Source: an uncultured Spartobacteria bacterium
Lineage (GTDB): Bacteria > Verrucomicrobiota > Verrucomicrobiia > Chthoniobacterales > Chthoniobacteraceae
Assembly: GCA_903933715.1 (NCBI GenBank)
Contig: CAIZLD010000024.1
Location: forward strand, 1 to 42,599
DNA: 42,599 nucleotides
Direction: 5' to 3'
The translations under genes and the position numbers were made by a program. This document shows, piece by piece, positions 1 through 42,599 of the stretch. Each line of letters starts with the position of its first letter. The first letter of the stretch is position 1. The notes beneath the pieces are model-generated. The model made no database searches, was not told the DNA's origin, and saw only the letters and a program-made list of their open reading frames with translations.

Positions 1-60
1 CCAGTAAAACACACCCCGCAGACTCTCATTCAATTCTGTCCAGTACCAGGGGCCCGATCA

Positions 61-284
61 GTTTGAAGCCCATAGCCGGTGGTTGAGCGAAGCGACACCA
101 CCGGTTCAATGCAAAACCGCGCCTCACCCCAAAGGGGTGGCAGAGCCATCGCCTCGTTTTCTGCCACCCCTTTGGGGTGAATTCTTTCCAACACCTCATC
201 CGGTGGTGTCGCTTCGCTCAACCACCGGCTATTCGCTGGCAACCCTCCGGGTTGTGGCGGCTTTTGAATGTCGATTCAGCCTAG
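61..284. repeat. Family 1 palindromic element, copy A
   Basis: This is a set of nested inverted repeats filling the stretch before hflX. An outer arm around 73-104 (GGTTGAGCGAAGCGACACC) is answered by its complement around 200-228. A perfect inner stem of 21 nt (124-144 with 160-180) closes a 15-nt loop at 145-159. The right end is GAATGTCGATTCAGCCTAG at 266-284; the matching left terminus is degenerate. The element lies 14 bp beyond the hflX stop codon, so it falls in the hflX 3' region. Related copies lie at 12581-12841, 31482-31673, 34426-34691 and 39564-39780. Open frames cross it on both strands, but only because the palindrome lacks stops. Bases 1-60 hold nothing I recognise. Confidence 0.85.
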
Positions 285-298
285 TCTAAAATTTTAGG

Positions 299-1561
299 TC
301 ACTTCGCAACCGCCGGTTCCACCACGTAGGGACTCAGGCTTTCCATCGCCCGCTTGGGCACGGTGGCGATGACGTGGGCGATCTCTTCCTCGTACTCGAG
401 ACTCGCGATGGTGCCGTCCCGGTGCAGCCGCGCGAGCAGGTCGGCCCGGTCCGGCGGCAGGCGCAATTCCAGCGTCAGCGTGCCGTTGCTCACAAAATCT
501 GAAATCCGGTCCACCAACTCCTCCATCCCGTGCCCGCTCTGCACCGAGATGAATGCGGCGTGTGGAAACCGATGTCGCAACCCGGCCAGCACCGCCGGAT
601 CGCTGACTTTGTCGGTCTTGTTGAACACCACCAGCATCTGCTTGGTGTCGGCCCCGAGATCGCCCAAGACGCTCATCGTCGTCTCGTAAAACTCCATCAC
701 GCGCGGCTGGGAAGCGTCCAGAACGTGAATGAGAAAATCGGAGAGCGCGGCTTCCTCCAGCGTGGCATTGAACGATTCCACCAACTCGTGCGGCAGTCGG
801 CGCACGAAACCGACCGTGTCGGTCAGCAAAAGCGGTTGTTTGTTGGGCAGCGCGATTTTGCGGGTCGTGGTATCGAGCGTGGCAAAAAGTTTGTCTTCCA
901 CAAACACGTCCGCACCGGTCAAGCGCCGCAGGAGAGACGATTTGCCGACGTTGGTGTAGCCGACAATCGCGGCGTTGGGCACCGGGGCGCGCTTGCGGTC
1001 TTTGCGCTGGGTGGCGCGGGCGCGGCGGACTTCGGCCAACTCCCGCTTGAGGCGGTCGATCTGGCCGCGAATCCTGCGTTTATCCTGTTCGAGCTGGCTT
1101 TCGCCTTCCCCCTTTGCGCCGATGCCGCCCCCCTGTTGGCCCAAGTGCGCCCAGGCGCGGGTGAGCCGGGGGAGCGAGTATTCCATGCGGGCGACATCCA
1201 CCTGGATGCGGGCTTCCCGGGTCTTGGCGCGCTGCCCGAAAATATCCAGGATGATCTCCTCCCGGTCGGCGACGGTGACGCCGGTCAGCTCCTCGAAATT
1301 GCGCTGTTGGGCGGGGGTCAAATCGTTGTCGAAGATGAGCACGTCGCACCCGTTTTCCTTGATGAAGGCGGCCAGTTCCTCGGCCTTGCCCGAACCGATC
1401 AAATATTTCGCGTGCTGCTCGCGATGATAAATGAGCCGCCGCTCCACGACGGGAATGCCCAGCGTGTTAACCAACTCCTCAAGCTCTTCCAGGAGGCTTT
1501 GCGCCTCCTCTTTGTCGTTGGAGTCCACGTAAGCGCCGACCAGCAGCGCCCGGCTCGCCAT
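299..1561 (-). CDS. hflX: GTPase HflX (ribosome-associated)
   Basis: HflX is a GTPase that binds the 50S subunit and splits stalled or heat-damaged 70S ribosomes. The protein shows the HflX N-terminal domain with the glycine-rich LGQQGGGIGAKGEGESQLE segment and a coiled linker, then a G domain with G1 GYTNVGKSS (about residue 201), G3 DTVGF (about 248) and G4 NKTD (about 314), and a short C-terminal domain. The 420-residue length is normal. I prefer the ATG at 1561 because GAGGGA lies just upstream; an in-frame ATG at 1588 would add nine residues and has no such site. The gene is transcribed away from the ABC ATPase gene at 1672. Its 3' end runs into repeat copy A. The identification is firm; the start is less so. 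Confidence 0.95.
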   Translation of the reverse strand: MASRALLVGAYVDSNDKEEAQSLLEELEELVNTLGIPVVERRLIYHREQHAKYLIGSGKAEELAAFIKENGCDVLIFDNDLTPAQQRNFEELTGVTVADREEIILDIFGQRAKTREARIQVDVARMEYSLPRLTRAWAHLGQQGGGIGAKGEGESQLEQDKRRIRGQIDRLKRELAEVRRARATQRKDRKRAPVPNAAIVGYTNVGKSSLLRRLTGADVFVEDKLFATLDTTTRKIALPNKQPLLLTDTVGFVRRLPHELVESFNATLEEAALSDFLIHVLDASQPRVMEFYETTMSVLGDLGADTKQMLVVFNKTDKVSDPAVLAGLRHRFPHAAFISVQSGHGMEELVDRISDFVSNGTLTLELRLPPDRADLLARLHRDGTIASLEYEEEIAHVIATVPKRAMESLSPYVVEPAVAK

Positions 1562-1671
1562 TTTATCCCTCGCGTTGATTTCAAACATTCGTCCGCATAC
1601 TATAGCAGAAGAACCGCCGTTCGGCTACTGTGGGGTTTGACACCGCCCCGTTTGCGTCCAAACTTCCCACC

Positions 1672-2511
1672 ATGAACCCGCCGCCGCTGCTCGAAGTCCG
1701 CAACTTGTCGATCCAGTTCCTCACCGAGGATGCGACCGTGGATGCCGTAAAGAATGCCTCGTTTACGCTCGAAACCGGGGAGACGCTCGCCGTGGTGGGC
1801 GAAAGCGGCAGCGGCAAAAGCGTCACCGCCCTGGCGCTCACCCGGCTTTTACCCGAGCCGCCCGCCTTTTACAAAACCGGGGAGATTCTTTTGGACGGAC
1901 AAGACGTTCTCAAAATGGCGCCCGGCCCGTTGCGGGAGATTCGCGGAAAACGGATCGCCTACATTTTTCAAGAGCCGTCCACGTCATTAAACCCGGTTTT
2001 TACGATCCGCTATCAAATTGCCGAGGCGATCCGGCTGCATCGGCCCGAAGTGACCGATCTCGATGCCGAGGTGGCCAAATGGCTCGACGCGGTGGGGATT
2101 GTCAACCCGGAGAAACGGATGTGGGACTATCCCCACCAGCTCAGCGGCGGCATGCAGCAGCGGGCGATGATCGCGATGGCGCTCTCGTGCCAACCGGACA
2201 TTCTCGTCGCTGACGAGCCGACCACCGCGCTCGACGTCACCATCCAGGCGCAAATTCTGGACCTGCTGCGGGAGCTTAAAAAAGAGCTCAAGATGAGCAT
2301 TCTGCTCATCACGCACAACTTCGGCATCATCGGCGGCATTGCCGACCGGGTGGCGGTGATGTTCCGGGGGGAAATCGTGGAATACGGCACGGCAGAGCAA
2401 GTTCTTCATGCGCCCAAGCATCCGTACACAAAGGCGCTCATTGATTGCATCCCGAAGCTCGGCCAAAATCACCGCAGGCTTACCACGATCAATCACGAAG
2501 AGTTGGGGTAG
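1672..2511 (+). CDS. Peptide/nickel-type ABC transporter ATP-binding protein (OppD/DppD-like)
   Basis: This is a cytoplasmic ATPase subunit that would drive import of peptides or a related solute through a permease pair. Residues count from the ATG at 1672: Walker A GESGSGKS 43-50, Q-loop [10 protein letters not shown] near 100, signature LSGGMQQR 157-164, Walker B ILVADEP 177-183 and H-loop histidine 215. The start of the oligopeptide-specific tail ([11 protein letters not shown]) is present, but at 279 residues the protein is some 40-50 shorter than most OppD/DppD proteins, so the tail is reduced. A GTG at 1630 would lengthen it by 14 unconvincing residues. No permease, binding protein or second ATPase gene lies nearby, so partners must be encoded elsewhere. 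The substrate cannot be told. Confidence 0.88.
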
Positions 2512-2597
2512 CCCGACTGAAGAACGAGCATCAGATGCACGGGGGAGTTCGCCTCATTCAAACCCGGCTCCAAGCCCCGCTTTGCAAAAAGCGGGGG

Positions 2598-2681
2598 TGG
2601 TGCTCACGAGAGGAGTCGAACCTCCACGGGTTTCCCCATACGGTCCTGAGCCGTACGCGTCTGCCATTCCGCCACGTGAGC
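2598..2681 (-). tRNA. tRNA-Leu (anticodon CAG)
   Basis: Read on the minus strand, GCTCACG at the 5' end pairs with CGTGAGC at the 3' end, followed by discriminator A and an encoded CCA (2598-2600). The anticodon arm is TACGG-CTCAGGA-CCGTA, giving anticodon CAG at 2646-2648. A long variable arm (GGGGAAACCC) makes it a class II tRNA, and the T arm GGAGG-TTCGACT-CCTC is intact. It reads CUG codons, which are frequent in this G+C-rich DNA. It lies convergent to the ABC ATPase gene. Confidence 0.96.
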
Positions 2682-2783
2682 GTTATCCCCGAATCTCACC
2701 CGCAAGGGTGGGAGTGGGCGAATGTGCCCGGTTTCAAAACGAATTGCAACCGGCAATTTTTCAGCGATACGGCTTTCGGGAAA

Positions 2784-3443
2784 TTAGCTTGCCCGAAGAT
2801 GTTCTTTAAACCAACGGCCCGCCTCGTGGGCTACAGCTTCAAGCGCGCCGGGCTCTTCGAAAAGATGGGTGGCGTCCGGGATGAGATGCAGCTCGGCCGG
2901 GGCGCTCATCCGGCCCATGGCAAGCCGGTTCAGGTCGATCACCACGCTATCGAGTTCCCCCACCAGTAAGAGCGTCGGGCTTTTTACCTTGGGCAACCAG
3001 GCCGAAGCCAGGTCGGGGCGTCCCCCGCGCGAAACGACGGCGCCAATTTCGTCCCCCAGTTTGGCCGCCGCCATCAACGCCGCGCCGCCGCCGGTGCTGG
3101 AGCCGAAATAGCCGATTTTCAACCCGCTCGCGGCGTCCACGGTCTGAACCCAGCGGGTCGCCGTGACCAGCCGCTCGGCCAACAGGACGATGTCAAAGCG
3201 CAAATGCCGCGTAAACGAATCAATGACCTCCTCCTCGCGCGTCAGGAGGTCGAAGAGCAGCGTCCCCAAACCCGCTTCATGCAAAACCCGGGCCACGTAT
3301 TGATTGCGCGGGCTCAGGCGGCTGCTGCCGCTGCCATGCGCAAAAAGCACCATCCCCGTCGCGTTCTGCGGGATTTGCAGTTCCCCGTCGAGCGTTGCAT
3401 CGCCTACCGGGATGACGACTTCGTTCTCAAATTGGACTGCCAT
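2784..3443 (-). CDS. Alpha/beta hydrolase, dienelactone-hydrolase-like
   Basis: This is a compact cytoplasmic alpha/beta hydrolase of 219 residues whose substrate is unknown. An oxyanion-type motif AHGSGSSR sits at 35-42, the nucleophile elbow GSSTG at 114-118 (Ser116), the acid in GELD (Asp165) and the histidine in DATHLF (His193), in the order expected of the fold. This HGSGSSR-type family is found alone or fused to phosphoribosyltransferases; no fusion exists here. A textbook AGGAGG at 3451-3456 sets the ATG at 3443, the clearest ribosome binding site in the window. There is no signal peptide. The gene lies 78 bp downstream of spmAB on the same strand and may be co-transcribed with it. Confidence 0.85.
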   Translation of the reverse strand: MAVQFENEVVIPVGDATLDGELQIPQNATGMVLFAHGSGSSRLSPRNQYVARVLHEAGLGTLLFDLLTREEEVIDSFTRHLRFDIVLLAERLVTATRWVQTVDAASGLKIGYFGSSTGGGAALMAAAKLGDEIGAVVSRGGRPDLASAWLPKVKSPTLLLVGELDSVVIDLNRLAMGRMSAPAELHLIPDATHLFEEPGALEAVAHEAGRWFKEHLRAS

Positions 3444-3491
3444 TGTTTTACCTCCTCTTTGAGCAAAACATCGCTCAAAACGGGCAAATGT

Positions 3492-3524
3492 CCAGGGAGT
3501 GTCGTCACGAGAGTCCCTGGCCTA
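3492..3524 (-). repeat. Palindrome starting at the spmAB stop codon
   Basis: CCAGGGA at 3492-3498 pairs with TCCCTGG at 3514-3520, with a second small palindrome TCGTCACGA inside. On the minus strand the spmAB stop TAG (3524-3522) is followed by one G and then the hairpin, giving TAGGCCAGGGA. No T-run follows, so it does not look like an ordinary intrinsic terminator. Confidence 0.7.
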
Positions 3525-4862
3525 CGCAAACATCATCCGGCAGATGAGGATGGAAGCAATGACGCCGGTCAGATCAGCCATCAACCCGGCCGGGACCGCG
3601 TGCCGGGTCCGCCGGATACTCACCGAACCGAAGTAGACCGCAATTACATAAAAGGTCGTCTCGGTGCTCCCAAAAATCGTCCCGGCCATGAGGCTGTTCA
3701 GGCTATCGGGGCCGAACGTGCGGACGATGTCGGTGAAAATGCCGGTCGTTGCGCCGCCGCTTAACGGCCGCACGAGCACCAGCGGGAGCAAATCCACCGG
3801 GAACCCGATCGGCTGGAGCACCGGCCCGAGCAGCTTGGAAAGCAGGTCGATCCCGCCCGCCTTCCGGAACATCCCGACCGCAACCAAAATCGCCACCAAA
3901 AACGGAATAATCCGCGTGGCCACGGCAAAACCTTCCTTCGCCCCCTCGACGAATTCTTCATACACTTTGACGCCGCGCAGCCAGGCGTAGAGCGGGAAAA
4001 AGGTCAGCATCAACGGCACCGCCAGCATCGCAAAAACACTCACCAAACGCGCCCCGGGCGAGAGCCGCATTAAATCGGCACTCAGAGGGGCAAAGGGGGC
4101 TCCGGGGAGCAGCGCATTGGCTTGATCCGGGAACGCGAGGACAAAGTAGAGCGCCAGCATCCCCAAGCCGTAGAGCGCCAGCAGGAGTTTCCCCTTTCCG
4201 GTCAACGGAGCCCGTTCCGGCTCTTCGGCGAGCGGCTCGGCGGAAGCGGCAGCGGTCGGCTCCGAAACCGGCGGGAGCGCATAACGCGGCAGCCTTTCGA
4301 GCAGCTTGACGGTCACAAGCCCCGCAGTAAACGCACACACCGTCGCCATGAACGCGCTGGCGATGATGGCGGTCGGGTTCCTGGACCCGGCCACCGCGAG
4401 GATGCCGACGGCGGTGGTCGGGATCAACTGGATCGACGCCGTGTTGATCGCCAAAAAGGTGCACATGGCGTTGCTGGCGATGCCGGGGCGCGGATTGAGC
4501 CCCTCAAGGTAACGCATTGCCTTGAGGCCCAGCGGCGTTGCGGCGTTCCCGAGGCCCAGCATATTGGCGGCCATGTTCATCGCCATCGCCCCGAGCGCCG
4601 GGTGATCCGCCGGAACGTCCGAGAAGAGCCGCCGCGTCAAAGGCCGCAACGCTTTGGCTAAAAGCCCGACCAGCCCGGCCAGTTCCGCCAGCCGCATCAC
4701 CCCCAGCCAAAGAGCGAACATCCCGGCCAGCGGCAGGGCGATGTTCATCACCGCTCCTTGCGCCGCTTCAAAAGCGCCGCCGGTCACGGCATTGAGCTTG
4801 CCGGAAAAGCCGCCAATAAACACGGAGAGGAGGATGAGCCAGAGCCAAATGGGGTTAAGCAC
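3522..4862 (-). CDS. Fused SpmA-SpmB nucleoside-recognition membrane protein
   Basis: This inner-membrane protein joins two domains that Bacillus encodes separately as spore maturation proteins SpmA and SpmB. The first half (about residues 1-210) has the SpmA hallmark run AMNMAANMLGLGNAATPLG and NAMCTFLAINTASIQLIPTT; the second half (about 260-446) has RPLSGGATTGIFTDI and GTIFGSTETTFYVIAVYFG of SpmB. Both carry the Gate/nucleoside-recognition pattern with several membrane segments each, joined by a hydrophilic linker rich in Ala, Pro and Glu. I chose GTG at 4862, directly before NPIWLWL where SpmA proteins begin; the frame is open back to 5060, but that part overlies a repeat. Function in non-sporulating bacteria is not settled. 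The gene is divergent from gcvP. Confidence 0.85.
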   Translation of the reverse strand: MLNPIWLWLILLSVFIGGFSGKLNAVTGGAFEAAQGAVMNIALPLAGMFALWLGVMRLAELAGLVGLLAKALRPLTRRLFSDVPADHPALGAMAMNMAANMLGLGNAATPLGLKAMRYLEGLNPRPGIASNAMCTFLAINTASIQLIPTTAVGILAVAGSRNPTAIIASAFMATVCAFTAGLVTVKLLERLPRYALPPVSEPTAAASAEPLAEEPERAPLTGKGKLLLALYGLGMLALYFVLAFPDQANALLPGAPFAPLSADLMRLSPGARLVSVFAMLAVPLMLTFFPLYAWLRGVKVYEEFVEGAKEGFAVATRIIPFLVAILVAVGMFRKAGGIDLLSKLLGPVLQPIGFPVDLLPLVLVRPLSGGATTGIFTDIVRTFGPDSLNSLMAGTIFGSTETTFYVIAVYFGSVSIRRTRHAVPAGLMADLTGVIASILICRMMFA

Positions 4863-4939
4863 ACGGCAATTATCGCCGCCCCGCGCCCGTTCGCCAAGCA
4901 GGAGTTTTCCGGTAAATTGTGTAAGGAGACGCAAAAGCC

Positions 4940-5067
4940 ACAACGATTTTAAAAAGAGAAGCCCGGAAAAAGAGGGGTGGAGAGTTTTTGGAAGGCTCAA
5001 GGGGGCGATCCATCCCTCTCCCTTTTCCTGGATTCCTGGTTTCTTAAAATTCGTGAACACGTCCTAG
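4940..5067. repeat. Family 3 palindromic element, divergent spmAB/gcvP region
   Basis: The right arm at 5021-5067 reads CCTGGATTCCTGGTTTC and then AATTCGTGAACACGTCCTAG. It matches the right arm of the complete copy at 8002-8168. The left arm (about 4943-4975) is degenerate. The element fills most of the gap between spmAB and gcvP and explains the spurious upstream extension of the spmAB frame. A short GGGG-ATT-CCCC hairpin follows at about 5082-5093. I see no glycine riboswitch before gcvP. Confidence 0.6.
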
Positions 5068-5136
5068 TTTACAGCATCCTGGGGGATTCCCCGATTTTGA
5101 TTTGATTTGAAACCCTTAACCTTTAACCATTAGGGA

Positions 5137-8004
5137 ATGTCCGCCAGCTCCAATCCGTCCCTTTCTGATTTTCTGCCCACCGACACGTTTGCGCGCCGGC
5201 ATCTTGGCTCCGACGCTTCAAAAACGGCGGAAATGCTGGCCTCCCTTGGCTTCGATTCGCTGGACGCTTTGACCGAAGCCGCCGTTCCCGCAGCGATCCG
5301 CCTCCCGGCTCCTCTCGATCTCCCCGCGCCGCAGGGAGAAAGCGCGACGGTGGAGGAATTGCGCGCTCTCGCGACGAAAAATTACCTGTTCCGCTCCCAT
5401 ATCGGCATGGGTTATTACGATTGCATCACTCCCCCGGTGATTTTGCGCAATATTTTAACCAACCCCGGGTGGTACACCGCTTACACTCCTTACCAATCCG
5501 AGGTCTCGCAAGGCCGCCTGGAAGCGCTCTTTAATTTCCAGACAATGGTGGTCGATCTGACCGGGATGGAGATCGCCAACGCCTCTCTTTTGGATGAGGG
5601 GACCGCCGCCGCCGAAGCGATGTGGATGTGCCGAACGCTTTGCAAAAACCCGCAGGCCCGGACGATTTTCGTCTCCAGCCAATGCCATCCCCAGACGATT
5701 GCGGTGGTCCAGACGCGGGCCGACGCTCACAATCTGCGAGTGATCGTGGGCGAGGAAAGCGAGTGCGATTTCAATGAGCAAATCTTTGCCGTGCTGCTGC
5801 AACTCCCCGGCACCGACGGGACGCTGGCCGATCCAAGCCCGTTCATCGAAAAAGCCCACCAAAACGGCGCGCTGGCGATTGTCGCCGCCGATTTGCTGGC
5901 GCTTACCTTGATCAAATCGCCCGGCGAAATGGGGGCGGACGTGGCCGTCGGAACCACCCAGCGGTTTGGGGTTCCAATGGGCTACGGCGGACCGCACGCC
6001 GCTTATTTTGCGACCCGGGACCGCTTCAAGCGTTCCATGCCGGGCCGCCTTGTGGGCGTTTCCCGCGATGCGGAAGGCAACCCGGCGATGCGCCTCGCCC
6101 TGGGAACCCGCGAACAGCACATCCGGCGCGAGAAAGCCACCAGCAATATCTGCACCGCACAGGTGCTTCTCGCCGTGATGGCTTCCATGTATGCCGTTTA
6201 TCACGGGCCGGAGGGGTTGAAACGGATCGCCCGCCGGGTTCATCTTTTTGCCTGCGCCCTGGCAGGAGGCTTGCGGCAGCTTGGCTGGCAAGTCCAGGAT
6301 GCGCCGTTCTTTGACACCGTCCGCGTCGATCTGGGGGAGACCCACGCCTCGGAGATCATTGAACTGGCGCAAGCCCGCCAAATCAACCTGCGCGTCCTTG
6401 ACGATCACACGATCACCATTTCGCTCGATGAGACGACCGACCGCCTCGACGATCTCTTCGCCGTTTTTCACGGGGGCAATCCGCCCGCCTTTGATCTGGC
6501 GGAGCTGGCCGCGCAAACGGGCGTCGAATTCCCGGAAGAACTCCGGCGCACCAGCCCGTTTCTGCAAGCGTCGGTGTTCAACGAATACCATACCGAGACG
6601 GAAATGCTCCGCTATATCCGGGGCTTGGAATCGAAAGACCTGTCGCTGACGACCTCGATGATTTCCTTGGGCTCGTGCACGATGAAGCTCAACGCCACGA
6701 GCGAGATGCTCGCGTTAACGTGGCCGCTCTTTTCCAAACTCCACCCGTTCGCCCCGCTCGAACAGGCGCAAGGTTATATCGAGCTTTTCGACCAGCTCGA
6801 AAGCTGGCTCGCCAAGATCACCGGGTTCGCCGCCGTCTCCCTCCAGCCCAATGCCGGAGCGGCCGGGGAATATGCGGGGCTTATGGCGATCCGGAGTTAT
6901 CATTCCAGCCGGGGCGAATCGGAACGCACGGTCTGTCTCATCCCTCAATCGGCCCACGGCACCAATCCGGCCAGCGCTGCAATGGCCGGGCTCCAAGTCG
7001 TCCCGGTTCACTGCACCGACGAAGGCGATATCGATATGGACGACCTGCGGGCCAAGACGCAGGAGCATCAAGCCGATCTCGCCGCCCTGATGGTCACTTA
7101 CCCGAGTACGCATGGGGTTTTTGAGGAGACGATCCGAGAGATTTGCGAAATCGTCCACGCCCACGGCGGACAAGTCTACATGGACGGCGCGAACATGAAC
7201 GCGCAGGTCGGCCTGACCAGCCCCGGCAGCATCGGCGCGGACGTTTGCCATCTCAATTTGCACAAAACCTTTGCCATCCCGCACGGCGGCGGCGGCCCCG
7301 GCGTCGGCCCGATTGCGGTGGCGGCGCACCTGGTCCCGTTTTTGCCGTCGCATCCGGTGGTCGCTCCCAACGCCTCGCAAGGCGGAGCGGTCGCCTCGGC
7401 TCCGTGGGGGAGCGCCTCGGTCCTCGTGATCCCGTGGGTTTACATCCGGATGCTTGGCGGCGAAGGGCTCAAGCAAGCGTCTCAATACGCCATCCTCAAC
7501 GCCAACTACATTGCACGGCGGCTCGACCGTTACTACCCCGTCCTCTTCAAAGGCGCAAACGGGCTGGTCGCCCACGAGTGCATCCTCGATTTGCACGAAT
7601 TGACCGCGCGGAGCGGCATCGACGTGGAGGACGTGGCCAAGCGGCTCAACGATTACGGCTTCCACGCCCCGACCATGTCGTGGCCGGTCCACGGCACGTT
7701 GATGGTGGAGCCGACCGAAAGCGAGCCGAAGGCGGAGCTGGACCGGTTCTGCGACGCAATGATTGCCATTTACGAGGAAATCGTCGCGGTGGAAACCGGC
7801 GCGCTGGACCGCAAAGACAACCCGCTCAAACGCGCTCCGCACACCGCGCAAGTGGTGGCCGCCGACACCTGGACGCGCCCCTACTCCCGCGAGCAAGCCG
7901 CCTTCCCTACCGCCTGGACGCGCCAGCACAAATTCTGGCCCGCCGTGAGCCGGGTGGACAACGTCTTCGGAGATCGCAATCTGGTTTGCACGCTGGGCTG
8001 TTAG
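5137..8004 (+). CDS. gcvP: Glycine dehydrogenase (decarboxylating), P-protein
   Basis: GcvP is the PLP-dependent P-protein of the glycine cleavage system: it decarboxylates glycine and passes the aminomethyl group to the lipoyl arm of H-protein. At 955 residues it is the one-chain form, with the N-terminal half ([33 protein letters not shown]) equal to GcvPA and the C-terminal half equal to GcvPB. The PLP lysine is Lys710 in [18 protein letters not shown] (codon 7264-7266). A GGGA lies close before the ATG. gcvT, gcvH and lpd are not in the window. Its stop codon TAG (8002-8004) is also the first three bases of the family 3 repeat that follows. The C-terminus CTLGC looks complete, so the reading frame was not shortened noticeably. 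Confidence 0.97.
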
Positions 8005-8168
8005 GACGTGTTGACGAATTTTTGAATTAAGAAGCCAGGAATCCAGGAAAAGGCAGAAGAGGAATCTGAGGGATCGTCATCAAGCGTTCCAAAACAAAAC
8101 CTCCATCACTTTTTTCCTGGCTTCCTGGTTTCCTAATTCACTTTTTTTAATTCGTGAACACGGCCTAG
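8002..8168. repeat. Family 3 palindromic element, complete copy
   Basis: This 167-bp inverted repeat has left end TAGGACGTGTTGACGAATT (8002-8020) and right end AATTCGTGAACACGGCCTAG (8149-8168). The arms continue inward as AAGCCAGGAATCCAGGAAAA and its near complement. The left end includes the gcvP stop codon; the right end CTAG (8165-8168) abuts a different repeat. Other copies or arms are at 4940-5067, 16817-16833 and 34710-34761. It resembles a MITE: terminal inverted repeats, no coding capacity, and ends at YTAG. Confidence 0.75.
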
Positions 8169-8227
8169 TGGGCTGTCACACGTTACGCGATGGGTAAAGA
8201 CATAAGCCCAGCCTCGTTCCCAATCTC
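8165..8227. repeat. Family 4 repeat end, GGCTGTCACACGTTACGCGA type, copy 1
   Basis: It starts at the CTAG that closes the family 3 element, and GGCTGTCACACGTTACGCGA begins at 8171. About 55 bp, running into CCTCGTTCCCAATCTC, are nearly identical to 42406-42461 near the other end of the window. It leads straight into the hairpin at 8215-8239. Confidence 0.7.
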
Positions 8228-8380
8228 CGATTGGGAACGCAAATGTCCGCGAAACTCTGTTTCGGCAATCGTGGATTGGTAAAAAATCGAAGGTGATCCA
8301 GAAGGCTTGATCTGTAAACTCGCGGTTTTCGAATCGGAGATTCACAGACAGGGGCGTTCCCAATCAGGAGATTGGGAACG
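8215..8380. repeat. Inverted pair of CGTTCCCAATC hairpins
   Basis: Two near-identical hairpins, CGTTCCCAATC-TCC-GATTGGGAACG (8215-8239) and CGTTCCCAATC-AGGA-GATTGGGAACG (8355-8380), bracket 115 bp of unrecognised sequence. Their flanking bases (CTC before the first, GAG after the second) show they lie head to head. This is the organisation of REP/BIME modules, which RAYT-type transposases mobilise. The open frame seen across it on the minus strand is not a convincing gene. Confidence 0.65.
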
Positions 8381-8395
8381 AGAGCAAATCAGCAT

Positions 8396-8426
8396 AAATC
8401 TGCGTTCATCTGCGCAATCTGCGGAT
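8396..8426. repeat. 31-bp ATCTGCG repeat, copy 1
   Basis: A 31-bp stretch containing TTCATCTGCGCAATCTGCGG is identical to 16778-16808, where it forms one arm of a hairpin. Here only the one arm is present. The remaining bases to the tsf terminator (8427-8486) hold nothing I recognise. Confidence 0.75.
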
Positions 8427-8486
8427 TCTCTTCTTCTAAAAAAAACCGAGATACAGGCCTGATTGGCCGACTTTTCGAGAAGACAC

Positions 8487-8518
8487 AAAAAAGCCGCGGA
8501 TTGCTCCGCGGCTTTTTT
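8487..8518 (-). terminator. Rho-independent terminator of rpsB-tsf
   Basis: AAGCCGCGGA and its perfect complement flank a four-base loop (8491-8513). On the minus strand a run of six T follows, 28 bp beyond the tsf stop. It is the strongest intrinsic terminator in the window. Confidence 0.92.
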
Positions 8519-8546
8519 AAATACAGGTTCGAATGGAAAACCCCGC

Positions 8547-9164
8547 TTATTCGGCGGCCTTCTCGCCTTCGATCGCTTCGCCCACCATGTAGCGGGTGAA
8601 ACGGCGGATCACCATGTTCTCCCCCAGTTCCGCGATCTTGCTCTTGAGCAACTCTTCAACGGTCTGGTCGGGGTTCTTGATGAACGGCTGATCGAGCAAG
8701 CAGATGCTGGCGCAAAACTTGTCGAGTTTGCCTTCGACGATTTTCTCAACGATGTTGGCGGGCTTGCCTTTGACTTGGTCAGCGGCGATTTCGCGTTCGC
8801 GGGCGATCAACGATTGCGGCACCTGGTCGCGGGAAACACAGACCGGGCTGGACGCGGCGATATGCAGCGTGATGTCTTTGACGAATTCGCGGAACGCTTC
8901 ATTCTTGGCGACAAAGTCAGTTTCGCAGTTGATTTCCACCAAAACGCCCACTTTGCCTTGCATGTGGATGTAGGAGGCGATGACGCCTTCCTTGGTGGCG
9001 CGGTTTGATTTGGAACCGGCTTTGAGGATGCCTTTTTTGCGCAGGAGATCCTCGGCTTTTTCGAGGTCGCCGCCGACTTCGGCCAGGGCGCGTTTGCAGT
9101 CCATCATGCCCGCGTTGGTCTTGTCGCGCAGGGTCTTGACGAGTTGAGGATTGATTTCGCTCAT
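8547..9164 (-). CDS. tsf: Elongation factor Ts
   Basis: EF-Ts recycles EF-Tu by catalysing GDP release during translation. The N-terminal UBA-like domain carries VKTLRDKTNAGMMDCKRAL, followed by the core signature INCETDFVAKNEAF (about residues 78-91) that inserts beside the EF-Tu nucleotide site. At 205 residues it is a short-form EF-Ts, closer to the Thermus protein than to the 283-residue E. coli one; the second core subdomain is reduced. It follows rpsB by 78 bp in the usual rpsB-tsf order, and the strong terminator at 8487-8518 ends the unit. No good Shine-Dalgarno sequence precedes the ATG at 9164. The C-terminal end is rich in Glu and Ala. Confidence 0.97.
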   Translation of the reverse strand: MSEINPQLVKTLRDKTNAGMMDCKRALAEVGGDLEKAEDLLRKKGILKAGSKSNRATKEGVIASYIHMQGKVGVLVEINCETDFVAKNEAFREFVKDITLHIAASSPVCVSRDQVPQSLIAREREIAADQVKGKPANIVEKIVEGKLDKFCASICLLDQPFIKNPDQTVEELLKSKIAELGENMVIRRFTRYMVGEAIEGEKAAE

Positions 9165-9242
9165 AAAAAACAGGTTGGTTGAAATGGGCGCAGCCGAAGG
9201 AAATGCTTCGGCCGCGCGAGATGGATTAATGAAGAAGCGGCG

Positions 9243-9968
9243 TTATTCAGCCACTGCGGTCATCGATTCCTCGCCAGCTTTGGCGGTGTACCCTCCGCCC
9301 GAGACGATGGCGTCCACGAGCTTCTGGAGGATGATGCGGATCGAACGGATGGCGTCGTCGTTGCCGGCGATCGGGTAATCGATGATTTCCGGATCGGCAT
9401 TGGTATCAACAATCGCCACGACGGGGATTTTGAGGCGGCGCGCTTCGGCGACGGCGATGGCTTCCCGCGGAGCGTCGATGATGATGAGCGCGTCCGGGTT
9501 TTTCTCCATCGTGCGAATGCCTTCGAGATTGCGGAACATTTTCGCCCCTTCGCGTTTGACGGCGGCGATTTCCTGTTTGCCCATCTTGGAATACTCGGGT
9601 TGTTTTTCGAGATTCTCGATGTATTTCATCCGCTGGATGCTCTTGCGGATGGTTGTCAGGTTGGTGAGAGTCCCACCCAGCCAGCGCTGATTGACGTAAA
9701 ACTGGCCGCAAGCGATGGCGGCTTCTTTGACCGCTTCCTGGGCTTGCTTTTTGCAGCCGACGAAAAGGATTTTGCCACCTTTGGCCGCGATCCCGCTGAG
9801 GAAATCGGTCGCCACGTGGAGTTGCTTGACGGTTTCGCCAAGGTCGATGATGTAAATGGAGCTGCGTTTTTCAAAGATGAACGGCTTCATCTTCGGGTTC
9901 CAGCGCTTGGTCTGGTGACCAAAGTGGACTCCGGCTTCCAGCAATTCCGTCATGAGTTCGGTAGACAT
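9243..9968 (-). CDS. rpsB: 30S ribosomal protein S2
   Basis: S2 binds the 30S head-body junction and is needed for S1 recruitment and initiation. Family landmarks are LLEAGVHFGHQTKRWNPKM at residues 9-27, FVGCKKQAQEAV, NQRWLGGTLTNL and VAIVDTNADPEIIDYPIAGN. The 241-residue length is standard. It heads the rpsB-tsf pair. The region upstream (9969-10150) must hold the promoter; it contains an 8-bp hairpin at 10000-10023 that may belong to the leader. No Shine-Dalgarno sequence is evident before the ATG at 9968. The call is not in doubt. Confidence 0.97.
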   Translation of the reverse strand: MSTELMTELLEAGVHFGHQTKRWNPKMKPFIFEKRSSIYIIDLGETVKQLHVATDFLSGIAAKGGKILFVGCKKQAQEAVKEAAIACGQFYVNQRWLGGTLTNLTTIRKSIQRMKYIENLEKQPEYSKMGKQEIAAVKREGAKMFRNLEGIRTMEKNPDALIIIDAPREAIAVAEARRLKIPVVAIVDTNADPEIIDYPIAGNDDAIRSIRIILQKLVDAIVSGGGYTAKAGEESMTAVAE

Positions 9969-9999
9969 AGGTGGATTCTAATTTTTCTGTTATTTTCCT

Positions 10000-10027
10000 A
10001 AAGGGCGCGTATATCCGCCCTTTTTTT
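10000..10027. promoter_or_regulatory. Hairpin in the rpsB upstream region
   Basis: AAAGGGCG pairs with CGCCCTTT around an eight-base loop, 32 bp upstream of the rpsB ATG. Read on the plus strand it is followed by seven T and would be an intrinsic terminator, but no plus-strand gene ends here. On the minus strand it would form a leader hairpin of rpsB. S2 leaders are autoregulatory in some bacteria, so a regulatory or antisense-stopping role is possible; neither is shown. Confidence 0.4.
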
Positions 10028-10149
10028 GGACGAAGCGGTCGCTCGGGTTTCCCGAATCCTCTTCACGTCCGGTTGGTTTTAGGTTGGTTGGTGGTTCTCG
10101 ATCTCTTGCGCCCCAAGGCGAAAGGGACGCACAGCAAACGTCATCGTCG

Positions 10150-10180
10150 GGTAAAAATCAACTCTAAAAGAGAAGAGTTG
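10150..10180 (-). terminator. Probable terminator of the glycosyltransferase gene
   Basis: On the minus strand CAACTCT and AGAGTTG form a 7-bp stem (10159-10180) followed by ATTTTTACC, 37 bp beyond the stop codon at 10217. The stem is A+T-rich and modest, but position and T-run fit an intrinsic terminator separating this gene from rpsB. Confidence 0.6.
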
Positions 10181-10216
10181 CGGGAATCAACCAAAGGGCG
10201 GGGCTTTGTGGCTCAG

Positions 10217-11938
10217 CTACCATGAGCAGGCTGAGGGGACGATCTGGGCCAGTTTCCGGCGGCAACGCTCCCGCAGTTCCGCCATTTTGGGATCGTCGGG
10301 CTCGATCTGAAGGGCGGTCTCCAGGAATTTGATCGCCTCCGCCCAACGCCCTTCGATGGCGGCAACGATGGCCAGGTTGTTCAAAGCTTCAACGGCCTTG
10401 GGCTCGATTTGCAACGCTTGCCCGTAATATCGCCTCGCCCCGTTCAAATCGTTCACTTTCAGGCAGGACGTTCCAAGGGCGGTCAGGATATCCGGATTTT
10501 GCGGGGAATGGGCCAGCGCCCGCTGGAATAAAGCACGGGCGATCTTGATATGGCGGCTTTCCAGGTGCCGAAGCCCGCTGTTGTAATCGTCGAGCCAAAG
10601 CAAGGTCGGCTCACGGATCGGGAAATACGCCACCAGCGTTCCAGCGCAAGCCGCTCCGAGCCAAATCCCGGCCCGCTTCCAGTTCCGCTCTGAAACCGCC
10701 TCGCCAAGCCCGGTCAAACCGCCCGCCGCCAGCAGCAGCAGCCCGGGGACGGCGGCCAACCGGTAACGCTCGGTGACAAACACCGGCAAAACGGCCGCCA
10801 GCGACAGCGCCACCGCCAGGGCGATCCAGCGCGCCTGCGGGTCACGTCTCCACGCCAGCGCCAGCCCGGCAATCGCCAGAACGGCCACCGGCCCAAAGCG
10901 CAGCCCCGGCGTGAGAACTCCCTCCTGCCACATCGGGTTGATCACGCTCAGATCGTCATATTGTGTGGCGTTGGAGAGGTTGCGAACTTTGATGGCCATC
11001 AACCCCAGCCATTGCACCGGATGCCCGGCAATAAACGCGTGGGCCTTGTCCGACCAATATCGGGAAACCTCGGCCCGGCTCAGCGGATGCCCCGCCGCCG
11101 TCTCGGCGAGCCGGATCGAATCGTTGAGCATCCCCTCCTGGGTTCCCCGGAGACCGGCGGTGAGCTTGGGATAGCCGTTGGCGTCGGGGTTATTGCCGAT
11201 CCAGAAATTGAGCCCGCCATGCGCGGAAAGGAACACCGGCTCCCGGGCCACAAAACAGTTGTGGTACCAGCACGGCGAAGTCCCCACCGCGACACCGCCC
11301 AGAAGGAACCCCGTGGCGGCTAAGACCGCCCCCGGCTTGCGCAGATTGCGCGCCGCCGCCGCGATCGCAATGGGCAACACGAGCAGCACCGTCGCAACGA
11401 GCGTGGCTGCCCCGCCAATCAGAACGCCAATGGCCGCCCAAGGCTTCCAGAGGGAGCGACTTGTCGAACGGACGCTCCACAACACCGCGCCCCAAAACGC
11501 CAGAACCCCCCAGGTCGTCGGCATGAAGATGAGCGAAAACGCCTGGGCCGGTTGGAATAAAACCCAGCCCAGCGCGGCCAGCGCGCCGATGATCCGGGCC
11601 CGCGATCCGCGATAGGCCCAAAGCGCGAGGAGAAAAATCAACGCCGCAATCGCAGCTTCCGAGAACGTCTGAAGGAAAGCGATCGTATAAGGAGAGAACC
11701 CGGCGAGCTTGAAAATATTCCCAATAAGGAACGCATACCCCGGCAGCCCATAAAAAGCATGAGGATCGCTCCAGTGACCGGCCGCGATCCGGCGGCCCCA
11801 GTCGGCGTAAAACTTCATGTCGCCCGAACTGGGCGAAAAGTAGACGGACCCGCCAAACCGGCTGAGCACCCCCAACCGCGCCACGAGGGCAAATACGAAC
11901 ACCCAGGCGACATCAGGCAGGGACCGCTTAAAAGACAT
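10217..11938 (-). CDS. Membrane glycosyltransferase-like protein (GT-C fold) with C-terminal TPRs
   Basis: This is a polytopic membrane protein of 573 residues from the ATG at 11938. About ten hydrophobic segments fill residues 10-430, with an acidic motif in the first periplasmic loop (SPSSGDMKFYADWGRRIAAG) typical of dolichyl-phosphate-mannose-type (GT39/PMT-like) GT-C enzymes, which move sugars from polyprenyl-phosphate carriers. A membrane-proximal region (LNFWIGNNPDANGYP) would face the periplasm. Residues about 460-560 are three TPR units (ARALFQRALAHSPQNPDIL, ARRYYGQALQIEPKAVEAL, AIKFLETALQIEPDDPKM), which mediate protein contacts. A TTG at 11974 would add twelve basic residues. The gene lies just downstream of the PRTase-like gene. 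Acceptor and donor are unknown; a non-catalytic role cannot be excluded. Confidence 0.75.
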   Translation of the reverse strand: MSFKRSLPDVAWVFVFALVARLGVLSRFGGSVYFSPSSGDMKFYADWGRRIAAGHWSDPHAFYGLPGYAFLIGNIFKLAGFSPYTIAFLQTFSEAAIAALIFLLALWAYRGSRARIIGALAALGWVLFQPAQAFSLIFMPTTWGVLAFWGAVLWSVRSTSRSLWKPWAAIGVLIGGAATLVATVLLVLPIAIAAAARNLRKPGAVLAATGFLLGGVAVGTSPCWYHNCFVAREPVFLSAHGGLNFWIGNNPDANGYPKLTAGLRGTQEGMLNDSIRLAETAAGHPLSRAEVSRYWSDKAHAFIAGHPVQWLGLMAIKVRNLSNATQYDDLSVINPMWQEGVLTPGLRFGPVAVLAIAGLALAWRRDPQARWIALAVALSLAAVLPVFVTERYRLAAVPGLLLLAAGGLTGLGEAVSERNWKRAGIWLGAACAGTLVAYFPIREPTLLWLDDYNSGLRHLESRHIKIARALFQRALAHSPQNPDILTALGTSCLKVNDLNGARRYYGQALQIEPKAVEALNNLAIVAAIEGRWAEAIKFLETALQIEPDDPKMAELRERCRRKLAQIVPSACSW

Positions 11939-11980
11939 GGGTAGACTTATGCGTTGCAACCGGAGCCAACGCAAGCCCCC

Positions 11981-12511
11981 TTACTTCGCGGCGGGAAGGG
12001 TGCCGTGGTAAAGCGAAACAATCGGCACCCGTTCCAGGAACGAAAAATCGTTGCGGCCGGTTGAGTTGACGACGCACGCCACCGCTTCAACATGCACTTT
12101 GAAGGGAGCCAGCGCCGACATCGCCTCGTTGAGCCGGATGAAGTTGCGGCATTCATCGATCACCAGCACGACTTTTTCTTTGGGGATCAGTTGATGGCGA
12201 TCCATTTTCGCCGCCCCGTCCTGAATCTGGACCGAGGCGAAACGGGTTCCGGCCAGATACGCGAGATGCGAGGCGAGCACCGCCGATTCCGGGCAACTGA
12301 CGGCGACCATGCACCCGACTTTGCCTTCGCCAAGTTGAGCCGGGAAAATCCGCATCAGTTCACGGGCGAGGAAATCGGTTACGCCGGGAAACTGTTCGGC
12401 TTGGGCGACGCTGCCTCCGCAGTTGGCAATCGTGGCGGCGATATTCCCGGGAACAATGAGCTCCTTGGGCTTGAGGTGAAGAAATGAACGGAGATTTGAG
12501 ATGAGATCCAT
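11981..12511 (-). CDS. Phosphoribosyltransferase-like protein with a degenerate PRPP loop
   Basis: This 176-residue cytoplasmic protein resembles orotate phosphoribosyltransferase in layout: an N-terminal hood region, a central Rossmann-like half (VGCMVAVSCPESAVLASHLAYLAG) and a hydrophobic strand ending in two acids (VVLVIDE, 114-120). In active PRTases those acids are followed by a TTG-type phosphate-binding turn; here the sequence is CRNFIRLNEAM, so the turn is missing. Substrate binding may be altered, or the protein may be regulatory. It lies between pheA, from which repeat copy B separates it, and the membrane glycosyltransferase gene, all on the minus strand. The family assignment rests on pattern only and is moderate; the gene itself is convincing from length and codon use. 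Confidence 0.6.
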   Translation of the reverse strand: MDLISNLRSFLHLKPKELIVPGNIAATIANCGGSVAQAEQFPGVTDFLARELMRIFPAQLGEGKVGCMVAVSCPESAVLASHLAYLAGTRFASVQIQDGAAKMDRHQLIPKEKVVLVIDECRNFIRLNEAMSALAPFKVHVEAVACVVNSTGRNDFSFLERVPIVSLYHGTLPAAK

Positions 12512-12580
12512 GGTTGATCGGGCTCTTGGGACGACAGTAGCAAACCCGGTTTCAGCTTAACAGTAAACTCTAAAAGATTG

Positions 12581-12841
12581 GGCTGAATCGACATTCAGAT
12601 CGAGCCAAACCCAAAGGGTTTGAAGCCCATAGCCGGTGGTTGAGCGGAGCGACACCACCGGTTTCAATGCGAAACCACGTCTCACCCCAAAGGGGTGGCA
12701 GAAAACGAGGCGATGGCTCTGCCACCCCTTTGGGGTGAATTCTTTCCAACACCTCATCCGGTGGTGTCGCTTCGCTCAACCACCGGCTATTCGCTGGCAA
12801 CCTTCCGGGTTGCGGAGGCTTTGGAATGTCGATTCAGCCTA
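12581..12841. repeat. Family 1 palindromic element, copy B (loop inverted)
   Basis: The termini are GGCTGAATCGACATTC (12581-12596) and GAATGTCGATTCAGCCTA (12824-12841). The inner 21-nt arms (12682-12702 and 12718-12738) are identical to those of copy A, but the 15-nt loop AAACGAGGCGATGGC (12703-12717) is the exact reverse complement of the copy A loop. On the minus strand the pheA stop codon TAG (12841-12839) is the first three bases of the element. It occupies most of the gap 12512-12838; nothing else is recognised there. Confidence 0.88.
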
Positions 12842-13899
12842 AGCCGTCTGCGGATAGCTCCCCAGGATTTTCAGCAACGTGGTGCGCTTTTCCAATTCCG
12901 CGAGCGCTTCGACGACCCGGGCATCTTGTTCATGGCCCTCAATATCGACGAAAAAGAAATATTCCCAAGCTTTGCGCTTGGAAGGCCGGCTCTCGATCTT
13001 GCTCATCGAAATGCCCAGCCGCTCGAACGGCTCCAAAACGGAAAGGAGCGCGCCGCTTTTGTCATGCACGGCGAACATAAGCGAGGTCTTGTCGCGGCCG
13101 GTCGGCGGGCACGATTGCGGCCCGAGCACCAAAAAGCGGGTCGTGTTGTAAGAGGAATCCTGAATGGACGCCTCCAAGATATTAAGCCCGTAAAGTTCCG
13201 CCGCGAGCTTCCCCGCAATGGCGGCGACATGCGGCTCCTCGGCGGCGCGCTGGGCAGCCCGGGTATTGCTGGCATCCGGGACGATCTCCGCATTCGGGAA
13301 ATTGGAGCGCAGCCATTGGCGGCATTGGCCGATCGATTGCGGGTGGCTGTAGATCTTTTTAATCTCCTCGCGCGGGCACTTGGCCAAAAGGTTTTGCTCC
13401 ACCCGAAGCAGGATTTGAGCGCAAATCTTAAGCTCCGAATCCATGAACTCGTCGAGCGTATGCGTGACGGCCCCTTCGGTGGAGTTCTCGATTGGGACGA
13501 CCCCAAAATCGGCGGTTCCCCGGGAGACGACGCCAAACACTTCCGGGATGCTCATCTGGGGAACGTAGCTCACGCTGGCGCCGAATTTACTCCGGGCGGC
13601 CTCGTGGGTGTAGGTTCCAGCCGGGCCAAAGTAGGCAATTGCGAGCCCTTTCTCCAATGCATAGGAGGCCGACATGATCTCCCGGTAGATGGCCCGGATG
13701 GCAGACGCGGGCAGCCGCCCTTTGAGTTGGGCGTTCTTCTCAACCAAGGCGCTGAAAACCGCTTCCTCCCGGTCGGGGGCGAAAACGGAGCCGCCGTTCT
13801 GGCGTTTGATCTCGCCGATTTCATGCACCAGCTCGGCCCGTTGGTTGAGCAACTCTAAAAGCTGCGCATCCAAAGCATCGATTTTGTTACGGATGGGGG

Positions 13900-13909
<10 letters not shown>
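12839..13909 (-). CDS. pheA: Bifunctional chorismate mutase / prephenate dehydratase (P-protein)
   Basis: PheA turns chorismate into prephenate and then phenylpyruvate in phenylalanine synthesis. Residues 1-85 form the AroQ chorismate mutase helix bundle (IRNKIDALDAQLLELLNQRA). The prephenate dehydratase domain follows (AYFGPAGTYTHEAARSKFG, DFGVVPIENSTEGAVTHTLD, with the catalytic TTRF in SYNTTRFLVLG). A C-terminal ACT domain with ESRPSKRKAWEYFFFVD binds phenylalanine for feedback inhibition. The 356-residue length is normal. Its ATG lies inside scpB (10-nt overlap), so translation is probably coupled. The stop TAG is supplied by the terminal repeat of element copy B. I see no attenuator leader peptide. 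Confidence 0.96.
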
Positions 13910-14625
<716 letters not shown>

Positions 14626-14671
14626 GGATGATTCAATTTACACTACGGGGAACCCCCAAGGCACGAAGGAA

Positions 14672-14811
14672 ATTGCGGATTGCGGATTGCGGATTGCGGA
14701 TTGCGGATTGCGGATTGCGGATTGCGGATTGCGGATTGCGGATTGCGGATTGCGGATTGCGGATTGCGGATTGGGGATTGCAGATTGGGGATTGGGGATT
14801 GGGGATTGGGG
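14672..14811. repeat. Heptanucleotide tandem repeat, 20 units
   Basis: Twenty uninterrupted 7-bp units span 140 bp. The first 14 (14672-14769) are perfect ATTGCGG; the last six are ATTGGGG, with one ATTGCAG. Variants collect at the end away from scpB, which suggests recent expansion on the scpB side. The array starts 47 bp upstream of the scpB ATG. Open frames through it reading IADCGLR repeatedly are a by-product of the 21-bp reading period. The stretch 14626-14943 otherwise holds only the left repeat of the RAYT element. Confidence 0.97.
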
Positions 14812-14840
14812 AAACGAGGCATGGCGAACTTCGTGTTTTC

Positions 14841-14934
14841 GCCGGGCTTCAGCCGGCGTTCTTCCGCTTTGCCACCGGCTTCAGCCGGTGGTTAGCTTGG
14901 GCTCCATCTCCCCAGCCGGCTTCAGCCGGGCTTC
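14841..14934 (+). repeat. Left 94-bp triple palindrome of the RAYT element
   Basis: Three palindromes are strung together: GCCGGGCTTCAGCCGGC, CCACCGGCTTCAGCCGGTGG and AGCCGGCTTCAGCCGGGCT. The whole unit is repeated in inverse orientation at 15387-15480 with about 90% identity and the same length. Such GC-rich imperfect palindromes are the REP-type substrates of RAYT transposases. Confidence 0.9.
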
Positions 14935-14943
14935 TCGACCACC

Positions 14944-15372
14944 CTACAAATCGCCCAGCCCCACATTCATCTCCAGCCGCTTCATCACATTGCCGCATCG
15001 GTGGTGCTCTTTCTGATTGGCAACATACTCCAAAACCCAGCCCATCTGCTTCTTGCCAAAGCTGACGACTCCAAATCCCCGCTGCCATTCGAGCGCCCGG
15101 TAGCGTTCCCGGGCGTTCATTTCCCTTGAGCAAGCCCCTTTCAACTCCCCCACCAAATCGCTGATGCAGATCAGCGGTTCGATCTGGATCACCAGATGCA
15201 CATGCGTCGCGGTTCCTCCAATGCCATAAAAATAGACTCCTTTGGTTTCAATGCACCGCCGCTTGATAAATTGGTGGACTTGCGGCTCCAGCTTTTCACT
15301 GAGCAATGCTTGATCCTCCTTAGTGTGCCAGTTTAGATGGATGAACAGTTCGTGAAAGATGTGGCTCGCCAT
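14944..15372 (-). CDS. REP-associated tyrosine transposase (Y1/HUH, IS200-like)
   Basis: This is a single-domain HUH endonuclease that would nick and rejoin single-stranded DNA at hairpins. The HUH motif is THVHL (His57, His59) after the GIGGTATHVH strand, and the catalytic tyrosine is Tyr116 in WVLEYVANQKEHH, whose NQxEHH tail is typical of IS200-like proteins. At 142 residues it appears full length, with no frameshift. It lies exactly inside the inverted palindromes at 14841-14934 and 15387-15480. In the RAYT family, proteins act on flanking REP palindromes rather than moving as classic insertion sequences. Activity cannot be judged from sequence, but every catalytic residue is present. The stop is TAG. 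Confidence 0.9.
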   Translation of the reverse strand: MASHIFHELFIHLNWHTKEDQALLSEKLEPQVHQFIKRRCIETKGVYFYGIGGTATHVHLVIQIEPLICISDLVGELKGACSREMNARERYRALEWQRGFGVVSFGKKQMGWVLEYVANQKEHHRCGNVMKRLEMNVGLGDL

Positions 15373-15386
15373 AGCTGTTTAGCGGA

Positions 15387-15480
15387 GAAGCCCGGCTTAA
15401 GCCGGCTGGGGAGATGGTGAGCCAAGCTAACCACCGGCTGAAGCCGGTGGCAAAGCTAAAAATGCCGGCTAAAGCCCGGC
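15387..15480 (-). repeat. Right 94-bp triple palindrome of the RAYT element
   Basis: This is the inverted counterpart of 14841-14934, lying 14 bp upstream of the transposase ATG. It may include the promoter of the transposase. The central palindrome CCACCGGCTGAAGCCGGTGG is identical between the two arms; differences lie in the outer two palindromes. Confidence 0.9.
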
Positions 15481-15568
15481 AAGCAGAAGCTTTTTTTAAA
15501 ACAGGCGCTCTTTTGAAAAATGACCTGCCGAATTGAGCGAGCGCATTTTGGGCAGGAGAAAGGGAAAC

Positions 15569-15919
15569 TCATAGGCCACCGATATGCCCAACCTTGCGAT
15601 CCATGTAGACGAACACAAAATATTGGCCACCGCACGTATTCTCCTTCGGCTCATAGGTCACCTGCCAGTAGGGACCTTTGCCAATGTATGATTTTGTCCA
15701 TGTCCCTGATTCATGATACCGCACAGAGCTGATGAACTTGTCTGAAATATCGAGTTTCTTGTCTTCCAAATAGCGCTGTGCAATCTGGAGTGCTTCGGGA
15801 ATCGTGAGAGTTGGCAAGGTTCGCTCCAACGTGCGCTCACCAGCTTTGGAGACGGCGCCCATACATAAAGCGATAATCAATAGGATAAAAATCCTGGAAA
15901 TTTCCTTCGAAACACTCAT
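15569..15919 (-). CDS. Small predicted secreted protein, function unknown
   Basis: I do not recognise a function. The 116-residue product starts with a signal-peptide-like segment (residues 6-22, ISRIFILLIIALCMGAV) and a likely cleavage near SKAGE. The mature part, about 90 residues, reads LTIPEALQIAQRYLEDKK followed by YWQVTYEP and YFVFVYMDRKVGHIGG. This alternation of one helix and strands recalls PepSY-like small periplasmic domains, but the match is weak. Base composition is lower in G+C than the neighbouring housekeeping genes, which suggests acquisition or relaxed constraint. It lies 58 bp downstream of scpA on the same strand, within the interval separating scpA from scpB. Confidence 0.6.
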   Translation of the reverse strand: MSVSKEISRIFILLIIALCMGAVSKAGERTLERTLPTLTIPEALQIAQRYLEDKKLDISDKFISSVRYHESGTWTKSYIGKGPYWQVTYEPKENTCGGQYFVFVYMDRKVGHIGGL

Positions 15920-15977
15920 GCCGCATCTTCTCTATTGAATAAGGCACAGCAAGATCAATGTGCTCCTAAAAAGTCTC

Positions 15978-16697
15978 CTACTCCATCCGCGTCAGCTCAA
16001 TTTCCCCAAACGGCTCGTCCTGCCGGATGCCGATCTGCTTGAGCCGGATCAGTTCCAGCAATGCCAGAAGCGTGACCACCATTTCCGTCCGTGATGCGGC
16101 GGTGACAAAGAGTTCGCTGAATTTCAACGCGGTGCGCGAGGCGGTCATTTTCAACACAAAATCGATCTTGTCGCTGACGGTAAAATTCTCCTCAAAGATC
16201 TCCCGCAAGTTCTCGACCTTGTTGACCCGCTTGAGCACTTTCTGGAACGCGTTGATCAAATCGAAAATGCTCACTTCGCTCAACGGCCGTTCCGATTCAA
16301 ACTCCGGCGTCTCCGGCACGCGCCCAAACAAAGCGGATTGGTGCGCCTCCCGTTCTCCCAGGTGGGCGGCGGCGTCCTTGAATTTTTTGTATTCCAGGAG
16401 TTGCCGCACCAGCTCCCAGCGCGGGTCGGCCTCTTCCTCGGTCTCGATTTCCCCCTGCTGGTGGACCGGCAGCAAACTGCGGCTCTTGATGAGGATCAGG
16501 TGGGCCGCCATGACGACGAACTCGCCCGCGATATCGAGGTCCAGTTCCTTGAATGCCTCAATGTATTCGAGGTATTGCCTCGTAATATGCTCGATCGGGA
16601 TGTCGTAGATTTCGATCTCGTCCCGTTTGATCAGGAAAAGCAGCAAGTCGAGCGGCCCCTCGAAAACCTCAAGTTTGACTTTGTAATCTTTATCCAT
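15978..16697 (-). CDS. scpA: Segregation and condensation protein A (kleisin)
   Basis: ScpA is the kleisin that closes the SMC ring and binds ScpB. The N-terminus YKVKLEVFEGPLDLLLFLIKRDEIEIYDIPIEHI is the family signature, followed by AAHLILIKSRSLLP. The C-terminal winged helix (residues about 160-239) contains VTLLALLELIRLKQIGIRQDEPFGEIELTR. The 239-residue length is standard. scpB, normally the next gene, is 1.35 kb away on the same strand, beyond a small secreted-protein gene, a RAYT element and a heptamer array. Upstream is a long hairpin (16729-16810) in the gap after the DUF2851 gene. Confidence 0.95.
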   Translation of the reverse strand: MDKDYKVKLEVFEGPLDLLLFLIKRDEIEIYDIPIEHITRQYLEYIEAFKELDLDIAGEFVVMAAHLILIKSRSLLPVHQQGEIETEEEADPRWELVRQLLEYKKFKDAAAHLGEREAHQSALFGRVPETPEFESERPLSEVSIFDLINAFQKVLKRVNKVENLREIFEENFTVSDKIDFVLKMTASRTALKFSELFVTAASRTEMVVTLLALLELIRLKQIGIRQDEPFGEIELTRME

Positions 16698-16728
16698 GCG
16701 GCGCTTCGAGCCAGAAAAGGCAGGGGAG

Positions 16729-16810
16729 TTATCCGCAGATTGCGCAGATTTTCGCAGATATGAAGAACAAATTTCAAAAATCTGCGTTCATCTGCGCAAT
16801 CTGCGGATAA
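16729..16810. repeat. ATCTGCG hairpin element, copy 2
   Basis: TTATCCGCAGATTGCGCAGA at the left and its complement at the right (ending 16810) form a long, mostly paired hairpin with a spacer around 16762-16777. The right arm 16778-16808 is identical over 31 bp to 8396-8426. It lies upstream of scpA and just beyond the end of the DUF2851 gene. Confidence 0.8.
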
Positions 16811-16816
16811 AACCTC

Positions 16817-16833
16817 TGAATTCGTGAACACTA
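16817..16833. repeat. Family 3 terminal repeat remnant
   Basis: AATTCGTGAACACTA is the tip of a family 3 element. On the minus strand the tip TAG starts one base after the TAA stop of the DUF2851 gene. No second arm is seen nearby. Confidence 0.55.
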
Positions 16834-16834
16834 T

Positions 16835-18229
16835 TTAATTCATCCCGATCGACTCCTCCAAATGGTCGAGGCGGTTGGGGAAGGCGCAGCGGGCGCAGTC
16901 GGCATCGCAGGCGAGGCAGAAATTCTCGAACACCTCCAAGAGTCCTTGCTGGAGCACGGCCCGTTTGCCGATTTCGCGGACCAGCTCGCTGTTCCCGCCC
17001 AGCAGCCGTTGCGCGGCAAGGCCGATCCGCCGGTTGGAACCGGCGGCGGGCAATTCCCGGTAAGCCTCCCATAGTCCCGGGTTGTGCGTCATCGCCCGAG
17101 GGAAAATGACGTTGAGCAGGAGATCAGTGATCCGCGATTCCCCCACCAGCGCGGTCCGACTCTCCAGACGCTTGGAGGCGAGTGTGTAATGGATATCCCA
17201 ATAGGGATGGGTCAACCGGCCGAAAAAATGGCGCAGCGCGGGGATATTGGCGGTTCGCGTGAGCGTCTCCAGGATCGGCCAATGGCGGGCAAGCTCGGCC
17301 AGCGCCGCCACGCGCCGTTGCGGATGGTTGGCCGGGCGCACCCCCCGCAGATTCCATAAACCGGGGGGAACGCTCAGCCGCTCGAAATCGGTGCGCCGCG
17401 GCCACCATTGCGCCCAAAGCTCACGCAAATAGCTGCGGGTATCGTTCGGGAGCGGGTGAAAATCGGTGGCGTTAAGAAAACCGCTTCCGGCAAAAAGGAA
17501 CGGCTCGATTTCCGTGCGATGCGAGCGGACCATCGCCAGCGGAAAACGCTGGGCCAGCAGCGTGAACGGCAATTTGTTGTTGCGATAGCCGAGCGCCTCG
17601 GCAATGCCTTGGTAGAGCGCTTCATCGGGGCCGAACTCCGCGGCGATCCGGTTCAGGCGGGTGGCTTTGCGGCAGAGCCGGTATTGCGCCGCCGCTTCCA
17701 GAAGATGAACGATGCGAACGGCGGGAAGTTGGGCGAGTTGTTCGCGGCAAGGGGAGGTCGAGCAGGGAGGCGGATCGGAGGGAGGGAACTCAAACCGGGT
17801 CGCGTCGAGCCAGATTTGGGGAATTTCGCGGCCTTGGGCGGTGCAGGTTGCCGGAACCGCGGCTCCGCGCTCGCGGGCCGCTTCGCGCACAAATACATGG
17901 AGGATGGTTCCCTCGTAATCGGGACTCGCAGAGGCGTGGCGATCCCACTCGGCGGCATTCCAGTTCACCTCCACGCCGCCCCGGATTCGCTGATCGCCGA
18001 AAACAACCACCGCTCCGGTGAAGTGCGGCCCGGGCTGGGGATTCCACGCGCCGAATTTCTCGACTTTCACCGCGCCGCCCGTCGTGGTGGTGAAGCTGCG
18101 CCCGAACTCGCCCGCCATCCAGAGCGCCTGCAATTCCGGTTCCGGGATTTCCCGCGGGATGCGCAAGCGAGGCGTTTCGGCCACGAGGCTGCCTTCAAGC
18201 CAGCAAGCATAACGTTGGGCAAGTTGCAT
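16835..18229 (-). CDS. DUF2851 family protein
   Basis: This is a protein of unknown function (464 residues from the ATG at 18229), recognised from the DUF2851 pattern: WMAGEFGRSFTTTTGG near the start, GPHFTGAVVVFGDQRIRGGVEVN with its acidic residues, DYEGTILHVFV, and a C-terminal half with LRGVRPANHPQRRVAALAEL. The VEVN...H segment resembles nuclease-like cores, but that is inference. The C-terminus ends with a CX2CX3CX2C cluster (Cys438, 441, 445, 448), suited to binding zinc or an iron-sulfur cluster. The frame stays open to 18460, but that extension overlaps glgE and lacks family similarity, so I reject it. The gene follows glgE by only 14 bp and is probably in its operon. Confidence 0.8.
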   Translation of the reverse strand: MQLAQRYACWLEGSLVAETPRLRIPREIPEPELQALWMAGEFGRSFTTTTGGAVKVEKFGAWNPQPGPHFTGAVVVFGDQRIRGGVEVNWNAAEWDRHASASPDYEGTILHVFVREAARERGAAVPATCTAQGREIPQIWLDATRFEFPPSDPPPCSTSPCREQLAQLPAVRIVHLLEAAAQYRLCRKATRLNRIAAEFGPDEALYQGIAEALGYRNNKLPFTLLAQRFPLAMVRSHRTEIEPFLFAGSGFLNATDFHPLPNDTRSYLRELWAQWWPRRTDFERLSVPPGLWNLRGVRPANHPQRRVAALAELARHWPILETLTRTANIPALRHFFGRLTHPYWDIHYTLASKRLESRTALVGESRITDLLLNVIFPRAMTHNPGLWEAYRELPAAGSNRRIGLAAQRLLGGNSELVREIGKRAVLQQGLLEVFENFCLACDADCARCAFPNRLDHLEESIGMN

Positions 18230-18243
18230 GGGGACCGACTGTC

Positions 18244-20244
18244 TTAAAAATAGTAATCGAAATCCTGCTCCCGGTTCATCCAGCGGCGCACGCGGAAGAT
18301 GTGCACCGGTTTGTGATGCGGATCGAGCGCAACGAAATTGCGGCTGCCATGCCAAAGATAACGCTCGTCCCAAAGCAAATCGTGGACTTGATAGGTATCG
18401 CTCTCCATCCAGCCAAACGCTTCGACGGGGACGTGAATGAACGAGTCCTGCCGGTTCCACGGATCGAGGTTGACGACCACTAAAATGAGATTGTCGCGCG
18501 ACTCCGTCATCTTCCCGTAGAAGAGGACGTTCTCGTTCTCGGCCCGGTAGAAGCGCAGGTTCGAATATTCATGCAACGCCCGGTTCTCGTTGCGGATGCG
18601 GTTGAGCTGGGTGATGAATTCCTTGATATTGCCGGGAGCATTCCAGTCGCGGCCCTTGAACTGATATTTTTCGCTCTCGGCGTATTCCTCCTTGCCGGGA
18701 ATGGCGGCGTTTTCGCACAGTTCGAAGCCGCTGTAGATCCCGTAGACGCTGGAAAGCGTGGCGGCAAGCGCGGCTCGGATCATGAACGCCGGACGGCCTC
18801 CTTGCTGGAGGAAAACCGGCAAAATGTCGGGGGTATTGGTGAACAGGTTGCCGCGGAAATATTCGGCCATTTCCGTCTGGGTCAGCTCGGTGAAATATTG
18901 GGTCAGTTCGTGCTTGGTATTGCGCCAGGTGAAATAGGTATAGCTCTGGTTGAAGCCGACTTTGGCGAGCGCCTTCATCATCTTGGGCCGCGTGAACGCC
19001 TCGGAAAGGAAGATGGCGTCCGGGTATTGCGCGTGGACTTTGCCGATGAGAAATTCCCAAAAAGAAACCGGCTTGGTGTGCGGATTATCCACCCGGAATG
19101 TTTTAACCCCGTGGCTGCACCAGAACAGGACGACGCTGGCGAGTTCCTCCCAAAGCTCGCGCCAATTTTCGTTCTGATAATTGAGCGGGTAGACGTCTTC
19201 GTATTTTTTGGGCGGGTTCTCGGCGTATTTGATCGAGCCGTCGGGCCGCTTGAAAAACCATTCCGGGTGTTCGGCGACGTAAGGGTGATCAGGCGAACAG
19301 TTCAGCGCGAAATCGAGCGCGACCTCCATGCCGCGTTTCTGGATTTGCGCGACGAGCCAATCGAAATCTTTGAGCGTGCCGAGTTCCGGGGCGACGTCTT
19401 TGTGGCCTCCGCCGTTGGGGCATTTCTGGTGGCGGTTGCCGATGGCGTAGGGGACTCCCGGTTCGCCCGGCTCGCATGTGACCGAGTTGTTTTTGCCTTT
19501 GCGGTTGCTGATGCCAATCGGGTGGATCGGCGGAAAATAGATCACGTCAAACCCCATCGCTTTCGCATCATCGACCCGCTTCAAGCAGTCGCGGAAGGTG
19601 GAGCCGCGATCCGGTTTACCTTCGGCCGAGCGGGGGAAAAATTCGTACCAGGCCGCGAACCGGGCGGCTTCGCGATCCACTTTGATGAGTGGATAAGGTA
19701 AATATTCGGTCGAAAGCGAGCGGTCGGCCCAGGCCATCATGAGCGCCTCCAGCTCGGTCCAGTGGGCAATGGCGTCCACCTGCGCCGGTTGGGAGGTCTC
19801 GATCATCCCGGCGATTTTTTCGAGCCGCTCCCTGTCCGCATCGATCAATGCCCGCCGGGCGGCGCGGCGGATGATGGCCGCCCCTTCGAGCGTTTCGCTT
19901 TCGAGCGCGGTGATGCCGCCCTCGAATTTCTTGCGGAACTCCTCCTGCCAGGAGCGGAACGCATCGCCCCAGGCCTCGACGGTGTATTCGTAAACCGCGT
20001 TCTCAAATAAAGTGCAGGTGCCGGTCCAGCGGTCGTTGAGGAGCGCCGACATCGGCGTTTCGTTCCAGGCGACGGTCCCCTGAACGCGCCATTTCAGGAG
20101 TGCGCTGATTCGGTCGTGCCCGTCTTTGAAAACGTCGGCCTCGACGACGAGGTTGTCTCCGGCGATCCGCTTGATGGGGTGGCGGCCGCCGTCAAGCAAC
20201 GGCGCAAGGTTTTCGATAACGACGGTGGGCTGGTTCGGGATCAT
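18244..20244 (-). CDS. glgE: Alpha-1,4-glucan:maltose-1-phosphate maltosyltransferase
   Basis: GlgE extends alpha-1,4-glucans using maltose 1-phosphate, the last step of the trehalose- or GlgC/GlgM-fed glucan pathway. From the ATG at 20244 (GGAAA upstream) it has 666 residues, typical of the family. The N-terminal beta-sandwich and helical bundle (IIRRAARRAL) are followed by a GH13_3 barrel: YFPPIHPIG near 236, nucleophile Asp386 in TFRVDNPHTKP and acid/base Glu415 in FLSEAFTRPKMM. The 29-residue spacing between them fits known GlgE enzymes. GKNN and the maltose-1-phosphate pocket segment DWNAPGNIKEFI are present. treS, mak, glgB and glgM are not in this window. leuS lies 255 bp upstream on the same strand. 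Confidence 0.95.
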   Translation of the reverse strand: MIPNQPTVVIENLAPLLDGGRHPIKRIAGDNLVVEADVFKDGHDRISALLKWRVQGTVAWNETPMSALLNDRWTGTCTLFENAVYEYTVEAWGDAFRSWQEEFRKKFEGGITALESETLEGAAIIRRAARRALIDADRERLEKIAGMIETSQPAQVDAIAHWTELEALMMAWADRSLSTEYLPYPLIKVDREAARFAAWYEFFPRSAEGKPDRGSTFRDCLKRVDDAKAMGFDVIYFPPIHPIGISNRKGKNNSVTCEPGEPGVPYAIGNRHQKCPNGGGHKDVAPELGTLKDFDWLVAQIQKRGMEVALDFALNCSPDHPYVAEHPEWFFKRPDGSIKYAENPPKKYEDVYPLNYQNENWRELWEELASVVLFWCSHGVKTFRVDNPHTKPVSFWEFLIGKVHAQYPDAIFLSEAFTRPKMMKALAKVGFNQSYTYFTWRNTKHELTQYFTELTQTEMAEYFRGNLFTNTPDILPVFLQQGGRPAFMIRAALAATLSSVYGIYSGFELCENAAIPGKEEYAESEKYQFKGRDWNAPGNIKEFITQLNRIRNENRALHEYSNLRFYRAENENVLFYGKMTESRDNLILVVVNLDPWNRQDSFIHVPVEAFGWMESDTYQVHDLLWDERYLWHGSRNFVALDPHHKPVHIFRVRRWMNREQDFDYYF

Positions 20245-20360
20245 AAGCGCGTTTCCTAAGCTTCGCCCCCGAGTTTCATGCAGGCGGCAAGCCCAATGCA
20301 AACCAAAAGCAGTCCGGGAGACCCCTAAATCATCCCCAAGGCACGCTCCCGTGGCCAACG

Positions 20361-20465
20361 GTGGATCGCGATCTCCGAGCGCGATTTCCAAACCCATCGA
20401 ACGCAGTGAGCTGATTTTGTTTCAAAGCCCCGTTACGTATCGCACTCGGAGATCGCGATCCACCA
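20361..20465. repeat. GTGGATCGCGATCTCCGAG hairpin
   Basis: GTGGATCGCGATCTCCGAG at 20361 is answered by CTCGGAGATCGCGATCCAC ending at 20463, with about 65 bp between. It sits 3' of leuS and 5' of glgE. Related words (GGATCGCGACCTTGC at 37284; CGCACGCTCCATCGCGCCC at 42352) occur in two other intergenic gaps. The remaining bases of 20245-20499 show nothing else. Confidence 0.7.
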
Positions 20466-20499
20466 AGCTGTTTCCGAAATAGACGAAGCGACTCTCTTG

Positions 20500-23058
20500 C
20501 TAAACCGCGACGATGTTCACCAGTTTCCCCGGCACGACCACGATTTTCTTGATCTCCTTGCCGCTCGTGAACTCCTGCACTTTGGGGCTTGCCAATGCGG
20601 CGGCTTCCAGCGTCGATTTATCGGCGTCTTTGCTCACCACGAGGCGGTCGCGCACTTTGCCGTTCACCTGGATCGGCACTTCGATCTCGTCCTCGACTAA
20701 GAGCGCTGCATCGTATTTGGGCCACGGCTGATCGGCCGCGAGCCGTTCGAAACCGGCAAACTTCGAGCCCAGGCGCATCCAGAGTTCCTCGGTCAAATGC
20801 GGCGCAAACGGGTTGAGCAAAATCAGCAACGTGCGCAGTGCCGTGACCGGGCGCGGGGTGATGCCGGTGAACGTGTTCACGTAAACCATCATCTGCGCAA
20901 TCGCGGTATTGAAGCTCAACGCCTCAATGTCTTCCCCCACTTTCTTGATCGTGGCATGCACGACGCGCAGTTGCGATTTGTCGAGCGCGGCTTCGGCGGA
21001 AAGCGGCCCCATTTCCCATTCGCCCGCCTGGTTTTCCTGCATCACCAAACGCCAGACGCGAGCGAGGAAACGGGAGACCCCTTCCACGCCGGTCATGCTC
21101 CAGGGCTTGCTCTGCTCCAGCGGGCCCATGAACATTTCGTAGAGCCGCAACGCATCCGCGCCATATTCGGCGATCACGTCGTCCGGGTTGACCACGTTGC
21201 CCCGGCTTTTGGACATCTTCTGCCCGTCTTCGCCCATGATGAGCCCTTGGTTGACGAGCCGCTGGAACGGTTCCGGCGTGGAGACGTAGCCCAAGTCGAA
21301 AAGAACTTTGTGCCAGAACCGGGCATAAAGCAGATGCAAAACGGCGTGTTCGGTGCCGCCGACGTAGAGATCGACGCCGCCTGGTTTTCCCCCACCCATC
21401 CAATAGCGCTCGGCGGCTTCGGAGACAAAACGTTCGCGGTTCGTCGGGTCGCAATAGCGCAGGTAATACCAGCACGAGCCGGCCCATTGCGGCATCGTGT
21501 TGAGCTCGCGCGTGGCGGTCTCGCTGTAACGAACCCAATCGGTCGCTTTGGAAAGCGGCGGCTCCGGGGTGCCAGTCGGTTTAAAGTCGGCCAAGTCGGG
21601 TGGGGTGAGCGGCAGTTCGCTTTCGGAAATCGCCCGGTGTTGCCCGTTTTCCCAGACAATCGGGAACGGTTCCCCCCAGTAACGTTGGCGCGAGAAAAGC
21701 CAGTCGCGGAGCTTGAAATTAATGGAGAGCTTGCCCAGCCGCCGTTCCTCCAGCCAAGCCCCCATTTTGGCCTTCGCTTCCGCCGTCGGGAGGCCGTCAA
21801 GGAAGCCGGAGTTAATCGCGGTTCCGTGCTCGCAAAAGCCGCGGGATTCCTCCGCGCTTTTGCCGGGAGCCTGGACCACGACGTTGATTGGCAGCCCGAA
21901 TTTCGTGGCAAACTCGAAATCCCGCTCGTCATGCGCCGGGACAGCCATGATCGCGCCGGTGCCGTAGCCCAGCAGCACGTAATCGGCGACCCAGATCGGG
22001 ATCTTCTCGCCGTTGACCGGATTGATCGCATAAGCGCCGGTGAAAACGCCGCTCTTTTCCTTCGCCAGCTCGGTCCGCTCAAGATCGCTCTTGCGGGCGG
22101 TTTTTTCCCGGTATTCGCGGACTTGCGGCCACTGTTCCTCGGTGGTGATTTGATCCACGATGCGGTGTTCCGGGGCGACCACCATGTACGTCGCGCCAAA
22201 AAGGGTGTCGGGCCGGGTCGTGAAAACCGTCAATTGCTGCTCCCCGTCGGCCAGCTTGAAATGGACCTCCGCCCCTTCGCTGCGCCCGATCCAGTTTTGC
22301 TGGAGCAGCTTGATGGAGGTGGGCCAGTCGAGCCCTTCGAGTTCGTCGATCAACCGTTGCGCAAACGCCGTGATCCGCAACATCCACTGGCGCATCGGCC
22401 GCCGCTCCACCGGGAACCCGCCCACCTCGCTTTTCCCATCGATCACTTCCTCATTGGCCAGCACCGTCCCCAGTTCCGGGCACCAGTTCACCGGGGCTTC
22501 GGAGACATAGGCGAGCCGGACGTGGTCCGGGTCCGGTCCGGTGTAGGTCGCGATCGGTTCGGCCTTGTGAGTCGCCGGGTTAAACCACGTATTATAAAGC
22601 TTCAGGAAGATCCACTGCGTCCATTGGTAATAGTCGGGATCGCTCGTGGCGATTTCGCGCGACCAGTCGTAGCCGAACCCGATTTTTTTGAGCTGCGCCT
22701 TGAACCGGGCGACGTTTTGAGCCGTTGTCACCGCCGGATGCTGGCCGGTCTTGATCGCATATTGCTCGGCGGGAAGCCCAAACGAATCCCAGCCCATCGG
22801 ATGCAGCACGTTGTAGCCGTTCATCCGTTTAAACCGCCCGATGATATCGGTGGCAGTGTATCCTTCCGGGTGGCCGACATGCAGCCCCGCCCCGCTCGGG
22901 TAGGGGAACATATCGAGCACGTAATACTTGGGCCGCGACGGGTCAAAGCCGGGTTCTCCGGGATTCGCCACGCGGAACGTGGCGTTTTCCTCCCAATACG
23001 CCTGCCATTGGGGTTCAAAAACGTCGAAGGGAAACGGTTTGCGTCGGTCGCTGCTCAT
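20500..23058 (-). CDS. leuS: Leucyl-tRNA synthetase
   Basis: LeuRS charges tRNA-Leu; the window also encodes tRNA-Leu(CAG). It is a class Ia synthetase of 852 residues with the HIGH-type motif [15 protein letters not shown] (about residues 53-67), the CP1 editing domain ([19 protein letters not shown] and the [15 protein letters not shown] loop), the KMSKS loop [10 protein letters not shown] and a C-terminal anticodon domain. It is the bacterial form. The gene is divergent from pdhA; the 157-bp gap must hold both promoters, and I see no T-box structure there. No Shine-Dalgarno sequence is clear. The next gene on the strand is glgE. Confidence 0.97.
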
Positions 23059-23215
23059 GAGGGATCAAAAGATAAGGGGCGCGCGACAGAGGAAAAGGCA
23101 AAAATCGTAAGGAACGGGGAATATCCCTCTCAACGGCTCCATGAATCCCCGATATTGGTTCCGGTGCATAAAGAACGGTTGCTTGTGATTCCCAAACCTC
23201 TCTACAATCGCCGCC

Positions 23216-24238
23216 ATGCTTGATACCGCCCCCGTTACTCATCCGGCGACCGTGCGCGAGCCATTTGCCCAGGCTTACCGCTGGATGTTGCTGGCCCGGT
23301 TGCTGGAAGAAAAGCTGGCCAATCTGTACCGGGGCGGGAAAATCAATGGAGGCGTTTTTCTCGGTAAAGGGCAGGAGGCGTTGAGCGCGTCCCTGGGGAT
23401 GTCGCTGCGCAAGGGGGATATTTTTGCCCCGTTGATTCGTGACCAGGCCGGGCGGCTTGCCTTTGGCGAGGAGGTGATCGAGGCGGTGCGCACTTATCTC
23501 GGCTCCCGGCTGGGACCGATGCGGGGGCGCGAGGGGAACGTCCACCGGGGTCGTCCACAGGACGGTTACTACGCGATGATCAGCCATCTCGGGGCGATGA
23601 TTTCAGTCGTTTGCGGTGGTCTGATGGCCCGGCGGCTCAAAGGGGAAACCGGCGCGGTCGGCGCGACCTGCATTGGCGACGGCGGCACTTCCACCGGGTC
23701 GTTCCATGAAGCGTTAAACCTCGCCGCGATCGAAAAACTTCCGCTCGTTTTGGTCATCGCCAACAACCAGTTTGCCTACTCCACCCCCAACCACCGGGAA
23801 TTTGCCTGCCGCGATCTCGTCGACAAGGCGATTGGCTACGGCATCGAGGGGCACAACGTGGACGCCACCGATCTCGACGCCTGTTTGCGGGTCGTCGGGA
23901 ACGCCGTGGAGCGCGCCCGCTCCGGCCACGGTCCGCAAATGATCGTCGCCAACCTGCTCCGGCTCGCCGGTCACGGGGAACACGACGATGCGGGCTACAT
24001 TCCGCAAGAATTGAAAGATTCGCCCGTGGGCCGCGACTGCCTCAAACTCGCTGAGTGCGCCCTGCTCGAACGCGGCTGGATGTCCGCCGCCGAATTGGAA
24101 ACGTTGCGCGAAGAGACACTCCGCCAAATCGAGGAAACCGTCGCGACCGTCCAGCGCGAGCCCGCGCCCGATCCGGACCAGGAGAACTGGTGCGCCCTCT
24201 CCAACGAATCGCTCGACGACCTTTTTGTTGCCCGTTAA
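23216..24238 (+). CDS. pdhA: 2-oxoacid (pyruvate) dehydrogenase E1, alpha subunit
   Basis: This E1 alpha subunit decarboxylates pyruvate with thiamine diphosphate and, with beta, reductively acylates the E2 lipoyl group. The TPP/Mg motif is GDGGTSTGSFHEALNLAAI...VIANN (about residues 157-185). The YRGGKINGGVFLGKGQEA start and HRGRPQDGYYAMISHLGAMI match the E1 alpha family. At 340 residues it is of bacterial heterodimeric type. Sequence alone does not fully separate pyruvate from branched-chain 2-oxoacid or acetoin enzymes; the opposing gltA favours pyruvate but does not prove it. It begins a three-gene operon with 15 bp to pdhB. The lpd (E3) gene is not in the window. Confidence 0.88.
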   Translation: MLDTAPVTHPATVREPFAQAYRWMLLARLLEEKLANLYRGGKINGGVFLGKGQEALSASLGMSLRKGDIFAPLIRDQAGRLAFGEEVIEAVRTYLGSRLGPMRGREGNVHRGRPQDGYYAMISHLGAMISVVCGGLMARRLKGETGAVGATCIGDGGTSTGSFHEALNLAAIEKLPLVLVIANNQFAYSTPNHREFACRDLVDKAIGYGIEGHNVDATDLDACLRVVGNAVERARSGHGPQMIVANLLRLAGHGEHDDAGYIPQELKDSPVGRDCLKLAECALLERGWMSAAELETLREETLRQIEETVATVQREPAPDPDQENWCALSNESLDDLFVAR

Positions 24239-24253
24239 CGCCGCCGAATTGCA

Positions 24254-25216
24254 ATGATCACCTACCTCGAAGCCATCCGCGCCGCGCAGTCGAAAATCCT
24301 CGCCGACGATCCGCGCGCCTATATTTACGGACAAGATGTGGGGGAATTTGGCGGCGCATTCAAGGCCACCAAAAACCTCGCCAAAGAATTCCCCGGCCGG
24401 GTGATCGACGCCCCGATCAGCGAAGACGCCATGATCGGCTCCGCCATTGGCGCGGCCATTGAAGGATTACGGCCGATCATCGAAATCCAGTACGCCGATT
24501 TTTCCACCCCCGGGTTCAACCAGATCGTCAACCACGCCGCCACGCTTTTCTGGCGCACACAGGTCAAATGCCCCATCACCGTGCGGCTTCCCTCCGGCGG
24601 GACCGCCGGGAGCGGCCCGTTCCACAGCCAGAGCATGGAAGGGGTCTACGCCCAATACCCCGGCATGGTGATCCTGACGCCCGCCACCGTCGAAGATGCC
24701 TATTCGATGCTGCTTGAGGCGGTCGCCATCGACGACCCGGTTCTCTTCTGCGAGCACAAATACCTCTACTACCATTTGAAAGCCGAGGGGCTCCCCACCG
24801 AGGCGCTCCCGGTCGGCAAGGCGCGGATCGCCCGGCAGGGACGCGACGTAACCGTGGTCACCTACAGCGCGATGGTCCATGAATGCCTCGCGGCAGCGGA
24901 AGAACTCGTCGCCGAAGGGTATCAAGTGGAGATCGTCGATCTGCGCTCCATCAAGCCGATTGATACCGACACCGTGCTCGCCAGCGTTGCCCGCACGGGA
25001 CGGCTGCTCGCCGTGGGCGAAGCCTGGCCCTGGGGCGGTGTGACGGCGGAAATCGTGGCCCGGGTCGCCAGCGAAGGGTTTACGCTCCTGGACGCCCCGC
25101 CCCGCCGCCTCAACGCCAAAAACACTCCTATCCCGTTTCATCCCAACCTTTGGGGCACCCATCGTCCCACCGCCCCGACCATTGCCCGGGCCTTGCGCGA
25201 ACTCCTTCGGGTTTGA
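24254..25216 (+). CDS. pdhB: 2-oxoacid (pyruvate) dehydrogenase E1, beta subunit
   Basis: The beta subunit completes the alpha2beta2 E1 active site. TYLEAIRAAQSKILADDPRAYIYGQDVGEFGG at the start, RVIDAPISEDAMIGSAIGAA and GGTAGSGPFHSQSME are typical. The transketolase C-terminal domain (ARIARQGRDVTVVTYSAMV) follows from about residue 190, ending with APPRRLNAKNTPIPF. The 320 residues are normal. It sits 15 bp after pdhA and 23 bp before pdhC, so one transcript is likely. The same reservation about substrate applies as for pdhA. Confidence 0.9.
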   Translation: MITYLEAIRAAQSKILADDPRAYIYGQDVGEFGGAFKATKNLAKEFPGRVIDAPISEDAMIGSAIGAAIEGLRPIIEIQYADFSTPGFNQIVNHAATLFWRTQVKCPITVRLPSGGTAGSGPFHSQSMEGVYAQYPGMVILTPATVEDAYSMLLEAVAIDDPVLFCEHKYLYYHLKAEGLPTEALPVGKARIARQGRDVTVVTYSAMVHECLAAAEELVAEGYQVEIVDLRSIKPIDTDTVLASVARTGRLLAVGEAWPWGGVTAEIVARVASEGFTLLDAPPRRLNAKNTPIPFHPNLWGTHRPTAPTIARALRELLRV

Positions 25217-25239
25217 ATTCCGTAACTTCTTTTTAACCG

Positions 25240-26442
25240 ATGCCGCAGATTCCCATCATCATGCCTCAACTCGGCGAGTCGATCGCCGAGGCCACCATTG
25301 TGAATATCGCCGTGCAGGTGGGCGATCAAGTCGATGCCGACCAGGACGTGATCGAGGTCGAGACCAACAAAGCCGTTATGAGCGTCACCACGCCGTGCCC
25401 CGGCCGCGTCGGATGCATCCTCGTGGAAACCGGCCAGAGCTACTCTGTGGGAGCCATTTTGGGCTACCTTGAAGCCACAGAAGCCGACGCAATCAAGCAC
25501 GGGCTCGATCTCCCGGCTCCCGAAGTTTCGGAGGAACCGGCTCTCGAGTCCGCAACCGAAACGGCAGCCCCGGCCGCAACGCAACCGGCCGCCGTTCACC
25601 CGACGGTGCGCGGGCTCCCGGTTCCCGCCCATGCCGCGGGAGCCAGCTACATGTCGCCCCGGATGAAGGCCCGGATGGAAGAGCTCGGCCTTCACGCGGG
25701 CGATCTCGCGGGGATCGCCGGCAGCGGGGCAGCCGGACGCGTCACCATTGACGATTTTGAAAAATTCATCGCCCAGCTTGAAACCCAGACGCTCACCCCG
25801 GCATCGAGCATGCGGGTGGCCGTGGCCGATGCCATGCGCCGCAGCGCCACGCGCCCGATCGCCACGGTGGGCCGTCCGCTCAATCTGGAACCGATCCTGG
25901 CCCATCGCAAAACGTGCGATCCGAGGCCCGGCCCCGCGCTCTACCTATTGCGGGCGCTCGGAATCGCCCTTTCCGAAAACAGCGCCCCGGCCGGTCGGCT
26001 CGTTGGCGACCGCATCGCCCACCCCGCCTCCATCGACATCGGTTTTGCCGTGGAAGCCGAGGACGGCGTGCTCGTCCCGGTAATCCAAAACGTGGACACC
26101 CGGAAGCTCATCCACCTGGTCCCGCACTACAACGAATTGGTCGCGCTGGCCCGGCAACGCCGATTACCCCCGACCTCGGCGACCCCGGTGGCGACGGTGA
26201 CCAACTTTGGCGGGTTCGGCCTGACTTGGGCAACGCCGATCCCCCTCCCGGAGCAAACGCTCGTGCTGGGGTTGGGGACCGGTCAAATCGTGCCGTCGTG
26301 GAATCCGCAGACGAAGGCGTTCGAACCGGTCACCGAAGCGAACATGACGCTCAGCTTTGACCACCGTGTACTCGACGGCGGCGCGGCGGGACGGCTCCTC
26401 ACCCGCATTGCCGAGCTGCTAAGCGACCCGGCGCAGTTGTAA
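25240..26442 (+). CDS. pdhC: Dihydrolipoyllysine-residue acyltransferase (E2)
   Basis: E2 forms the core of the 2-oxoacid dehydrogenase complex and passes the acyl group to CoA. Domains in order: one lipoyl domain (residues 1-77, lipoyl-lysine Lys44 in ETNKAVMSV), an Ala/Pro/Glu linker, the peripheral-subunit-binding domain (about 131-168, YMSPRMKARMEELGL then GSGAAGRVTIDDF) and the catalytic domain to residue 400. The active-site motif is DHRVLDG (His375, Asp379). The catalytic domain is slightly short around residues 185-230 (MRRSATRPIATVGRPLNLEP), which may be lineage variation. No Shine-Dalgarno sequence is obvious. It converges with gltA across a 74-bp hairpin-rich gap. Confidence 0.92.
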   Translation: MPQIPIIMPQLGESIAEATIVNIAVQVGDQVDADQDVIEVETNKAVMSVTTPCPGRVGCILVETGQSYSVGAILGYLEATEADAIKHGLDLPAPEVSEEPALESATETAAPAATQPAAVHPTVRGLPVPAHAAGASYMSPRMKARMEELGLHAGDLAGIAGSGAAGRVTIDDFEKFIAQLETQTLTPASSMRVAVADAMRRSATRPIATVGRPLNLEPILAHRKTCDPRPGPALYLLRALGIALSENSAPAGRLVGDRIAHPASIDIGFAVEAEDGVLVPVIQNVDTRKLIHLVPHYNELVALARQRRLPPTSATPVATVTNFGGFGLTWATPIPLPEQTLVLGLGTGQIVPSWNPQTKAFEPVTEANMTLSFDHRVLDGGAAGRLLTRIAELLSDPAQL

Positions 26443-26450
26443 TAGTTCCT

Positions 26451-26513
26451 ATTACTCCCATAGATCCCATCCGGTCCCATTCATGGGAGGTATGGGAATC
26501 ATGGGACTGATGG
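26451..26513. repeat. TCCCAT/ATGGGA hairpin cluster between pdhC and gltA
   Basis: Several copies of TCCCAT face ATGGGA around 26455-26513 (CCGGTCCCATTCATGGGA, then GGTATGGGAATCATGGGA), giving alternative hairpins in the gap between two convergent genes. No T-run follows, but as the only structure there it could reduce read-through in both directions. Confidence 0.55.
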
Positions 26514-26516
26514 TTG

Positions 26517-27809
26517 CTACTCCCCGCGTTCCGCGATGGGCGTGTAATGCACTAGCGGCGCGCCTTGATAGATTTGCCGGGGCCGGTAAATGCGCGACGA
26601 GCGGTCTTCGATGGTCTCCCGGTAGTTGGCGATCCAGCCGGGCATCCGGCCGATCGCGAAAATCACGGTGAACATCTCCACGGGAATCCCGATGGCGCGC
26701 ATGATGATGCCGCTGTAGAAATCGACGTTCGGGTAGAGCTTGCGCTCGACAAAATACGGGTCGGTCAACGCCGCTTGCTCCAGGTTGCGGGCGATTTCGA
26801 GGAGCGGATCGTCGATATTCAGCGCGGCTAAAAGCTCATCGCAGCGTTGCTTGATGATCCGGGCGCGCGGGTCGTAGTTTTTGTAAACGCGATGGCCAAA
26901 CCCCATGAGGCGGCTCTTGCTCTTCTTGTCTTTGGCCGCGACGATGAACTTCGAGCCGTCGTCGCCGTCCTCGTGGATCTTCTCCAGCATTTCGATAACG
27001 GCCTGGTTCGCGCCGCCATGGAGCGGTCCCCACAAGGCGCATACCCCCGCCGCCGCGCCTGCAAACAGGCTGGCCCGGCTGGAAGCGACCATCCGCACCG
27101 TGGAGGTGGAACAATTTTGCTCGTGGTCGGCGTGGAGCAGGAAAATCAAATCGAGCGCGCGAACCGCCTCCGGCTTCAGCTCGAAGTCGCAATACGGCTC
27201 CGAGAACATCATGTGGAGAAAGTTGGCCGAGTATTTGTAAATCGGCTTGGGATAGATGATCGGCAGGCCGTGCGATTTGCGGTAGGCAAAGGCGGCGATG
27301 GTGCGCACTTGAGAGATCAACCGGGCGGCGTGCAAGTCAAAGGTCTTGCGGCTGTGCGCGGCGAGCATCTGCGGCTGGAAACAGCCCGAAGCGTTGATCA
27401 TGGAGGAGAGAATCGCCATCGGGTGAGCATTGGACGGGAACCCCTCGAAGTGGTACTTCATGTCCTCATGGATCAGCTCGTTTTCGGTGAGGAGCCGCGA
27501 AAATTGATGAAACTCCTTTGCCGTGGGCAGGTGCCCGTGCACGAGAAGGTAGGCGGTTTCGATAAACGACGATTTCTCGGCAAGTTCCTCGATCGGGATT
27601 CCCCGGTAGCGCAAAATCCCTTCCTCGCCGTCGATAAAGGTGATGTCGCTTTCGCACGAGCCGGTGTTGCCGTAGCCGGAATCGAGGGTGATGTAGCCGG
27701 TCTGATCGCGCAACGTTGAAACGTCAATTGCGCGCTCCCCCGCGGTTCCCCGGACAATGGGAAGCCGGACGCATTTACCCTCTAACTCAAATTCGACATA
27801 TTCTGGCAT
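26517..27809 (-). CDS. gltA: Citrate synthase (type II)
   Basis: Citrate synthase condenses acetyl-CoA with oxaloacetate at entry to the TCA cycle. The active-site regions are all present: [27 protein letters not shown] with the catalytic histidine, [14 protein letters not shown] and YPNVDFYSG with the catalytic aspartate. The N-terminal beta domain ([29 protein letters not shown]) is the mark of type II hexameric, NADH-sensitive enzymes, and 430 residues fits. It faces the pdhABC operon, which makes its substrate. No Shine-Dalgarno sequence precedes the ATG at 27809. Confidence 0.97.
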
Positions 27810-27915
27810 GGCATTTGAATAGCAGTTACCGCCGCAATGGCAATAGAGCTTTGAGATTTCCTGCGCGGAAAATCGTCAGGGATTGATATCCACTTCCCGC
27901 TTGAGCGCTCCGCGC

Positions 27916-28239
27916 TTACAAATCTAGCAAATTCCGGAGTGCGTCTTTCACGAGTCCCATCTCGGTCTTGGTTAGCGCACCCATGCGACGGGAGAGGTTT
28001 CGGCGATCAAAGCTGGCCAATCCTTGCACGTTTACGGCAGAAGGTTTTGGCAGCCAACGCGGTTTCCCGAGATTGACCTCACCGCGCATTTCCCTGATTT
28101 GCGAAGTCAGCGGGGCCACGAGCACGAGAGAGCGGGCATCGGCGTCGCCCGGAACGGCAAGAACGAGAACCGGGCGGCTTTTTGCAGCCATCCCCAAATC
28201 GGCAAACCAGACCTCGCCAACTTTTGGCTCAGTATGCAC
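27916..28239 (-). CDS. MazF/PemK-type mRNA interferase toxin
   Basis: This is a predicted ribosome-independent endoribonuclease that would cleave single-stranded RNA. From the GTG at 28239 it has 107 residues with the MazF/PemK order: PKVGEVWFADLGMAAKSRPVLVL at the start, APLTSQIREM in the middle, SAVNVQGLASFDRRNLSRRMG and the closing helix GLVKDALRNLLDL. The conserved arginine (KSRPVLV) and threonine (LTS) are kept. The frame is open 32 codons further upstream, but that part lies inside the antitoxin gene and is Arg/Ser/Pro noise. The GTG overlaps the antitoxin end by 11 nt, the usual translational coupling of such pairs. Confidence 0.85.
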   Translation of the reverse strand: MHTEPKVGEVWFADLGMAAKSRPVLVLAVPGDADARSLVLVAPLTSQIREMRGEVNLGKPRWLPKPSAVNVQGLASFDRRNLSRRMGALTKTEMGLVKDALRNLLDL

Positions 28240-28459
28240 CCAGCGCCTCCGTCCATTGATCGGCCTGTTGAGCCGACGAGAGAACCGCCGCCGGGGAGAT
28301 GGTGACGTCGAAGGGGAGCCCCTTGCGCAATTCAATCTGGGCTAGAAGCATGTTGAAGGCATCCCCCGGTTTCATGCCGAGTTGTTCCAGGATTTTCTCA
28401 GCCCGTTTCAGGCGCTGGGCGGGAACGCGGGAGCGGAAAAGGACAGTGGTCGCGGCCAT
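28229..28459 (-). CDS. RelB/DinJ-type ribbon-helix-helix antitoxin
   Basis: This is a 76-residue antitoxin with a RelB/DinJ ribbon-helix-helix DNA-binding half: strand TTVLFRSRV, then helices from PAQRLKRAEKILEQLGMKPGDAFNMLLAQIEL, ending with the family word KGLPFDV. The remaining tail would wrap the toxin. RelB/DinJ antitoxins usually partner RelE/YafQ toxins; here the overlapping partner is MazF/PemK-like. Two TGAGC words spaced 10 bp lie upstream (28470-28484) and could be its operator. It would repress the pair and be degraded under stress, as in other type II systems. Confidence 0.85.
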   Translation of the reverse strand: MAATTVLFRSRVPAQRLKRAEKILEQLGMKPGDAFNMLLAQIELRKGLPFDVTISPAAVLSSAQQADQWTEALGAY

Positions 28460-28469
28460 GCTTAAATAT

Positions 28470-28484
28470 GCTCAGAATGGCTCA
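28470..28484 (-). promoter_or_regulatory. Candidate operator of the toxin-antitoxin pair
   Basis: On the minus strand TGAGC occurs twice with a 10-bp period, ending 11 bp before the antitoxin ATG. Ribbon-helix-helix dimers bind short words repeated about one helical turn apart, so the arrangement fits autoregulation. The motif is short and could be chance. Confidence 0.35.
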
Positions 28485-28520
28485 AAAAAGCAAGTTTCAA
28501 GAATTGCCCCCGGGAGGCAT

Positions 28521-29321
28521 TTAACCCCGATGCGGCCAGAAATAGACCAGCATGGCGGCCCCCATCGCCAGCCGGTAATAGGCAAAGCCGTTGAAGGTGT
28601 GGCCCTGGACGAAACGGATCAGCCATTTGACCACGACAAACGCGACCACGGCGGAAACGGCGGTTCCCAGGAAAAGCAGGCTCCAGCTTTCGTGAGGGAC
28701 TCCCGCCGAGGCGTGCTTAAGCTCGTGGTGCATTTCAAACAGCCCGGCGGCAAGCATGGTGGGGATGCCCAGCAAAAAGGAAAATTCGGTTGCCTTGGGC
28801 CGGTTAAGCCCGATGAGAAGCGCCATGAGGATTGTGGTGCCGGAACGGGATGCACCGGGGAAGCTGGCGGCAATAAGCTGCCCCACGCCCACGGCCAGGG
28901 CGATCCCCCAGGTGATCCGGTCGGGCAATTCCCGGCCTCTGATCCAGCGTTCGACCGCCAAAATCACAAAACCGCCCAAAAACGTGGCCCAGGCAATCGG
29001 CATTGGGTCGTGCGGGAGGACAAACCCGAGTTTTTTCATCGCCAGCCCGCCCACCCCGGTCACGAGGAACGCGGCGGCGAGCTTAAGGAGCAAATCCCGG
29101 TTTTCCGGCTCGTTGAAGCCGAAAACCATCTCCCGCAACCGGCGGGAAAAAATCGGCAACAACGCCAACATCGCGCCGCTCTGGATGAAAACGTTGAACA
29201 GCTCGCTTTGCTTGGGCAGCCACTGTTCGGCCAGCAGCAGATGGCCGGTCGAGGAGACGGGAATAAACTCGGTCAACCCCTCGATCAGGCCGAGGAGAAC
29301 AACGACAAGCCAGGATGACAT
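28521..29321 (-). CDS. uppP: Undecaprenyl-diphosphatase (UppP/BacA)
   Basis: UppP dephosphorylates undecaprenyl pyrophosphate to recycle the lipid carrier of peptidoglycan and polysaccharide synthesis; high dosage gives bacitracin resistance. Both signature motifs are intact: LIEGLTEFIPVSSTGHLLL (about residues 11-29) and SFPGASRSGTTILMALLIG (about 151-169). Seven or eight membrane segments and 266 residues are normal. I use ATG 29321; a TTG three codons upstream is possible. It lies 18 bp downstream of glnB on the same strand. Confidence 0.95.
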   Translation of the reverse strand: MSSWLVVVLLGLIEGLTEFIPVSSTGHLLLAEQWLPKQSELFNVFIQSGAMLALLPIFSRRLREMVFGFNEPENRDLLLKLAAAFLVTGVGGLAMKKLGFVLPHDPMPIAWATFLGGFVILAVERWIRGRELPDRITWGIALAVGVGQLIAASFPGASRSGTTILMALLIGLNRPKATEFSFLLGIPTMLAAGLFEMHHELKHASAGVPHESWSLLFLGTAVSAVVAFVVVKWLIRFVQGHTFNGFAYYRLAMGAAMLVYFWPHRG

Positions 29322-29339
29322 GCTGTGCAAAGAGGGAGA

Positions 29340-31299
<1,960 letters not shown>

Positions 31300-31396
31300 A
31301 AAAAGGAATGCATTCTTAGCCCAGAGCGGGGGCGTTGGCAAGAGGTGGATCGAATCGCTGCGAGGCGGTTTAGGTAGAATCAACCTTCAACGCATT

Positions 31397-31475
31397 GAGC
31401 GGTTCTCTGTGGGCGGAACGGGAGACCGAGGCGGTGATTATACCAGCCTTGCTGTGAGCGGTTCTCTGTGGGCGG
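31397..31475. repeat. 20-bp direct repeat upstream of cimA
   Basis: GAGCGGTTCTCTGTGGGCGG occurs perfectly at 31397-31416 and again at 31456-31475, 59 bp apart. The intervening bases are unique. It lies about 100 bp upstream of the cimA ATG and beside family 1 copy D. It may be a duplication left by an insertion, or an operator pair. Confidence 0.75.
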
Positions 31476-31481
31476 TTTTCT

Positions 31482-31673
31482 GAATCCGAAGGATTCATAG
31501 CCGATAGCCGGGGGTTGAGCAGAGCGATACCCCCGGAAAACCAAAGCAAAACGCTTCACCCCAACGGGGTGGCAGAAAATGCAATCTCTGCCACCCCGTT
31601 GGGGTGAAGCCGTTGTTGGTGTGGGATCCGGTGGTGTCGGCGCGTGACCGCGCCTCAACCACCGGCTATCGGC
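31482..31673. repeat. Family 1 palindromic element, copy D
   Basis: It starts with the hairpin GAATCC-GAA-GGATTC, then CCGATAGCCGG, mirrored by CCGGCTATCGG ending at 31673. The inner stem CACCCCAACGGGGTGGCAGA and its complement surround a short loop. The outer right arm is diverged (GGTGTCGGCGCGTGACCGCG). The 31300-32008 gap holds, in order, a direct repeat, this element, a family 2 element, a small GTGACGCG/CGCGTCAC stem (31906-31957) and the glutamine synthetase terminator. Confidence 0.75.
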
Positions 31674-31676
31674 TTT

Positions 31677-31841
31677 AGAGCAACTGCCAAAATCTCTTTC
31701 CGAAAAGAGTGCGGCGGCACGGGTCATCGCGCTGCGTTGCTCGCTCGGGCAGTAGGAAACTACAGCCGCTTCGCTCGCGCCTTGCGCGCTAACCCGTGGC
31801 GCTCGCATCTTTATCCGGAAATTTCTTTTGGCAGTTGCTCT
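31677..31841. repeat. Family 2 palindromic element
   Basis: Left end AGAGCAACTGCCAAAATCTC (31677-31696) is mirrored by TTGGCAGTTGCTCT ending at 31841. Inside, ACGGGT and ACCCGT form a second arm, and the centre is GTAG-GAAA-CTAC, a hairpin with a GNRA-type loop. One end of the same family appears at 39495-39520, also beside a family 1 element. Confidence 0.7.
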
Positions 31842-32008
31842 AAACCCTTACGGGTTTCCGTTTTGGCGGAAATCGACAATGGTAACCTCGGCGCGGTACA
31901 AAAAAGTGACGCGGCCTTTATGTACTTCCGATCGGGTTCCACGTCAGGTCGCGTCACTAAATGTATCGGTTTGCCCGGGTTCAGCGGATGTCTCGCCGTT
32001 TTGTTGCC

Positions 32009-32044
32009 CAAAAAAAGGGCCGTCCCTCTTCAGGAACGGCCCTT
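32009..32044 (-). terminator. Terminator of the glutamine synthetase gene
   Basis: AAGGGCCGT and ACGGCCCTT make a 9-bp stem (32015-32044) followed on the minus strand by seven T, 28 bp beyond the stop codon. It is a classic intrinsic terminator. Confidence 0.9.
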
Positions 32045-32072
32045 GAGTTTTATTGCTACAGGGAAAAAGCGC

Positions 32073-34244
<2,172 letters not shown>

Positions 34245-34425
34245 GGTGGATTGGTGAGGCTGGGACATTAGCATCTTCGATGCCAAACGCGAGTGGGATT
34301 TTTTTAAGGAAACCGCTCAAGGAGAAAGTTTTTCTCCATTCGACTCGACCCGGAGGATTGGAATCCGGCGAAACTGGCGATATTTATACACCGGTGGCTA
34401 AAATTAGCCAGATGTTATGAGAAAG
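34245..34425. other. Upstream region of the glutamine synthetase gene
   Basis: It contains hairpin GGAGAAA-GTT-TTTCTCC (34321-34337) and GGCTAA-AA-TTAGCC (34396-34409). I see no convincing -35/-10 pair or NtrC-type site. The promoter must lie here, unless element copy C at 34426 supplies it. Confidence 0.4.
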
Positions 34426-34691
34426 CTAGGCTGAATCGACATTCAGATCGAGCCAAACCCAAAGGGTTTGAAGCCGATAGCCGGTGGTTGAGCGAAGCGA
34501 CACCACCGGTTCGATGCAAAACTGCGCTTCACCTCAAAGAGGTGGCAGAGAGCATTGCCTCGTTTTCTGCCACCCCCTTTGGGGTGAATTCTTCCAATGC
34601 CTTATCCGGTGGTGTCGCTAACGCTCAACCACCGGCTATTCGCTGGCAACCCTCCGGGTTGCGGCGGCTTTCGAATGTCGATTCAGCCTAG
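34426..34691. repeat. Family 1 palindromic element, copy C (complete)
   Basis: This is the best-preserved copy, 266 bp. Perfect 19-bp terminal inverted repeats CTAGGCTGAATCGACATTC (34426-34444) and its complement (34673-34691) both end in CTAG. Inside are small tip hairpins (AACCCAAAGGGTTT, ACCCTCCGGGTT), the main stem with GGTTGAGCGAAGCGACACC, and the central CACCCC-type stem, slightly degenerate. The loop orientation matches copy A. It separates glnN from ybgC. CTAG could be a 4-bp target duplication or part of the terminus. Confidence 0.88.
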
Positions 34692-34709
34692 GGAATGAAA
34701 GGGCTCCCT

Positions 34710-34761
34710 CCTTTTTTCCTGGCTTCTTAATTCATTTCTAAAAAATCGTAAACACCGCCTA
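34710..34761. repeat. Family 3 arm at the ybgC stop codon
   Basis: TTTTTTCCTGGCTTCTTAAT then AATCGTAAACACCGCCTA form one arm of a family 3 element. On the minus strand the ybgC stop TAG (34761-34759) continues as TAGGCGGTGTTTACGATT. The other arm is absent; copy C of family 1 lies immediately on that side. Confidence 0.65.
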
Positions 34762-35190
34762 TGAGCTCTGTTTTTTCAAATGCGCAAAACGGGTCGCCCA
34801 TTCCGCCGGGAGCCGCAACGGTTTGCCCGCGGGCATCTGGACAATGGCCAGCATCTGGCGGGAGGTGACCATCAGCGCGCCGTCGCTCGGGCGAACGATT
34901 TCGAATGAACACCAAAAACGGCTCCGCTCCACGGTTTCGAGTTTACCGTGAACCGTCAATTTGTCCCAGAGGACGGCGGGGCGCTTGTAGTCGATCTCGG
35001 TGCGGACGACGACCGGAAATTGCTGTTCCTTGGCCATGGTTGTAAATCCCATCCCGAGCTGTTCGGCCAGGTAGGTCCGGGCCATTTCAATGAACCGCAG
35101 GTAGGCGAGATTGTGGACCACTCCGCCGCAATCGGTGTCAAAGAACATCACCTGCACTTCGGTTTCGATGGTTGGGGTTTCAGGAGCCAT
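34759..35190 (-). CDS. YbgC-like acyl-CoA thioesterase (hotdog fold)
   Basis: This is a single-domain hotdog thioesterase of 143 residues that hydrolyses acyl-CoA or related thioesters in the cytoplasm. The active-site signature MFFDTDCGGVVHNLAYLRFIEMAR (residues 15-38, with Asp18/Asp20) is that of the YbgC/4-hydroxybenzoyl-CoA thioesterase family; the rest (VVVRTEIDYKRPAVLWDKLTV) is the standard beta sheet. No tol-pal genes are near, so the Tol-linked role of E. coli YbgC is not indicated. I chose ATG 35190, shared head to head with an ATG of the GT2 frame in CCATGG. Its stop codon is the tip of a family 3 repeat. Confidence 0.88.
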   Translation of the reverse strand: MAPETPTIETEVQVMFFDTDCGGVVHNLAYLRFIEMARTYLAEQLGMGFTTMAKEQQFPVVVRTEIDYKRPAVLWDKLTVHGKLETVERSRFWCSFEIVRPSDGALMVTSRQMLAIVQMPAGKPLRLPAEWATRFAHLKKQSS

Positions 35191-35242
35191 GGCAAGTAAT
35201 TTAAAGTTTCCCACCCTGGTGAAAAGCACTAAAGTAACCTTC

Positions 35243-36373
35243 GTGCCCACGGTTGCTGTCGTCATCCCCTCCTACAATCACGCCCATTACATCGGCGCGG
35301 CCCTGCAATCGGTCGCCGCGCAGACGCTCCCGGCTCAACAAATCGTAGTGGTCGATGACGGCTCCACCGACAATTCCCTGGAAGTGATCCGGGCTTTTGG
35401 CGCGACCCACCCGGAATTGCGGCTTTTTCCGCAAGCCAACGCCGGGGCGCACGTTGCCCTCAACCGGGCCATTGAAGCGGCGGGGGCGGTTGATTACATC
35501 GCCATTCTCAACTCCGACGACCTTTACGAACCGGCGCGGCTGGAGCGTTGCGTGGCCTACCTTGAGGCTCACCCCGAATGTGAACTGGTCGCCACCGGCC
35601 TGCATCTCATCGGGCCCGACGGGGCGCTGCTTCCCGCCGACCATCCCAAGGCTCGGCGGCTTCGGACGATCTGGGCCGACCCGGCGCGCGACCCGGCCGA
35701 ATGGCTTGGCACTTCCAACTTTGCCAAAACGACCAGCAATTTCGTGATCCGGGCCACTTACGCCCGGTCTCATCCTTTGCGGGACTACCGTTATGTGCAC
35801 GACTACTTTTTTGCCGTTGTTGCGGCTGTGGAAGGGCAATTTGGGGTGATTGCGGAGCCGCTCCTGCGCTACCGGACCCACCCGACCAACACCATCAAAG
35901 TGGACGGCGCGTCCCGGGTCGCCCGGGAAACCGTGCAACTCAACTTCGACCTGCTGCGCGAACTCAGCCCCCGGCTCTCCGAGTCGCCACAGGTGCGCGC
36001 CGCCTTCACCCGTTACTTCCGGGCGTTGGCGGGCAACGCCTCCGATTTCCGCCTGGAACCGTTCCTCTCCCTCACGGCCCGGCTCGCCGCCGGTCACCCG
36101 GAACCGTTGCGCTGCTGGCTTGAAGCCATGACCGCCACGGAATTCCCGGAACTCGCGGCCGCACCGGGTTTGCAACCGCGTCTGGAGGCGTTCCGCCGCC
36201 AAGCTTTGCGTTCGCGCTGGGTGTCGCTCGGAATAGCTCTTGGCCTGGTTCCCCGGCTCTTTTCGGACGACGAGGCGGCCTTGGCAGCCAACTTTCCCGC
36301 GCTGGAACGAAAATTTTTGCGATGTGCATGGGTCCGCTTCGGTATGCAGATGCGATTCTTGGGCCTACCGTGA
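35243..36373 (+). CDS. Glycosyltransferase family 2
   Basis: This is an inverting GT-A glycosyltransferase using a nucleotide sugar, probably in polysaccharide or lipopolysaccharide assembly. VAVVIPSYNHAHYIGAAL, VVDDGSTDNS and the DxD-type LNSDDLYEPARLE are in the first 110 residues; WADPARDPAEWLGTSNFAKTTSNFVIR and HDYFFAVVAAVEG fit the acceptor side. A C-terminal 120 residues is helical and unassigned. I place the start at GTG 35243, three residues before the first strand; ATG 35189 is an alternative that would overlap the start of the thioesterase gene on the opposite strand. The stop TGA overlaps the rfbA GTG (GTGA), so the two are translated together. No transmembrane segments are seen. 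Confidence 0.88.
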   Translation: MPTVAVVIPSYNHAHYIGAALQSVAAQTLPAQQIVVVDDGSTDNSLEVIRAFGATHPELRLFPQANAGAHVALNRAIEAAGAVDYIAILNSDDLYEPARLERCVAYLEAHPECELVATGLHLIGPDGALLPADHPKARRLRTIWADPARDPAEWLGTSNFAKTTSNFVIRATYARSHPLRDYRYVHDYFFAVVAAVEGQFGVIAEPLLRYRTHPTNTIKVDGASRVARETVQLNFDLLRELSPRLSESPQVRAAFTRYFRALAGNASDFRLEPFLSLTARLAAGHPEPLRCWLEAMTATEFPELAAAPGLQPRLEAFRRQALRSRWVSLGIALGLVPRLFSDDEAALAANFPALERKFLRCAWVRFGMQMRFLGLP

Positions 36374-37272
36374 AAATCGACAAAGCCATCCTCCTTGCAG
36401 GCGGGGCCGGAACGCGATTGCACCCGCTCACCCGAGTGGTTTGCAAGCAATTGCTGCCCGTCCACGACAAACCGATGATTTATTACCCGCTCTCGACGCT
36501 GATGCTCGGGGGAATCCGGGAAATCCTCATTATTTCAACCCCGAAAGATACGCCCCGGTTTTGCGAAATTCTGGGCGACGGCTCGCAATTCGGCATTCGG
36601 CTTGAATACGCCGTGCAGGAACGACCTGCCGGGATTGCGCAGGCGCTGGTGATCGGCGCCGATTTTATTGGCGACTCCGGGGTGGCCCTCATCCTGGGCG
36701 ACAATATTTTTCACGGCTCGCTCGATTTCTTCCGGACCGCTCTGGAGCTGGAACGCGGCGCGTGCATTTTCGGCTACCCGGTGCGCGACCCGGAACGCTA
36801 CGGCGTCGTCGAGTTCGGCCCGGACGGACGCGCCTTGAGCCTTGAGGAAAAGCCGGTTCAGCCGCGAAGCAACCTGGCCGTCCCGGGTTTGTACCTTTAT
36901 GACAACCGGGTGGTGGAGATTTGCCGCAATTTGTGTCCTTCCGCTCGCGGCGAACTGGAGATCACTGACGTCAACCGCGAATACCTGCGGCGCGGCGAGC
37001 TTTACGTCCAGATGCTCGGACGCGGCATGGCGTGGCTCGACACCGGCACGCACGAGAGTCTGCGGGAAGCGAGCGATTACGTCGCCGCGATCGAACACCG
37101 GCAGGGGCTCAAAATCGCCTGCCTGGAGGAGATCGCCTTTAATATGGGGTTCCTCAACGAATGCGAATTGCGGGGACGGGTGGAGCGCCTGCCCAAATGC
37201 GACTACCGCAGCTATCTCGAATCGGTTTTGTGCGAAAAAGAGGCGGCGCATCGAGCCGTAAACCCAATCTAA
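36370..37272 (+). CDS. rfbA: Glucose-1-phosphate thymidylyltransferase
   Basis: RfbA makes dTDP-glucose, the first step toward dTDP-rhamnose and other deoxysugars. AILLAGGAGTRLHPLTRVV (residues 6-24), KQLLPVHDKPMIYYPLSTLM, ILGDNIFHG, SLEEKP and MAWLDTGTHESL are the family motifs. Length is 300 residues from the GTG at 36370, which overlaps the GT2 stop codon; an ATG at 36322 would add unrelated sequence. rfbB, rfbC and rfbD are not within the window. Coupling to a GT2 gene suggests the sugar feeds a surface glycan. Confidence 0.94.
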   Translation: MKIDKAILLAGGAGTRLHPLTRVVCKQLLPVHDKPMIYYPLSTLMLGGIREILIISTPKDTPRFCEILGDGSQFGIRLEYAVQERPAGIAQALVIGADFIGDSGVALILGDNIFHGSLDFFRTALELERGACIFGYPVRDPERYGVVEFGPDGRALSLEEKPVQPRSNLAVPGLYLYDNRVVEICRNLCPSARGELEITDVNREYLRRGELYVQMLGRGMAWLDTGTHESLREASDYVAAIEHRQGLKIACLEEIAFNMGFLNECELRGRVERLPKCDYRSYLESVLCEKEAAHRAVNPI

Positions 37273-37283
37273 GCCGCGCAAGA

Positions 37284-37328
37284 TGGATCGCGACCTTGCT
37301 CCGGGCGCGATGGAGGCGTGACCGCCTC
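37284..37328. repeat. Hairpins between convergent rfbA and the amidase gene
   Basis: GGATCGCGACCTTGCTCCGG is related to the repeat at 20361. It is followed by GAGGCG-TGAC-CGCCTC (37313-37328). The gap separates two convergent genes, and the small hairpin may serve as a weak bidirectional terminator. Confidence 0.5.
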
Positions 37329-37333
37329 TTCCG

Positions 37334-38584
37334 CTACTTCGATTTGCTGGCGAAATAATCAGAAACTCCATCAGCCACTGCGTCGGCGTATTCACGGTAG
37401 AGGCTTTTGCGTTCCACGCCGTCAATGAGCTTGGTTCCCTCGTAATCCCCAAGTTGCACGCGATCAAAGACGGCTTGGCTGTTCATGACGTAAGGCTCGC
37501 AATAAACCACGGGGCAAAGGTAGAGCCGATTGGCGAGCAGGTTGCGCATCCAGACGTAAGGGCTTCCCGCGGCCACCCGTGCCTTGCCGCTGTGGTATTC
37601 ATAGGGCGGCAGGCCGGTGGCGCTCGCCAGCGAAGCGGCCACGCGCCCGGAAAGCGGCAATTCCACCCGCGCCGAGCGGTTGAGCAGCTTGAGCAGCATG
37701 TCGTGGCGCGTATCGGCCAGCGCCAGTTCGCCGGGGTGGTAGGTGCCGTTGACCAGCAGATGCAGATGGTTTTTATCCACCAACTGCGGCCGGGCCGGGT
37801 CGCCCCATTCCTCGGCGTTGCAATGGAGGCAAATCGTCAGATCGGGCCGGAGCACTTCATTGACCCGGTGAGCCCGGGCCCGGATTTCGCTGACCCTGTA
37901 AAAAAGCAGCTCGCTCTGCCACACGACGGAGTTGGCTTTTTGCGGATCGTTGGGGCCGTTGTAGCCGTAGCGGATTGGCGAGACCCCCTCCCGCTCCAGC
38001 TCGGTGCGTGCCAGCCGCCGCAGCGAACGGGGCCGGGCGGAAGTGACGGGCGTCCCTTGTTGGCGGACCATCACCACTTTGGCTCCCAGGGCCGTGAGCC
38101 GCTCGGAAAGATGCTGCGCCACGCGCCAGACGATCTCCCCTTCCATCACCGGCTCGGCGTGGCCGATCTTAAACCAGCGTTCCTCCATCCGGGCCCAGCG
38201 CCCACCCAAGTGACCCGGATCGAGCGCAACGGTGTAGCCGGCCAGCGGCTGACCCGAAATGGTCTTGTGTTCGCCCGGAGCGCTCCAATAACGCGGGATC
38301 GGCTTTGCGGCGGCGGCACTGGGGGCGAACTCCAAACGAAAATCGGTCCCCGGCTCTCCCGGTTGATGAATGCGGGCGGAATCGGAGCTGATTTCAATGC
38401 TCTCCTTCCACGCGCCGTCCGGGGCATAGACGGTGTCCAGCAGGCGCAAAAAATCGGCCCGCGTGATTGTTTTCTGGAACGGGGTAAGATCGGACCAATC
38501 CGGTTCGGGAGCGAGAACGCTCACCGGTTCGGCGGCATGCAACGTCAGCCCGATACAAAAAAGAAGGCAAAGGAAATGGCGCAT
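37334..38584 (-). CDS. N-acetylmuramoyl-L-alanine amidase, Amidase_3 type
   Basis: This is a zinc amidase that cuts the bond between N-acetylmuramic acid and the peptide stem, acting in the periplasm for cell separation. A signal peptide covers residues 1-18 (FLCLLFCIGLTLHAAE). About 95 residues without known domain follow, then the catalytic domain: VALDPGHLGG (His125), PVMEGEIVWRVAQHL with the zinc glutamate, LTICLHCNAEEW with the second histidine, and YCEPYVMNSQ with the catalytic glutamate. Insertions between them bring it to 416 residues, longer than the usual core. No SPOR or LysM repeats are visible. It is divergent from ymdB with 53 bp between starts. Confidence 0.88.
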   Translation of the reverse strand: MRHFLCLLFCIGLTLHAAEPVSVLAPEPDWSDLTPFQKTITRADFLRLLDTVYAPDGAWKESIEISSDSARIHQPGEPGTDFRLEFAPSAAAAKPIPRYWSAPGEHKTISGQPLAGYTVALDPGHLGGRWARMEERWFKIGHAEPVMEGEIVWRVAQHLSERLTALGAKVVMVRQQGTPVTSARPRSLRRLARTELEREGVSPIRYGYNGPNDPQKANSVVWQSELLFYRVSEIRARAHRVNEVLRPDLTICLHCNAEEWGDPARPQLVDKNHLHLLVNGTYHPGELALADTRHDMLLKLLNRSARVELPLSGRVAASLASATGLPPYEYHSGKARVAAGSPYVWMRNLLANRLYLCPVVYCEPYVMNSQAVFDRVQLGDYEGTKLIDGVERKSLYREYADAVADGVSDYFASKSK

Positions 38585-38637
38585 TTGGATGAAAACAGTT
38601 TGTGGAGGAGAGGGGTTTTCCGCTATGGAACCTTCTT

Positions 38638-39429
38638 ATGTTTCGTATTTTGTTCCTTGGCGATGTGGTCGGAGAACCTGGACGCCGGGCGGTTATCGAC
38701 GTCGTTCCTGCTCTTAAAAATGAGTATGGCCTCGATTTTGTCGTCGTCAACGGCGAGAACGCGGCGGGCGGCCGCGGGATCACCCCGAAAATCACGATCG
38801 ACCTGCTGCGCGCCGGGATCGCGGTCGTGACCACAGGCGATCACGTCTGGGACCAGAAAGAAATTTACAATTACATCGACACCGAACCCCGCCTTTTGCG
38901 CCCCATCAACTACCCGCCGGAAACGCCCGGCGCGGGGAGCGTGGTGCTGGAAACCGCCAAGGGGAAAGTGGGCGTCATCCAGGTGCAAGGGCGCACGTTC
39001 ATGCAGCCGATCCTCGAAAACCCGTTCCGGGCGCTCGACGAGGCGGTGACCAAAATGCGCGAGGAAACGACCGTGATTTTTGTCGATGTCCATGCCGAGA
39101 CGACGAGCGAAAAAACCGCCATCGCCCGCTTTCTCGACGGGCGCGTTTCGGCGGTGGTCGGCTCGCACACGCATGTCCAGACGAGCGACGAACAGATCTT
39201 CCCCGGCGGCACCGCGTTCCTGTGCGACGGCGGGATGTGCGGCCCGACGGAGTCGATCCTTGGACGCGAGATCGAGCCGATCATCACTCGTTTCCTCACG
39301 AATTTGCCGACAACCTTCCCGGTGGCAAAAGGGGCGGTCGCCCTCAATGGAGCAATCGTGGAGATTGACGAAGCCACCGGCAAGGCGACGAACATCGCGC
39401 GGTTTAACCGCAAGATCGATAAGGTTTAG
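38638..39429 (+). CDS. ymdB: YmdB-family metallophosphoesterase
   Basis: This is a calcineurin-like phosphodiesterase of the Bacillus YmdB family (TIGR00282), which hydrolyses 2',3'-cyclic nucleotides in vitro and affects multicellular behaviour in Bacillus. Metal-binding motifs run in order: FLGDVVGEPGRRAV, VVNGENAAGGRGI, VVTTGDHVWDQKEI, FVDVHAETTSEK and VVGSHTHVQTSDEQI, with CDGGMCGP near the end. From ATG 38638 it has 263 residues, as expected; 12 upstream codons are rejected. It converges on rpsT across family 1 copy E. The role outside Firmicutes is not established. Confidence 0.92.
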   Translation: MFRILFLGDVVGEPGRRAVIDVVPALKNEYGLDFVVVNGENAAGGRGITPKITIDLLRAGIAVVTTGDHVWDQKEIYNYIDTEPRLLRPINYPPETPGAGSVVLETAKGKVGVIQVQGRTFMQPILENPFRALDEAVTKMREETTVIFVDVHAETTSEKTAIARFLDGRVSAVVGSHTHVQTSDEQIFPGGTAFLCDGGMCGPTESILGREIEPIITRFLTNLPTTFPVAKGAVALNGAIVEIDEATGKATNIARFNRKIDKV

Positions 39430-39494
39430 CCGCAAAAATAAGAGGGAATTCCTCCCCACGCCTCCGACACTTTCGCTCCGGATTAGAGAAACTG

Positions 39495-39520
39495 CGGAAA
39501 GAGATTTTGGCAGTTGCTCT
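39495..39520. repeat. Family 2 terminal repeat
   Basis: GGAAAGAGATTTTGGCAGTT then GCTCT is the end of the family seen complete at 31677-31841. Its partner arm is not visible within the gap. Confidence 0.6.
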
Positions 39521-39563
39521 ATATAATTCCCACAATGATTCGGAGCAGGTGCAGGGAAATTTT

Positions 39564-39780
39564 AACCCAAGGGTTACAGCATATAGCCGGGGGTTGAGCG
39601 AAGCGACACCCCCGGTATGGCAAAGCAAACGTTGACCCCGGAGGGGTCGCAGAAAATTGGCGGGATTTGTTTACAGAGTTTCTGCCACCCCTTGCTTCGG
39701 GGTGAATTCGTTTTGCGATCATTCCGGGGGTGTCGCTTCGCTCAACCCCCGGCTACTCGCTTGCATCCCTTGGGGATGCC
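39564..39780. repeat. Family 1 palindromic element, copy E
   Basis: Tip hairpin AACCCAAGGGTT, main arm GGGTTGAGCGAAGCGACACC and its complement near 39729-39752, and an imperfect central stem GACCCCGGAGGGGTCGCAGA. The loop is enlarged. It ends with GCATCCCTTGGGGATGC. Sequence has drifted furthest from copy C, but the arms still pair, showing compensated change. It separates convergent ymdB and rpsT, filling 39430-39801 together with the family 2 end. Confidence 0.78.
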
Positions 39781-39801
39781 GATCCCGGCGGCGGATTTTT
39801 T

Positions 39802-39844
39802 GCAAAAAAACAAGCACGGGTCTCCATCAGGAAACCCGTGCTCG
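39802..39844 (-). terminator. Terminator of rpsT
   Basis: On the minus strand AGCACGGGT and ACCCGTGCT form a 9-bp stem (39813-39842), followed by TGTTTTTTT. It is 49 bp past the rpsT stop codon. Confidence 0.88.
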
Positions 39845-39890
39845 AAAAACAAACAAACAATGCAAGCCCGTTTGGGCCTGGAAAACCGAC

Positions 39891-40148
39891 TTAGGCGACG
39901 ACCTTTTTCGACAAGCGGCTCTTGCGGCGGTCGGCAAGATTCTTGTGAACCCGGCCTTGCTTGACGGCTTTGTCGAGAGCGGAAGTCAATGCCTGAAGGG
40001 AGGCCTTGGACTCCTCCTTCTTGCCGGATTTGACAGCCGCGTCAAAGGATTTGGTGAGGGTCTTGATCGCGCTCAAAGTGGCACGGTTCTGCGACGTCCG
40101 GACTTCGGTCTGGCGTGCGCGTTTGGCTGCGGATTTGGTATTGGCCAT
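39891..40148 (-). CDS. rpsT: 30S ribosomal protein S20
   Basis: S20 is a three-helix protein binding the 16S rRNA 5' domain early in 30S assembly. The 85-residue sequence starts MANTKSAAKRARQTEVRTSQNRA and ends NLADRRKSRLSKKVVA, the typical basic pattern. GAGATAAG lies upstream of the ATG. It is a single-gene unit with its own terminator, divergent from the YhaM-like gene. Confidence 0.96.
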   Translation of the reverse strand: MANTKSAAKRARQTEVRTSQNRATLSAIKTLTKSFDAAVKSGKKEESKASLQALTSALDKAVKQGRVHKNLADRRKSRLSKKVVA

Positions 40149-40281
40149 GGCTTATCTCAAATAAAAAAGGAGGGGGAGGATGCACGCATGGAAGGGAGAT
40201 TGTCAACAAGAGTTTGCGGAAAAGGGAACAATTGCCGCTTTGCCGCTGGCCAAAGAGCGCGGGGCGGGATAAAGCAAAAGC

Positions 40282-41340
40282 ATGCCGCTTTTGTCGATCC
40301 CCGCTCTCAAACGCGCGGCCCTTGCCCAAGAAGGGCGGGTGGAAGCCCGTTTCCATGCCCAGGCGGAGGCCGTGGTGGAAAAGCAGACCCGCGATGGAAA
40401 ACCGTTTTGGGAACTGACGGCGGCCGATGCGGAAGGGAAGCTGACGCTGCGCGCCTGGAGCGACACGCCCGGGTTCGAAAGCTGTTCCCGGATCGCGCCG
40501 GGCGCGTTTTTGGAAATTGAGGGGGAGTTTGCCCAACACCCCGCTTTTGGAGTGGAAGCCCGGCGCTGGAGTTGCCGCGAGCTGGAGCCGGAGGAAATCG
40601 AGTTACTGCTCGGCGGACCCCAGGCGTTGCGGGAAAAGCAGGCGCACGATTTCGAAACCGTTGCGGCAACTCTCGATTCGCTGGCCGATCCGCGATTGCG
40701 GGCGTTGTGCCAGGCGTTTCTGGCCGATTTCGGCGACCGGTTCCGGCGCACGGCGGCGGCCCGCACCTATCACCACGCCCGGCGGGGCGGCCTGGTGGAA
40801 CACGTCGCCCAGATGATGCGGGCGGCCAACGCGATCGCCGGGGTCTACCCGGCGCTCAACCGCGATCTGCTGTTGGCGGGGGTTCTTTTTCACGATGCCG
40901 GGAAACTTTGGGAAAACTGCCCGGAGCCGCGCGGCTTTGGGATGCCTTTTGACGAGCGGGGCGAACTGATGGGGCACATCACGATCGGCATCGAAGTGCT
41001 CAATGCCCTCTGGCGCAAGCTGCTCGAACGAGAGGAGGCCACCGCGTGGCACGAGCTGCGGCCCGCCAGCGAGGAGGTTCGCAACCACCTCATCCACCTG
41101 ATCGCCTCGCACCACGGCGAGATGGCGTTCGGCTCCCCGGTCTGGCCCAAGACCCCGGAAGCGGTTGCGCTCCATTACATCGACAATCTCGACGCCAAAC
41201 TGGAGATGTTCGAAGCGGGTTATCAAACCGGAACGCCGCTGGCCGGGCGGATCGTCGAGCGGGTTCGGCCCCTTCCGGCCAACCTCGTGCTGCCGCTGGA
41301 AAAATTCGTCCCGCGGGCGGAAGGGGACGCCATTTCGTAG
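40282..41340 (+). CDS. YhaM-like 3'-5' exoribonuclease (OB plus HD domain)
   Basis: YhaM-family enzymes trim RNA and single-stranded DNA from the 3' end. Residues 20-100 form an OB-fold (AEAVVEKQTRDGKPFWELTAAD and LTLRAW), which binds nucleic acid. The HD domain, about 155-310, has YHHARRGGLVEHVAQMMRAA, LLLAGVLFHDAGKLWE with the HD pair, and HLIASHHGEMAFGSPVWPKTPEA followed by HYIDNLDAK. The 352 residues fit (Bacillus YhaM has 314), with an extended N-terminus. It is a single gene 89 bp before metF. Substrate is inferred from family only. Confidence 0.82.
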   Translation: MPLLSIPALKRAALAQEGRVEARFHAQAEAVVEKQTRDGKPFWELTAADAEGKLTLRAWSDTPGFESCSRIAPGAFLEIEGEFAQHPAFGVEARRWSCRELEPEEIELLLGGPQALREKQAHDFETVAATLDSLADPRLRALCQAFLADFGDRFRRTAAARTYHHARRGGLVEHVAQMMRAANAIAGVYPALNRDLLLAGVLFHDAGKLWENCPEPRGFGMPFDERGELMGHITIGIEVLNALWRKLLEREEATAWHELRPASEEVRNHLIHLIASHHGEMAFGSPVWPKTPEAVALHYIDNLDAKLEMFEAGYQTGTPLAGRIVERVRPLPANLVLPLEKFVPRAEGDAIS

Positions 41341-41429
41341 ACGCGCCCCCGTTTTAAAAGTCGTGGGCGATTCCCTGCGCTTGCGTTGTGGGGCATTGCG
41401 AGGGAAAATAGGGCTCCATTCGCGCGCGC

Positions 41430-42347
41430 ATGCACATTCAGGACATCCTCTCCAGCCAGCAAACGACTTTTTCTTTCGAGTTCTTCCCGCCAAAGACGCC
41501 CGAAGGAGCCGAGAGCCTTTTCCAGACGATCCTGGAACTGGAGCCGTACCTGCCGCACTTCGTTAGCGTGACGTATGGCGCGGGCGGCTCGACCCGGGAG
41601 CTGACGCACGATCTCGTGCTGCGCCTGAAGACACGGACTTCGCTCGACCCGATCCCTCACCTGACGTGCGTGAGCCACACGCAGCCGGAAATCGGCGCAA
41701 TCCTGGAACGCTACGCCTCCGAGGGGATCGGCAATATCCTGGCGTTGCGCGGCGACCCCCCCGCCACTCCCGGCTATCGCCGCGAGGAGGACGATTTCCA
41801 GCATGCGGTCGATTTGGTGAAATTCATCCGCAAATTCAATGATCGCGGGGTGCATGCCGACCGGCGCGGCTTTGGGATCGGCGTGGCCGGATTCCCCGAA
41901 GGGCATCCTGCCACTCCCAATCGGCTCGTCGAAATGGATCACCTCAAGGCCAAGGTGGATGCCGGGGCCGACTACATCGTGACCCAGCTTTTCTTTGATA
42001 ACCACGATTTTTATGATTTCCGCGACCGGTGCGAACTGGCCGGGATTCGCGTCCCGATCCTCGCTGGGATCATGCCGGCGACCTCACTCTCGGGTTTGAA
42101 GCGGATGGCGGAACTGGCGGGCGGCACGCGGTTCCCCGCCAAGCTGCTGCGCGCGCTGGGGCGTTGCCAGGACGACCCGGAGCGGGTGACGCGCGTCGGG
42201 ATCCATTATGCCTCCGAGCAATGCATGGATCTGCTGGAAAACGAGGTGCGCGGGATTCACTTCTATACCTTAAACCGCTCCGACGCCACGCGGCAGATTT
42301 TCTCCAGCCTCGGCCTACGCCATTCGCGCGCGGAAAACGCGGAATAG
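41430..42347 (+). CDS. metF: Methylenetetrahydrofolate reductase
   Basis: MetF reduces 5,10-methylene-THF to 5-methyl-THF for methionine synthesis, with FAD. FSFEFFPPKTPEGAESLF at the start, VSVTYGAGGSTRELT, LRGDPPA (flavin region), GFPEGHPA, DAGADYIVTQLFFD and PILAGIMP are family signatures, in a 305-residue TIM barrel of the bacterial single-domain type. AGGGAAAATAGGG lies some 15-25 bases ahead of the ATG. The stop TAG is followed after three bases by the hairpin CGCACGCTCC...GGAGGCGTGCG. Confidence 0.96.
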   Translation: MHIQDILSSQQTTFSFEFFPPKTPEGAESLFQTILELEPYLPHFVSVTYGAGGSTRELTHDLVLRLKTRTSLDPIPHLTCVSHTQPEIGAILERYASEGIGNILALRGDPPATPGYRREEDDFQHAVDLVKFIRKFNDRGVHADRRGFGIGVAGFPEGHPATPNRLVEMDHLKAKVDAGADYIVTQLFFDNHDFYDFRDRCELAGIRVPILAGIMPATSLSGLKRMAELAGGTRFPAKLLRALGRCQDDPERVTRVGIHYASEQCMDLLENEVRGIHFYTLNRSDATRQIFSSLGLRHSRAENAE

Positions 42348-42351
42348 CGGC

Positions 42352-42390
42352 GCACGCTCCATCGCGCCCGGAGGCGTGCGATCCACTGGC
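42352..42390. repeat. Hairpin 3' of metF
   Basis: CGCACGCTCC pairs with GGAGGCGTGCG around ATCGCGCCC. The words resemble those of the hairpins at 20361 and 37284, but in a different order. It may act as a 3' end structure of metF; no T-run follows. Confidence 0.55.
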
Positions 42391-42405
42391 ATCAAGCTTG
42401 GATTA

Positions 42406-42498
42406 GGCTGTCACACGTTACGCGATGGGAAAGACACAAGCCCAACCTCGTTCCCAATCTCGTTCCTGTTTAGCCCGCAGGGCTGAGGGTAAGGAACG
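42406..42498. repeat. Family 4 repeat, copy 2
   Basis: GGCTGTCACACGTTACGCGA begins at 42406 and runs with near identity to 8171-8227, followed by a different hairpin: CGTTCCT (42461) with AGGAACG (42498) and inner AGCCC-GCA-GGGCT. As in copy 1, TAG stands directly before it (TTAGGCTG). The last 100 bp of the window hold nothing else I recognise. Confidence 0.7.
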
Positions 42499-42599
42499 GA
42501 GCGAGGAATGCGGTTAAATCGGAGGATCGTTGATTACAGGTTGCGGCAAAAGAGGCGAGGGCTTGCCATGCGGCAGAACCGCGCGCCGTTTTGTTACCG

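Follow-up and report, generated by a model that had tools for sequence, protein, structure and literature searches.

We analysed a stretch of 42,599 nucleotides (the window) from the draft assembly of an uncultured Spartobacteria bacterium, a genome of 2.8 Mb in 77 contigs with a GC content of 60%, in which five copies of a palindromic repeat are present, named A to E in order of position (Table 1). Copy D sits in a CTAG context, with TA at 34427-34428 and 34689-34690 and CTAG on either side, and has exact matches to a terminal inverted repeat (TIR) at 34430-34444 and 34673-34687. Copy B abuts a pheA-like gene on the minus strand, whose TAG stop codon consists of the right end of the copy plus TA. 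The original prediction, made from the sequence of the window, had described all five copies as one family of nested palindromes with 19-bp CTAG-ended terminal repeats; its observations were partly confirmed and its interpretation partly supported, in that a structured repeat family, termini like those of mobile elements and compensatory changes are all present, but a single family with common terminal repeats is not. The five loci are genuine, with E values of 2e-13 to 4e-22 for the half-copies under an independently built model and no further match in the window, and so is the common layout of hairpin, GGTTGAGCG..GACACC arm and central stem, the core of the window copies folding at z of about -13 to -15 relative to dinucleotide shuffles. 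The paired ends GGCTGAATCGACATTC ... GAATGTCGATTCAGCC occur in only two of the five copies (12581-12839 and 34429-34688): of the loci as first delimited, 34426-34691 and 12581-12841 have pairs, 61-284 has the right end only, and 31482-31673 and 39564-39780 have none. Since only some window copies carry ends, the supposed five-copy family resolves into two layers of different origin, the terminal repeats belonging to an IS5/IS427-type element that surrounds some copies only.

Table 1. Repeat copies, their parts and the gene adjoining copy B, in window coordinates (bit scores are those of covariance model R1).
Feature	Position	Strand	Description
Copy A	61..281	+	Putative MITE without left TIR; right TIR 266-281
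Copy A left unit	49..149	+	73.1 bits
Copy A right unit	155..261	-	92.7 bits
Copy B	12581..12839	+	Putative complete MITE; ends TTG... / ...CTAA
Copy B left unit	12600..12707	+	97.9 bits
Copy B right unit	12713..12819	-	88.2 bits
Chorismate mutase/prephenate dehydratase gene (pheA-like)	12839..13909	-	Full-length, through ACT domain; stop codon is putative MITE insertion site
Copy C	31482..31673	+	REP-like dimer without TIRs; arms unlike, each self-complementary
Copy C left unit	31475..31581	+	90.4 bits
Copy C right unit	31582..31697	-	61.6 bits
Copy D	34429..34688	+	Putative complete MITE: TIR, REP-like dimer, TIR
Copy D left TIR, IS5/IS427-type	34429..34444	+	GGCTGAATCGACATTC
Copy D left three-hairpin unit	34448..34554	+	91.3 bits
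Copy D right three-hairpin unit, inverted	34561..34668	-	80.8 bits
Copy D right TIR	34673..34688	-
Copy E	39564..39780	+	REP-like dimer without TIRs
Copy E left unit	39557..39658	+	84.2 bits
Copy E right unit	39676..39785	-	87.7 bits

Each of the five copies has at its core two units of about 108 nt joined head to head as a dimer, and in each unit a first hairpin (hp1, loop CCNNNGG), an NTAG tag, a second hairpin (hp2), about 20 nt and a third hairpin (hp3) follow one another. A covariance model, R1, built from 30 units of other genomes only, gave exactly ten matches in the window, namely the plus and minus halves of the five copies and nothing else, and detected the core in 34 of 40 Chthoniobacteraceae genomes (up to 97 scored per genome). 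The hp2 sequence (CCGGKGGTTGAGCGNAGCGAYACCMCCGG) occurs 10-54 times in many genomes of this family that have almost no ends, and three genomes of the same genus contain 21-44 core matches and 0-1 end matches, showing that the core exists without the ends. No Rfam family covers the repeat at the gathering threshold, a tRNA being the sole match to these models in the window.

The covariance-model search that had been proposed for the repeat was thus positive, and the covariation that it brought out is strong. In the 30-unit alignment 94.0% of the cells were paired, compared with 81.9% after shuffling and 33-52% when the structure was slid along the alignment, a comparison that favours the drawn structure over its slid versions to some degree since it was drawn from the consensus of the same units. 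Cells changed on both sides numbered 87, against 30 after shuffling, and covariation was found in hp1, hp2 and hp3 separately, the choice of units by their hp2 pattern biasing hp2 and leaving hp1 and hp3 unaffected. There is strong support from these compensatory changes for three local hairpins as the structure that is probably conserved, in preference to long-range pairing of the arms. The suggestion that the arms change together, as if their pairing were selected, held inside each arm, which forms a hairpin of its own, and failed between arms. Long-range pairing was rejected as a conserved structure on the position of the covariation in the local hairpins and on copy C, in which the left arm (CCGGGGG..CCCCCGG) and the right arm (CCGGTGG..CCACCGG) differ.

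The palindromic unit, its many dispersed copies and their arrangement in inverted doublets are features of REP and REPIN sequences, and in five genomes, including that of the window, inverted units stand on both sides of a gene for a Y1 tyrosine transposase of the IS200/IS605 type (G005, G039, G031, G036 and C67 of the own genome). This neighbouring transposase passes the NCBIfam IS200 model (NF033573, 72 bits, cut-off 55) and matches the RAYT model weakly (NF047646, 21 bits against a cut-off of 80), and for this reason we call the core REP/REPIN-like rather than a proven RAYT element. It shares with REPINs and GTAG-tagged REPs (PMC3116915, PMC2817692, PMC3733652) the inverted doublets, the compensatory hairpins, the units flanking Y1 genes, the sites 3' of genes and possibly the tag, here in the form NTAG, but each of its units, about 108 nt long, comprises three hairpins where theirs has one, its neighbouring transposase scores as IS200/IS605 and not as NCBIfam RAYT, and many of its copies are enclosed by the ends of a DDE transposon. 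The tag before hp2 is GTAG in 14 of 62 units and NTAG in 41 of 62, and is exactly GTAG in Chthoniobacter flavus; another member of the Verrucomicrobia, O. terrae, has been described as carrying many GTAG repeats (PMC3116915, PMC2817692, PMC3733652). The arrangement around the Y1 genes also recalls TIRtrons, in which inverted repeats belonging to small families border a Y1 transposase gene (PMC3733652): in both, a Y1 gene lies between inverted repeat units that are also found dispersed, but the units described here are more numerous and common to a whole bacterial family.

The outer layer has a different distribution. Inverted repeats of the form TA(G)GCTGAATCGACATTC enclose the two paired window copies and about 70 copies in the genome, a number that could only be estimated because many contigs end within a copy. 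At up to two mismatches the own genome contains 141 end sites, and the reversed control contains none. We recovered 49 paired copies, of which 43 are about 260 bp long with a mean pairwise identity of 86%; like MITEs, they are short, non-coding and dispersed. In a scan of 213 genomes of the order, a high copy number was confined to the own genome, which had 127 end sites at one mismatch; C. flavus (G019) had a modest 17, and the other genomes of the same genus 0-1. TA is present on both flanks in 33 of the 49 paired copies, and among these 33 the left TA is preceded by C or T in 28 and the right TA is always followed by A or G, which gives a target of YTAR. A TA duplication within YTAR is what is expected of IS5/IS427-type MITEs, duplications of 2 and 4 bp both being possible from the 33 of 49 copies. 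We rejected a 4-bp CTAG duplication, as the base immediately within the left end matches the one beyond the right end in 16 of 33 copies, no more often than by chance; judging from these flanks, the duplication may be TA only, or a YTAR that was altered later.

The paired copies differ from one another in the orientation of their inner parts. Among 43 scorable copies, the middle segment has the same orientation relative to the tips in 27 and is flipped in 16, and the inner loop has one orientation relative to the middle segment in 20 copies and the other in 25; two copies carry the same tip on both sides, and the 57 nt at window positions 124-180 are the exact reverse complement of those at 12682-12738. 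The roughly 50 copies in this one genome are thus a set with independent nested inversions. Every arm being a palindrome, exchange between the arms of one copy or of different copies, by recombination or template switching, would flip segments, and we propose that such events at the arms of the nested palindrome flipped the middle and inner segments independently. Inversion has been reported for Correia elements, according to a title cited in PMC10969869. Size variants were also seen, namely a 100-bp copy with tips only (L206:264-363), a 193-bp copy with one half lost (L187:701-893) and an enlarged copy of 332 bp (L201:752-1083), and these fit expectation since recombination between nested arms would give them. 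The independent flips and the two same-tip copies indicate exchange between arms, and such template switching or gene conversion, rather than selection for pairing, might have produced the covariation. We consider this rather unlikely as the main cause, since the covariation lies within each small hairpin of single units, is found in other genomes, and coexists in copy C with arms that differ and yet are each self-paired, but such exchange could still contribute inside a short hairpin.

A source for the ends was found by the proposed search for an insertion sequence (IS) with matching termini. An IS of about 826 bp in the genome of a relative (G072, L053:1500-2325) has exactly matching ends, two exact 15-bp end matches spanning 824 bp, and contains two ORFs with DUF4096 and DDE_Tnp_1 domains that both exceed the NCBIfam IS5_3 cut-off. 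At least 11 further loci have end pairs 841-868 bp apart that enclose homologous transposase ORFs (50-72% identical), and an exact end search of named genomes had Chthoniobacter and many Alpha- and Betaproteobacteria among the matches listed. Elements of the IS427 group are 832-865 bp long, mostly make 2-bp duplications and in some cases have two overlapping ORFs (PMC3281130). The G072 element and the end pairs around homologous transposases, together with these published features, identify the ends as those of an IS5/IS427-type IS, and the repeat copies, like MITEs of this type, have TIRs identical to those of autonomous members of the group, found on the G072 element and as end pairs in many genomes. 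The resemblance to the IS427 group of the IS5 family (e.g. IS1248, ISPaes1; PMC3281130) comprises the same TIRs on complete ISs, a two-ORF DUF4096/DDE_Tnp_1 transposase, a length of about 826-870 bp and a TA target; the difference is that the element described here contains no transposase sequence and has a host REP-like dimer as its interior. The original prediction was correct in stating that matching ends are absent from the transposases of the window, and a search of the own draft assembly for the cognate transposase gave no close match at E<=1e-12, suggesting that the partner was lost, was unassembled or is divergent. The TA flanks had also suggested an IS630/Tc1-mariner parentage, which we rejected because the only PF13358 (IS630-type) gene of the genome has other ends. 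Two viral contigs (L178, L179) carry an IS end and a fragment of a transposase ORF at the contig end; this type of IS may travel on phages, or these contigs may be host-derived.

The insertion sites show a preference for the ends of genes. With a simple gene finder based on codon usage, 18 element ends coincided with the last base of the flanking gene (distance -1) and none lay at -6, and when the longest frame entering the element was followed, 16 of 26 frames had their stop exactly at base 1 of the element and a further one at base 2. As A or G follows the far TA in all 33 TA-flanked copies, the codon present before insertion would have been TAA or TAG in such genes, and these junctions indicate that the element is to be regarded as an occupant of native stop codons, which it re-creates. 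Copies at stop codons were in excess (17 of 49, against 11 of 69 non-genic YTAR sites in the window, binomial p = 0.001), and gene 3' ends outnumbered 5' ends within 400 bp of the copies (59 to 22, against 46 to 46 for control YTAR sites, Fisher p = 0.003), both p-values being rough because the controls were drawn from a single 42.6-kb window with a home-made gene finder. The claim that all five window copies lie in 3' regions of genes was upheld for the locus at 12581-12841, which supplies a stop codon, and for that at 61-284, which lies 15 bp past a gene for an HflX-type GTPase; each of the other three is bordered on one side by a gene 3' end, and not always by that of the nearest gene. At another locus (L016:1490-1775), a copy sits at a CTAG common to two convergent genes, with the TAG of each gene exactly at one end of the element, and a search of the genus with the joined flanks of this copy for a direct empty site yielded nothing beyond a 73% match, not syntenic, to one gene of G037.

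The predominance of gene 3' ends around the copies and the strong hairpins directly past stop codons could instead mean that the copies are mainly regulatory RNA structures, terminators or stabilisers of the 3' UTR, which were selected at gene ends and whose mobility is incidental. We regard this as improbable: the choice of target together with purifying selection against other sites explains the precise TA and stop-codon junctions, the copies differ from one another by flips, and their number is specific to the genome.

We conclude from the sequences compared here that the complete copies are very probably non-autonomous MITEs of the IS5 family, IS427 type, whose cargo is a REP-like dimer of the host lineage that was captured and amplified by the ends. 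In this model, copies C and E would represent the older REP-like element alone, a unit that is widespread in the family without IS ends; the IS ends would have captured one such dimer and amplified it to about 70 places in the genome. Most likely, the transposase of a two-ORF IS (about 830-870 bp, with 16-bp ends GGCTGAATCGACATTC) acted in trans, and would have excised the element and reinserted it at YTAR sites, so that TA remained on each side. At a GC content of 60%, many of the tolerable YTAR sites would be TAA or TAG stop codons, and since insertion into these keeps the stop codon, such copies would survive. This amounts to a rule for harmless insertion, by which a TA-targeting element enters stop codons and restores them.

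The same ends were found around unrelated interiors. In C. flavus, ends like those of the own genome surround a dimer of other three-hairpin units, with a GTAG tag on hp2 (GTAGCCGTGGACTTTAGTCCACGG); this dimer is also found without ends, and a Y1 gene of C. flavus is flanked by that organism's own units on the same plan. In Alphaproteobacteria the ends enclose other palindromic dimers (147, 9 and 246 pattern hits in G213, G214 and G215, respectively), and each of these three genomes has dimer copies both with and without ends nearby. Examples from Sphingomonas and Chelatococcus (L168, L169) look alike and were less tested. The interiors between ends fold far better than shuffles (z from -6 to -15), except those of 138-bp and 92-bp derivatives, which means that not every short derivative carries a dimer. 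The presence of unrelated dimers within the same ends in C. flavus and at least three Alphaproteobacteria suggests that capture seems to be recurrent. A broader statement, that one type of IS5-family terminus repeatedly captures the REP-like dimer of its host in Verrucomicrobiota and Alphaproteobacteria, so forming 'wrapped REPINs' that unite two systems of mobility, with DDE ends outside, Y1-type hairpins inside and internal segments that can flip, could equally well prove right or wrong.

An origin in the opposite direction is also conceivable, in which the ends of an ancient IS5-type MITE disappeared from most lineages and the palindromic core that stayed behind was later used by Y1 transposases. 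Copies with one end or damaged ends do occur (copy A; L329), and the loss of ends leaving REP-like remnants has been described for QMITE2 of Coxiella (PMC10969869). This course of events appears very improbable, however, as the core is present in 34 of 40 genomes and the ends in few, C. flavus and the Alphaproteobacteria have other cores within the same ends as well as many REP-only copies, and the cores flank Y1 genes. Finally, all copies could belong to one self-contained REP/REPIN family that depends for its movement on a Y1 (IS200/IS605-type) transposase alone, with the 19-bp ends as its outermost conserved part. This would agree with the units that flank Y1 genes, also in the own genome, and with the NTAG tag that precedes hp2, but the existence of an IS with identical ends largely refutes it, and it is hardly credible, because cores in sister genomes lack the ends, which in several phyla belong to an IS of the unrelated DDE type, and because TA stands on both sides of 33 of 49 copies, whereas Y1 transposons leave no TA duplication.

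Capture of a host dimer by IS ends would set these elements apart from known bacterial MITEs. Like the Correia/NEMIS, RUP and Nezha elements (PMC3733652, PMC10969869), they are short, non-coding, bounded by TIRs, high in copy number and adjacent to genes, but those elements are mostly described as degenerate ISs, whereas the ones described here carry an independent REP-like repeat and often occupy stop codons. The usual explanation of a bacterial MITE is an IS that has lost its transposase, and REPs are treated as unconnected elements that depend on tyrosine transposases; the two are joined here. A literature search returned no report of IS5-type ends around REPs or of such MITEs in Verrucomicrobiota, an absence that is weak evidence. 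If recurrent capture is general, it would be a route of MITE birth other than IS decay, and the presence of DDE-transposon ends around unrelated host REP dimers in at least five genomes of two phyla makes the origin of MITE interiors directly testable.

Several other repeats were noted in the window. An IS200/IS605-type Y1 gene at 14944-15372 has flanks (14866-14936 and 15385-15456) with near-perfect inverted hairpin blocks of 33 and 35 bp (CCACCGGCTTCAGCCGGTGG, CAGCCGGCTTCAGCCGG), and is a second, different TIRtron/REPtron-like element; beside it, at 14672-14811, lies a tandem array of about 20 units of the 7-mers ATTGCGG and ATTGGGG. Another inverted repeat, TAGAGCAACTGCCAAAATCTCTTTCC, which is TA-ended and MITE-like, occurs at 31671-31709 and 31809-31847 and also at about 39497-39523, and elsewhere adjoins end-bearing copies (L004, L207). 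A repeat TTCGTGAACACGGCCTAGT / GGCTGTCACACGTTACGCGATGGGTAAAGACA is found at 5041-5068, 8142-8227, 34736-34763 and 42406-42461 and often abuts the putative MITE copies at CTAG (L010, L012, L189, L192, L199, L211), where the target sites are possibly nested.
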